A stretch of DNA of 64,000 bases from Rapana venosa (Eukaryota; Mollusca; Gastropoda; Neogastropoda; Muricidae), in assembly GCA_028751875.1 (NCBI GenBank), contig CM054153.1, positions 22,287,230 through 22,351,229 on the forward strand, given 5' to 3'. A program made the position numbers and the translations under genes. A model generated the notes under the pieces. The model saw nothing but the letters and a program-made list of their open reading frames with translations. It had not been told where the DNA came from and did no database searches. Positions 1 through 64,000 of the stretch are shown here, one piece after another (the stretch's first letter is position 1; every line of letters begins with the position of its first letter).

Positions 1-1062
1 TCCTCAGTGTCCTCTAACACTGTAGCATCAAATTTACACCAGCCTAGTTCTCTGACATCAGAGGTTCACAAGTTTAGTGAGGGAGCACTGAACTGCCCCA
101 TCCTGGCACGAACCTGTCCTCTCCTTTACCACCTGTAATTAGGCATTAGTGAAGCTGGTTCTCAGAATGATATATCACAACATATGAAATGCATGCAAAG
201 TGATTAATCATTAAAATAGGGATTATTCATCTGATTAATCATTAAAATATGAATTAAAATGATTTTTGTTTCTTTTTTAAGCATGTTTTCACAAAAACTA
301 ATGTATCATAACATTTCACTTAAATGTTCACCACATATTTAGCCACTTGGCGGCCATTTTGAATCTGAAAACACATTATGTAATTGATGAAAAAAATCAA
401 TAAATGTATTTTTAAATAGCATATACAACCATATTTTACACCACCAAATTCCAAGTCAATATCTATACAGGTTCAAAGTTGTTTAAAGAAAATCTACCAT
501 GTACTGTCATTTTGGTCCGTCGCAGGGCATTTTAGGGTTTTCCGGCAAAATTAGAAACCCCAATATTTGAAACATTTGGTCTAGTATAGCCCTAGAAAAA
601 ATTGGACATAATCTATGTATGCATATCTTTTAAGCAATGTAAAAATGTAGCCATAAGATGCTATCTTATCCAACCTGTTGGACCTCAAACATGGCTTATC
701 GTGCAATTTGAGTGAACCGCCAATCACACGATGAGGCAATTTTAACAAAGTATATCATTTTTCCCCTTCAAGATAGAGAGCTGATTCTTTTTGTAGGTAT
801 TATTAGTATTGTAGACATTGTATGTGGAAATTTTTATGGGTGTGATTGTAGTGCTTTCCGCTACAGGTCCTTTCCAAATAAGGCTTTCATACTGTTAAAA
901 TGGCCGAAAAATGTACCGCCATCTTTAGACACCCATAACTTTTGAAAAAATAGAGATAGAGACATAATTCTTTTTTTGTTGTGTTTGTTTTAAAAAGTTA
1001 TTTTCAAAAATACCATTTTTATGTACACAAATGCTATATAAAATTTTGGCTGCCGCTACCTA
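1..1062 (-). mobile_element. Truncated copy of an unclassified TIR DNA transposon (inverted relative to 4961-8338)
   Basis: Read in reverse complement, this stretch matches 4961 to about 5990 along its whole length, with small indels. Shared landmarks are the end motif TAGGTAGCGGCAGCC (at 1062 here), a block near 960-1040, and the block at 1-70, which pairs with about 5905-5990. The element runs off the left edge, so only one terminus is present. Its terminus abuts CTTATGTG, which is internal to the adjacent SINE, so the element appears to have jumped into that SINE. No coding capacity was seen. The superfamily is unknown. Confidence 0.6.
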
Positions 1063-1066
1063 CTTA

Positions 1067-1363
1067 TGTGCTTTTTACATCCAGTCCCCGTGTGTATGCG
1101 GTTTTGTAAATTCTGTCATCTGTTCCCACCAGCACACAATGGCCTACTCTTATGAAAAGCGGAACAGGATTTAATGTGTGCGCAAGATGTTCTGCATGCA
1201 TTCACACACGGGGCCTCAGTTTATAGTCTCATCCGAAGGACTTTTGGGAGAGTGGAGTCGGCACTGATGTTAACTCCAGGGGAAAATATCCCCTTGTACG
1301 GGAATCGAACCCAGGTCGTCAGATTGCGAGCGCAATGTTCTGACCACTAGGCTATCCCGTCCC
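1067..1363 (-). mobile_element. tRNA-derived SINE, family A (tail interrupted by the transposon at 1-1062)
   Basis: On the reverse strand the head reads GGGATAGCCTAGTGGTCAG (A-box like) and then GGTTCGATTCC (B box), ending near 1363. The body includes the central motif seen in all copies (a TCCGAAGGACTTTTGG-type block). The 3' tail end, normally AATGGAATAAGCA, is missing because the neighbouring transposon interrupts it at CTTATGTG. This is one of the better preserved heads of this family in the window. Confidence 0.8.
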
Positions 1364-3720
1364 CCCCTGTTAATTAAAAAAATCCTATCAACTTTCATGG
1401 GAGAGGTTTCTTCATGTTCCACAGTTTATCTTAGTTTACTTACAAAAGTATGCCAGTGCCTTATTGTGATTTATTTCAGTTCCATAAATAAGATATGGGA
1501 TTTTCCCCCCTCTGGTGGAATTCTGCTGTCATTAGTTACATTTCTGCAGTTTTTAATTTTCCACTGTTCTGCCGCCAGAACTCAAATTCATACACGCAGC
1601 ATTTAAAACGATCAGAGAAATTGTATCGTCTTTGACAGTTGAGAACCTAAACTGATGTCTTTTTTTGGAACACACGTTTTTAGAATGCAAATATTGAGAA
1701 ATCGGTCGCCATATTACTACTATTAACCTTTTGCTGGGCACAACAAAATTTTGTTCACTTCCTGCTGGGCAAGGAAAATGGAGGTGGATGGCCTCTGAGT
1801 GGGGGTGTGTATTTAACATGTAATAACTCTACAAAGCTTTCATGGATTTTGATAAAAATAAAAGCAGGATGCAGAAATAAACTATATTCCATTTTGTAGT
1901 GATCTTTTAGTTTCCTTTAAAAATTATATGCATAAACACACAAGGTCATTGATCAGTTTGTGTGTGTCACAGTGTTGCAATAATTCTGAAATGCATGCAT
2001 GGCTTTTGATTAAATAAAACGTTCAGAAACAATTACAGGTTAACTATTTTCTATTTACTGTTGGTTTTCGTGGGTTTTTTTTAAATGAAAGATGCATGAA
2101 CACATGAAACATTCAGATGGTCCCCATTTTGCTTGCCAGTGATCACGTTCACAAAATATATGCAGTTGTGAACCATTGCCAAAATTGAATTCCGCGATAA
2201 TTTCCCAATTTCTGTGAGCAGAATTCAAAATTGCTGGAAATTTCCAATTTTCTGTCATTTTTCTTTCTCCTTACCTTTCTATCGTCTTGCTATTTTCTTC
2301 ATCCCAGTCCATTCTCCTCCCTTTCATTTATCTGTTTTTTTGTTTGCTTTTAAAGCGAATCTTTAAAAAATATTCTGTTTTCATTGTATGACATTTTGTC
2401 TGTTCTTTTGTTCTGGCAACCAGATAGTGATGGAACACTTGCCCTCTTATGTGATTGTAGAATACAACTGTACCCTTTAGTTTTGCATACATGTACCCTT
2501 TCACTGGTGAGTTACAAATTTTGAAAGTCGTGGAACACAATAGAATAGCTTGGTAACCAACAGAGAGAAGCATTAAGTACGCTTCAGTGTGTCATAGTTA
2601 AAAAGGAAAAAGTTCATCTGTTATATATGTTATGCCACATACTACAAAAAGAGCTTCATATGTAAAATTTTTGACCCTCTGAAAGTGGGTCATCATAAGA
2701 TATTTGTGTACAATTTGGGGCATGTTGAAATGTCATTTTCTTGAGAATTATTGGATATAGTGATATACTGTAACAAGATTTTGAATGTTGGTATCTTTTG
2801 TTTTTGTATTATTTTCTTATGGTATAATTAGTTTTTAGATGCAAACTAAGCTGTACATTAGAGGAACTGGAAAGGACATGCCATTATTTTTCCCATACAC
2901 ATCTGATGGCGTAAAGTGAATGAGAGAAGATAGTTTTTAGATATCTTGACTTGGAAAATTGTGATCCTTCCTGTCTAGATGCTTTATTTGTAGTTCTGTG
3001 ATTGTTATTTGTGATTCATCTCTTTATTTTAAAATCTAGTAGTAGTTAGCGCATGTATGTTCTTGATGGAACCTCGAAGTGTGTGAAGTTTCATGCTTAC
3101 GTCTTAACTAGTCTCAGTGAACTTGATAGTTTAGTGCACCATAGGATTTCATCGTTTTATTCACACAGAAAACAATGATGGGGAGGGGGCAATAAATTAC
3201 AGTTTAACTCTATTGTGACTGGAACTGTCACAGACAAATCAGTGTGCTTGGTTGAAACTGCAGTGTAGAAATTTTTTTTTTTTAAATGACTGCTTGTAAA
3301 GAAAACTATTCTGACAGGATGACTTGAAAGATGTCTTAATTAGTAATAGTGTGAAAACAGACATTGGAAATTTAATCATGAAAAATAGATGCATGCTCAA
3401 CTTGCCTCACTTATAACGGTGAGTCGTACGCATTTGAACCATGGTTGAAGGTCCCGTCATCACCGCGTCAGGGATGTTTTAAGACACAAGTTTTTTGTTT
3501 TGTTTATTTCAAAATGCCATTTATATTTGTTACACTGTCTCTAATCAAATAAAAATAATGGTTACTTAAATAGGTAGATTCAGACACAGTAGTACTTGTT
3601 ACAAAATAGCTTTTTTTGTTCGTTTTTTTGAAGTGTTAACAAATTGTCACTGTGCAGATGTGTAGATTTCTCTGTGTAAATTAATAGAACTTGCATTACA
3701 AATTGTGTCTGTGAAAAGAA
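1364..3720. other. SUB1 upstream intron, no gene recognised
   Basis: AT-rich intronic DNA between the SINE at 1067-1363 and the duplicated segment at 3721. The only open frames are short and resemble no known protein. One TTAACCTTTTGC motif near 1725 resembles a TTAA-type transposon end, but no partner end was found. No exon of SUB1 was recognised here. Confidence 0.5.
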
Positions 3721-4220
3721 TTCTTGTATCTGTTAATCATTTGATTTAGTAGATTGAAAGTCTTAGTCTAGGTGGCCATATTTTTTTTAATGTACTTAAA
3801 AAAAAAATTTTTTATCGAGGATAATGGAATAAGCACTTATGTGCTTTTTCCAGTCCCCATGTGTATGTGGTTTTGTGAATTCTGTCATCTGTTCCCACAG
3901 GCACACAATGGCCTACTCTTACGAAAAGCAAAACAGGATTTTAACATGTGCACAAGATGTTCTGTGTGCGTTCGCACACAGGGCCTCGGTTTATAGTCTC
4001 ATCAAAGGACTTTTGGGGAGAGTGGAGTCTGCACTGATGTTAACTCCAGGGGAAAATTGAACAGGATTCTAACCCGGGTTTTCAGATTGCGAGCGCAATG
4101 TTCTAACCACTAGGCTATCCCGTCCCGTATCAGTTTTCATGGCAACACGAGAATTCTTGTATCTTTTAGGAGTTAAAAGATTTAGTAGATTGAGAGTCTT
4201 GGTCTAGGCGGCCATATTAG
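3721..4220. repeat. Short tandem duplication flanking a SINE
   Basis: A segment of about 62 bp (TTCTTGTATCT ... GGCCATATT) occurs at 3721-3782 and again at 4151-4215. Each copy is followed by a TTTTCATGG block. In the first copy a SINE (about 3800-4125) sits between the two blocks. In the second copy they are contiguous, so the second copy acts as an empty-site reference for the SINE insertion. Confidence 0.65.
3800..4125 (-). mobile_element. tRNA-derived SINE, family A, near full length
   Basis: The tail end (TATCGAGGATAATGGAATAA) is at left. The tRNA-like head is at right: the reverse strand gives GGGATAGCCTAGTGGTTAG and a decayed B box. The body matches the copies at 1067-1363, 58575-58900 and others. 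Length is about 325 bp. Confidence 0.8.
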
Positions 4221-4371
4221 TTTGTTTTCATGGTAACTGTGCCTAAGATTTCAGAGCTTGTGGATTTTTAGGCTTTATTTATAAGTGATGCCCTTTGTTA
4301 ACTGGAAGCAATTTTGGTTCAGTTATGTTTTAATCGCAAGCCCCATGCCTGACCTTGTGCTTGTGTTTCAG

Positions 4372-4480
4372 TTGGCCCGTGGCATGAGGTACGCTACAGT
4401 CAGTGAGTTTCGTGGAAAGGTGCTGGTCAGCATTCGTGAATACTATGAGAAAGATGGAGATATGCGGCCTGGTAAAAAAG
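4372..4480 (+). CDS. SUB1: SUB1 (PC4/p15) penultimate coding exon, partial gene
   Basis: The exon is 36 codons plus 1 nt, bounded by TTTCAG| and |GTCAGT. It encodes [20 protein letters not shown] followed by [16 protein letters not shown]. This is the start of the C-terminal single-stranded-DNA-binding and dimerisation domain of the RNA polymerase II coactivator PC4 (yeast Sub1). The family hallmarks are MRYxxVxxFxGKVLxxIREY and a PGxKG turn. PC4 is a nuclear protein that bridges activators and the general transcription machinery and binds melted DNA. The donor phase (1) matches the acceptor at 13412, restoring the Gly of the KG motif. The Ser/Lys-rich N-terminal exons are not in the window. 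Confidence 0.93.
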
Positions 4481-4544
4481 GTCAGTGCATTCAAGTAATA
4501 GATTATGTGTTTGTGTCTCTTTCATGTTTTTATTCTCTTATTTT

Positions 4545-4745
4545 GAGGATAATGGAATAAGCACATGTGCGCTTTTTTTTACATCCAGTCCCATTGTGCA
4601 TGCAGTTTTGAAAATTTTTACATCCATTCCCAATAACACAATTGCCTGACTCTTCGAAAAGGGGGGGGGGGGGGGGGATTTTTATGTGTGCACAGGATAT
4701 TCTGTGAGCTTTCGCACGCAGCACTTTGGTTTATAGTCTCATAAA
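4545..4745 (-). mobile_element. Family A SINE fragment interrupted by poly-G runs
   Basis: Starts GAGGATAATGGAATAAGCAC and continues with the CATCCAGTCCC block, then decays. It is interrupted by long G homopolymers at about 4662-4678 and 4750-4765. The tRNA head is missing. Confidence 0.6.
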
Positions 4746-4960
4746 AGGTTGGGGGGGGGGGGGGGTGACATTCTATTATTTCCTGACATTATTTGCATCA
4801 AGTATTTTTGGAGACAAAATTTCACCCCACACTTGATCTAAAAAGGATGGAGTTTTTGGGTGTTTCGAAATCATCTCGAGATTTAGAAAAAAAACACCCA
4901 CCCTTTTTCTATTTTTTCTGAATTTTTTTTTTTTTTTTAGCTGATTTTTTTTTCTTTCTC

Positions 4961-6937
4961 TGGGTAGCGGCACCAAAAATTTTATATAGTATTTGTTACA
5001 AAAAATGGTATTTTTGAAAAAAAATTTTTTTAAAAAAAAACCCAAAACAAAAAAAGAATTATGTCTTATCTCTATTTTTCAAAGTTTGGGGTGTCTAAAG
5101 TGGCGGTAATTTTTGGGCCTTTTAACTGTATAAAACCCTTATTTGGAAAGGACCTTTAGGGAAAGCCTACAATCACCCCCAAAAAAATTTCCCACATAAA
5201 AATGTCTATAAACTAATAATACCTACAAAAAGAATAGCCTCTACTTGAAGGGAAAAAATGATATCTTTTTAAAAATTGCCTCATCAGTTTGGGGGTTTCA
5301 CTCAAAAGCACGATAACCCCTGTTTGAGGTAACAGGTTGGTTAAGATAGCATCTTAGGGCTACATTTTTACTTTGTTAAAAGATAGCTACATAGATTATG
5401 CCAAATTTTTTCTAGGGTATCTAGACCAAATGTTTTAAATTTTGGGGTCAAATTTTTTCCCAAAAACCCCTTTAAAATGCCCTGCGAGGACCAAAAAGAC
5501 AGTACGGGGTAGATTTTCATTAATAATTTTTTAACCTGTTAGATATTGACTTGGAATTTGGTGGGTAAATAGGGTTTTTTATGCTATTTAAAAAATACAT
5601 TTTTTGATTTTTTTCATCAATTACATAATGTGTTTTCAGTTTAAAAATGGCCGCCAAGGGCAAAATAGTGGTGAAATTTAAGTGAAAAGTTGTGAAACAC
5701 TAGTTTTTGTGAAAACTGCTTAGAAAAAAAAAAAAAATCTTTTTAACCATATTTTAATGATTAATCGATGAATAAACCCTTTTTTAAAATGATTAAATCA
5801 TTTTGCATGCATTTCATAGTTGTATATTCATTTAAACCCCAGCTTCATAATCCTAATTAAGGTGGTAAAGGGGGGACAGGTTCATGCCAGGAGGGGGCAG
5901 CCGTGCCCCCTACAAAACTTGTGAACCTTGAGTAGAGAACTAGGGGGTGTAAATTTTTGATGCTCATGTTAGAGGACACGAGGATGCAGAAGCACAAGAA
6001 GCCAAATCACTTAAATCACCAAAAGCCACTCAACCTCTAAGATAAACAAATTTGAAGGAGAAAACCACAAAAGCAAAAATTTATTCCGTTTTTTTAAAAT
6101 TTTTTTTGTAGGCTTTGAAGCCAGCTTTGATGTCTTATTTGTAATTTTTTCCCCGTTGTGTACAAGGGGCCTCTTCCACAAATTTCCTGTCAGTGCTCCC
6201 ACCATGGGGACATATAATATCATTAGTTTTTCCTATGCCTGTTTTCAAAAGCCATAAAAGTTTTTTAAAAATCCACATGAAGTGTGAAGGGGGGCTAAGT
6301 TTCCCGTATGTCCATGTTGGCTGGTTACAACATTTTCACTAATCCCTTAAAAGGACAAGCGCCTATATGAACTGGCTTTGGGCAAAAATGTTTTCTATTG
6401 GTGTATCCTTTATACATTTTTTTCAACTTAGTCAAAGACATGCAACCTGGGAAACTCATATAAAAATTGAGTGACAGAGAAGTGTGGCTTTTTTTCAAAT
6501 GTCTTCTCCCCTTTGCTTTAGTACCCAAAAACTGAATCAGCAGTGCTTTCAAAAACCTGCAAACCACCTTTTTGGGTTTTCAATGTTTAGAGTTGCCAGA
6601 AAATATACCCCAGCTTGTTAAGTTAATTTTTTCTATGTCGCATTTGAAATGAAAAACTAAAAAGGGTTTTAGAAACTGTTATGCATAGAAAAGAAAATAA
6701 TTGGGGGACCCCACTATGCACAATAAGAAATCCCAAAAAAGTTTTATTCCATTTGGGGTATAAGGTAAAGACTGCAGTACAAAAGTGCACAGGGTTTATA
6801 AAGGGTTTAAAAAGAATTATTTACCGAAGCACACTGTGAACATCTTTTATTGTAACATATGTGTGTTGTGTGTGTGTGTGTGTTTTATGCTACACTGGAA
6901 GCCAACAACCCCAAATAATGGGAAAAAGGGAAAAGAA

Positions 6938-6978
<41 letters not shown>

Positions 6979-8338
6979 GGGGTTTCAAAGGCCCATAGAC
7001 ACTGTAATAAACTATTGTGTATGGTAAAAAAAATACAAAAGATAATAATAAGCTTACTATTGAGTAATTTTCTGCACTAAATTAACTTACCTTATATGTT
7101 GCCCGGGAAAAAACTCATTGATTCACATTAATTTAGGAAAGTTTTCGTAAATCAAAAAACCCCCGGGACAACCCCAAACAAAGAAAATAAAAATAAACCC
7201 CCCTTTAATTCACCCAAAAAAGATACTAAAATGTGAATTTTGGGAAAACCCCAAAAAAAAAAAAACGGGGACGACGTTTGCTTCTTTAAATCACCCGGTC
7301 ACGACGTCTCAGATTATCTTTTTCCTTTTTAGGGTGGTCATTCGGGAAATCGTTAAATACGTCGCTATTTCACCATGTAACCCTTTCCAAAAAAAACATT
7401 GTTTGAGATTTCGTTCAAACTATTTTTTTGCAATCACGTAAATTTGTGAAATGATTTTTGTGGAAATATCTGACGAAAAACGGGCATGCTTTTTTCTTTC
7501 GGTTTTACATGTCCGAAGATCGAAACGTCAAAAAGTCCCCTTTTCTAAGTCTTTGTTTTTTAACGACGCAGAATTATTGCGCAAAAAACGCGATCTTTTT
7601 ATAAATAAACTGTTATATCGATATCTATATTGAAACTTTATGAAATTTACCCGTAAATCGAAAAATTGTCGATCCTTGACAAGATGGTTCAAGATCGGTT
7701 CGCGATGCCGTTCGTCCTTGCCCTTGCGTTTAAAGAACTTTTTACGTTTGAACATTTTCTTTTATTTGGGTTTTCGGTGGACGACGCCATGAATACATTT
7801 AACCCCTTCCCCAAAATTTGTACAAAAGGTCGTCTAGTTTATTTTCACCTTGGTTATTGGTATTTTAAGCTACGGTTCTTGGGTCGCCGTCGGAGATCGT
7901 TTTTTTTTCGCCAAAAATCCCGTTTTTTTTTGCGAAAATTGCCGTTATGAAAAAAATTTTTACCCCTCTTGGTATTCTACAATAAAATCTGAACACAATG
8001 ATACCAAATATAGTGACAATAGTTGTCTGTCGCGAATACGCATCGGATTCAAAGTGGTCATGTCTCTTTGAAGATTTGTACATGTGCGCAAAAATGGCGG
8101 CTCGCGCAGCGATTTTTAGCGGAATGCACACCTCATTCACACGCTTTGCGTATTGACGATACACAAGCCACAGAAATAAAAATGCACTCAATGAAAAGAA
8201 GAAAGATTGAACTTTTTTCGGATATACAGTGTTTTTTAATCAGTAAAACAGAAGCGGAGTAATAAGAAAGTGAAAAGACCGAAAATTTGCCACTTTTCAG
8301 CAGTGATGACAGTATTCCCCTGGGGCTGCCGCTACCTA
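4961..8338. mobile_element. Candidate full-length TIR DNA transposon, 3.38 kb, non-coding or decayed
   Basis: The left end is TGGGTAGCGGCACC at 4961 and the right end is GGCTGCCGCTACCTA ending at 8338. These are inverse complements over about 15 bases (TRGGTAGCGGCAGCC). The 7-mer CTTTCTC lies immediately outside both ends (4954-4960 and 8339-8345), as expected for a target-site duplication. The left 1.03 kb is repeated in inverted orientation at 1-1062, which supports mobility. No open frame resembles a transposase, so it is either non-autonomous or from a family I do not recognise. A 7-8 bp duplication would suit hAT- or P-like elements, but that is inference. Confidence 0.6.
6938..6976 (+). 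repeat. Uninterrupted poly-G run of 39
   Basis: Thirty-nine consecutive G residues inside the 4961-8338 element. Neighbouring homopolymers (4662-4678, 4750-4765) are also abnormally long. It could be real G-quadruplex-forming sequence or a sequencing artefact. Confidence 0.9.
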
Positions 8339-9084
8339 CTTTCTCCTCCCCATCACCCCGCATTCTGGTGGCAAAAATTAGAAAGATTAAAAAAAGTATC
8401 GAGCCCCTTGCCTCTTTTTCTCATTGGCCTGAAACATCCAGTGGAGGGTCGTGACAATGGGCTGAATGCAAAGAAAATCAGTGGCATGTCTTTCTTGGGT
8501 TGAGTTTTATCAGAGGTAGTAATATAAAGTAAAGGGAAGTTTCCTTGCTATATTTTATAGCACATGCAACTTGAACATTTGTTCAGATCTTCATGTGGTA
8601 GATATTTTTGGTTTTCCCCCGTTGTGTATGTGATTGTTTTCCCCCCTGTAAGGTAGTTGCATTCCGACGTGGGGGATATGTGGTAGATAAATCTGATTGA
8701 TTAAAGACATCTCAGTCCACATTAAGTGAAAAGTGATCAAGTTGAAAATAGCTTTTATTTTTCTTTGTAATGAGAATGAATAGCAGAAAATTTTAATGAG
8801 CAATGAAGCGAGAAGTTTGTTTAAATGCACCCAGTGAAATCAGGTGAAAAGGATGCTGCCTTATCATAAACTTGGTGATGTGGTTTTTAGGGTGTGTATT
8901 GTTGCTTCTGCAAAGTTCTTTTTCACTTTCAGTTTAGTACTTGGGGGGTGGGGGGGGGATGTTTACTTCAGTTCATCTTCATGTACTTTTAGAATGTTCT
9001 CTCTTCTTTCATTCTCTCCATTGTGTGCGTGCTACATGTATATATGTATGTGTTTTTATTTTATATTTAAATTCTTACTAGTTC

Positions 9085-9262
9085 GAGGATTATGAATAAG
9101 CACTCATGTGCTTTTTTTTTTACACCCTGTCCCCATGTGCATGTGATTTTGTAAATTAGTCATCTGTTCCCACCTGCACACAATGGCCTACTCTTCCAAA
9201 AGATGGAACATGTGTTAACATGTGCGCAAGATGTTTTGCATGTGTCACACATGGGACCTCAG
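9085..9262 (-). mobile_element. Family A SINE, tail half only
   Basis: GAGGATTATGAATAAGCACT followed by the CCCATGTGCATG and CACACAATGGCCTACTCTTC blocks of the SINE body. The head is absent. Confidence 0.7.
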
Positions 9263-9589
9263 TGTGTGTATGTGTGATGCAAGTACTTTCAGATGTGCAG
9301 TAATATCAATTTTCTGTTTTGTCCCATTCTACCACTTCTAACAGTTGGGAGTTCGGAGAAAGAAAGAAAAAACCCTGAAAAACAACACCCTTCATATTTG
9401 GCTAAAAAGGAATAATGATTGCCTTGGGTAAAGCAGCTGTTTTCAGATGTCTTGTATTATGAAAGTTAAAGCACTTTGGAAAACTGCTCCTTAATTCTTT
9501 CAACTCCCATAGCAAATTGATTTTTTTTGTTAAAAGCCTACAAAAACTTGTATTAGTGTGGAATGCACAAAATCAAAGGAATTTATTCA

Positions 9590-9793
9590 AGGGGGGGGGG
9601 GGGGGTAGCCTAGTGGTTAGCCCGTGATGTGATTGTGAGGGAGCGAGCCACCATGGAAGAGCCTGTTTTAGGGAATTTTACCCTGGAGTTAACATCAGTA
9701 CTGGCTCCACTCCCCCAAAAAGCCCTTCGGATGAGATACTAAACTGAGGCCCCGCGTGCAAATGCAGGCAGAACATTTTGTACATGAGCCTGT
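9590..9793 (+). mobile_element. Family A SINE, head half
   Basis: GGTAGCCTAGTGGTTAGCC (A box) follows a poly-G run. The B box is decayed. GGAGTTAACATCAGTACTGG and the CCCTTCGGATGAGA central block follow. The tail is truncated after the GCAGAACATTTTG block. Confidence 0.7.
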
Positions 9794-12700
9794 GACAAAC
9801 GGTGGACTTAGAAAAAAGCCACAATAGCTCTTTCTTAAAAAAAAATTTGGCTTTCAGTCTTGTTATATATCTGACTGATGATGTAAGTTAAAAAAATGTC
9901 TGACACGTTTTAAGGCATGGTACATCTCCGCGAATTCGCGGAAATCCGCGAAAAAGAAAAATCTATGTTAAAAGAGAAAAAACCAAATGATAACGCCCCA
10001 TAACCCTGGTCAAGGGATGTAACTCTTCCATGCGGATTACTTCCCTTCTCTGTTTGACATCCCGTCATTAATTAACCTAGGTAGCAAGTGAAGGGGACCA
10101 TGTGTATCAACAATGGGCATTGGGTTTCATGAAAGGGAGGGACTAGCATAGTGTGAAGGGAGATGGTAGGAAGGAGAGTGGGTAGGGGTGGGGGGCTTTT
10201 CACTGACTGTTCCACTTCAGCCCTGCCTGTGGTCAGAGAGCAATGTCTGTAAACATAACAGATGGAACAGCCTCTGCCCCCTTCTTTTTCCCCCCTTCTC
10301 TCTCTTTCTTTCCTTCTCTCTCTTTCTTTCTTTCTCTCTCACACACATGCATTTTTTGTATTATTCCATGTGCTTCCCCACCACCACAACCTCCCCCCAC
10401 CTCTCCCTGTGTCTGTCCTTCCTCCATCTGTGTTGGTGTACATCTGTCTAAATATGTCCTCATTTTTGCTATATGATTACTTGGGTATAAAACCTCTTTC
10501 AGGTCAAGAAGTGATAAAGTCATTCTAGGAGAGCTTATTTTAGGGCAGAAATTGCTTTGTATTAAGAACTGAAATTAATTTAAGGAGAGGCTTTCTTACA
10601 GGCTAGAATTGCTGAAAACCCTTCAGCTTCCGGGGTCAATGCCCTCTGACCCCCACAAGGAGCTCTGCCCCTTGACCCTGCCAAAGGGCAATGCCCCCTG
10701 GATCCCCAAACCATTTGAGGGAAAAATGCTTTTCTTCCAGTACCATACCTGGGTTTGCTGGACATATAAAAGTGCTAATATCAATATACAACTGAACATT
10801 AGTGAATTCTTATGGTTAGAATATAAACTCAGTTTGTGATTTGCACAGAAAATTAAAAAAAATAAATTAGTATAGTTTAGTTTACTTCAAGATGTATGTC
10901 CTTGGCAACATCAGTCGTACTATGTTGCCTGTCAAACATGCTGAAAAGATTTTTTTAAATGCTATTGAAAACAATTTCTCAGATCTTATTTTCTTTTCTT
11001 TAGCGTGTTCCTCATATAGAAAGATTTAAAAAAAAAAAATTTTTTTAAAGAAAGTTACACAAGTACAAGAATGGACTTTCATCTGACAGTACTTAACATG
11101 GCAGTGGTGGACATATTTCAGGTTCACACAGCAAACTACAAAGTTACCAGATCCTGAAATAATAATCTTTAACTTTGAAAAGGTCAAAGGTAATAAAATC
11201 AATATGTTTTGGTGGTCTTCTTAGCATTGGTAAACATTTTTTTTGACTGATCCATCTGATGGTGGTTACATTGGACATAATCAAAAGTCACCACAGACGA
11301 AATGCAGAAAGTACTCCTGGAAATAACTGAATTAGTGTGTGTGTGTGTGTATATATATATGTATGTCCCTGAACACGGGTACAAATGTATTAGATTTTCT
11401 GACAAATTTGACTATAAGTTGCGACAATTTCTAGTAACTCAAAAACAGTGGACATATGGAGTTCACTTGCTGCTGCTTCTTTCTCATGGCATGGCTGTAC
11501 TGTAAGACTAGCCTTGTTTTGAAGTACATAATGGTGACTTTTGTAAAGTGCCAGTTGGAAACTCTTTCACTTTATGAAAATTTAAAAAATCCACTATCGT
11601 GATGTGTGGACAGCTGTTATGTAAGATACAATTTTCCGTTTTTCAGTCTTCATAAACAAATTAAAGATGAAGAAAACTATTCATTCTTAACATAAGCAAA
11701 TTAAACTAGCTCCAGTGCAAAAACATGGATTGGAGACTGAAGCAATTCAATACAGATGATTCAAGTCGATCATTGTGATTGTGTGCATATGGCGGTAACG
11801 ACTGTCAGACTAAATGCTACCAACCTAGGTGTTGTGGGAAGCTCAGTTCTGTGTAGTATTCCCCGGTTCATTTTTTTTTCACGTAGTTTGGATACAGGGA
11901 ATGCATTTGTGAATCACAATGCAATATCAAACCATGTCAATACACTGTCAACTTCCAGTTGCAAAATTGTTGTGTTGGTTTTTTTTAAGCAAGGGACATT
12001 GTTAGGTTTTATCAGGAAACAAAAAAGACAGCTGCATCAGGGAAAACAGATATTACTGACAAACATAGCTTATTGAACAAGAACCTTTTGTCACAGCCTA
12101 AAGAAAGTGGTTTAAAAATGGTTGCGTACGCAAAATCTCATTGCTGAATCTTGGATTTTATCTGAGGATGAAAACAAATTCAGTGCAAAGTAGAAAAAGT
12201 GATGGTTTAGGATTACTAAACATATGAATACTTGCTTGTTTTGTAGGTAGTCTTTGAAAATATCTTGGAGAAAAATGTATTAAAATTTTTTTTTCAATTA
12301 GTTTTAGTCATTTATGTCCAGAAATTGATCAGCTAAATGCATACAGCATATAACCCTCCACAACGGCACAAGGTAGTGTTATGTGCATCATTACCTGCTA
12401 AAAGAATTTCAAGAAATTTGCAACCAAGTAGATTTATATTTATAGGATTTTAAAAGAATATCGTGCAAAACTAGGCTTAAATTCACTCTCATCCACTGTG
12501 TAATTTACAAGGTATATTCTTATTATGAGTTGATTTCTATTGTTATATTTGTCTTCCATTTGAGATTTTTGACAAAAATATCCTTTAAGAATTGACCCTG
12601 ACAAACCTCTGCTCCAGCACTCTGCTGTAGTGTTAATAAAGTGCGGACAGGTCAGGCTATGTATATTTAGGCCCATGATGTACTTGGGTATATTTTGAGT

Positions 12701-13411
12701 CCTGGTGTATTTGTAAGGGAAGAGCATGGGTATAATATGACCAGCAGTGCTTAGGACTACATTTTGTTCCATACGAGTATGGTTATGTTTTTAAGTCTTC
12801 AGGTAGCCAATAGATGTGCAATGAGCCGGTGTATATTCAGGGTGACCTCCAGAGTGTTAAGCTAAGGAATGCGTTTAACAGCATATACTGTGTGAAACTT
12901 TATCAACAATAACATTACAATACTTTTCGAAGCTCATCAACAGTCAATGAGAGCTATTCTTGCCATGCATGCACACAGAATGCATCAGAGGTGCCAAAAT
13001 CATTAGGAATTGAAAGCCTGGGATAGGGGATTTGAAGTAGGGGGGGTGTCAGAAGTCTGCAGTATTGACATTTTGTTCAGAAAAAGCAGGTCCATTTAAG
13101 TGCCAGCCTGTCTGCAATACTGGGAGTGGTATCAAGAGATTTTTACGTCATTCATTTAGTGTATGGGAACCATGATGAAGTTTCCGCTGTTAGTTGGTTT
13201 GATTAATAAAATGTTTAAAAATATTTGTAAAAGTATATATGTTATTAGTGGGGTTATTTCAGTTTGCCTTCTTTCTTGTGTCTGTAAATAGTGAATCCTT
13301 AAGGTCATGCGTTTCTCTTACAAGAAGAAAGAGGGCAAAGAAGTCGACGCATGCGTTGGATAATATTCAATTGCAAAAATTAGTATTGACTTGCCCTGTT
13401 ATCATTTTCAG

Positions 13412-13491
13412 GAATCAGCCTGACTCTGGAACAGTGGAATGCCCTGAAGGACCAAATGGATGACATCGAGACAGCCATCAGGAAATTCTGA
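13412..13491 (+). CDS. SUB1: SUB1 (PC4/p15) terminal coding exon
   Basis: After the acceptor ATTTTCAG, the exon gives (G)ISLTLEQWNALKDQMDDIETA then IRKF and a TGA stop at 13489-13491. This is the helix that closes the PC4 dimerisation/ssDNA-binding domain; family members read G-I-S-L-x-x-E-Q-W ... D-I-D-x-A-x-R-K. With the exon at 4372-4480 it yields 62 residues, essentially the whole PC4 C-terminal domain, so the fold is intact. The intron between the exons is 8.9 kb. No frame damage is seen. Confidence 0.94.
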
Positions 13492-15000
13492 GTGCAGTGT
13501 GTCCACACATGCGTGAATGAATCGTGGGGTTCAGTTCTGGAGGAGCTGCAGAAAGATGGTGCGATTGTTGATGATGATAATGTCATGTGCGTGTGCGAAC
13601 GAGGTAGTCGGTCGCAGTGCTAAACGTGAAAGTTATGGTGAAGGAGTGTGCGTACTTTGTCGAGTGCGCACACGCATGTATTTTATTTGTGTGGGTGTGG
13701 AGAAAAGGGAGGCGTGTGTGTTGTTTTGGATGCTGTAATGCTTTTGATGTTGTTCCAAAAATTCTTTTTGGTGTTGTCACGCTGTACACGATTACTGATC
13801 GTAGATTGCTGTTGTAAAGGAAATGCGAGACGAGGTGCAAGATGGCCGAAAAGATTGTAACCTTCATCATACTTCAAGGGCCTGACACATCAGGGTCCTT
13901 TTTTTTTTTTTTTGAAGTTGGTGAAAACGTTTGTTAAAATTATTGGAAATTTTATGTATCATGACTTAAGAAATTTTATCCCAGTTTCATTCAGTTTTGC
14001 TTATGAATGAACGAATGTTTGTTTTGTGCGTTTTACAAACTCTGTAAAGAAGAAAAAATGGTGCTTCCACATTAATCACACTTTAAAATGTTGATACATG
14101 CTTTGGATGTCACAGATCTAAGTTTTCAGAAAAATTGCTTCTAAGTTTAATGCACAAGAAGATCGAGTAACAAGCTGTTAAGGTTGTATTTTCCTTGAAA
14201 AATATTTTTGTCCTATTGCATTGGTTGAAGTGGGGAGGTAATGAAGTATGGTGAAGGTTAGTTGTTTTTAAAGAAGTGGGTAGGTAATCACACAGAAACG
14301 TTGAAGCAGCACGTCTTTAGCATGTTAAAACTGGCGGAGCCCATCCCCCTGACACAAAATGCATGCTGGGTATGTTTGTCATTTATTCCGCCAGTCATAA
14401 GTGGCCTTCTCTTCTTTGTAAAATGGATGGGTAGACACCAGATAGATATTGCTTGGGGTCTTGGTTTATAATCTCATTTGAATGACTCATGGAGGGAGTT
14501 GGACCCAGTGTTAACTCCATTGGGAAAAATCCCCATAAATATAAACCAAACCAATGCCCTCCAGTTTCTGTATGTATACTCCATATTCCTTTTCTTGGAC
14601 CTTTGTCTCGTGCCATGGAAGTGTGCCAACACAACACAAGGCTACATTCATACCGCCTCTTGCAACTGTAGAGCAGGCTTGAGAAAAAGCGCACATGCAT
14701 TGGAAAAGGCGTTCATACTTGTACGCATGCTTTCTGTCCTCTAGAAAGGGGAGGTTGGTGGGCCCGTTTTGTTTTCGAAAAACGAAAGTGGCCTTGACCT
14801 TCAGCACAGCTCTGATTCAGTATGATCACCTGGAAGATTTCTAGTGATGACAAAGAAGGGACCCCCCTTCCACTTAATTTTTTTTCCTCGACTGCTCGCA
14901 CAGTTATAGTAGAGCAAGAACATAGATTTCACAGGTGGTTTCATGCATTGTGTGTAGCTGTATGAACATATTTGACAGGGCAAATAAAAAGGGGTTGGGC
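13492..15000 (+). other. Probable SUB1 3' UTR and downstream sequence
   Basis: Sequence after the SUB1 stop, without open frames of note. A T tract lies at 13899-13914 and the first clear AATAAA is at 14983-14988. Degraded SINE body sequence occupies roughly 14390-14540. The true poly(A) site cannot be fixed from sequence alone. Confidence 0.4.
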
Positions 15001-15778
15001 ATGTCCACAATTTTTTTGGGCCTATCCACGCAGTAGCCATAAGATTATTCCTTTTATTTATTTATTTATTTATTTCGAGGATAATGAATGGAATAAGCAC
15101 TTGTGTGCTTTTTATTTTAATTTTACATCCGGTCCCCAGGTAGGCAGTAGCAGTATGAACATACTTTTACATTCAGATTGTTTTTGATGTTGTGAGCATT
15201 TGTCTTATTCCTATTGTGAAAATCAAGCAAAGCAGAGCTTCCAGGACTGAAGACATTGCCTGTAATGCTCGGTTTTGGAAGTTCTGTATTAGATTTTAAA
15301 ATTTTGATCATGTTAACCTCTTAACTGCCCAGTGCAAGTGCACCCTATATGCCGGGGAATAAAATTCCTATGTACCACTTGCTACGTTCATATCCCTCTT
15401 GCTCAGAAATTACTACATGAATAATCCTGATAGTCTACCCAATGACAGTATATATATCATAGATTGCTTTGAGGCAAGCTCAAATTGATATTACAGTGAT
15501 TTCACTGCGAAAATATTTGTAATGTAAAAAATTAAAAAATTATACTTTTTCATCACCACTGTCATTCTGAGTTACCCCATCTCGGTAACGTCAAACATAA
15601 GTCCAGGCCAAATCTCATTCATTTTTTTAAAAAATGCACGATCTCCTGAATCATACACGAGAGTTTTCATCACGGCCAGGTAAATCTAAAGTTTTATTTG
15701 CCCCTTTTTCAGCTGTGTAAAGTTATTGATGCCTTCAACAAGAAGTGTCAGCCATTTTGAACAAGAACTTCCCAGCAG

Positions 15779-15990
15779 GTGGCAGGATGGCTAAGACGTT
15801 CACTTGTCAAACAAGTTGACTGCGAGGTTCTGGGTTCGATTCCCTGCTTTGCCCCTTCTGGTCAGTTTGAGAGAATCGAACTGTCAAAAGTCTTTCAAAT
15901 CTTCCACACTCGTTAAAAATCTGTCCCACCTGTCGAAACATGTGGTTACCTAATTTAGGGGGGCAATGGTCACATTAAACACACACACAC
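15779..15990 (+). mobile_element. SINE with head type 2 and a divergent body
   Basis: The tRNA-like head reads GGCAGGATGGCTAAGACGTT, then GGGTTCGATTCCCTG (B box). The same head type precedes the family A body at 55495. Here the downstream part (from TTTGCCCCTTCTGGTCAG) is different and ends in a CA repeat. Confidence 0.65.
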
Positions 15991-16194
15991 ACAAATTGAA
16001 GGTTGCTTGGAGAATGTGCTATAATTTTTTGGTTTGAAATATTGAAACTGCATTTTAGGAGAGAGGATTGCTTTTGATGGCTTGGGCCAAGATTCTGTTG
16101 TACCCCAAATGAGGTAAAAAGTTTTAATTTTTTTGTGTGGAATAATTTTGTTTTTGCAACGGATACATGGATTGTGATTTATGGAAACGTTGCT

Positions 16195-16415
16195 ATGTAC
16201 TATGGTAGATTGGTGTCAAAAGTAGCCAAGGGGTTGGTCAATCCCTGTCTGAGCCAAACTCCCTCGCCCCCAAAATACACTAGACTTCAAGGTCAGAAAA
16301 GCCGCACACATAAAAGAACCCAAGGCAACAGGACAGTTGTTCCTGGCAAAATTCTGTCGTCGCACAGGAGATGAGAGCCAGAATTTTCATGCAGAGAAAT
16401 CTGCTGTGCAACAGA
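16195..16415 (+). mobile_element. SINE body/tail fragment (head type 3 family)
   Basis: The blocks AAGAACCCAAGGCAACAGGA, TGGCAAAATTCTGTCG and CATGCAGAGAAATCTGCTG match the tail of the element at 47500-47905 (opposite strand) and part of 42245-42325. Confidence 0.55.
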
Positions 16416-17136
16416 TTTTCATTTTTTAAAGGTTGTTTTGTGTCCATTATGATTAATATTGCTTAGCTTTGCTTAGCTTTTGATACTAGTGGAGATACAA
16501 GTTAAATTTGAGCAAGTTGTGATTTTGTCATGTTGAACCTTATCCTAGCAGCAAGAGAGAATTTTATGTTAACACACATTAGGCTAATGTTACTGGAGTT
16601 ACAGAGACTGAACAAGGTGACAGCCCCTGTTATTATGGTTTTAGTTGTCAGTGGGGCTTTAAATGATTTAATTAAAATGGGAGCTGGGTTTACAATAATT
16701 TGAAGGACTGTCATGGGAATTTAGCTGAACGCTACTTTGAACGAGTTTCAATGGCCATTTTATAAGGGGAGGTGCTCATTTTTGCTGGCATCATTCTTTT
16801 TGTGTTAGAAATGTGGGGAAAATTCCCTTGAAACAGACAAATGCACACCTTTGTGGCAACTCAAACCCAGTCTCTGATACAGACAACAGCAGTTTCATGC
16901 AAGTCTCGACCCAAAGTAGATTTACTGCTCAGTCTGTTTTTTAGTATGACCGTGCTTTTGGGCGGTTTTTGTTGTTTGCACAGCCTTTGACATTAGCAAA
17001 GATGGAAAAACCGTTTTGTGTACATCAAAAGAATGTTGGACCATTTTGTAATGCCAATACAATCAACATTGGCATTGACCCCCCAAAAAAAAATGCCACC
17101 CCCCCCCCAAAAAAAAACTGTTGGAGGGGGGACATC

Positions 17137-17246
17137 GACAAGGGAACTTTTCATGGCTGATGACTTGAAGTGTTAGTTTGTGTAGTAGGGCGTCACAACT
17201 AGAGTACACAAACACTTCGTCATCAGCCATGAAAAGTTCCCTCGTC
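17137..17246. repeat. Long imperfect hairpin (about 34-bp arms, 40-nt loop)
   Basis: The left arm (17137-17172) contains AGGGAACTTTTCATGGCTGA. The right arm (17213-17246) contains its reverse complement. Only a few mismatches and a 2-nt offset interrupt pairing. It could be a foldback/MITE remnant or a transcribed hairpin. Confidence 0.8.
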
Positions 17247-17354
17247 AATGCGTGCACAAATAGAGTACACAGTCGCATTGCACCTGACCGTTTTTTTATT
17301 ATGAAACTATGGTATGATAATTGCAATGTGACTCGTGCGCTTTATGTGATGGAA

Positions 17355-17412
17355 TGTAAAAACCCAACAAATGATAAACTCGGATGATTTACTCATTTGT
17401 TAGGGTTTTACT
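17355..17412. repeat. Second inverted repeat (about 23-bp arms, short loop)
   Basis: The left arm GTAAAAACCCAACAAATGAT pairs with TCATTTGTTAGGGTTTTAC on the right, around a loop of roughly 10 nt. It lies about 110 bp after the hairpin at 17137-17246 and may belong to the same foldback element. Confidence 0.7.
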
Positions 17413-18519
17413 AAAGTCTTGCATTTGTAAACTGCCCATTTTTTTGCTAGGTTTTTAATTTCAACATGAGCATGTCCTGTTCAGAAATAGTCAACAAATT
17501 TGATATTACCAATTGAATAAGTTTATTTTTCTGGTATACACATGTGCACACTGATTTGAATGCAAGTAAATAAAGTGCAGCAAAACGAACAATTGATTTT
17601 ATTATTGTATGGATGGATACGAGGAAGAAACAAAACACAACTGTCCGTCCCTCGGAATAAAAACGCCTGCGGAAAAAATTTTGGGGGTGCCTTCCACCAA
17701 TAAAAATCCTGCCATAGAAAGTGGCATGTTTAAGATAATGACATTCCCACCCCCCCACCTCCCAATTCGTTCATGCAGCAAACAATAATAGTTTTCCTCT
17801 TAGTTCCGCCAACGCCTGTAAGGATTTTTACATACAAACCCTACATACACTAGCATTCCTATATTCGTTAACGTAGAATAGTTGAGGCCAGTCTGCAGTG
17901 GCATGTGTACAATGTACAATGCCATCATGGCATTAAAGTTTTTAGGTTTCAAGGCTCAACATAAGAGCAGCGCAAAAATTCTATCACAACCCACCCCCCT
18001 CTTTTTTTCCCTCTCTTTTTTTTTCCCCAAGGGAGACTATTCACATATGCTCCTACTCTTGTGTGCAGGCTGACCCCTTCACTGTACTTCTTTATTTATT
18101 TACCCACTTGTTCCTACAGACAGACCCACAGTCAGCTCATTTAAATTTGATCAATATACAACTTTTCTCTCTTTTACGATGTATGAAAAGCTGGGTCCGC
18201 AAAACCCATAATAATTTTGTTATTCCTTCATTGTTCCACCAGTGAAATAGGGCAGTTTGAAGTCATGAGAAATGAGAAAAATGGGTCTGGTCCATGGATT
18301 ACAGTGAAGGTTGGCGTGGTTTTATCTTCCGACTAATCCTTACGGTCTAAAATCGGCATTGGCAGAACTAATTTTATTGAGGATTTATACATTTGCCTCG
18401 ACATAAATTCTGAAAGTATTCAGCTTCTGTCCTTACGGAGGGATTATGATGATGCAACAAGATGAAAGGGCTCTTGGAAATACAATTATTACCACAACTA
18501 TGATTTAAAATTGGGTAAA

Positions 18520-19536
18520 ACGAGGGTTGATCTGAAAGTCTGCATAACACATTGATACCACTCTTAATACATACATCTGTCTTTTATCTGTCTTTTATGA
18601 TGTAAGAGTTGATATCACTGACAGATTTCAGTTCCAAGAATGTAATGAAAGTCATTTTCTGGAGCTGCCAAGAGGAGGAATTTCTGAATGGTGATACTCG
18701 ACTTCAATACAGATGTGTCTGTAGCAGACAGTTTCAGAACTTGTGATATTTGGGCAGAATATGGCTTCTACAGTTAAGAATAAGTAGTTCAGATAATTTT
18801 ACCTCAGTAGAAAGTTACTGATGGCACTTACTGACTCCCTGTTTCTCAAAAAAGTTTAGGTGACGCATGAGTCACGACTATGTATATAAATATAGATCAC
18901 TCTGGCGTTTGATTGCCTGCCTGCCCATTCTCCTTCTGACCTTAAGGATTTACTAGAACTAGTACATGAAATTTTTTTCAAGATTTCAACACCTGACGAA
19001 TTTAACCCTTTGAAATTCACAAGATCTTGGAGCACTGGAAAGAAAATTGTGGCATTTTTCCTCAGAAAAACGGACCACATTACCACAGTGACAGTTTTGC
19101 CTAAGAAACAGCTCTTGGTTACCTCAGAGTGGTACCTCTATACGAAGTCTCCCACTGGTATTCAAAGCTTGGCATCACCGCCATCCAAATTTTGGTCAGC
19201 CTACCTCCAGCCTTGCTGCTGCACCACCACAATGCTGTCACAAGAACCCGAGGGTGTTCAACTCTTGTACCATCCTCCCTGGACACATCGGACCTCATCT
19301 TCATTCTGCCGTTCTGTTTCCACTTTTCAAAACTCAGATGCAAGAAAGCTTTGTTCCGAGAAATAAGAATTCACTCAGTGCTGCTGGAACTTAAGAGGAT
19401 ATCAACACAAGTATGTGTGGAGCCGACATCGAATGTCAAAGTGCATTACAACTTTGAAAGACTGTCATTATGAAACTTTAGGCGAGGTAGTCTACATGGT
19501 TTCTGAGATTATACAGACTTTCAGATCGGTCCTCGT
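18520..19536 (+). mobile_element. Decayed mariner/Tc1-like transposon with matching terminal inverted repeats
   Basis: GATCTGAAAGTCTGCATAA at about 18529-18547 is matched by TTATACAGACTTTCAGATC at about 19509-19527, the inverse complement with one change. Similarity extends outward through ACGAGG on both sides, giving an element of about 1.02 kb, the right size for mariner-like elements. The interior carries transposase-like sequence (see 18985-19470). A clean TA duplication was not resolved. Confidence 0.6.
18985..19470 (+). pseudogene. Frameshifted mariner-like transposase remnant
   Basis: Across two frames the translation follows the mariner catalytic-domain order. First is KKIVAFFLRKTDHITTV with VTSEWY (family: a V-N-x-x-W/F-Y block). 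Then come KLGITAIQ and LLLHHHNAVTRT, where the family has LLHHDNAxxHT, so a catalytic Asp position now reads His. Next is a HPPW block, then FSKLRCKKALF (family: FxxLKxxLxGKxF) and LELKRIS. At least one frameshift lies between the HPPW block and the SDLIF/FSKLRCKK part. It is non-functional. The call rests on motif order and the flanking inverted repeats, without a database search. Confidence 0.55.
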
Positions 19537-20496
19537 GACAGACAACTATTAAAACATCTATAATCTAAATTCCTCTGTGATTTGGCTAATTAACAATTAT
19601 TAAAACGGCTATCACTTCAGTTTAGATTCCTTGGTTATTTGGATTTTGATCATACAATTAAAACCACTTGCATTTAAACTCCAGTGAATTTTTTTTTTTT
19701 TTTAACAGCCACAATCTAAATTCCTTTGTACTTTAGTAATAATATCGGATCAGCTATTATTTCAATCTGTTCTTTGGTTATACAGTTATGTCAGTTGCTC
19801 TGAGGTTTGGTTGTGCAATTAATTCATTATTCTATCAATTCAATTATCTTCTCTTTGAGGTTTGCATAACAATAAATAAAACTATTATTTCAATTCCTTT
19901 CTACTCCAATAAGGCAAAACAGCTATCATATGAATTTTATTTGTGCTTTGGAAATGCAGTGATCAGAACAGCTATCATTTGAATTCCTTTGTACTTAGGT
20001 AAAACAACTATCCTTTATACTTCTTTACATTAAATTCTAATTTTTTTTAAAACCCAGTTATTAAAACAGCTTAGAGTTATCAATACAACTTCTTTGTGCT
20101 TTGGTTATACAATAATTAAAAGTAATTTGTGCTTTGATATAATAATTATTAAAATAACTATCACTTGTGCTCTGACAACAAGATTATAAAAACAGCTAAT
20201 ATTATTTGAATTCCTTTGTGCTTTGGTAACACAATAACTGAAACTGCTATAATTCTAATTTGGTTCAACTTTGGTAATACAACTATCATTTGAATCTTTT
20301 GCATTTTGTTTTAACAATTATTAAACAGCTGATATTTTAATTACTTTGTGCTTATGATTTATATTTATCAAAATGGCTTAAAACTAAACTTAAACTTATT
20401 TGTGCTTTGGTAAAATGATTATTTATACAGCCATCCTTGAATTTATTTACATTTTGGTAATAACATTATCAAAACTCCTATGTTTTGAATAAATAT

Positions 20497-20782
20497 GGGA
20501 TAGCTCAGTGGTCGGAGCACTCGCTTTCCCCCAGCCAAGTTAAGCAGCGTTGAGCGTGGTTACCAGTTGGATGGGTGATTGTTTGCGCGCCTTGGCTTCA
20601 GTACAGTTCGCCCATCACCCAGCTGTAAATGGGTACCTGTCCTCTTTAGGGTCAGGGAAGGTAAAGCAGCGAGGGAGAGGAGATGGCGCCGCCCTCAATA
20701 TGCTGGCCCTAGAGAAGTGAGGTCTCTGACGCCCCGCTCCCCTACGACCTTATAGGTTATGGGACACCTTTACCTTTACCTA
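20497..20782 (+). mobile_element. Chimeric tRNA/5S rRNA-derived SINE, copy 1
   Basis: It starts GGGATAGCTCAGTGGTCGGA (tRNA-like). It continues with AAGTTAAGCAGCG, GAGCGTGGTTACCAG and TTGGATGGGTGA, which correspond to the 5S rRNA internal control region (A box, intermediate element, C box). A unique body and a pyrimidine tail of CTTTACC repeats follow. It is too short and fused to be a 5S gene. The second copy is at 56101. Confidence 0.75.
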
Positions 20783-21282
20783 CCACATTAAATACTTAAA
20801 TTTTTTATAATTATCACAACAGCTACCGTTTGAAATCCTTTATGCTTTGATGAAACAATTAAAAAAAAAAAAAAAGTTCCATTATTTAGATCTCATTCTG
20901 CCTTGTTGATTACAGATATATTATTAAAATCTCAACCATTTACATTCCTTTGTGCATAAGTAATACAGTTAATGATAGTGACACATTTCAATTCCTTTGT
21001 GCTTTGTTAATAATTTATCCTAAAAATAAAGTTCTTTGTACCTTCATAATGCAATCATTAACCAGTTCGCTGCCATGAAAAATCTACAGTTTCAGGAGCA
21101 ATAATGAACGAAACATTCTGGCACAAAAACTACTGGAGATAGAAAAACAAATGTCTGTTTTAGGGAAAATAAATTAGGAATCCAAATCTCTATTCCAAGC
21201 TTTAAAACTATAGATTACTTAACATTGCATACCATGCCTAATATGCAAATTTTTTCCCGACACTACAGCAAATTTCTTGGCC

Positions 21283-21365
21283 AAGATATAATAATAATAA
21301 TAATAATGTATGGAATTTATATAGCGCTGAATCTTGTAAAGCAACAAATCAAAGCGCTCAGATGA
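21283..21365 (+). repeat. ATA-repeat/AGCGCTGAATCTTG dispersed element
   Basis: A run of ATA repeats is followed by TATATAGCGCTGAATCTTGT and AAAGCAACAAATCAAAGCGC. The same block occurs at 43077-43142 (+), 47150-47222 (-) and 48975-49040 (-). Confidence 0.75.
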
Positions 21366-21530
21366 CATTTTTTTATGTGTGTGTATGCGGTTTTGTAAAT
21401 TTTGTCATCTGTTCTCACCGGAACACAATGGCCTACTCTTTCGAACAGTGGAACAGGATTTAACGTGTGCGCAAGATGTTCTGCATGCATTCGCACACGG
21501 GGCCTCAGTTTATAGTCTCATCCGAAGGAT
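21365..21530 (-). mobile_element. Family A SINE fragment
   Basis: GTGTATGCGGTTTTGTAAAT through CGGGGCCTCAGTTTATAGTC matches the body of family A. It lacks both the head and the very tail, and it lies inside the TTAA element. Confidence 0.7.
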
Positions 21531-22449
21531 ATGCCAGACAAACCACAAAAAAGAGTGAAAATACACTTTTCCTGGGTCACCTTTACAATTGTTGTCACTT
21601 TTTCCACTGTTCTGATCCTGCCGACTTGGCCACACCCCGTCCTGCTCACTCCGATTCCCTCTCTTCCCCACTCCACACCATGTATATTACCCCCTCCCCC
21701 TATTTCTTACCGCTTCTCAGGCCTTGACTGACTTTTGATCTCTTTAAAACTGTTAGTGGACTCGCTGTCACTATCATGAGTACATTCGTTTGCTGAAAAG
21801 TTTCAAATGATCATCAGACAAAAGATCACCGCCTTCCTTGTTATTTTGATCCAAAATCATCTGCAATGTTCAGCACAAAGGTTGAGAATTCATCTCACCA
21901 CACGGCCCTCAGCTTACGCACAAACCTGGGCAGTCAGTGACTAGCACTAAGGAATAAATGACATTCACTGTGACGTAGAGGGATGCCATTCCTTGTTTAG
22001 AATAGCTAGCTGATTCGTTATTCTAACTGCTTGAGAATATGATTTAGACTTTGGGGCCAGAGAAAAAAATTGTGAAAATTTGAAATAAAACAAGGACAAT
22101 GTCCTGTGGGCACTGGAGAAGCACTTTGCCTAGGAAGTCAGCTGACGTCGTATAAGCAGCGAACTGGTTAAGACAGCTACCTTTGAAATCCCTTTTTGCT
22201 TTGGTTATGCCATGATAAATGGCTTCGGTAAACAACAACAAAAACCCACTAAAATTCCTTTGATAATGTTTTTGCAAGACGATTATTCAAACAGCTAACA
22301 TTTGAAGTTCTTTGTGCTTTTGTAACACAAATATTCAAACAGCTTTCATTTTCATTATTTTTTGTTTTGGTAATACAAACGAATTCCTTCGTGCTTTGGT
22401 AATCAAATCATGAAAAAACTCGAATCCTTTGTCAAACATTTCATGTTAA

Positions 22450-23478
22450 AACTGCATTTCCTCCGTTCAGGGTTTTAAGACAGAAGCTGAATACTCCACA
22501 GCCACCATGGCACAGTGAACCGTTTGCTACAAGTACATGGTCCAATACTCCATAAACTAGGCAAGTTTAAACTGGGAGATTCTAGGACTTCCAAATAGCT
22601 GTTACCTAAGGCTGCAGTTCAGGAACATCCAAGAAAAAGCTTACCTTACAAAACGAGATCAGAACCAGTCACCAGCTCCTCCACTTCACAGTCTTCTCCC
22701 TGTCAGGCATTCCTCAGCTTAACAACAGCCTGGGGGTCGCCCACAATATGCAATCGGTTTCACTCATCTCACTTTGGAATCACTGTGAGACAAAGTCCAC
22801 AATGGATGAGAAGTTTGCAAGTATAGCTGTTTTCAAGCAACAGCCATACTCCTGCTTCTTGGGTTTTTCCCCCTGAGCAGTTTATGCTAAGAGCTTGTCT
22901 GGGATGAAGACATTCTCATCATAACATTTCAAAGCATAGCCACATTTGGATACAGGCCTTGGTACTTGAGTCACATCAACATATCATGACATAGATATTG
23001 GCCAGGGCCATGAGATGTTAGCTCTGTTTTATCTATGAAAAAAAACACCCTCATTAAAAATCTGATCCTACACTGCAATGTGTAAGACATAAAATTGAAA
23101 ATAAATATCAGTACAGGAGACTAAAATAAGACCTTGCCTTTGCTGATGCTTTGCACAAAGTCCCACGGTTTGAAGACAAATACATTTCTCCTGACAGCAT
23201 TTGCAGCCTTCTACTTTCACATCTGCATGACGGGGCTTTCGCTTCATCCTGGTGTGTTCAGATAGTCTTCTTCTTCAATCTATGGCCGTAAATTCATGTA
23301 CTACCTCATACAAGGTGGGTTGTTTTTTCTCTTTCATGGCTACGTTTCATTCCATTTACCTAGAAACCAAGCTTGCAGATCTATGACAAAAGTTGTGGAG
23401 AAAAGACAGGCATACTGATATTGAACATAGGCACATGCATACAACAAAACACCACAGTACAGCACAACACATGCACAC
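22450..23478. other. Intergenic, no gene recognised; holds a dispersed repeat
   Basis: Around 22690-22860 a segment (CAGCTTAACAACAGCCTGGG, GGAATCACTGTGAG, CTGTTTTCAAGCAACAG) resembles 43605-43735, indicating a moderately repeated sequence. Otherwise featureless. Confidence 0.4.
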
Positions 23479-25245
23479 ATGTTCAAGCTTGAGAGAGAAA
23501 ACCATGACAGAGAAGAACAACTAGCCAACTGCACCCTGTCTGATGATCTCAGAGAAGAACAACTAGCCAATTGCACCCTGTCTGATGATCTCAGAGAAGA
23601 ACAACTAGCCAATTGCACCCTGTCTGATGATCTCAGAGAAGAGGAACTAGCCAACTACACCCTGTCCAACTTTGATGAGCTACCTGTCTTGACTCCATAA
23701 ACCCCCCCCCCCCACAAACTTTGGATAAAACAAATGGCTCTGTTCAGCATGAAAGATCCTCACCCTTACCCGTAAATGCTTTGAGCCAAAGCAGCCACCA
23801 GGAGGAAACTACTGTCAGCACTTTGGCACAGAGAGGAAAACAACACAATGCCTCCCAGCATATGAATGAACGCATGATTCAGAGATCACAAAGAGATCTC
23901 CAATGAAATCACACCAGTGAGGTCACTCCAGTTCAAGCTGAAAACAGACAGAAAATGGAGAGTCCAGGAATGCAGCGAAAAGAGAACCCTAAGCTGACTA
24001 AAGTAATAAAGGAGCATACACAAACCAACCAACAGGCAGTGACTGGGATCATCAAAGTGGTGGTCGAAGGCTGAAGGCAAAAGCAAGAGAGATGGCAATG
24101 CAGGAGATGAAGACAGAAGATGCCAGACCAGCACTCCACAGGAGTCTCAGCTGGGATGACACGTGGTCCCTCTTCAGATCAGCTTCACCGTCAGATCTGA
24201 ATATTCCAACACCTACCTCCCACTGTAAACCTGGAGACACAGGAAGAAATCAGGTGATTCTGCATGTAACTCCCTGTCACAGCAAACCACACAGTAGAGC
24301 ATGTTCTCAGCTCATGTAAGCCAAGGCATGGAGGCTACAATGTAACTGTTGGACCCCGTTTGGCATATGCCTCCAATGCCTGCTCAACTGCTGCCAAGAC
24401 TTAGACGCAGAACGCTGGCCTCAGACTCATCACAGGTGGCATGACAACCACTCCAGTGTCAGCCATGGAAAAAACAGCAGGCCTCCTCTCACTTATAGAA
24501 AAGAACCAAGAAAGCTCCTGAGGCAAAATGAGAAGCTGAAGAGGCTCCCCTCACACCCCCTCCTCCTGATATTGAAAGCCTCCCACAAAGAACTGGTGGA
24601 AGGGGCAGAGTCCTAACCATTTAATCAAGGCTCTTGAGAGGCAACACCACCATCCTCTCTCAGCAGCCAACCAGTTGACTGAATATCTCCAGGCAATGAG
24701 GACTAGCAGACAGACAGCCATCACGCTCAACAGCCCAGGAGTTTGGAACACAGAGTGCCACATAGCAGCTGACCTACAGTCACTGACCACCACATACCCT
24801 CCCAATACCTGGGCCAGAGTGTACACAGATGGGTCTGCTGAAGCAGCAGTGAAAAACGGAGGAAGCGGGGCGTCCATCAGATTCCCTGATGGCAGGACCA
24901 TCAGGAAGTTTCTGGCCACAGGCATCCTGCTCACCAGGCCTGTGCTCTGCTACTTGCAGCCAAAACCCTCAACCTGGAGGACACTCTTCCAACCAACACA
25001 GTGTTCCTGACTGACTGCAAGTCCATTCTGCAGAGTCTCCATGCACCAGAAGAAGAGCAGACACCAGACAAGAGCTAAGCATCCTCAGCCAGAGGACTGT
25101 AGCGGTGCTGCAATGGATCCCCTCCCATTCTGGCATAAGTGGGCAACGAAGAGGCGGACCACCTGTTTAAGTCAGGCAGCAACTTGGAGCAGCCAACCCA
25201 CCCGGTGTCATACAGTGATGCAAGGGCAATCCTGAGGAACACCAC
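23479..25245 (+). pseudogene. Decayed non-LTR retrotransposon (LINE) ORF2 with RNase H remnant
   Basis: The RNase H signature is spread over several frames. WARVYTDGSAEAAVKNGGSG (near 24820) carries the first catalytic Asp of the TDGS motif. FLTDCKSILQSLH (near 25010) matches the usual TDxxSxxxxL helix. VLQW..PSH and GNEEADHLFKSGS (near 25110-25190) match the terminal GNExAD motif. The order is correct for an I/Nimb/Jockey-group ORF2. Stops and frameshifts are frequent, so it is inactive. The reverse transcriptase part is not clearly recognisable upstream, and 23479-24600 is assigned only tentatively. Confidence 0.6.
23509..23676 (+). repeat. 42-bp tandem repeat, 4 copies, open on both strands
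   Basis: Three nearly identical 42-bp units (23509, 23551, 23593) and one diverged unit (23635) encode REEQLANCTLSDDL in one frame. A 74-codon frame runs from ATG at 23479 to TAA at 23698. The opposite strand is also open. No protein family is recognised; it may belong to the adjacent LINE. Confidence 0.8.
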
Positions 25246-25425
25246 ACACACACGCACTCACACAACAACACACCACACACGCACTCACACATACAAACAC
25301 ACACCACACACCACTCACACATACAAACACACACACACGCACTCACACATACAAACACACACACACACACACTGTTTAACCCATACATCCACACACACAC
25401 TGTTTAACCCATACATCCACGCTAG
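25240..25425. repeat. CA-rich microsatellite cluster
   Basis: Imperfect ACACAC runs interspersed with CATACAAACACAC and duplicated GTTTAACCCATACATCCA blocks (about 25375 and 25403). Confidence 0.9.
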
Positions 25426-25802
25426 GTTTGCTGTAGGCCTGCGAGTCCTGCTCCGGTCACACAGGGAGTGACCAAGCACTGGACCTAGGCCAGGTTTTGT
25501 TATCTGACTTGTACAGAAGCATTGTCTAGTCCAATCCAATCATGTTGCTTACTGCCCCACTGACCACATCAATGCTGCCATCTCATTAAAATGTAAATAT
25601 CAGATTAAAACTGTACAATTATATACAGACTGAAGCCAGATTAAAACCAACACATTTGCCATTCTTTGCATCAACGTCCTAATCAACCACTAAGGTCAAC
25701 CAAGGGTCATCCACATAAATGACACATAAAATGAGATATTAACCTAATACCTGGATCCTCAATACCAACCTTGTTCATAGTTAATAATCGTGACAAGTTA
25801 AC

Positions 25803-26072
25803 TTATGTCAGAGGGAAAATGTCCAATTCTGTCAGGAAGTTAAAAATGTTGTCCAGTGGAACATCGCAATATGAGTCTGCAGTGAAATGCTTGTGTCTCA
25901 TGTCCTGGACATCTTGACAATCCAGAAGCAGATGCTTGATGGCTATTCCCACATCACAAGTCACACACATGGGGTTTCCATGGGGTTTCCTTGCCTTTGA
26001 GCAAACTGAGTTAAGGTGAGAGTGGCCTGAGTGTATGCTGGTGAGCTCTGTCTTACCAGACGGCCTATGCAA
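25803..26072 (-). pseudogene. LINE ORF2 C-terminal fragment (zinc-knuckle-like end)
   Basis: On the minus strand an 89-residue frame includes TELTSIHSGHSHLNSVC, CVTCDVGIAIKHLLLDC and LDNIFNFLTELDIFPLT. This is the typical end of I/Jockey/R1-group ORF2 proteins: a GHxxLN block, then CxxC...xxHxLLxC, then a short helix and LxxIGLF-type ending. The catalytic domains are absent. It lies opposite in strand to the RNase H remnant at 23479-25245, so it is either a separate copy or an inverted piece. Confidence 0.65.
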
Positions 26073-26149
26073 GAAACTAATCCAAATATTGAAGAAATGT
26101 GTGATGTACAGCAGTACTTAACACGTCTCGTAAAGAAACAAATATGAGG

Positions 26150-26428
26150 GGCAGGACAGTCTCATGATCACAGCATTGAACTCGCAATTTGACAGTATGG
26201 GGTTAAGCCGCCCCTCCATTTGAAAGGGTTTTTTTAATCCTGGAGTTAACATCAGTACCGACTCCACTCCCTCAAAAGTTCTTCAGATGAGACTATAAAC
26301 CAAGGTCTCGTGTACGAGTGCATGCAGAACATCTTGCAGACATGTTAAAACCATTCTCCCTTCCGGAAGAGTAGGCCACTGCATGCCGATAGGTACAGAT
26401 AACAAAATGAAAATAAAATAAAATAATG
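26150..26428 (+). mobile_element. Family A SINE, diverged
   Basis: A degraded head is followed by CTGGAGTTAACATCAGTACC, CAGATGAGACTATAAACCAA and CATGCAGAACATCTTGCAGA. It ends in an AAATAAAATAAAATAA tail. Confidence 0.7.
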
Positions 26429-28600
26429 CATACACACTAGGTATCAATAAATTTTGGTTCAATATTACTTTTTAGCAAACAGACGTTAAAATGTAGAAAA
26501 ACATTTTCTGCGCAGAAATTACAGAAGGCTGGGATACCCTCTATACCAAGGGCCACCACATCATCTTGGGGGAGGCAGGAATAGGCTTGCTTTTCGTAAT
26601 GTTGGCATTTTCGCAACAAACAAAAACACAAGACAACTTTTGAGAAAACGGTTTCATTCACACCAGGATACATGTATAATTTTATATATTCCGGGGGAAA
26701 AAGCAGCTGGAAACAGGATAAACCATCTTCAGAGAGTTCTATCTATGATCCTATGATTATAATGCGCACACCACAAAGACCGGGTAGTTACCACACAAAA
26801 ACCCCAAACAAAAAGTGGAAAATGTTTACATGTTCAGACTTTTCCTCACGAGGCTTCCAATCCTTGTTGGGTTCCTTTGTACAATGTAACTGCCTCTTCC
26901 CATGGTGAAAGTACATTTTGATGTGCACACACGTGCATGCACACAAATGTTCCAATGCACACAATCACAGTGAACACACAAATCCTTTTACACATATACC
27001 AGTGTGGGTGTGTGTATATGCATCACACACACACACTCACACACACACACACACACCATCTAGAAATAAAAATGACTTCGACACGCACACACAATCACAC
27101 CACCATTACCAGCTTCCATCTTATACACTAACACATACTGCCAAACAGCTGACAATTCATGAATGACAATTTTCTTTCTCATTCGAAGCATCAAAATGTA
27201 AGGCTCAACGACAACGAGCTTCTTCACAAAAGATAAAACAAGCCGCATCACTTAACACAATACATTTGAGCAGTGTGTAAATGCAGCCCTAACCTACACA
27301 CAGGGAAGAGCGATCGATTCCTATCTGAACAAACAAACTTTCTAGCCCCCAAAAATACACTCAAGCAAAAAAATTTTAAAAACCCACTCCAACAGACGCC
27401 TGTGGTAAACTCTTCAGTTTTGTTTTGTTGTCAACCGTTATTATGTACATCAAATATGCTGACATGAAGAACACGGTCAGTGCTGATTTCTCTGTAAAAA
27501 AATTCTCTCAACTTTTAAGTTCGACTGCCCTCATAAATTCATCCTAATATCTCTTTCTAAAAAATTCTCTTGGTTGCTAAGCAAGGGCTGTGTCATGTTT
27601 TTATAATACACTTAATTTTTTTGATCTTGTCCAGTTATTAATAAAAGAAAAGACAAAAACAAAAAAGACCCTCCAATATCACAAACTCAAAATCTAAGCA
27701 ACCAAACAAAAAACAAAACCACACAAAAAAAACCCCAAACAAACAAACAAAAACATCTACAAAATAAAAAGGAAAAAAAAAAGAGAAAAAATTATCTCTG
27801 TGAAAAAAAGATGATATAAAAGTCTATATGTAAGCACTTAATATAAATGTGTTTTACTCATGTTAAGTCATGAGACACATTGTGTGTATAGTATTACATT
27901 CTGAAATGATTTTCCCCCCCTCTTGATCTGATTGATTCATGGCCTTTACCAATAACATTTATACAGCGCACTTTCTACTACGTTTCTCTACGGATGACAC
28001 AAACGCACAGTTACAGAACTACACCGAGAAAGATGCCTACTCTGAACGGGAAGCAGAGCCATGTTCCTCCAGCTGAAGTTGTCGATGAGCCTACAGAGCC
28101 TCTCTCATGTATGTGACAAGGTCACAACCAATGAAGGTTGAAAATTTCATGCTGCTAATCTACTTCACCTAGTATTTAACTAGACAAACTGGTTTCACTG
28201 CAATGTGGTTAGTCAGTGACAAAAGTTATCCCAATAACAAAAAAACCAACAACACAAAAACAAGCAAACAAAAATCATAAACCAACATTTTTTTTTTTTT
28301 TTAAACCCCACCCCCCCACTCAAGTTATGGAGATTATCTTTTGAAATAGCACCAACATTTTAAAAAAAAACAACAACAATAAAAACCCACACTAATAATT
28401 TATTTTTCAAATGCTTTTTTTGAATATTAGTTTCTACAGATTGTCTTCTGAAACAGCAACAACATACCAATCTGTTTCAATGCCTCATACCAGCAAAGTC
28501 CAACAGATTCAGACATTCCTTATTGCGTGATCTGGACCAATAATTAAATAATTTCAACACCAACACGGAAACCACACAGAAGCCTTCATGCATGCAAAGC
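26429..28600. other. Intergenic, no gene recognised
   Basis: AT-rich sequence with a CA microsatellite at 27020-27057 and A-rich low complexity at 27640-27790. No supportable coding region or RNA gene was seen. Confidence 0.5.
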
Positions 28601-29484
28601 GCACACACATGTGCATCATTTTGCAAAGGCATCACTATTGAGAATTGATCCACAGAATCATGCATGCACATGGACTCAAGAACACACCTTCACAAACATG
28701 CACTCACACACACACTCACATACACAGCCACACACACACAATGTGTACACACCACACTCACAAACACAACACACAAAACAGAGTTTTAAGTTAGTGGAAT
28801 CAAAGGAGGAATGGCTACTTGTGTTACATACTATTCACAGCATTCCAAACAAAATAATATCTTTAATCTGTTAGTGACAACAAGAAAGAAACAAAACGCC
28901 CTTTTCTGAGACGCGCGCATGTGCGAGATACTCAAAATAATTTGCAGGGGTTTGGAAAAATGAAAAAATTATATTTGTTATATAAAAAATAACAACAAAA
29001 CAACTTATCTCATGAAAATGTTATGCATATTATTGTTAATAACAAACCATGCCAATAATATACATCAGTACAAAAAAAACAAACTATATCGTTCCTTTAA
29101 CAAACATCAACACACTATTTTCAAACAAATCCTGCATATAACACAGAACTGAGTGGGTCAGCGTAGAATACAAGTGTTTACAATCATTGAGCTATGCATA
29201 TACACAGGACACCAATTTTTAAAAAACCTAAGACGGCTGAACAGGCAATGGCAACATTCTTGCAATATACAGACTCAACATTCCATCATCATTTAGTCCA
29301 CTTAAAAACAAAAAAGTCAGTCAATGTCTTCATGATTCATGTCAAAACTGAATTTTACTAATCACAGACCACGACTTGAGACTTGTATGACCCATCTTTA
29401 GGAATTGAACAAACTAATCTTTGATAAATAAATATGCACACATACAGACATGAACATGTGCACGCACGTATGGATGCTTGCAAG

Positions 29485-29517
<33 letters not shown>

Positions 29518-29779
29518 ACACACACACACAACACCAACTCAGACATCCTTGCTGTAGTATTTTCTGAAGGTGTGACACCCAGACAAGCAAGCACAAACTA
29601 CTGGCTGCATACAATCTTTGTTTTTTCAAAGATGGTGCATTCCTCATTTTCAATGATCCAACCTGAAGCTATCCTGAACATGAAAACTTATAAACTCTGC
29701 ACAAAACTTTAAAAAAATGAAGCACATCCCACTTTCAAATAAACTTGGTATATGTGTCTGCATTGGCTTGATCACTACA

Positions 29780-30020
29780 TTTCATATTCAAAGAAAATTA
29801 ACTGCATTATAAAAAATAAAAATCATATTCAAAGAAAACTAGCTGCATTAAAAAAAATTGCTTTAAAAAAAATTCCATTAAAAATAATTCAGATTCAAAG
29901 AAAACTAACCACACCTTTAAAAAAAAGTTTTCAGATTCAAAATAAAAACTAACCACACCTTTAAAAAAAAGTTTTCAGATTCAAAGAAAACTAACCACAT
30001 CTTCAAAAGAGTTTTCAGAT
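29780..30020. repeat. Degenerate tandem repeat, unit about 48 bp
   Basis: Repeated blocks CAGATTCAAAGAAAACTAAC and CACACCTTTAAAAAAAAGTT recur four to five times with decay toward the left. Confidence 0.75.
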
Positions 30021-30588
30021 TAACACAACATGAACAGTTAATGTCCCTTAACAAAAGTGCTTAATTTTAAGTCTTTAATTTCATTTTAAAATAAACTCAC
30101 TGCACCCTTTCTCATACTCATAGTTGGTCATTGTCATTCAACAGAAGAAGAAAAGAAAAATATCCGGCAAGACTGTAAAGCCTTTATTCGCCCTACAAAC
30201 TGACTACAGAATATGTAAATCGCCAGTGGTTTTCAATAATCATTTCCATGCCACACATACACAAAAAAGTACAACAATTTTCAACATTTTTTTCCTCAAA
30301 TAACATGTCATTATATGCTACAAATGTTACCCCCAACCCCAAGTTGATAATTTCTATACATGTTCAAAACATTATCTTTGAAATAAGTCTTCACTGGTTT
30401 GTTGGTTTGTTGTTGTTTTTTCTCTTTCAGAAGCATATATTATCATCATGTATTGATATTATCTCCATGTAGAAACAATACATGTGTTTGTAAATAACAA
30501 GAAGCGAGCATGATGCGCATGTTAATGATCACTCACACCCACACACTCACATTTTTTTTGGCTGAGACAGTACCACCGGTACGGATTC

Positions 30589-30592
<4 letters not shown>

Positions 30593-30623
<31 letters not shown>
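30593..30623. repeat. CT microsatellite
   Basis: Uninterrupted CT dinucleotide run of about 15 repeats, followed by a C run. Confidence 0.95.
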
Positions 30624-30625
<2 letters not shown>

Positions 30626-33600
30626 CCCCACCTCTCACACACAAGAATGACAAGAAGGCCAAGTCACTTACAAATGTGCAACATCACGGAGCAAAATCTT
30701 TCCATACACTACTTTTTTTTTAATTAAACAGTACATTTTTCTCTATGTATTGATACTCTTCCTACCTTTCATCATACAACATGTAGTTAAGGAAGAAAAA
30801 CTATACAGCAGGAATTTGAAAGAAAAGGAGGAGGGGTAAAGGAAAAAAGATCAATGTAATGACTGATGAAGCTAAAATCATTTAGGCCCAACTTGTCAGG
30901 CGCTTAACGGCAGCGTGACGCATTTTCGCTCATATAACAAACAATAGATGCTGTCTGAGTGTTTGATGAAAAAGAAGAAATGACAATTGTGGTATTGCAG
31001 GGGGGGGGGGGGGGGGGGGGCCACTATCAATAAGGTGACTATTGTAACAAAAATCATATCAATCATAATAATTATGTGGTGAGAACCATTATCAATAAGA
31101 TGACAACTGTATCAAAAAATCGTCTCAAAATCATGACAATTATGGTTATACATACATACACATTTTTCATTTGAACACAGTACTTTTTCCTGGAGGAGAT
31201 GGGGCCTTATTGATGGTGTAGTTACAATTGCATATCATTCATAATCTATTTTACATGATTACAGCAGCGCAAGCACAAAAATGCCCTCGTGGAACATGAA
31301 ACAGTACCTATCAATTAAAAATGACCGAACCGCATTTCATCCTCACATCCACAGCGCATTTATTCTTTTACACTCCTATAAAACACTCAGTATCTAGGTT
31401 AGGTTATACCTGATTCGTAAAGTGGGATGAGTGAAACGGTGCATACTGTGGATTACCCTTGGGATGTCAAGCTGGAGAACACCCAAGACAATAGGGTTTT
31501 TTGCATAAATAAACACACTCTGGTCTCTAAGACTAATTCATAGTAACATACACTTATAAAGTAACGTATGCTGATATTCCTAAGAAAATTGTGGTAAATC
31601 TGGGTTAGTGCACTTCTTGCCATACGAGAACAAACACGGACAAACTTTTAAACAATCACTGAATCTTTAAAAAAAAAAAAATAATAATAAACATTTTTAA
31701 AAAAACAACACCCTCCCCCCAAAAAAACCCCACTTTACAACACTTACACATATGTCGTTGGTAAGACACCTTATCAAAAAACAAATGATTCAGCAATAAC
31801 GGTTTAGATTTATACAAATTATTGGTTTAAACCCCCCCCCCAAACTTTGTTGCTCATTAACACTTGGCACAAATGATGGATCAAGTAATTATGAAACTTA
31901 TAGAGAGGATTCATATAAACCTTTATGAAATTTACACAATTAATAAACCTTAATCAAACTTACATACAAGGCTGAAAATTTACTGAATGAAATTCGCACA
32001 AATAGTTGATAAAATATTTTATAAAATGTATACAAATTATTGATAAAGTACCCTACAAATTTGCAGAAATAACTGGTATAGTATTTGACAAAATTTCTAC
32101 CCCCCAAAAAAAACCCAACCCAAAACCCAACCCAAACAAACAACAAAACCAACATACTTCATCAATAATTTCACACATTATCAGTAATGTGATGCTATTT
32201 TTGCTTGTCTTACTAACATTTTATTCTCTCATCAGACATTCTTTTAAATTCCACCATTTCTTTCTTGTTTGGAAACATTACAAATAGAAATTAACGATTC
32301 ACACACACGCACATACACACACACACACGCTTATTCATTAACCTTGAAAAAAAGAAAATTGGAACAGACTACCACCCCACCCCACCCCACAGTTTTAATT
32401 TGAGTGATCAAGATTATTCACGAATTAAAATAAAATTTTCAAAGAATAAATTACCATGGATGACAATATGGAATAAACCAACTGAAAATGTAACTCAATA
32501 TCACACTTCATAAAATCAAACATATCAAACATGAACATATCCTTACCTTCTATATACATACACTGATCTCTACAGAAACTACTGACAAACAATGTGTGAG
32601 TCATAAACAACCCCCCCCCCCCCCCCCCCCCAACAAAATCAATAAACAATAAAGACACATATAGTATTATACTTTAAGTTTGTCTCATATCAACTTTTTA
32701 TTTTTCGGACATGTCTTAGAGATGTCAAAGGACGTTATCATTGTCTTCAAATGTTTGTTGATTAGGATGTCAAGATTGCACAAACACAAACAGTGAATTA
32801 TCAATTATTGCTGCCGTCCTGACTTGAAAGGGTTTAAAAAAAAAAAAATTTAAGACTTTTTCGCCTATGTTCTGTATCAAAATAATTACTGCCTTACACA
32901 TGCACGTGTGCGCATGCCCACACACACACACACACACACACACACATTCTTTCTGGTCTGTCCAGGTACTTACAGTGACATATCTTTCGAACTATATCGC
33001 CAACAATGGGTTCAGAAATAAAATCGATATACAGCGCTTATTTTTAAAGATACTTGTAGAACATATTCCCATTCTCCCCTATCTCCCACCCCCCCTCCCC
33101 AAAATATGAATCAGCGAAAATCTAAAATCAAGGAATATATATATCTGTGTAGTGCACACCCACGCGTCATGTGTGTGTGTGTGTGTGTGTGTGTATACAC
33201 ATAAATACCAAAGATACAAAATGCATTACTAATGTGTGGCTCATACGCATTATACTGTCTAAACAATAACCACAAACTACATGCCTTACATCACTCGATT
33301 TTTGTGGGAAGGGAAAGACTACTTAACCGTTGTTCAGTCTGTACGTGACCTCAGTCCATCACAAAATTAACTAACAAACCAGCCAGCCAAGCGTCATCCC
33401 CACACAAACAAAAACACATTTTTTGGGGGGGAAGGGGGAGGGGGAAGGGGGAGGGAAGCACACACAACAGACTGACAGATTAGTCTCATAAGCTACAGAC
33501 TATGTCCAGTAAAGACTATGGTCTTTTTCTCGGGACACAGAATAGGATTATCACAAATGCTCAAAATATCCCACACAATGTTGTACTATACACAAGAATC

Positions 33601-33901
33601 ATGCTCTAACTTCTTTCGTTTTTCAAAAAAACTGTGGAACCAGGTGTATGACTTCCTACATTAATTTAAAAAACAAAACAAAAAAGAGTCTCCTCAAAAG
33701 AATCTTAGGACCCCTCTCATATATTGCAATAGAATGTTTGAAAAAGGATTAGGAATAACATACTTTTTATGTGCCAATTAAATATGCCATATGTTAAAAA
33801 AAAAGAAAACACACAGTTATATATGGTAATATTTTACCCACATAGTGTTATTAAATCAGTATTATTTCATCTACACACTGTTATATTGTTGATATCTTGT
33901 T

Positions 33902-34209
33902 AGTTCTATACTAGTAGTATGTTCTTTCGAGCCAGAAGGCCCATAGAGCCGGAGCTTATCCCGGTTTCTGTAGCGTTAAGCGAACTGATGGTTTTTCACC
34001 ACCCCTGTGACAGGACGCTAGTCTGTCGCCAGATACTTCCCCAGCAGAGCTGGTACCCACTTGTACACCTGGGTGGAGTGAGGAAAATAGGAGTAAAGTG
34101 TCTTTCCCAAGGACACAACACCGAGCCGAGCGGGGATCGAACCCGCGACCTCTGGATCACGAGTTGACCGCCTAAACCACTCGACCACGGTGCCTCAGTT
34201 CTATACTAG
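33902..34209 (-). mobile_element. tRNA-derived SINE (family E) with 13-bp target-site duplication
   Basis: The duplication AGTTCTATACTAG occurs at 33902-33914 and 34197-34209. The reverse strand of the insert starts GAGGCACCGTGGTCGAGTGG (A box) and contains GCGGGTTCGATCCCCGC (B box), then a CCTTGGGAAAGACACTTTAC block and an AGCTCCGGCTCTATGGGCC end. The intact duplication and boxes suggest a relatively recent copy. It is not a tRNA gene, because the stems do not close and a long body follows. Confidence 0.8.
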
Positions 34210-35406
34210 ACTTTGAAAAAAAAACCCACACAAAAAAACTAGTTGAATGAAAACTATTGTCCAAGCAAAACTAATAGTAAAAAAATGGTGCGTTTATATC
34301 GATCAATCAATATATAAAATGATACTAACACACCATATACATAAAATCAACATAATTCTGATAAATCCTCTGCAACAAACTATATATATATACACCTATC
34401 AAGAGCCTTTTCCCACACAGACCTTATATGTATGGCACCTCTAAACTCAATTTCAACACCACCTTCGATGATCACATCAACGGGAGGAAAACTGCCATCA
34501 CTAGCGTACAGACCACTGCGCCGTTTAAAAGAATCTCTTTCCCTCTCTTCTCTATGTTCCCTTACTGGGTGACATGTGTAGTGCCAGGTCTTCTCCTGTG
34601 CTTGTAACTCTGCAGGAGGTCTGCTTGCTGACTTAAGCCAACACATTCTTTCCTACTCTAAAAACCCTACTCTAAAAAATAATAATAATTTTTAAAAATC
34701 CAAAAAAAATCAAGAAACAAAAGAATAAACAAACAGCTTGAAATGATAAGCACCTCCCCCCCCAAAAAAAAACAACCCCAAAACAACTACACACAAAAAA
34801 CCAACCAAAGACAAACAAAACCCCCCAAACAACAAACACCCAAAACCAAAACAAAAAACAACAACAAACAAACCAAAAAACCCTACTACACACAGACAAT
34901 AATTATCCTACCCAACATTATTCTCGTTGGCAAAAAAACACTTCACTACCAAGTCTTCAGTTTCTCATCCATTCCTAACTACAATCCCTTCACATCAATC
35001 ACACCCTCTTGTACAAAGTACATCTTCATGACTTTTCCCTCAACTCCTTGCAGAGCTGTTCGGGGCATTGCACTTTACAAACTTTTTTGCAGGCAGTAAT
35101 GTCATGGGCCAGTTGAACCTGGACGGAGCCCATCCCTCTCCAGGTGATAAGATGCATGCTGGGTATCTGTGTCATCCATACTTCCTGCCAAAGCTGGGTT
35201 ACTCTTCTAGGACAAAATGGATAAAATACTACATGAAAAATGTAGAATTCCACACCGCAACTAGTACAAGGGTATAGGGGGTATTACATGTTCTACAATC
35301 TTTGAAAATCATAATAAAATGAAAGCTGCGAGTGTTTTTTTCCCCCCTCAATTAAAAAAACAAACAAAAAAACCAGGATCAAACGCCGACTCCTGAACAG
35401 CTTTTT

Positions 35407-35446
<40 letters not shown>

Positions 35447-35479
35447 CGCACACGCGCACACACAGATAGCAAACTAAGT
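34210..35479. other. Intergenic, low complexity, no gene recognised
   Basis: Contains an A/C-rich tract (34750-34890) and a segment (34545-34650) repeated at 35585-35700. A CT run lies at 35410-35440. No supportable gene. Confidence 0.5.
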
Positions 35480-35584
35480 GTTTAATGTGAAGCTCATCTC
35501 TCTCTCATTCTCTTTGGCAACCCCCCTTCATGTATGGGCCAATGGCCTTTTTGTGAATAAAACTCTGAGTTCGAGTTCTCTCAT

Positions 35585-35700
35585 TCTCTTCTCTGCGTTC
35601 TGTTATTGTGTGGGATGCATAGTGTCTGGTCTTCTCCCATGTCTGTACCTCTATAGGAGGCCTGCTCGCTGGCCTCACCCAACACATTCAGACTTCAGAG
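35585..35700. repeat. Dispersed repeat shared with 34545-34650
   Basis: The blocks GGTCTTCTCC, TGTACCTCTATAGGAGGCCT and CAACACATTC correspond to GGTCTTCTCC, TGTAACTCTGCAGGAGGTCT and CAACACATTC at 34590-34648. Confidence 0.6.
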
Positions 35701-36020
35701 CAGCTCCTTTGTTGCTACATCCACGTCCTAGCAGAAATCTCTCACCCAGTTACTGCGCAGCATGCATGTACAGGATGCATGCTGGGTATATTTGCTTTTT
35801 TTCCCCCCGTGACCTGCAGAATGCCGATATGAAATTACAGGATCTTTCACATGCATCTTTGATCTTTTCCACGTGTATATATGTATATATGAAGGGAATT
35901 ACAGCACTGGCAGGTCTGCATTTTAAGCCGACTTGGGAGATGGAAAAAAATCCCTACCCTTGATTAATCCGATGCCACTGCCGAGATTTGAACCCACTGA
36001 CTTCATGGACCCGTGCAATT
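35690..36020 (-). mobile_element. tRNA-derived SINE, family F
   Basis: The reverse strand gives a head near 36010 with a B-box-like GGTTCAAATCTCGGC. The body contains TGTGAAAGATCCTGTAATTT and GCATACCCAGC-type blocks. It is related to the plus-strand copy at 54205-54490, which carries TAGCCCAGTGGTTAAGG and TTTGAATCTCG. Confidence 0.6.
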
Positions 36021-36232
36021 GGCATGTTTAATATAAAGCTTAACAGATGCTTATGCAGAGCCAAAGCGGTGATTCTAAGCCGTGTCATCATTGTACACTT
36101 TCTTATCTGACTGTATAACATTTCTAGCAATGTACTCCAGCTGACGAGATTCAAACGCACAACTTCCCACAGGATAGAAATCAAACCACCTTCTCTACTC
36201 ATCTGTAGCATCTGTCAAAGTCACAGTACTTG

Positions 36233-36480
36233 ACTCCTTAGATGAAGGATGAGACTATAAACCGAGGCCCGTGTGCGAATGCACGCAGAACATCTTGCGC
36301 ACATGTTAAATCCTGTTCCGCTTTTCATAGGAGTAGGCCATTGTGTGCCGGTGGGAACGGATGACAAAGTTTACAAAACCGCATACACACGGGGACTGGA
36401 TGTAAAAAAAAGCACATAACTGCTTATTCCTTTATCCTCGATATAAAAGAATAAATAAATTAATTAATTTTTAAAAAGGT
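36233..36480 (+). mobile_element. Family A SINE, 5' truncated
   Basis: From GATGAGACTATAAACCGAGG through CCTCGATATAAAAGAATAAA, with an AT-rich tail of TAAAT repeats. No head. Confidence 0.8.
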
Positions 36481-37456
36481 AAGAACCAGTTTTAAGGTGG
36501 GACGTGGGAGTTACGACTGATCAAAATTTGTTACCAGCTGATACAATAAAATCAAAAGAACATCGCTTATAAAAATTACACACACCCTTCCCCTCCTCCC
36601 CCATATTGCATAATTTCACAACTTGTTGCCATGGAAGCAAAGCAATGTGGCTGCTGGGAAAACACTTAATCTCCTAAAACTTTAAAATAATGACAAATGG
36701 AAGACCTCTTTGTTCATACTGAAATATTACTCAACAAATTTTTAAAATGTACCTGGAGAAATCTTTGTATAACTACATGGAAAATTTGAACCTGAAAAAA
36801 AAACCACGATTTCTTAAAAATCAACCCTGTGTCCCACTTTAATTCATCAGAAAATATGGATTTAGAAGGAACATGGTTTTTGTTTGTTTTTTAAACATTC
36901 AAATTACATCCCTGCACTCAAAAGCAGTTTGTGGCGTGAATAATTCTATCATAGCAACAATGCACTGAAACAAGAAAAGGTTCAAAAGTGAATATGTGAT
37001 CATGAACCGACATACTTCTACAGATTTGCCCTAAAATTGTGAACATTTTACAAAATCTAAACAGTCTTTATCACAATGCTATTGCTTTATCTCTGTTTAG
37101 ATGGATGAGTTTTAATTTTCATCAATGTGCATCTCTGTATACATCCCTCTCTCTTCTCATTTTCTCCATCTCTCTTACGCTTGCATACACACACACATTG
37201 ACACACATTCACTTGCTACCCTCCCCACCCCCCCCACCCCCGACACACACACACGCTCACAACACCAACCCATTTTCATCATGAACCCCCAAAAAATCCT
37301 TTTTTCAACAACAAAAAACAACGGGTACAGCTCCTCTACACACATCTACGGAATGAAGCAAAACCTAAATAAAAACTCTCCTGCCCCACCAAAACACCAT
37401 CCTTCCTTCCCCCCATGCGTTGGATGACCTTTTTTTTTTCCTCCCACCCCCATTTT
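36481..37456 (-). other. Probable MTMR 3' UTR and flanking sequence
   Basis: Lies just past the MTMR stop codon at 37457-37459 (minus strand). It contains pyrimidine/CA-rich sequence at 37140-37260. No unambiguous AATAAA is seen on the minus strand close to the stop, so the transcript end cannot be set. Confidence 0.35.
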
Positions 37457-38290
37457 TCAATCATCGGCATTGGCGTAGTCATACTGCACAAGACTGTCGT
37501 GAAGGTACAACGTCAGCGGGCCACTGATCAGTTTGTGCTGCGTCTGCGCCGTCACCGCCGCGGGGAAAGGGAAGGAAGAAGTCAAAAAGCTCGAGTTGAG
37601 CGCGGACTGACTCTCCTGCGAAAACACAAGCCCTGAATTGGGACGGGGGAAGCCGTGGCGCTCCTTCAGCACTTTCTGCTGTTCCAGGATCTTGAGTTTG
37701 TGGTCCAGGCAAATGACCTCCTCAGCCAGCAAGCACTGCTGAAGGTACTCGGCTGGCCGGCCCCCGCCCAGGATCTGCGCGGGCACGCACCAGCGGAGGT
37801 AACACTGAGACCACAGCTGCAGGCCAGCCACCAGGCTGCACACAGGCAGCAACACCTCACGCGCCGGCTTCTTGAACAAGTCTTTCCGCCGCGCCAGGTC
37901 AAAGTGGAACTCCGTCAAAGTCCGGGTGTAGGTGGCGGCCGGCGACAGCTTCCCCGCCCGCTTGAGCGACCCCTTGGCGCTGGTGATGACCTCCTCAAGG
38001 TCGCAGGTGTCGTTGAGGGAGTAGAGGGGGTTGTTGAAGAGCATGATGTCGTCCTGGGTGAACTGCAGGTGCCACTCCCAGGCGCTGGGGAGGCAGACGA
38101 TGGAGAGCTTGCGGCCCTCGCGGTAGAAGCGATGCCGGCACCAGGCGGAGTCGAAGAGGAAGGTGTCGGTGACGCCCAGCTGCACCGTGTCCCACAGGGT
38201 GGTGAGGAAGGTCTCCGTCATGCCCAGGCGGGAGGGGAACTGCTGCAGCAGCTGCCACACACAGTCCAGGAACAGCAGGAACACCGGGCA
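37457..38290 (-). CDS. MTMR10/12: MTMR10/12-like terminal coding exon (exon 13 of those visible)
   Basis: 834 nt, phase 0, beginning CPVFLLFLDCVWQLLQQFPS and ending YANADD plus TGA at 37457-37459. It finishes the phosphatase-like fold (LFLDCVWQLL...F, then TFLFDSAWCRHRF and PSAWEWHLQF..DDIMLFNNPLY). It then encodes the subgroup-specific C-terminal region with YLRWCVPAQILGGG, a short coiled-coil-like EEVICLDHKLKILEQQ, and SSFLTSSFPF near the end. The start is fixed by the acceptor TTTTGCAG and the phase-0 donor at 42733. The reading frame stays open upstream through ten 36-bp repeats, each with its own acceptor copy, so alternative longer exon starts are possible. Confidence 0.92.
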   Translation of the reverse strand, partial: CPVFLLFLDCVWQLLQQFPSRLGMTETFLTTLWDTVQLGVTDTFLFDSAWCRHRFYREGRKLSIVCLPSAWEWHLQFTQDDIMLFNNPLYSLNDTCDLEEVITSAKGSLKRAGKLSPAATYTRTLTEFHFDLARRKDLFKKPAREVLLPVCSLVAGLQLWSQCYLRWCVPAQILGGGRPAEYLQQCLLAEEVICLDHKLKILEQQKVLKERHGFPRPNSGLVFSQESQSALNSSFLTSSFPFPAAVTAQTQHKLISGPLTLYLHDSLVQYDYANADD

Positions 38291-38644
38291 CTGCAAAACA
38301 GCCAACACTCCAGCATTTACCGGGCACTGCAAAACAGCCAACACTCCAGCATTTACCGGGGACTGCAAAACAGCCAACGCTCCAGCATTTACCAGGCACT
38401 GCAAAACAGCCAACACTCCAGCATTTATCGGGGACTGCAAAACAGCAAACACTCCAGCATTTATCAGGGACTGCAACACAGCAAACGCTCCAGCATTTAC
38501 CGGGGACTGCAAAACAGCCAACGCTCCAGCATTTACCAGGCACTGCAAAACAGCAAACGCTCCAGCATTTACCGGGGACTGCAAAACAGCAAACACTCCA
38601 GCATTTATCAGGGACTGCAACACAGCAAACACTCCAGCATTTAC
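38285..38644 (-). repeat. 36-bp minisatellite, 10 copies, at the last intron's 3' splice site
   Basis: Ten head-to-tail 36-bp units begin at 38285 and every 36 bp thereafter. On the gene strand each unit holds GTAAATGCTGGAG, then TGTTTTGCAG, then TGCCCG or a variant. Each copy therefore duplicates both the acceptor and the first codons of the exon. The length is a multiple of 3, and the frame remains open across all copies, encoding NAGVLAVLQCPV-like units. Units 3-6 resemble units 7-10 one for one, which indicates a 144-bp higher-order duplication. Confidence 0.95.
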
Positions 38645-39423
38645 CCTCCATTCCACATGGGAAGAAAAACCATGGATTTTTCTGCAGGTCCTTTTTTAAG
38701 CAAATATTTCAGCCAGTTCTGGTTCAATCCCCATTTTATTTATACAAATAAAGAGTAAGAAGTCTGGGGTTGTTTTTTTTTTAATTATACATTCTTTCTC
38801 ATTGATATAAAAATTATATAAAACATCAAGAAATAGAAATCATGACTAACCAGCTTAATGCAGAAAAAGTAGTGGAGGAAAACAAGTGCAAGTAACCGCT
38901 TACAACTTCTCAATCATTTTTGAAAATGATTTCCAAAGATTCATTTTAAAAGAGAAAAAAAAGACTAAACAGCTTAAATGATAAACAACTAACTGTGGAC
39001 CTTGGACTACTTTTTTTTTGTTAACAAAAACTATTAAGTCTTTACAGATTAAATATCAGCTTGTAGATTTCTAGGGCGAGTTTTGGTTGATTTTTGTTGT
39101 TTAAGTTTTTTGAGTGCTTTCTTTTTTTAAAAGTTCATGCTGTTTACTAGTAATACTGCTACTTGATGTGAAAGAAACTTTTTCCTGGGGGAGGAACTCA
39201 GTCCCTCGTTATCTGATTAATCATTTAAAACAAATTATGCTGCAATCAGCATCCAAGCTTTTTCTTCTCAGTGCATTTCCACATTTAAAAACACAACAAC
39301 AATACTTACACGGACTTGCAAAGTTGCATAAAGACCAGAATGCAAAACAAAAGGAAACGTTGTGCAAATCCAAGAATCTACAAGCCACTGTACACAAACC
39401 AACCTCGAATCTCGAATACTGTC

Positions 39424-39605
39424 ACACGTTAAATCCTGTTCCGCTTTTCGTAAGAGTAGGCTATTGTGTGCCAGTGGGAACAGATGACAGAATTTACAAA
39501 ACTGCATACACACAGGGACTGATTGTAAAAAAGCACATAAGTACTTACACCATTATCCTCGATATAAAAGATTAAAATGAAATAAAATATAAATAAAATA
39601 ACTAC
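39424..39605 (+). mobile_element. Family A SINE, tail half
   Basis: GTTAAATCCTGTTCCGCTTT through CCTCGATATAAAAGATTAAA, with an AAATAAAATA-type tail. Confidence 0.75.
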
Positions 39606-40409
39606 CTGTAAGGCCTTGCACATGTATACATACATATACGAATACTACACCATTCCAGTACAATCATACTGTTTAAAGCTTCACCAACCACAGAGGCCAC
39701 ATCAGGAATGTCGCCAAGTTAAAAATTCAAATCTGATCCTAAAACTGTGCAAATACATACACATATATATGTATATATATATAACACATTATCCACTAAT
39801 AATATATTATATTATATAACACATCAACTTCGAGGCACGGCTGTCCGCTTACGGATCGGGAAAGCCACGGTTTTGGACATCTGCTAAGCGTATTTGCGTT
39901 TGCAGATTTTTCAGTGAGCCGCAAGATACAGAGACTCGTGCAGCTAAAATAGCTTAGTGAGCTTGTCCAACGTCGAATGCAGTAGCGTGGGTGATATCTG
40001 GGTTCCGAGCTCTTTGTTGATTGTGGAGGAGGGCAGACAGCCAGCAATTTTGCATAATGTGCAGAAGCAAGATAGAACGGATCAGATTAGGTCTCCATGA
40101 CGGGTATTAACTAAAGTGAGGAGCTTCAATGTTATAAATGTACTAACCCAGATGTATATAAGAGAAGATTTCATTTTACTTACTAGGAGTTTGTATTTTT
40201 TATGATTTTTTTTACAACCATAAAGGGCCCTCTGAGGGAAAAGCAAGGAGAGAGAATTGGCGTCTGAGTGAAAAAAATAGAAACCAGCATTTCCACACCC
40301 TGTATCAACAACCTGCCAAGACGAAGGTCAACCAGGGACAGACGATGATGGGAAAACAGAACAAGCACATTAGCAACCACCACTTCTGTTCAGCAGAGAA
40401 TTTCAAACT

Positions 40410-40915
40410 TTTATAAAGTGAAAAGAAGGAGGAGAGAAAGGAATGAAAGAAAAAAGGCAAAAGAGAAAAGGTAGAGAGGGAAGAGAGAAAAGACAACAGG
40501 AGGGTAGGAGATTGAGGAGGAGGGAGAGGAGAGAGAAAGAAAGGACAGAAGCAGGGAGGGGAGGGGAGAGCAGAGAGAAGAGAAAAGAGAAGAGGAGAGG
40601 GAGGAGACGTGTGGAGGTGAGAAGAGGGGAGGAGAGGGGATGGAAGAACAGAGAACAGAGTAGAGCAGAGCACAGCAGAGCAATGAGAGGAGAGAAGAGA
40701 TGAGAAAGGAAGAGAAGGGAAAGGAAGAGATGGGAGGAGAAAAGAAGAGCAGAGATGAGAAAAGAGAAGAGAAAAGAAGGGAAGGGAAGAAATGAGAAGA
40801 TGACAGAAAAGAAGAGAAGAGACAAGACTACTGAAAAGACAGGGCGAGACGAAAGCAAACAAGTCGAGAAAAGTGGAGAAGACAAGGAACGGCAAGAAAA
40901 GGCAAGGCAACACAA
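40410..40915. repeat. Polypurine/polypyrimidine tract, about 500 bp
   Basis: The plus strand is almost entirely A and G (GAGAGAAAGG, GAAGAGAAGAGA and so on). The long antisense open frames rich in Ser, Leu, Phe and Pro are a composition artefact. Such tracts can adopt triplex structures. It lies in the last MTMR intron. Confidence 0.9.
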
Positions 40916-41466
40916 CACAATTCAATACAACATAATATGACAGGATACCATACAAAATACCCAATCCAATCCAATCCAATGGTAACACAGTAAAACACAA
41001 AACAATACAACATAACAAAACACACCACATCACACCACATCACACCAGAGGCCGGTCTGAAAAAACCAAGGTAACACTACTGTCAGTGGACTTATCATCA
41101 TGTTGACTGAAAAGTTGTAGACCTGTCAAACAACTGACACATGCGTTCAAAGTGTGAGGACCGTCGATCATAGTCGGAAAACTGTACTGTCTTTGCAACA
41201 GCAATTTTTAGGCCATTTTAAGTTGTAGGTCACTTCTGATGAACCTTTTTAAGGTAAAAATGCTTCCAAATTCACAATGGCTTATTCCCATTAACTCTTT
41301 TGAGCTGTTAGAGATTTCAAACCACCGTGTTAGAGAACAACAAGGGAGGCAATCTTAACCAAACAGTAATCTGGATCTGTCTCTTTATACCATTTTTATT
41401 CTACAAATTAAGAGGCTGTTCTCGGCTGAAATTCTTCCCCATTGTAAATGTTCTCAATTTTGAAGC

Positions 41467-41580
41467 GAATCTTCCCCCAAAGTCAGAATGTGGCTACCTA
41501 AATAGGGGGTAGGGGGTGGGGGAACCAGTCACATACGCAAAAATCTCACCATTGGTGAACCTCAAAAGCTCTGGCTGAGA
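41467..41580 (+). repeat. Dispersed repeat D, copy 1
   Basis: CCAAAGTCAGAATGTGGCTA, then CGCAAAAATCTCACCATTGG and TGAACCTCAAAAGCTCTGGC. Related copies are at 46383, 47290, 56413, 57590 and 62258 (+), and at 58318 and 8625 (-). Confidence 0.75.
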
Positions 41581-41799
41581 AAGCAAAACAAAACAAAACA
41601 GGAAATCAGCCTCAAAGGACAGCCTATATCACGATGACAAAGTTAGTTTGTGCTGAATCATTTCTTCTCTCTCATTTCACGTAATGTTCTTGTCAGTCTA
41701 GAGCGCAGTATAGGGGGAAGGGCATTGCTACAATCGTGTAATCACGGGGGGAATAACTGCAGTGATTATTTCATTTCACCCATGGGAATGTTGGGGGCC

Positions 41800-42200
41800 T
41801 GTCAGTATATATAACATCCCCATCTTCCGGAAATTCTGTGCAAGGATTCCTCTTTTCTATTCCTCTCTTGGTTTCGGCCTTGTTCCTTTTCTTCCTGTCA
41901 CTTTCTTCTTGTCTATTTTCTGCCTTCTTGGCCAATTCTCCTGCCTTTTTTCCAGAAAGATTTAAATCCTAACAATTCTCTCAAACGTTGAAGTCAGATT
42001 TGCTGGGCCTGACTTGTCAGGCGCTTAACGGCAGCCCAACACATTTTCACTCATATGACAAACAACAACAGTTGCCATCTGGGCATTCAACGAAGAAAAA
42101 GATAATTTCACCTAACACATTTTCACTCATATGACAAAAAACAACAACAGTTGCCGTCTGAGCAGTCAACGAAGAAAAAGATCATTTCACCAAACGACAA
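41800..42200 (+). repeat. Dispersed repeat C, long copy
   Basis: The blocks GGAAATTCTGTGCAAGGATT, CTATTTTCTGCCTTCTTGG and CTTGTCAGGCGCTTAACGGC are followed by two copies of an ACACATTTTCACTCATATGA motif. It is similar to 48262-48545 and 30885-31000. It may be the 3' end of a LINE or a SINE-like element, but I do not recognise it. Confidence 0.6.
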
Positions 42201-42339
42201 TTTTGTTGCACAACCCTAGCTTTTCATTCTTTTTTTTCATTTTCGTGACACTTTTTAAGTCACGGCAGGTTTTCTCTGCGCGAAATTAGGACTGCTTGCT
42301 CTCCCCGGGGAGAGCACGTCGCCACACGAGCAAAAAAAT

Positions 42340-42630
42340 TGAACTGAATGTCAAAGTCCTTCGGATGAGACTATAACCCGAGGCCCCCGTGTTCCAACGC
42401 ATGCAGAACATCTTGCGCACACGTTAAATCCTGTTCCGCTTTTCGGAAAAGAGTAGGCCACTGTGTGCCGGTGGAAACAGATGACAAAATTGACAAAACC
42501 GCATACACACGGGGACTGGATGTACAAAAAAGCACACGAGTGCTTATTCCATTCTCCTCGATATAAAAGAATAAATAAATGAAAGAATAAATAAATATAA
42601 ATAAATAAATAAAAGAATAAATAAATAAAG
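42340..42630 (+). mobile_element. SINE: family A body with a fragment of another SINE upstream
   Basis: TTGAACTGAATGTCAAAGTC and CCTTCGGATGAGACTATAAC lead into the family A body, ending in an AATAAATAAATA tail. Immediately upstream (42245-42325) is a minus-strand tail fragment of the head type 3 SINE (TTTCTCTGCGCGAAATTAGG). Confidence 0.8.
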
Positions 42631-42732
42631 AGCAGCGCCATCCATTACCGGACAACTGCAGTGGTACAACAAAACTGCTATCACCTGTACGTCAAAACCC
42701 AGGCCCCTGGTCGCGCCCCTCTACCCACCCAC

Positions 42733-42905
42733 CTGTTCGCTCTCCGTGCCTTGCACCAGGTGATTTCGGCGCTGGAAGGGGTGCCCCATCACCACCCACT
42801 CCCGCTGCACCAGAGCAGCGAAGCCCTGCTGCGTGCGGTAGAAAGGGTCCAGCATGATCTGCACCAGGCAGGAGATGATGCAGGTCACGTCAAAGCCCGT
42901 CTCCT
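42733..42905 (-). CDS. MTMR10/12: MTMR10/12-like coding exon 12
   Basis: 173 nt between GTTGGGCAG| and |GTGGGTGG; it enters in phase 1 and leaves in phase 0. It encodes EETGFDVTCIISCLVQIMLD, then PFYRTQQGFAALVQREWVVM and GHPFQRRNHLVQGTESEQ. This is the segment just after the P-loop in myotubularins (family: TxxVxSLxQxLLDPxYRTxxGFxxLVxKEWV). The usual WDRT of the active site reads FDVT, so the catalytic Arg is missing. Confidence 0.92.
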
Positions 42906-43076
42906 CTGCCCAACGTATCAGAACATCATCATGTTGTTGTTGGTGGGTTGTTTTTTTAGTGAAGAACTGTGTATGGCTGTATACTGAAGTAGCTTTTTTT
43001 TGTTCGTTTTCTTTCTTTTTTTTTTGGTTTTTGATAATTGACACATTTTTTTGTGTGCATGCATTTTTTTCGTGTA

Positions 43077-43142
43077 TAATAATAATAATAATGTATGGAA
43101 TTTATATAGCACTGAATCTTGTAAAGCAACAAATCAAAAACA
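43077..43142 (+). repeat. ATA-repeat/GCACTGAATCTTG element, copy 2
   Basis: A run of AATAAT repeats, then TTTATATAGCACTGAATCTT and GTAAAGCAACAAATCAAA, as at 21283-21365. Confidence 0.75.
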
Positions 43143-43329
43143 TACAGATAAAAAGTATTTCACCATTTTAAAAAAAAGTATTTAACAATTTTGGGGGAGG
43201 TTATGTTGTCACAAACATACAGATGTAAGTATTAGTATTGTTAATTTTTGTTTATAGCACAAACACACAATGTATATATTAAGTCCAGGTAACAATACCA
43301 TTGAAACAAAAACTGTTTTCATCAAAACA

Positions 43330-43545
43330 GAATAAATTTTTTTTTTAAACCAGCACACATGCAAAAGCATGCATACACACATGCACACACACCCACACAC
43401 ACTTACACAGGCATGTGCACACACACATGATTTCATACACACATCACACGGCGCACATTCTTACACATGCATGTGCACACATACATGATTTACATTCTCT
43501 CTCTCTCTTATGCACACTCTCTCTCTCTCTCTCACACACACACGT
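43330..43545. repeat. CA and CT microsatellite cluster in intron
   Basis: Imperfect ACACACAC tracts (43365-43470) followed by CTCTCTCTCT runs (43495-43532), between MTMR exons 11 and 12. A short CATCAT run lies at 43760-43787. Confidence 0.9.
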
Positions 43546-43872
43546 CCTCCCCAAACCTCAAAATCTACACATTTCTGCAAGTAGTAGCAGAAACACTGCA
43601 CACTCCCCAGCTTAACAACCTGGAGGGGGGGTCAAGACACCCAGTCTCCATCATCCCAACTGGGAATCACTGTAGGTCCATACTCTGAATCAGAAGTCTG
43701 CATTCATGACTGTTTTCAAGTACCTCACCCCACAGGCAGCCAAACTCCAAATCCAGATACATCATCATCATCATCATCATCATCAACATCATCAATGCCT
43801 TTGTGCCTTACGTGCCAATAAATCCAGACACAACGCAGCGAAACTAGCAAGCGCACTTCACGCAAGTCTCAC

Positions 43873-44022
43873 CTTTCAAGGCCACACTCTGCCCCTTCGA
43901 GTCCATCCGTTCCGTGATGTCAGCGGCCATTTTCAGACATGTCGCCACATGCTGCAGCCACTGCGAAGAATCGAGGCGCGACATCCACGTGGAGTCGAAG
44001 CTGTAGAAATCTTTTGTGGAAT
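43873..44022 (-). CDS. MTMR10/12: MTMR10/12-like coding exon 11
   Basis: 150 nt, acceptor CCTGTCAG|, donor |GTGAGACT; phase 1 in and phase 1 out. It encodes (D)STKDFYSFDSTWMSRLDSSQ then WLQHVATCLKMAADITERMD and SKGQSVALK. It corresponds to the helix pair (W..L..T.WL.H....L..A..I) that precedes the phosphatase P-loop. The strand leading to the P-loop (SVALK) replaces the usual VLVHCSDG, so the catalytic Cys is absent. Confidence 0.92.
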
Positions 44023-44566
44023 CTGACAGGAAAGAGGACTGAGCATGATCAGTTGACATCATACGGAGTGAAATTTATTACATTTGTTGCCTGAATGTAA
44101 AGAAAGAATCCGAAAAAAATTTTTAGATTTGGTTGAGTAGTTTAGCTGTGAATATTTCAAATTCAAACATTTTTTGGGCACATTTTTTGTGGGGAAATCG
44201 GCACATGGCGAACCTTTACAACTTACTAGAATTCCTTTTCATATATAATAAGACGGTAAGTGAGTTTTAGAGGCTTGAACTTGTAAAGAGATTTTGAAGT
44301 GAGACAAATCCTGGGTCAATCATGACCTAGTTGTGAGCAATGGCCTACTTATGAACAATGATCCTCTGCTCAATGATTTTTTACTCTCTCTCTCTCATAC
44401 CAGTTATTACATACAGGGAAAATGTCTTTGGAAGTTTTATCATCAATCTTATGCAGTTGATGATAAAAAAAAAAAATTCTTCATTATTTTTTTTGTAGTG
44501 AGTGTACGTGACTTGCGGAGTTGCTTCTCTTTGGTATGGCTCTCTTAGTCATGAATGTAAGAACTC

Positions 44567-44999
44567 GTTCACACAAAAAAACCCCACAAGAAACCAAAAA
44601 CACACAAACAAAAAGAACTCGGTCACAAAAAGCCACACAAGAAACCAAAAACAAACAAACAAAAAGAACTCAGTCACAAAAAAACCCACACAAGAAACCA
44701 AAAACACACAAACAAAAAGAACTCGTCACAAAAAACCCCACACAAGAAACCAAAAACACACAAACAAAAAGAACTCGGTCACAAAAAAACCACACAAGAA
44801 ACCAAAAACACACAAACAAAAAGAACTCGGTCACAACAAAAACCCCCCACAAAAAACCAAAAACACACAAACAAAAAGAACTCGGTCACAAAAAAAACCC
44901 ACAAGAAACCAAAAACAAACAAAAAGAACTCGGTCACACACCAAAAAAACCCCACAAGAAACAAAAAAACCAAACAAACACAAAGAACTCGGTCACAAG
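44567..44999. repeat. Minisatellite, unit about 52 bp, about 8-9 copies
   Basis: Units of GAACTCGGTCACAAAAAAAC plus CACACAAGAAACCAAAAACA plus CACAAACAAAAA repeat with small length changes. The array creates a spurious 247-codon plus-strand frame. It ends 38 bp from the donor of exon 45038-45168. Confidence 0.95.
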
Positions 45000-45037
45000 G
45001 GGTCAGTCAGGCAGGTTGAATCAAACTGGTTTCTTAC

Positions 45038-45168
45038 CGGTCATGCAGAGAGCCATGAGGCGCTGACCACTGGCCCGAATTTCCAAGAGGGAGGGGCAGG
45101 ACTGGCTCAGGTCTATGACCTCCACATTCCCCCTCTCCCCACTGGATACTTTCACTGCTGTCAGCATC
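45038..45168 (-). CDS. MTMR10/12: MTMR10/12-like coding exon 10
   Basis: 131 nt, acceptor GTGTGGCAG|, donor |GTAAGAAA. It encodes (K)MLTAVKVSSGERGNVEVIDL then SQSCPSLLEIRASGQRLMAL and CMT. In the family this part follows the WCWSH..G..L.R block and precedes the substrate-pocket helices (LPSLxDIxxSxxKL). Starting at the nearby CAG (45157) would break the frame, so 45168 is preferred. Confidence 0.9.
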
Positions 45169-45179
45169 CTGCCACACAG

Positions 45180-46385
45180 TCTTTATTCGTTTATTTAGGA
45201 ATTATTGGTATCACGCACAATCCATGTTCATTTGTTAGGTATTAAGGATTTGACACACATTCTATGTCCATTTATTTAGGTATCAAGGATATGACACACA
45301 TTCTATGTACATTTATTTAGGAATTATTGGTATCACACACAATCCATGTCCATTTATTTAGGTATCAAGGATATGACACACATTCTGTGTCCATTTCTTT
45401 AGGTATCAAGGATATGACACACATTCTATGTCCATTTATTTAGGTATCAATGATATGACACACATTCTATGTGCATTTATTTAGGTATCATTGATATGAC
45501 ACACATTCTATGTGCATTTATTTAGGTATCATTGATATGACACACATTCTATGTGCATTTATTTAGGTATCAAGGATATGACACACATTCCATGTCCATT
45601 TATTTAGGTATCAATGATATGACACATTCTATGTGCATTTATTTAGGTATCAATGATATGACACATGTTCTACGTCCATTTATTTAGGTATCGAGGATAT
45701 GACACACATTCTATGTCCATTTATTTAGCTATAAATGATATGACACACATTCTACGTGCATTTATTTAGGTATCAGTGATATGACACACATTCTACGTCC
45801 ATTTGTTTAGGTATCAGTGATATGATGACACACATTCTATGTCCAATTATTTAGGTATCAATGATTGATCACATGAAATACCTTCTATATCCATTTATTT
45901 AGGTATCAATAATTGATCACATGAAATACATTCTATATCCATTTATTTAGGTGTCAATAATTGATCACATGAAATACATTCTATATCCATTTATTTAGGT
46001 ATCAATTATTGATCACATGAAATACATTCTATATCCATTTATTTAGGTATCAACTATTGATCACATGAAATAATTCTATATCCATTTATTTAGGTATCAA
46101 CTATTGATCACATGAAATACATTCTATATCCATTTATTTAGGTATCAATTATTGATCACATGAAACACATTCTATATCCATTTATTTAGGTATCAATTAT
46201 TGATCACATGAAACACATTCTATATCTATTTATTTAGGTGTCATTGTCTGATCACATGAAACACATTCTATATCTATTTATTTAGGTATCAATTATTGAT
46301 CACATGAAACACATTCTATATCTATTTATTTAGGTGTCATTGACTGATCACATGAAACACATTCTATATCTATTTATTTAGGAAT
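45180..46385. repeat. Minisatellite of two unit types (about 41 and 48 bp), about 27 copies
   Basis: The left half has units of TTAGGTATCAAGGATATGAC plus ACACATTCTATGTCCATTTA. From about 45850 the unit changes to TAGGTATCAATTATTGATCA plus CATGAAATACATTCTATATC plus CATTTATT. On the MTMR coding strand every unit carries AATAAA. The array begins about 12 bp from the acceptor of exon 45038-45168. Confidence 0.95.
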
Positions 46386-46480
46386 CTCCCCTAAAGTCAG
46401 AATGCGGCTATTTTAATGGCAGCAAAAATGGTTGCATTTGCAAAATCTCTTCATTGGTGAACCTCGGAGCTCTAGCCAAG
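46383..46480 (+). repeat. Dispersed repeat D, copy 2
   Basis: TAAAGTCAGAATGCGGCTAT, then TGGTTGCATTTGCAAAATCT and GTGAACCTCGGAGCTCTAGC. It retains the TTTTAATGGCAGC segment that is split by an insertion in the 57590 copy. Confidence 0.75.
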
Positions 46481-47149
46481 GGACACACACAAAAAAGACC
46501 AAAAAAGAAAAATGGGAAAGATATAATAATTCTGAAATGGCATTATTTAACTACTGATGGTGGAAATTGCCAAATGGCTAAAAAAAATCTCATTCCTGGT
46601 TAATTTCATATGCTAAAAGCATGCTACAGTTACAGACTACATTGAAATGTCTTCTTTTTATATATTTTTTAACCAACTTCAACTTGTAAATAATACGATA
46701 CAGTGTCTCTAGTGTCTGCATAACATCTGTTAAAATACTATCATGAATCAGATTCATACTGGAAAAAAATCTCACACACAAATTTAAAGTTAACACTCAG
46801 TACCATTTTAACCCCCCCAAAATATCTCATATACAATTAGCTCTCATATACAGACCAATTACAAATACTGCTGTATCTTAAGTTTGGACAAAAAGAAATT
46901 AGATTACTCAGAGGCAAAGATCACGTGCTCTTTTTGCAGTTTCTCACTGGTTGACGGAAAAGTAATCACTATGCCTCTGAATAGAAACTGTGATGCTGGA
47001 CAAAATTCTTTCATGACAGAAAACAAAAACCCCTTGATTTTGAAAAGGTTGCTTTATCGTTATTGCATGAAATTTTCACACATGATAAGTCTGTGAAAAT
47101 TTCAAGCAATAATTCGGAACCAGGCTGCGATGGTACACATGTATCATTC

Positions 47150-47222
47150 AAATCGCTTTGATTTGTTGCTTTACAAGATTCAGCGCTATATAAATTCCAT
47201 ACATTATGATTATATTATTAAA
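47150..47222 (-). repeat. ATA-tail dispersed element, copy 3
   Basis: The plus strand shows TTTGATTTGTTGCTTTACAA and GATTCAGCGCTATATAAATT, the inverse complement of the 21283 copy. Confidence 0.75.
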
Positions 47223-47289
47223 TCAAGGTCGCAGCCCTTATGGTTCAATTGACCCAATGGTACAAAGTTTTTCTTTGAATTTCATCCTT

Positions 47290-47396
47290 TAAACATCCCC
47301 AAAGTTGGAATGCACCTACCTTTATGCTGGGCAAAATTGGTCGCATACACAAAAATATCACCACTGGTGAACCTCAGAGCTCTAGCCGAACAACAG
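47290..47396 (+). repeat. Dispersed repeat D, copy 3
   Basis: CAAAGTTGGAATGCACCTAC, then GGTCGCATACACAAAAATAT and GTGAACCTCAGAGCTCTAGC. Confidence 0.75.
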
Positions 47397-47499
47397 GAAA
47401 AAACAAAATCTTAAAAAATGCATTTGCCAAATTGAACATGTGAATTTGATGTGTGGCTCAAAATACACTATTCTTTCAGTAAAACAGGGGAGGAGATTT

Positions 47500-47732
47500 A
47501 TTGATTTATTTTATGTATTTATATCACTTTTAAATCATGGCAGATTTCTCTGCATGAAATTTGGGCTGCTCTTCCCGGAGAGAGCCTGTCGCCACCCTTT
47601 TTTTCCCCCCCCGTCTGCGACTGTATTTGTTTCCCTATCAGAGTGGCTTTTTTCTACAGAATTTTGCCAGGGACAACTCTCTTCTTGCCGTGGGTTCTTT
47701 TACGTGCGCTAAATAATTATTTGTAATACACG

Positions 47733-47763
<31 letters not shown>

Positions 47764-47905
47764 TAGCGGCCAGACCACTCATGGTCTAATGGATGGGGGG
47801 AAAAGTTTTGGGTCCAAACGGGATTCGAACCACCGCACATTTCTGACCCAGACTTTTTCACTTTCTAGACAGGTGCATTACCTCTAGACCACCGATCCAC
47901 TGATG
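47500..47905 (-). mobile_element. tRNA-derived SINE, head type 3
   Basis: The reverse-strand head near 47905 reads GATCGGTGGTCTAGAGGTAA, and GGTTCGAATCCCG serves as B box. The central block CTTTCGGATGAGACAATAAA is shared with family A. The tail has AAAAGAACCCACGGCAAGAA and GCAAAATTCTGTAGAAAAAA, then a GCAGAGAAATCTGCCATG block. Confidence 0.75.
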
Positions 47906-47981
47906 AGAAGAGAGGGGAAGGGATTTATGACCAGAAGACAATAATCCATCATCAATAAGCTCTACAAACACAGCTACTCAC

Positions 47982-48073
47982 TTTTCTTCGTAATCCTTGA
48001 AGTCGGACTGAGGTAAAAGCTGAGACATTCTGACCAGACTGGCGCCATTCTTGGGATGTGTATAACACCACAC
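47982..48073 (-). CDS. MTMR10/12: MTMR10/12-like coding exon 9
   Basis: 92 nt, acceptor GGGTGCAG|, donor |GTGAGTAG; phase 0 in and phase 2 out. It encodes VWCYTHPKNGASLVRMSQLL then PQSDFKDYEEK (last codon split). This is the WCWSHxxGxxLxRxA strand of the myotubularin fold. The phase matches only the exon 10 start at 45168. Confidence 0.93.
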
Positions 48074-48261
48074 CTGCACCCAAAATGATAATATGATGAA
48101 CAATTGTCATCAATCTAGTAAAGAAAGACTTTAAATAAAACCTAAGTATACTCAATATGCAATGACTCTTAAAACAGTTTCATTCATGGAAAGAATGCTT
48201 CTTAATAATTTTTTTTTAATGATAATGAGGAAATCAGTGAAAGAAGAAGTATAAATAGCAT

Positions 48262-48545
48262 CCCACGTTCTGGAAATTCTGTGCTTAGAATTCCCTCTTT
48301 TCTATCCCTGTCTTTGTTTCTGCCTTGTTATTTTTCTTTTTGTCACCTCTTATATCTATTTTCTGCCTTCTTGGTCCATTCTGCTGCCAAGAAAGACTTA
48401 AAAAATACATCAATTCTCTCCTACGCCAAAATTGGATGCACTAGACCTGATTATCAGGCTCTTCATGACAGTGCGACACTTTTTCGCTCATATGAAGACA
48501 ACAACAGTTGCTGTCTGAGCATTGGACAAAGAAGGCTATAATTAT
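48262..48545 (+). repeat. Dispersed repeat C, second copy
   Basis: ACGTTCTGGAAATTCTGTGC, CTATTTTCTGCCTTCTTGG and GCTCATATGAAGACAACAAC align in order with 41800-42110. Confidence 0.6.
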
Positions 48546-48705
48546 TTTGATAGTAACAACAACAGCAGCCATGCTCATAGGGACCAAACATAAACTTTCC
48601 TCCATCTCAACAACTTCATGGGATTTTTCAATACATCAGTCCCTCTGTCCAGCTGTGTGAAACATCTAGGTGTTGTTATAGACAACACAATATGCAAAAA
48701 TTCAT

Positions 48706-48969
48706 CATCTTCTTCTTCCTTTTTTGTCATGTTTCTCCCAGGGAAGGTTTGACATTGATGAGCCTTCTCCATCTCTCTCTGTTTTGAGCTTCCTCCTTAT
48801 TTATGCCCCTTTCTCTAAGATCATCTGCAATACAGGCAGCCCTGGTCTTGCTAGGTCTTCCCTCTGGTCTCTTTCCATCCACTATGAAGTTCATTGCTCT
48901 TTTTATGATGTGGTGGTTTGCATTCCGCAAAAATTCATCACCCAAACCTGAAAGTCCCGCTACTACCAA
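48706..48969 (-). pseudogene. LINE 3' end: ORF2 C-terminus plus GAA-rich tail
   Basis: The minus strand encodes RPEGRPSKTRAACIADDLRE then RGINKEEAQNRERWRRLI and ends GET plus TGA at 48727-48729, followed by an A-rich AAGAAGAAGA tail. GRPxxRW.D.I..DL.xxG...EEAxxRxxWRxx is the characteristic C-terminal end of non-LTR retrotransposon ORF2 proteins. It is 5' truncated. The same terminus recurs on the plus strand at 53915. Confidence 0.75.
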
Positions 48970-48974
48970 TTACG

Positions 48975-49040
48975 GCACTTTGACTTGTTGCTTTACAAGA
49001 CTCAGCGCTATACAAATTCTATATATTTATATCATTATTA
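48975..49040 (-). repeat. ATA-tail dispersed element, copy 4
   Basis: TTTGACTTGTTGCTTTACAA and GACTCAGCGCTATACAAATT match the other copies in inverse orientation. Confidence 0.7.
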
Positions 49041-49067
49041 GCCAGAAGAGAAAAAGGCAGGACTCAC

Positions 49068-49155
49068 GGGCAGCCGCTGGTCATTGTACTGGTTGGCCGC
49101 TTTGTGGACATCGGCGTTGGTCAGTATGTTGGGCACCACGAAAAACTCTGGCAAA
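49068..49155 (-). CDS. MTMR10/12: MTMR10/12-like coding exon 8
   Basis: 88 nt, acceptor CTGTTCCAG|, donor |GTGAGTCC; phase 2 in and phase 0 out. It encodes (S)LPEFFVVPNILTNADVHKAA then NQYNDQRLP. In myotubularins this is the YPxxxVVPxxxxDxxLxxxxxFRxxxRxP region that opens the phosphatase domain. Confidence 0.93.
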
Positions 49156-49199
49156 CTGGAACAGCAAGGAAAACAGCTTTTGTATGTATCAACTGTCAG

Positions 49200-49245
49200 T
49201 GTGTGTGTGTGTGTGTGTGTGTGCGTGCGTGCGTGGTGTGGTTGG

Positions 49246-49326
<81 letters not shown>

Positions 49327-49356
49327 CACACACACACAGCGAGAGAGAGAGAGAGA
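49200..49356. repeat. GT and GA microsatellite
   Basis: GT run (about 49199-49222) followed by a long GA run (49245-49323, with minor breaks), then CA and GA again. It begins about 45 bp upstream of the acceptor of exon 8. Confidence 0.95.
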
Positions 49357-49534
49357 GTGGGAGACAAGAGACAGACAGAGACTCAGAGAAATTACTGTGG
49401 GTTATCTTTAACCCGCATTAACTGATTAAAAGCATGTCAAAGCAAGAGCCTATGCCCGGCTATGGCATGTTTTAGATTTTTTTAAAAAATTATGATGTTC
49501 AATCAAAGGGAAACTACTCATGCTATTCTATCTA

Positions 49535-49640
49535 TCTATCTATCTGTCCCGTAGGGGGCACCCTCAAAGACTCAACAACCAGTTCCCTCCATTCCTCTCT
49601 CTGTTCTGCCTTTCTCAGGGTTTTGTTGAGTTCTCATGCT
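49535..49640 (-). pseudogene. LINE 3' end fragment with GATA-type tail
   Basis: The minus strand reads KTLRKAEQREEWRELVVESL then RVPPTGQIDR, the usual last residues of an RxxWRxLV...PPTGQ-type LINE ORF2, followed by a GATA tetranucleotide tail (plus-strand CTAT repeats). Confidence 0.65.
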
Positions 49641-50350
49641 ATTAGATCAACCATTTCCCTTTTTGTAGGGAGTTGCTTCCTTGTAAGTGTTAACTGATCG
49701 GTAGTGGCATATATTTTTTAGATAAATCATTAAAACTTCTTCTGGCAATGCAGTTGTTTGTTTAAAAAAATCAAAAAGGATGCTGATACCAGAGAAGGCA
49801 ATTGAATTTCCTGCAATTATGGACACTTTTGACTTCAAAACTGATTCTTAAGGCTGAGGAAACTTAACTGTGTGTAAAATCAATCATTCTCTTTTGGGTT
49901 TTGAAATCTTCTTCTCTTGTTCGCTTTTTACACCGTCAGATGTGTTTGGGAGAAATAATGGTGTGTCCTTTCCAGCTCCTCTCGTAGGCCATAGAACTTG
50001 GTTTGCAGGGTCATCTCAGTCAGCTACACAATCTTCCTCAGGTCGCTGAAAATAACGTGCACCTCTGAAGGATTTGCTCGCCAGGCTGGTTTTGTTATTA
50101 GATACACCTTGTCAAGATAAACACTCCATGACTTGGCCTGACATAAAATAACTCATTTATACATTCACATTGAAAAACAAAAAATCTTAGAAAATATCAA
50201 CAGTACACAAAACAAGCATCTGAACTGACAATATACCTGCAATTTCACGGTTAGGATTAATTTTGCCGAAATGTATAAGCAGCGGCCAAAACAGCGCCAC
50301 ACAGAATAGCAATCACGTAAACTTTAAAGCAACTCCAAACAATTAAAACT
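49640..50350. other. MTMR intron 7 sequence, nothing recognised
   Basis: Sequence between the LINE end and the TTAA element at 50354. No open frame or repeat family was identified in it. Confidence 0.5.
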
Positions 50351-50353
50351 GCC

Positions 50354-51850
50354 TTAACCCTTTACCATTCGCATTTCTTACAGAGAAACTCTCTGTAGTA
50401 TTCAAAAATTTACGCAGTTTTTTTAAGAGAATAAGGTACCTCAAGTACACATAGTGCTGTACAGTAACCATTGTTCGCAGAGCAGTCATATTTGGCCAAA
50501 GTATTCATATGATGTCATACTTTGTTCTGCACCCCAAGATGTGTGTCCTACCTACATGTGTCGTGCTGCTGTCCCCTCTTTGTCACCAAATAAAGGTAAA
50601 ATTGCAGTGACATCATACTGTTAGTCTACAACTACACTCTAACATGCGCAATATACGTATGTGATTATAAAAAAAAATAAGTGTGGTCCTGCCTGAATGT
50701 GTCCTCCATCACATCCACCGTCATGGTAATCCAATCGAACATTCACACTTGTCACAAAATTACTGTCACCAAGTCTACATTTTCTGATTGGAAAGTATTC
50801 AAACATATTGAAAACGACATTGACTAATGTGCATATATACGTTATTTACAAATATATGCTCACGCCTACTATTTACAAAGACACTAGTGTGTCCTTCACC
50901 AATAGCCAGTAACATGGCTGTCACGATGCAGGTGTCACAGCCCAGTGTTGCGTCCAGGTGTGTTGGCGTGTTTCGAGGGTGAAAATACTGATTAATTTTG
51001 AGAAATCTGATTTTCGTCATAATATTACTGATCAGTGACTCAGAAAATCTCAAATCAGTAGACCAGTAGAGATGAAGCCTTGGCAAACGCTTGATCCCCA
51101 TCATGATCAAAACTGACAGGTAAGCCCTTATTTCCTCAGGTGTTGTTTCTGTCCATAATGGATCTATGACTAAGCCTTTCACAGCGATCTTTTGCCTGGC
51201 ATAAATGTTAGCTTCATTTGCTACAGTTTGAAAAATATGTTGGGGCGCAAACAAAACAAAGTAATCTAAGGGCTTGGCATTCAGTGGGAGAGTATGTGCC
51301 GGCCCAGTCGGCAGCGTGAAGTCTTGCACTGTGCAAGGCACTTGTGCGCCGCGCCATGTCGTCTGCTATGAAGCCAACGGAATGTTATCCTCAGCATCAC
51401 TTTCCGACTCACTACCTTCTCCTATTTCATCTCTTTCTTCTACATCTACTTCAACATCGTATTCAACATTTTATTCTCTTTCGAACTGTTCCACTTGAGC
51501 CAAAATAGCTTCAATTTCCACATCAGTATATTCCTCCCAAATTGTATGCTCAATCTTTGCTGCCATTTTTAGCTACAAGAAAGCGTGGAAAAGACAAAGC
51601 CAGTCACTGGCCAATTTCTTGTGAATGGGAGGCTGTGTAGCACTGAATTTGGTACCTATTCCTTCCTTAGTTTATGCTGACTTCAGTGGAATGTTCATTC
51701 ATAGTGTGCGTGTACTAGGTAGAGAGCTTAGTGCATGAGGGAAATTCCCCACTAGGCTGAAATGACGTCCGGCGGGCTGCGGCAGGTATAAATAGATGCG
51801 GGTGAGCGGGCAGCGGCAGGCTACGGCGGGTAAAAATGGGAAAGGGTTAA
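50354..51850 (-). mobile_element. piggyBac-like element (TTAA target), about 1.5 kb
   Basis: TTAA at 50354-50357 and 51847-51850 flank inverted ends CCCTTTACCATT (left) and CCCTTTCCCATT (right, inverse complement). The subterminal region has GGCTGCGGCAGG-type repeats, also seen near the right end of 59066-60544. It contains a transposase remnant on the minus strand. Confidence 0.8.
50799..51566 (-). pseudogene. piggyBac transposase N-terminal remnant
   Basis: ATG at 51566 gives an acidic N-terminus (WEEYTDVEIEAILAQVEQFE), interrupted by TAA (51471-51473) and TAG (51366-51368). The frame then continues with VQDFTLPTGPAHTLPLN, ETTPEEIRAYLSVLIMMGIK and RLPRLHLYWSTDLRFSES to RFLKINQYFHPRN. The order (F-x2-ANxYA, EIxxYLxVxIxMGIxxLPxxxxYW, RFxxIxxYFHxxx) is that of the piggyBac (PGBD-type) N-terminal part. 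The catalytic Asp domain is deleted; intact proteins are about 500-600 residues. Inactive. Confidence 0.8.
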
Positions 51851-51959
51851 CACACGCAGGACCTCAAATCATCGCCCCATCACACAGACTGGGGCCTAAG
51901 AAGACCACCAGAACTTACTGGGATCTAAGCCACAACTTTAGTCTTGGACCAGGGTTGTG

Positions 51960-52119
51960 TTATATATAACCACTAGGCCACTGATCCAGCCCTAGAGGGC
52001 GGGCTGGCTGGCTGGCTGGCTGACTGACTGACTTACTGGCTGTCTGTCTGACTGACTGTCTGACCAACTTACTGGCTGACTGACTGACTGACGGACTGAC
52101 CTGGTACTGATGGACTAAC
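51960..52119. repeat. TCAG/CTGG tetranucleotide repeats and duplicated splice-donor segment
   Basis: The plus strand has CTGG and GACT tetranucleotide runs from about 52004 to 52092. A 19-bp segment is then duplicated, so the gene strand carries AGTACCAG|GTTAGTCC (donor, exon end 52120) and again AGTACCAG|GTCAGTCC (exon end 52101). Confidence 0.85.
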
Positions 52120-52240
52120 CTGGTACTGATGGAGTACTGCCAGTTGACGTCAGTGACCCTCCAGCCCCCTTCGCAGTTCAGTCGCGTCAGCTCCTTCTGC
52201 CAGTCCTCCTGCACGTAGAAGTGATTCCGCTGACTGTTCT
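52120..52240 (-). CDS. MTMR10/12: MTMR10/12-like coding exon 7
   Basis: 121 nt, acceptor GTTGTTGCAG|, donor |GTTAGTCC; phase 1 in and phase 2 out. It encodes (E)NSQRNHFYVQEDWQKELTRL then NCEGGWRVTDVNWQYSIST. In the family this is the linker to the phosphatase domain (W..E..R.G....WRV..VN..Y.....). A second, 19-nt downstream donor would shift the frame, so the 52120 end is preferred because its phase joins exon 8. Confidence 0.92.
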
Positions 52241-52284
52241 CTGCAACAACAATAACAATCCCCAACACCGTTCCGCTCATTGTT

Positions 52285-52390
52285 CTTCTTCTTAGTCCTT
52301 ACAGCTCCTAGCGGAGCCTCCATAGGGCCTCAACAGCATCCCTCCACCTTCTCCTGTCTCTGGCATTTTTAAGAGTCAAAATTGAAATCT
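52285..52390 (-). pseudogene. LINE 3' end fragment
   Basis: The minus strand encodes ILTLKNARDRRRWRDAVEAL then WRLR plus stop, followed by AAGAAGAAGAAC. RxRxxWRxAVEAL is typical of the C-terminus of non-LTR ORF2 proteins. It ends within about 50 bp of the acceptor of exon 7. Confidence 0.65.
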
Positions 52391-52399
52391 GCTGTGCGG

Positions 52400-52735
52400 G
52401 TGGGGAAGACATTGAGAACAGACAGAAGGGGAGAAGAGGCGGGGATAGGTGAGGAGGGATAAAGGGGGGGGAAGAAGGGAAAGAAAGGGAGAGGGGTAAG
52501 AGTGAGGGGGAGAAAAGAGAATGAGGGGAGCAAAGGGAGGGGGGCTGGAAGGGGAGACAGAGAGAGGGGGAAGAAGGGGAGAGGGGGATAAAGGGAGGGG
52601 GAAACAAAGAGAGAGGGAGGAGAGAGAGAGAGAGGGAGAGAAAAGGAGAGGGGACGGGTGAGCGGGGAAGAAAGGGGAGTGGGGGAAAAGAAAGGGGGAG
52701 AGAAAGGGGAAAGAAAGGGAATAAGCATTTTATAC
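52400..52735. repeat. Polypurine tract, about 330 bp
   Basis: The plus strand is nearly pure G/A (GGGGAGAAGAGG, GGAAGAAGGGGAGAGG). The Pro/Ser/Leu antisense frames are artefacts of this composition. Confidence 0.9.
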
Positions 52736-52899
52736 AAATGATCGATATCATTCACCAGGAAAAAATGTCTGAAACATAAAATACGATAGAAAAAGTCCCC
52801 CTAATATTCCCTACCTTCTGCGAACATAATTATAATGATGGGGGAGAGAGAGAGAGAGTCATACAGTCAGAGATTATATATCATGTGGATGCTAACGAG

Positions 52900-53120
52900 C
52901 ATGCAAGTGTGTGTGCATGCATGTGTACATGCATGCACATGTGTGCGTGCATTCTTGTCAGTACATATGTAATCTTTACTATTTTGGAATACATATGTGT
53001 GTACACACACACACACACACATGCACACACACACAGAGTAGCAAAATTTTGCAAGATCAACAAAGCAGCTCACACACACACACACACACAACACACACAA
53101 TCTATTCACCACTGTACAAC
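52900..53120. repeat. CA/TG microsatellite cluster
   Basis: ACACAC runs at 53003-53034 and 53072-53098, with alternating GCATGCATGTG sequence before them (Z-DNA-prone purine/pyrimidine alternation). Confidence 0.9.
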
Positions 53121-53317
53121 TCAATAATATGACTTGATTATACACTCACATTGTTTGGACAGAGTGCTATTTGTACAATATAAGCTCACACATACAACTA
53201 TATCATATATCACCCCATGTGGCCCCATATGGTTATGATGGATTTTCGTCGTCATTCTACATTATTGATTCATTATTGTGTACCCATATCATTCCGCTGC
53301 TGAGTGTCTCATAAAGT

Positions 53318-53556
53318 GGAGTGGAGTGGTGGTGTGTGTGGTGTGTGGAGTGGTATAGAGTGGAGTGGAGAGGTGTGGAGTAGAGTGGAGTGTGGAGTGG
53401 CATGGTGTGGTCTGGTGTTGTGTGGTGTGGTGTGGTGTGGAGTGGTGTGGTGTGGTGTGGCGTGGTGTGGAGTGGCGTGGTGTGGTGTGGTGTGGTGTGC
53501 TGTGGCGTGGCATGGTGTGGTGTGGTGTGGTGTGTGGAGTGGAGTGGAGTGAAGTG
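53318..53556. repeat. GTGTG/GTGGA pentanucleotide-type minisatellite
   Basis: Repeats of GTGGTGTGGT and GTGGAGTGGA run throughout. The open frames on both strands are simple-repeat artefacts. Confidence 0.95.
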
Positions 53557-53914
53557 CTATGTGAGTGTGTTGGTTCTGTTTTGTTTGTCTCATGTCTTGG
53601 TGATACAGGCACACCTGCAGTCAACCTATGCACACCACATCTCTGTCTGTCTGTCTCCCTCCTTCCCTACCTCCCTATATATCTATATCCCACAACCGAT
53701 TATAGTAGAGTCCTTACAGAAGATGAATTTATAGCTTCAGCAAATGTTTTGTGTGTGTGTGTGTGTGTGTGTGTTATGTGTGTGCATGTGCACACATGCA
53801 TGTATGCATGCACATGATCATTCGTGTATAAGCACATCTATGTTTGAGCAATCAAGTGTCTGTCTATGTCTGTCTGTGCATGTCACTGTGTCCATACATG
53901 TGTGTGTGCAAAAC

Positions 53915-53990
53915 AGAGAGAGATGGAGAAGGCTCATCAATGTCAAACCTCCCCTGGGAGAAACATGACAAAAAAGGAAGAAGAAGATGT
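53915..53990 (+). pseudogene. LINE 3' end fragment with GAA tail
   Basis: The plus strand encodes NRERWRRLINVKPPLGET plus TGA, followed by AAAAAAGGAAGAAGAAGA. This is the same terminus as the minus-strand copy at 48706-48969. Heavily 5' truncated. Confidence 0.75.
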
Positions 53991-54085
53991 GCACACACCG
54001 CCTGAAAAATTCAGTGCAGTTCCCTCCTACCTTCTCAAGGAGTTAAGACAAGTGAGAGCTACAGGCAATTACACACAAAGCTAAC

Positions 54086-54173
54086 CTCTGAACTTGCCGT
54101 TGAGAGCAAACTCGTAGGCGAAGAGCAGATCGTCCCTAGTGGGACACGAGTGATGAAGAATGGTGTTCGTCAC
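54086..54173 (-). CDS. MTMR10/12: MTMR10/12-like coding exon 6
   Basis: 88 nt, acceptor GTGTGCAG|, donor |GTTAGCTT; phase 0 in and phase 1 out. It encodes VTNTILHHSCPTRDDLLFAY then EFALNGKFR. It matches the end of the PH-GRAM domain in MTMR10/12 (I.H...P....LLFAFEY). Confidence 0.92.
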
Positions 54174-54204
54174 CTGCACACAATGAAGTCAACATTAGAC
54201 ACAC

Positions 54205-54490
54205 ACTATAGCCCAGTGGTTAAGGCTGTCTGACTTCAATCCTGTAGACCATGAAGTTAGTACTGCTTTGAATCTCGCAACGGTGACTAGTAAATCAAAG
54301 GTGGAAGATTTTGACGATCTCCTAAGTCAACTCGAAGAGCTGACCTGCCAGTGCTTTAATTCTTTATGAGCATACACACATGCAGAAGATCAAATCTGCA
54401 TGGTAAATATCCCATAATTCATGTCAGCGTTCTGTGGGTTATGGAAACGGAACGTACCCAGCATGCATACTGTATAAAAATGAGCTGCTC
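54205..54490 (+). mobile_element. tRNA-derived SINE, family F
   Basis: TAGCCCAGTGGTTAAGGCTG (A box), a B-box-like CTTTGAATCTCG, then a body with GACCTGCCAGTGC and CCCAGCATGCATAC. Related to the minus copy at 35690-36020. Confidence 0.65.
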
Positions 54491-54798
54491 GGAAGTCGGA
54501 ATTTGGTGATGGTTAGTTGCTGGGACAGTCCCTTAACCCAGATAATTCTGCTGGGACTCTTAATTAAATACTATCAAACCAAACCAAAAATTAGAAGTAA
54601 AATATCAAAGTCGTCCCAGAATGTTCCAGGTGCCATGACCTGCATTAATATGTATGTTTCAAAAATCCTCTTCAGAGTATGGCGGCCTATATAATGACTT
54701 ATGTCAAACAAACTTTTTATTGAATGTGTATGTACAGTCTCACAGTGCTACTGTGAAGAAAATGAAACACAACTAAATGTTCTAAACTGAGATCTTAC

Positions 54799-54855
54799 CC
54801 TTTTGTTTTGATCCTTGGGAACAAACTTGAAACCAAACACATGGATCCTGAAATC
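54799..54855 (-). CDS. MTMR10/12: MTMR10/12-like coding exon 5
   Basis: 57 nt, acceptor CTTTTCAG|, donor |GTAAGATC; phase 0 both ends. It encodes DFRIHVFGFKFVPKDQNKR. Joined to exon 4 it gives HCKDFRI, the conserved CKDFRxxxF strand of the PH-GRAM domain. Confidence 0.92.
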
Positions 54856-55134
54856 CTGAAAAGAAAAAAATTAAGGAAAATGAATTTCATTTCACAAAGT
54901 GGCAAGCTTACATAGACGAATGCATGCAGGTACATAAATTTGGATTTGCACAAGTGCATATCTGGCTTCAAAAGTATGGAAGATATGTGATAATGTGTAC
55001 ACACACACACACACACATATATAAAAATATATATATATATACAAACAGGCATACACAGGCACAAACATACACTCTTAGTCTTACACAGGAAATAACAAGT
55101 TCTAAAAGAATAAATCAACAACATAAAAGAAATC

Positions 55135-55428
55135 GAATGGGTTCGATTCCCAGCCTCGCCCTTTCTTCCCAGTTTGACCCAAAAAATTGAACTGAATGTC
55201 AAAGTCCTTCGGAGGAGACTATAAACCGAGGCTCCGTGTTCGAATGCATGCAGAACATCTTGCGCACACATTAAATCCTGTTCCGCTTTTCGGAAGAGTA
55301 GGCCATTGTGTGCTGTGGAAACAGATGACAGACTTTACAAAACCGCAAACACACGGGGACTGGATGTAAAAAAACACGAGTGCTTATTCCATTATCCTCG
55401 ATATAAAAGAATAAATAAATAAATAAAA
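55135..55428 (+). mobile_element. SINE, head type 2 remnant plus family A body
   Basis: GGGTTCGATTCCCAGCCTCG (B box), TGACCCAAAAAATTGAACTG, then the CCTTCGGAGGAGACTATAAA central block and the family A tail AATAAATAAATAAA. Confidence 0.8.
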
Positions 55429-55494
55429 TCAGACATGAAGACACCATTAAGAACACAAAGACTGCTCAAGACTGCACAAAGACTGGAAGGAGGG

Positions 55495-55832
55495 TGGCAG
55501 GATGGTTAAGACGTTCGCCTGCCAAGAAATAAACTGTGAGGTTATGGGTTCGATTCCCAGCCTCGCCCTTTCTTCCCAGTCTGACAAAAAAATCAAACTG
55601 AATGTCAAAGTCCTTCGGATGAGACTGTAAACTGAGGCCCCGTGTTCGAACGCACGCAGAACATCTTGCGCACATGTTAAAATCCTGTTCCGCTTTTCGG
55701 AAGAGTAGGCCATTGTGTGCCGGTGGAAACAGATGACAAAATTGACAAAACTGCATACACACGGGGACTGGATGTGAAAAAGCACATGAGTGCTTATTCC
55801 ATTATTCTCTATATAAATAAATAAATAAATAC
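55495..55832 (+). mobile_element. SINE, head type 2 plus family A body, full length
   Basis: GGCAGGATGGTTAAGACGTT (A box), GGGTTCGATTCCCAGCCTCG (B box), GAATGTCAAAGTCCTTCGGA, then body and AATAAATAAATA tail. It is 5' complete, unlike its neighbour at 55135. Confidence 0.85.
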
Positions 55833-56075
55833 AGCACTAAGCTGGTGGTTTGATGGTGAAGGTCTCGGCCAACAACCGAAACACCTGTTCAAGGAGATTT
55901 TGCCCCTGGAGTTAACCATCAGCACTAACATCAGTGCTTTCCCAAAAGCCCTTCGGATGAGACTTTAAACTGTGGTCCCATGTACAAACCGCAGAACATC
56001 TTGCTCACCCATTTAAACCAGTTCCACCAATCGGAAGAACAGGTCGCTGCATGCCAATAGGAAAAGGACTTTTTT
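55833..56075 (+). mobile_element. Family A SINE, diverged
   Basis: CCTGGAGTTAACCATCAGCA, CTTCGGATGAGACTTTAAAC and GCAGAACATCTTGCTCACCC follow directly after the previous SINE tail, so three SINE bodies are arranged in tandem. Confidence 0.65.
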
Positions 56076-56100
56076 TTTTTAATGCATGCACACAGGGGCC

Positions 56101-56392
56101 GGGATAGCTCCGTGGTCAGAGCACTCGCTTTCCCCCAGCCAAGTTAAGCAGCGTCGAGTGTGGTTACCAGTTGGATGGGTGACCGTTTGCGCGCCTTGGC
56201 TTCAGTACAGTTCCCCCAGTTCACCCAGCTGTAAATGGGTACCTGCCCTCTTTAGGGTCAGGGAAGGTAAAGCAGCGAGGGAGAGGAGATGGGCGCCGCC
56301 CTCATTATGCTGGCCCTAGAGAAGTGAGGTCTCTGACGCCTCGCTCCCCTACGACCTTATAGGTTATGGGACTCCTTTACCTTTTTTTTTTT
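56101..56392 (+). mobile_element. Chimeric tRNA/5S rRNA-derived SINE, copy 2
   Basis: GGGATAGCTCCGTGGTCAGA then AAGTTAAGCAGCGTCGAG and TTGGATGGGTGACCG (5S internal promoter-like). The body matches 20497-20782 almost throughout. Tail CTTTACC plus T run. Confidence 0.8.
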
Positions 56393-56412
56393 ACACTGGT
56401 GTTATGTTTAGA

Positions 56413-56520
56413 CATCATCCCTCAAGTTGGAATGCGGCTACTAAACATGGTGGGCAAAATATTTTTTTATCAACGGTCGCATCCAGAAAATCTCACCATA
56501 GGTGAAACTGCGTGAGAGCT
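56413..56520 (+). repeat. Dispersed repeat D, copy 4
   Basis: CAAGTTGGAATGCGGCTACT, then GGTCGCATCCAGAAAATCTC and CCATAGGTGAAACTG. Confidence 0.65.
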
Positions 56521-56647
56521 TTTCTACACATCCTTATTTTTACAGGGGTGACAAACCTACACCCAAATCTACACACGAAGCAGAAACAGCTCACATTACA
56601 CAGACAGGAAGAGGACACAAACATACATAAAAATACCACTATCTCAC

Positions 56648-56730
56648 CTTGCAATGGATTTCCAAATACTTGGATGCAGAACTGACCGTCTGTCCTAGAA
56701 CGAGCGCTTTTCTCTTCCCTCCAGACAGCA
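56648..56730 (-). CDS. MTMR10/12: MTMR10/12-like coding exon 4
   Basis: 83 nt, acceptor TTTGTTCAG|, donor |GTGAGATA; phase 1 in and phase 0 out. It encodes (V)LSGGKRKALVLGQTVSSASK then YLEIHCK. It corresponds to the PH-GRAM strands that end in the IxCKDFR motif. Confidence 0.92.
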
Positions 56731-57269
56731 CTGAACAAAAAAAAATCATATGAATTTATGTCATGTTGCAGGGAAAACAGGTTACAAGCAGCCAAACCAA
56801 ACTCCAAATTTGTGGATCTCGATTCTAAAAATCAAACAGAAAACATGACAAAGAGATATACAATAAAAAAAAAAACAAGCTTTATTTCCTTCTTCTCACG
56901 TGTTTTCTGAGAAAAAAAGTCATCTTTATATTCTGAAAAAAAAACAACCCGTATTATAATGGTGAATGGAATGAGAATGTAATGAAAGCACACAAGCTTT
57001 CAAGACAAATTTGTGTTTGATGATAATAATACCTGTAGAAATATGTCAATCCAGTTTTTTTTAAATATTTTTTTTAAAAAGATTTTTATAATTTACTAAG
57101 CCAAAATCTTAATCCCAAACATTATTGTCTCCTTCACCATAGGCATGTGCATTTCTGATCCTATGCACACTTACACAGAACATGATGACAAGACACAATA
57201 CAACACAATTCAGTACAATACGATGCTGCACACTACAATACAAAACAATCCAATACCACACCCCCTCAC

Positions 57270-57342
57270 CTTGATAAATGGTGTCGATACAGGTTAGCGG
57301 GATGTCGTTGTCGTCAATCCATTTGTTACGCTGGTGTTTGGT
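57270..57342 (-). CDS. MTMR10/12: MTMR10/12-like coding exon 3
   Basis: 73 nt, acceptor AATGTCAG|, donor |GTGAGGGG; phase 0 in and phase 1 out. It encodes TKHQRNKWIDDNDIPLTCID then TIYQ. DIPLTCIDxI is the PH-GRAM signature (family: DVPLTCIEQI). Its acceptor is preceded by a TG repeat and lacks an ordinary pyrimidine tract. Confidence 0.93.
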
Positions 57343-57349
57343 CTGACAT

Positions 57350-57369
57350 TACACAGACACACACATATA

Positions 57370-57418
<49 letters not shown>

Positions 57419-57435
57419 CACACACACACACAGAC
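57350..57435. repeat. CA/TG microsatellite at the exon 3 acceptor
   Basis: ACACAC run of more than 20 repeats with small breaks, beginning about 10 bp upstream (gene sense) of the acceptor of exon 57270-57342. Confidence 0.95.
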
Positions 57436-57589
57436 AGATTTTAGCAAGAATAAGCAACTTGTTACAGGCTTTTTAGGGCCATAAATCAAGAAACGCTGGG
57501 CTAAAGACTGGCTTTATAACTTGTGGCCTAGACTTTGTTCAAAACTTTTTTTGTTCCAACAATCTAGTAGCTGCAACCACTGGCTTTTA

Positions 57590-58000
57590 CATCCCAAAGT
57601 CGGAATGCGGCTACCTTAACCCTTTTCATAAACTGAGCAATCTCGTTCTCCAGACAAGTAAATTTCAAGCCATCACTGCTGAAAAGGGTGAGGTCAGAAA
57701 AATATTCAATAAAACTTTGTTTCTCAATGGATTGTTGGAACACACAGTTGACAATGTAGCACAGAAAGAACCAAGAGTAATCTTTCTTCATAGAAAAGGA
57801 AGTTAGCTAGGCTAACTGAAACTATTCAACAAAAACGAAAGTAATGTTCAGGACACGAGTCCCTCGTTCCGCCATCTCTTGTAAACAACGAGTAAGTCAC
57901 GAGGGACTTGTGCCGCGGCAAGAAATGTGTTAATGGTGGGTGAAAACGGTTGCATATGCAAAAATCTCACCTTTGGTGAGCCTCGGAGCTCTAGCTGAAG
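57590..58000 (+). repeat. Dispersed repeat D, copy 5, split by a TTAA insertion
   Basis: CCCAAAGTCGGAATGCGGCT (57592) runs to TTAA at 57616. The rest of the repeat resumes at TTAATGGTGGGTGAAAACGG (57930), through CTCACCTTTGGTGAGCCTCG to about 58000. The intervening 314 bp is a separate insertion. Confidence 0.75.
57616..57933. mobile_element. TTAA-flanked (piggyBac-type) insertion inside repeat D
   Basis: TTAA at 57616-57619 and 57930-57933. Ends read CCCTTTTCAT (left) and CACATTTCTT (right, inverse complement), weakly similar. Deleting it restores the contiguous repeat D sequence found elsewhere. It includes an inner hairpin (CACGAGTCCCTCG and CACGAGGGACTTGTG). A 75-codon minus frame overlaps its left part, with no firm match. 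Confidence 0.7.
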
Positions 58001-58317
58001 ATCAACAACAAACCACACACACACACACACACAAAATATCCTTGGGTTTTTGTGTTGACAAAACTCATATTCACCATTAAGTTTTTAGTATCAGCATTCA
58101 TACTCGCATTTTGATAGGAAAATTCATACCTATATGGCGATGCTTCACAAATTGAAATAACACAGGAAGCTGAAGAAATCAAGATAGCAGGTTCTGCCCC
58201 ATCAAATCATTTTGGGGTTGTTTTTTTTCTGTTGTTGTGGTGGGTTTATTTAGGGAGTGGGTTTGGTTGTTGGTGTTGTTTTTTTTGGGGGGGAGGGGTG
58301 GTTGGTTTTTTGGGGGG

Positions 58318-58412
58318 TTCCTCAGCTAGACCTCAGACCAATGGTAAAACTTGTGTGAATGTGACCATTCTTTCCCTCCCATTTAGATAGCTGCATTCCG
58401 ATTTCGGGGATG
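58318..58412 (-). repeat. Dispersed repeat D, copy 6
   Basis: The plus strand reads CTCAGCTAGACCTCAGACCA to AGCTGCATTCCGATTTCGGG, the inverse complement of the other copies. Confidence 0.65.
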
Positions 58413-58574
58413 TTTATAGCCTCAGCAACCACAGAGGCCATAAATAATAATTATATATCCAGTACCGAATGTAGTGTTTTTGGCACCATGTTTTACTTAT
58501 CATGCTCTTATCTGTCATTAATCTTTGAGTTTGACAACAGTTTTGCAAATACTTTTGTATTTTTTTGCTTTTAT

Positions 58575-58900
58575 ATCAAGGATAATGGAATAAGCACATA
58601 TGTGATTTTTTACATCCAGTCCCCGTGAGTATGTGACTTTGTAAAATTCTGTCATCTGTTCCCACCGGCACACAATGACCTACTCTTACGAAAAGCGGAA
58701 AAGGATTTAACGTGTGCGCAAGATGTTCTGCATGCGTTCGCACACGGGGCCTCGGTTTATAGTCTCATCTGAAGGACTTTAGAGGAGAGTGGCGTCTGCA
58801 CTGATGTTAACTCCTGGGGAAAATATCCCCTTGAACGGGAATCGAACTCGGGTTGTCAGACTGTGAGCACGTTCTAACCATGCTGGATAAGTTCTATGAT
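58575..58900 (-). mobile_element. Family A SINE, near full length
   Basis: ATCAAGGATAATGGAATAAG at the tail side. The body continues to GGGAATCGAACTCGGGTTGT and CTGTGAGCACGTTCTAACCA on the head side. Confidence 0.8.
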
Positions 58901-59065
58901 AAACATTTCTTCTTCATTTCTGCTATTAAAGTTTGAAAAAATGTTTCCAAATTTGAAGTCAATATTCTATTGTAACAGAATTTCACTTTGATTTTGCCTA
59001 CCCTCTTCTGAAGGCTTGCACTGTAACCCAGAGAAGGAAAGTAATCAACATGGAAGTTACGTCCC

Positions 59066-60544
59066 TTAACCCTCTTGTTGGATTCTACGGAGCTAAACTG
59101 CCTGTAGATTTTGAATTCTTTGAAGGTTTTCTACCTCCATCTGACTTACTTTACTCCTAAGACAATTGTGTGTGTGCATGACAAGCTATCAAGCTGAAAT
59201 TTTGTCACAAGCTAGGTATGTCTTTGTACTTGCATTTAGGCGCAAGTTTATGTGTCTGGTCACCAGATGTCTTGTCATTGTCACCTTATTTGTCACCAAT
59301 CACAGGTAAAAATATGGTATATATGATAAAACAGCAAGTTCTGCATGGATTTGAGAATAGTTCAAGCATGTTAGTGTCGAATAAGGAAGTGATACCCAGC
59401 TGATGTGTTTACCAATGGTTATGTGCAATAGTACTCCAAGGATGTGTCACACAATGTCCCCATAGCACCTGTTGTTTTATCCTGTTGTTTTATGGTATGT
59501 CTTGAGGAGACAGAAGTTTTGTTTAACTATTTTTTCTTTTGAAAACAAGTCATATTCAATCAACATGTGACCTTTATACTGTACTTCATATCTGCGTGTG
59601 CTACCACATGTTTGTTAAGTGTACAGAAGTGTATTATTATACATGACTGTCACACTGTCACCAGTGTCACAGCACAGGTGTGACAAATTCGAAACAACAC
59701 AGAACTTCTGTAACCCTACAAAATTTTAATGTTGGTAGTCTCTAAAGTAGTTGTAGTGGTGGCACAGGGTCACATCACATCATAAAAAGCACAAATTATG
59801 GATGTGGTTGTGTGTGTGTGGGAGGGGGGGTGTACCCATTGCTCTCACCTGTCGAACCTTGGCAGACAGGAGACCTATTTTCTTTTCCTTCTTGCTATTT
59901 TCATTATCGGCATATCTGTTCGTTTCTGCCATTGCAGTTTCAAAGCAAAAGTGTGGTAATAATGAGAAAACAGTCAAAAGGCATCACGTTTTCAGGCGTC
60001 TATGCCGTGGACCGGCCGGGAGGTCAAATTTCTCCACAGTCGTGTGTGTAGCACAGGTCAGGAATGTGCCCTGTAGCACATTATTTTCAGGCTCACTCTT
60101 CTCCCTAACTGCAGCATTTCCTTCCTCCTCTTCCTCGTAAGCGTTTAATATCGGACTCACTTAACAATTCTCGTTCAAATGTTTCTACTTCCAAGACAAT
60201 AACATTCAATTTATTGTCTCGCTAATCATGTGCTACTAAAGAAAACGCGATTTTTTTTCGCCACGCTGCACCATTGAAAAGCGTTCCGGTGGCTGACTGT
60301 TATTTCTTCCTTCCCTCCCCACTACACGTATGTTAGTGGTCTAAATTTATCACTGGCACCGTCTGACACCCTCCCTGCATCGCCCCACCAATTTTCAGAC
60401 ACACTGTGAAAACCACGAGGTCTGTGTGTGATGGAAAAGTACTGCACACGTGGGCAGCACCAACTGTCGGCTGCGGTCGGATTGGAATCTAGCGGCAGCC
60501 TCCGTTACTGTCGGCTGCGGCCGGATCGGGGACTAAAGGGTTAA
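59066..60544 (-). mobile_element. Second piggyBac-like element (same family as 50354-51850)
   Basis: TTAA at 59066-59069 and 60541-60544. Ends are CCCTCTTGTTGG and CCCTTTAGTCCC (inverse complement). Subterminal CACCTTATTTGTCACCAATC resembles 50576-50596, and GGCTGCGGCCGG repeats near the right end match the other copy. A transposase fragment is detectable on the minus strand. Confidence 0.7.
59860..60180 (-). pseudogene. piggyBac transposase N-terminal fragment, frameshifted
   Basis: Minus-strand pieces TTVEKFDLPAGPRH and AETNRYADNEN line up with VQDFTLPTGPAHTLPLN and ANEANIYARQ of the remnant at 50799-51566, preceded by a similar acidic stretch. There is a frameshift and a stop between them. 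It has much less coding sequence left than the other copy. Confidence 0.65.
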
Positions 60545-60719
60545 AACTGGGGCGGAGAACTCATTTTCATCACTGTCAAAGTATCATCTTTAGAAAAGTT
60601 ATGAAACAAATTTTTTTGGGAAAAATCATTACTTAGTGCTCTCAGTTTTAACTCTTTAGAATTCTTTCTTCATACTTCCACTTTGAAAAACAATTTCACT
60701 TCATTTCATTGGGGAGGGG

Positions 60720-61490
60720 GGGGGGGGGTGCTCTTGGTCCTACTGATTGGAATTTTATGGCCTTTTTTGGCCCCAAGATACTCCACAAAGGCTAAAAAAA
60801 TATAAAAAAAAGAAGAGGATATTCCAAGATTTTTAAAGCAAACCTTTATTTAATTATGCTCAAGCACGCACAAACATGTGAGCAATTGCATGCAGGCATA
60901 CATGTATGTGCGCAACTGTAGCAGTTTTTCACACACACACACACAAACTCCAACATCAACTACTCTTTCAAACTACTTAGTATACATAAGCTTTTTTTTT
61001 TTTAACTTATGTTATTATAAATACAAAAATGGGCCATAACTACCCCCCCCCCCCCCAAAAAAAACACAAAAACCAACAACGAAAAACAATCCAAATCAAC
61101 AACCAAAGCAAATACAGGATTAAGACACAAAATTTGCAGACAAGCCAATACACAAAAATCTCAAATTAAGTAACCTATTTTGATGTGCATGCACGCACGC
61201 GCACACACCCATTCTAGGAGTTCAAAAAAGGGGGCCCAAGGGCCCCTAAAGATGAGAAAAAAGGACGCCTATTAGGGCGCACTGCTCACATTATTTTGCA
61301 GCCATGTTGAAAAAAATGCGGGAATCCCGCAAGTGTGCACCCTAGAATCAACACTGCCCCTCCCACCAACCCACTATCAACCTCTCTTATGCCCTACTCA
61401 CACACACACATGCATGCATGCATGCATGCATGCATGCATGCACGCACACACACCACACATACACGTGCACACACACACACACATGCGTAC
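60720..61490. other. MTMR intron 2 sequence, microsatellites only
   Basis: G run (60714-60729), C run (61044-61056), CA runs and a CATG/TGCA tetranucleotide run (about 61410-61440). No gene recognised. Confidence 0.6.
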
Positions 61491-61494
61491 ACAC

Positions 61495-61735
61495 AAGTCC
61501 TTTGGATGAGACTATAAACTGAGGCCCCGTGTGCAAACACATGCAGAACATCTTGCACACACGTTAAATCCTGTTCAGCTTTTCAAAAGAGTAGGCCATT
61601 GTGTGCCGGCGGGAACAGATGACAACCGCGTACACACGGGGACTGGATGTAAAAAAGCACATGAGTGCTTATTCCATTATCCTTGATATAAAAGAATAAA
61701 TAAAATAAATAAATAAATAAATAAAACACATACAC
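61495..61735 (+). mobile_element. Family A SINE, 5' truncated
   Basis: TTTGGATGAGACTATAAACT, GCAGAACATCTTGCACACAC, GTTAAATCCTGTTCAGCTTT, then an AATAAATAAATA tail that ends 28 bp from the donor of exon 2. Confidence 0.8.
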
Positions 61736-61763
61736 ACAGTGCCACACATACACACACACCTAC

Positions 61764-61909
61764 CTCTTTTACAGCATAGGAAGACTTATCAGCAGTCACA
61801 AAGGACACTTTGAAGTTGGTGACAAACAAGTTGCCTGAAATGCCTTGCTTGCGATCTGAGCAGGGAGCGAATCTCAGAGCACTTTCTGCCTGGGTAATTA
61901 TCTGCTCCC
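61764..61909 (-). CDS. MTMR10/12: MTMR10/12-like coding exon 2 of those visible
   Basis: 146 nt, acceptor ATTTTCAG|, donor |GTAGGTGT; phase 1 in and phase 0 out. It encodes (G)EQIITQAESALRFAPCSDRK then QGISGNLFVTNFKVSFVTAD and KSSYAVKE. QGxSGxLFVTNFKxSF is the first GRAM-domain strand pair of myotubularins. Confidence 0.93.
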
Positions 61910-61974
61910 CTGAAAATACATAATATAACGCAATCATGTCAGTATCATTTCATTAAAATCACATGCAATGTGAA

Positions 61975-62250
61975 TGAGGAGGACAGGAGAATCTGGTTGG
62001 TTAGAGTATTGCGCATTGTACTTGTGATCTGCTGACCCGGGTTTGAATCCCGTTCATGGGGATATTTTCTTCCGGAGTTAACGTCAGTGCCATCTGCACT
62101 CCTTCCAAAAGTTCTTCGGATGAGACTATAAATCAAGGTCCTGTGTGCAAATGTATGCAGAACGTCTTGCACACACGTTAAAACCTGTTCCGTTTTTCAG
62201 AAGAGTAGGCCACTGTGTGCCAATGGGAACGGATGACAAAATTTACGAAA
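61975..62250 (+). mobile_element. Family A SINE with head
   Basis: A degraded A box (GGTTGGTTAGAGTATTGCGC) and GACCCGGGTTTGAATCCCG (B box) are followed by CGGAGTTAACGTCAGTGCCA, TTCGGATGAGACTATAAATC and the body. The tail is replaced by a repeat D fragment (62258-62306). Confidence 0.75.
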
Positions 62251-62257
62251 CTTCGTT

Positions 62258-62306
62258 ACATAAGCAGAATCTCACCATCAGTGAACCTCAGAGCTCTAGC
62301 CAAGGC
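62258..62306 (+). repeat. Dispersed repeat D, 3' fragment
   Basis: AATCTCACCATCAGTGAACC and TCAGAGCTCTAGCCAAGGCA, followed by an AAAC-rich tail. Confidence 0.7.
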
Positions 62307-62498
62307 ACAAACAAACAAACAAAAATGAAATCAAATCAAAGTCAATCCAAAATATAACAATTCATGCAATCACTTACATAAGAAACAAGTACAGTTGCAC
62401 TGATCAACCTATCAATGAATCGATCAAATGAAAAAATAATAATTTTTTTTAAAATCTCTATAAATGCTCTCTCAGTCAGGTAGAGGGGTAGTGCTTAC

Positions 62499-62562
62499 CT
62501 GGCAGTAGGTTAGGTTGCATCATGTTGTCAAAAAATGCTGAAGCACTGTTCTCCACCTCCTC
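62499..62562 (-). CDS. MTMR10/12: MTMR10/12-like first visible coding exon (5' partial gene)
   Basis: 64 nt, acceptor TTGGTTTCAG|, donor |GTAAGCAC; phase 0 in and phase 1 out. It encodes EEVENSASAFFDNMMQPNLLP and, with exon 2, LLPGEQ. LLPGE is the conserved start of the PH-GRAM domain in myotubularin-related proteins. Since it has an acceptor and no ATG in context, at least one more 5' exon lies beyond the window. Confidence 0.9.
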
Positions 62563-62566
62563 CTGA

Positions 62567-62740
62567 AACCAAACAATCACTCATAATTATAATACATGCT
62601 AACCAGAAAATCACTCATATATGATATATGCTAACCAGACAATCACTCATATATGATATATGCTAACCAGACAATCGCTCGTATATAATATATAATATAT
62701 GCTAACCAGACAATCACTCATATATATAAATATATATGCT
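62567..62740. repeat. Minisatellite, unit about 33-37 bp, 4-5 copies, touching an acceptor
   Basis: Units of GCTAACCAGACAATCACTCA plus TATATGATATAT repeat. The first unit (AAACCAAACAATCACTCATA) overlaps the pyrimidine tract of the exon 62499-62562 acceptor. Confidence 0.85.
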
Positions 62741-62804
62741 GCTATCTGTTTATTCTATCATGTTTTATGCTATCTGTTTATTTCATTCGTTACAAAAAAA
62801 ATTC

Positions 62805-62995
62805 TTTTATTTCAAGGATAATGGAATAAGCACGCATGCAAGCACTTTAATTACTACATCCAGTCCCTGTGTGCATGCAGTTTTGTAAATTTTTGTCATC
62901 CATTCCTTCTGAAAGGCGGGACATGAGTGCACAAGATTTTCTCTGTGTGTTTGGTGTGTGTGTGTGTTTGCACACACGCATGCGTGCATGTGTGC
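62805..62995 (-). mobile_element. Family A SINE, degenerate tail half
   Basis: TTTCAAGGATAATGGAATAA, CATCCAGTCCCTGTGTGCAT and GTTTTGTAAATTTTTGTCAT. It then decays into a GT/CATG repeat. Confidence 0.65.
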
Positions 62996-63289
62996 TTGCA
63001 TGCGTGCTTCATGCATGCATGAATGAGGGGGCAAAATAAAATTACTTTACTTTTTAAACAGTCAAACGAACCAATCCCATCATATCAAAACATGTTAATG
63101 TACTACAATTCAAGATTACATGTTATCTTGAATACACTAAATTGCACTAAAGAGGCTTGAAACGTGTAAACAAATTAAATTAAAATACATGAGGTAATGC
63201 TTTAAATTTCATAGATCATGCTCCTCCAATCCACCAATTTGACCAAAATAGGCAATTGACACTGAATGGTAATTAAAAAAAATTTTTGG

Positions 63290-64000
63290 GCAAAGAACCT
63301 TGAAACATGGTGATGTAAAAATTTTTTAAATAAATTCACATATGCTTGTGTTTTAAATTCATACTTACACATGTCAAGAACACAAAAATAGGTAAAATTC
63401 ATATTTTACCAAAAAACCCTCAAAACACGCTTATGCATATATATATATAAAGTCAATCTTGACTTTATCAAAATTCATGATTTCATGTCTTAATATGCCC
63501 TTATAGGTAATAATTACTATTTAGTAGAGAAACTCAAAGCATTCATCAAAGATTCAAAATCTATCAATAGATATTAAATTCATGATAACACATTTTTACA
63601 CGCCAAAAATAGGCAAAGTCATAATACTGTGCAGAGAAACTGAGATTTTATGCATAAAAGGTTAAGATGTACTATTAATGTAACAAAATTAACAATTACA
63701 CGTCTCAAGTACACCAAAATAGATGATAGTCATATTTTGCAGGAAAAACCCTCTAAATACGCTAATTTTGATACATAAAAAGTCAAGATATACTAATACG
63801 ATTAAGTTCACAATATTACTACACATCTCACGTACACCTAAACAGGCGAAAACCAAATTTTGCAAGGAAACTTGAACAATGCCAATTTAATACAAGAGAC
63901 ACCGATGTATCAATATTCAAAATGACACATTTCAACTGGGACAAAAATAATAGCCGATAGTCACATTTGCAGAGAGAAACTCAAAACATGCTAACCAATA
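63290..64000. repeat. Degenerate tandem array, unit about 105-125 bp
   Basis: The blocks ACACRTCTCAAGTACACCAA, TAGTCATATTTTGCAGG and AAACYCTCAAAACACGC recur about six times (e.g. near 63366, 63698, 63822), with AT-rich spacers. It runs off the window. Confidence 0.65.

Follow-up and report, generated by a model that had tools for sequence, protein, structure and literature searches.

The window, the whole 64,000-nt stretch of Rapana venosa DNA analysed here, carries exons 2–14 of an MTMR10-like gene on its minus strand. The assignment to the myotubularin-related (MTMR) family, proposed in the original prediction, is supported by Pfam. Exon 14 matches PF06602 and PF12578, both above cut-off, and the exon 13 open reading frame matches PF06602. 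PF06602 together with the 3-PAP domain PF12578 is the domain pair of MTMR10/11/12, and it is present in this gene. MTMR10–12 are pseudophosphatases, a group in which the phosphatase activity has been lost. The nearest proteins among the matches listed are gastropod MTMR10-like proteins of Babylonia areolata (83% identity), Nucella lapillus (78%) and Littorina saxatilis (75%), with each identity covering 51% of the query. The exons were rebuilt from tblastn alignments of three proteins (P0001–P0003) and splice signals. The resulting model has 12 introns, all GT-AG, and a single open frame of 699 codons with the stop ending at 37457. Exon 1 was not located because residues 1–62 of the Babylonia protein had no tblastn match in the window above the 26-bit cut. 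Intron 8 contains a transposase-like open reading frame (PF13843, DDE_Tnp_1_7) at 50799–51365 on the minus strand. The last two exons enclose an intron whose end is occupied by a tandem array:

42733..42905, minus strand: exon 13; donor GAACAG/gtgggt at 42733/42732, phase 0, last exon base 42733
38283..38645, minus strand: 36-bp minisatellite of about ten units spanning the intron 13/exon 14 boundary (TRF, unit alignment, pattern search)
38291..38614, minus strand: nine units from first to last acceptor, in frame, 108 codons without a stop (translations)
38614, 38578, 38542, 38506, 38470, 38434, 38398, 38362, 38326 and 38290, minus strand: first exon bases of the ten array acceptors
37457..38290, minus strand: exon 14, the final coding exon, with its true start (TGC CCG GTG) at 38290 and its stop codon at 37457–37459 (tblastn, gene model, Pfam)

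The array was described by TRF with a period of 36, 10.1 copies, 92% matches, 0% indels and a score of 572. Every one of the ten units is closed by TTGCAG on the minus strand, at a spacing of 36 nt, and the ten-copy array of the original prediction is thereby confirmed. The repeat reaches 8 nt into exon 14 (38283–38290). It is confined to this place: a 27-nt unit core searched with up to three mismatches had ten matches in the 64-kb window, all inside the array, and none in 100 shuffled sequences. Six positions vary among the nine full units. Units 2 and 6 are identical, as are units 4 and 8, while three differences separate units 3 and 7. The motif expected in every unit, TGTTTTGCAG, is present in eight of ten; units 1 and 5 carry TGTGTTGCAG instead. 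A GTAAAT downstream of each exon start had also been claimed and is present after only six of the nine extra starts. The copies at 38614, 38470 and 38434 read ATAAAT and lack the GT. Rfam gave no match at gathering thresholds.

The unit positions and the gene model agree with the original prediction that 38290 is both the acceptor of the last unit and the true start of exon 14. Spliced at 38290, the exon 13/14 junction reads ESEQ-CPVFLLFLDC, the protein conserved in relatives. There nothing interrupts the junction, and the residue ahead of PVFL is usually S or A; this pattern was found in 110 of the best 120 of 204 matches. The 70 residues shown ahead of the junction in those relatives hold no array. 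A looser array pattern occurred, within the same best 120 of 204, in two octopus proteins only, as an unrelated INAG. A stricter insert motif was found in none of 161 retrieved proteins, some of which came from searches that targeted the array; in these protein searches, scoring was limited to the candidates with the most shared words (7999, 7998 and 7996). The best match is only 83% identical and the species' own protein seems absent from the database, so the missing motif says little about expression. Six open reading frames of the protein-level comparison (P0007, P0011, P0021, P0032, P0121 and P0122) diverge right before [S/A]PVFLL, as would be the case if they shared this intron end. From these sequences, we infer that 38290 is the acceptor mainly used.

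The strength of the acceptor copies was assessed with a matrix built on the 12 remaining acceptors of the gene, a small set, and with a second, generic matrix; donors were scored with a similarly small matrix of 12 donors of the gene. Scoring covered 223 AGs, from intron 13 and the initial 61 nt of exon 14. In the ranking by the gene's own matrix, the array acceptors take places 2, 4–10, 17 and 18, and the true acceptor is sixth with a score of 10.11. By the generic matrix they rank 6 to 27, with the true one at 18. The outermost acceptor, 38614, is second by the gene's own matrix and 21st by the generic one. The gene's other real acceptors score 0.76 to 15.03 in a leave-one-out analysis; all ten array acceptors fall within this range and are thus ordinary for the gene. 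The upstream copies are comparable with the true acceptor. A full yTnAy branch-point match precedes 38578 and 38434 but not 38290, and a TAA lies at 27 nt for all ten acceptors. Nothing in its score sets 38290 apart from the other copies, and the winning acceptor cannot be told from the sequence alone. The RNA of the array folds at −135.4 kcal/mol (z −2.77, with 2 of 100 shuffles as good), a modest signal; structure could bias the choice of acceptor.

From each of the ten acceptors the reading frame stays open to the same stop, in agreement with the original prediction. The predicted products have 699, 711 and so on up to 807 codons in the part of the gene within the window. The meaning attached to this frame neutrality found no support. 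Stops are absent from five of the six frames across the array, and tandem repeats of a shuffled unit leave any one frame open in 60% of cases; selection for the frame was therefore rejected as evidence. Six codon positions vary among the nine full units. Because five of these changes are nonsynonymous, coding constraint is not visible, albeit in small numbers. Judged by the sequence, the open frame of the array is probably not meaningful.

The proposal that units act as microexons or recursive splice sites is unlikely. The intron between neighbouring units would be 30 nt, below the usual animal minimum, and three of the nine copies have no GT. A ratchet site, which needs an acceptor AG running straight into a donor GT, is not seen either: CAG is followed by TCC or TGC, and a GT comes only after 6 nt and is absent in those three copies. 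Four of the GT copies reach 5.51 and the other two 3.32, against 5.48 for the weakest and 11.0 for the strongest real donor of the gene. Splicing from one unit onto a unit two or more further on, over at least 66 nt, would be possible in principle.

The insert that upstream acceptors would add is hydrophobic, with a mean Kyte-Doolittle value of 1.32 and a maximum of 2.08 over 19 residues. In the Babylonia homologue the insertion point is located just N-terminal of the helix 487–501, in a block with a mean pLDDT of 94 (AlphaFold2 model from 39 sequences, whole-model mean 75.7). According to this model, the insertion site is not a disordered linker. The GHPF-PVFL loop has 13 to 35 residues, with a modal length of 15 (125 of 161 proteins measured). 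One extra unit, giving 27 residues, fits into this range; nine units are far outside it.

Two further arrays of the gene touch or approach exon ends, and repeats recur elsewhere in the window:

52087..52133, minus strand: 19-bp array of 2.5 copies that straddles the donor of exon 8 (52120/52119), with a second donor copy after 52101 (TRF, sequence)
62567..62726, minus strand: 32-bp array of 4.7 copies that stops 4 nt before exon 2; acceptor-like, with a weak TTAG (TRF, sequence)
39268–39552, 42351–42644, 54795–55334, 55447–55836, 61578–61676 and 62129–62242: examples of recurring related translations

The two exon 8 donor copies, TACCAG/gttagt and TACCAG/gtcagt, score 9.41 and 8.31. If used, the second copy would cause a frameshift and a stop at codon 242 of the part within the window; with a period of 19, this array cannot be frame-neutral. 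The exon 2 array was considered as a second tandem acceptor and rejected: the true site scores 14.23, and none of the array's upstream AGs exceeds 0.24. In the Nucella protein P0002 (ACOMHN_022796), an 87-residue stretch at the junction of exons 8 and 9 has an in-frame period of 43 residues, 43 of 44 being identical at that lag. Judged from the protein, this repeat may reflect a donor-containing unit of about 43 nt, or otherwise an annotation choice. It sits at the same junction as the donor duplication in the window and is possibly an independent donor-spanning array.

A hot spot of arrays at splice boundaries is unsupported, since overlap is no commoner than chance. With TRF scores of at least 50, 2 of 25 boundaries overlap an array against a circular-shift mean of 4.13, a comparison based on 29 array intervals merged by hand and on a null that ignores that exons themselves shed arrays. 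Eight of 25 boundaries lie within 50 nt of an array, against 6.37 expected, and restriction to periods of at least 10 gives 2 overlaps against 3.13. Arrays are merely dense in this region. Large ones flank exon 11 at 45190–46386 and 44559–44998 (41/48-bp and 52-bp units), leaving gaps of about 22 nt and 40 nt to the exon. A 42-bp array at 23508–23666 (3.8 copies, 95% match), with a period that is a multiple of 3, lies outside the MTMR10-like exons and is tied to no exon. The recurring translations listed above (such as AEQDLTCAQDVLHAFEHGASVYSL), seen by eye in the lists of open reading frames, suggest a dispersed repeat family that is present many times in the window.

Minisatellites that copy splice sites are known from human genes. 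In intron 7 of F7, 37-bp repeats copy the 5' splice site, and the source describes the most upstream site as the only one normally used (PMC6627357). The unit length is similar to that of the snail array; the first F7 unit holds the real splice site and the other F7 units are highly homologous to it. In IFI6 (6-16), repeat units of a minisatellite are reported as alternative splice donors that yield three mRNA species (PMC4526556); the snail units are candidates for such alternative sites. Both human arrays are donor-side, and for IFI6 the use of the sites was demonstrated, whereas the snail array, known here from its sequence, copies the acceptor side. The VNTR in intron 18 of ABCA7 has a 25-bp unit that starts with a donor, and retention of one unit was given as 2 ± 1% of transcripts (PMC5954066). 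Here, too, the splice site is carried in the unit. The ABCA7 array differs in being donor-side, far larger and, according to the same source, variable between people; its unit of 25 bp is out of frame, unlike the 36-bp snail unit. A VNTR across an intron-exon junction of FAM20C, a position shared with the snail array, is said to affect alternative splicing in a sentence that leaves the type of splice site unstated (PMC5941971). As described in their sources, a river-prawn lectin case (PMC7536079) and the miR-137 VNTR (PMC6692358) are not splice-site arrays of this kind.

Tandem genomic duplication can also create a new intron inside an exon, as outlined in a review of intron gain (PMC3443670). 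The likeness to that process is the tandem duplication of a short segment with splice-site sequence; the snail array, however, copies the end of an existing intron, whereas intron gain of this type makes a new one within an exon. Zhuo et al. (2007) reportedly described human introns that originated in tandem arrays. The snail array has tandem units of at least 10 bp at an exon/intron boundary and a usable splice-site sequence in each unit, two of the marks of a splice-site minisatellite. Among the cases of stated type found in print (F7, IFI6 and ABCA7, as described in the cited texts), all are donor-side. Since the acceptor is copied here and not the donor, the array is classed as a variant of the F7/IFI6/ABCA7 kind. 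No acceptor-side array of stated type was found in the open-licence literature searched, and a precedent in print may exist.

The array is a genuine splice-acceptor-spanning minisatellite and probably near-neutral. The flanks suggest how it could have started. Exactly 360 nt separate the GGT at the 5' edge of the array from the GGT that lies 8 nt into exon 14, and a single-copy ancestor would therefore have had 36 nt between them. A tandem duplication of this segment, bounded by the intronic and the exonic GGT, would give the observed unit. Growth to ten units may have followed, partly by copying of more than one unit at once; the identities of units 2 and 6 and of units 4 and 8 weakly suggest such joint copying. 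Each unit would then have carried, as the present units do, an acceptor within the score range of the gene, and any of them keeps the frame. The 3'-most acceptor, 38290, beside the real exon, would be the main site and make the conserved protein. Splicing to one or more upstream copies may also occur, at low to moderate frequency, and would lengthen a loop of the phosphatase-like domain by 12, 24 or more residues. Because duplication of a boundary always leaves one intact copy, the array could persist close to neutral and would not be a selected device. It is in line with the insert-free junction of relatives, with array acceptors of ordinary strength, with a loop range that admits one extra unit and with the lack of visible coding constraint. 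The ABCA7 report (PMC5954066) offers a precedent for a repeat unit whose splice site is used at a low level. Ladder splicing is plausible. We give this explanation, a lineage-specific near-neutral minisatellite grown from an ordinary boundary, with 38290 as main site and minor upstream copies adding 12-residue steps, an even chance of being right. Against it, 38290 does not outscore its copies and lacks a full branch-point match, and folding of the array RNA may bias the choice. By analogy with F7 (PMC6627357), the outermost acceptor might win, and a hydrophobic insert would fall into a stretch that the structural model predicts to be well ordered.

If exon-bound signals fix the choice, 38290 alone would be used, the array would be a silent intronic minisatellite and its frame neutrality a matter of chance. 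The conserved protein of relatives without an insert, the missing insert motif in the 161 proteins, the five open frames and the exon 8 array with its frame-breaking period are all consistent with this. On the other hand, the scores of the nine upstream acceptors are similar to that of the true one, and no mark in the sequence makes 38290 stronger; a silent array is possible, if on the doubtful side. Another alternative is the original prediction of a length-variable tandem acceptor, a functional isoform ladder with a copy number differing between individuals. Ten comparable in-frame acceptors and a loop of variable length in the family would suit it, but there is no sign of coding constraint and no conservation in the relatives retrieved, and we consider it quite unlikely. 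That 38614 is the main site and the whole array exonic, adding 108 residues, is very improbable. Its second rank by the gene's own matrix and the use of the most upstream site in the F7 donor array, as reported (PMC6627357), speak for this option; its 21st rank by the generic matrix speaks against it, as do 108 hydrophobic residues in an ordered stretch, far over the loop range of 13–35. Finally, the length or presence of the array could be an assembly artefact. Tandem arrays are often mis-sized in assemblies, but long reads exceed the roughly 360 bp of the array, and six differing positions among nine full units are not expected from a simple duplication error; an artefact is hardly credible.

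The first codon of exon 14 gives a hint of exchange between array and exon. The commonest array copy has TCC (Ser), and Ser is also found in Babylonia and Nucella; the exon has TGC, like the neighbouring unit. The pattern fits array-exon exchange. An independent change is also possible, as Littorina has Cys there too. A more far-reaching idea is that the minisatellite forms a copy-number-tunable 3' splice site, in which array length would set an isoform ladder of the MTMR10-like protein and array-exon exchange would edit the first exon codons (Ser to Cys). We regard this as unlikely. If it were true, the gene would be a naturally occurring test case for spliceosomal choice between ten near-identical acceptors 36 nt apart. 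Ten such frame-neutral acceptors on one exon would be a natural experiment on 3' splice-site choice that sets the first AG against exon proximity and branch-point strength. Together with the exon 8 donor array, they suggest how minisatellites can arise at exon edges and persist, with one intact boundary always remaining.
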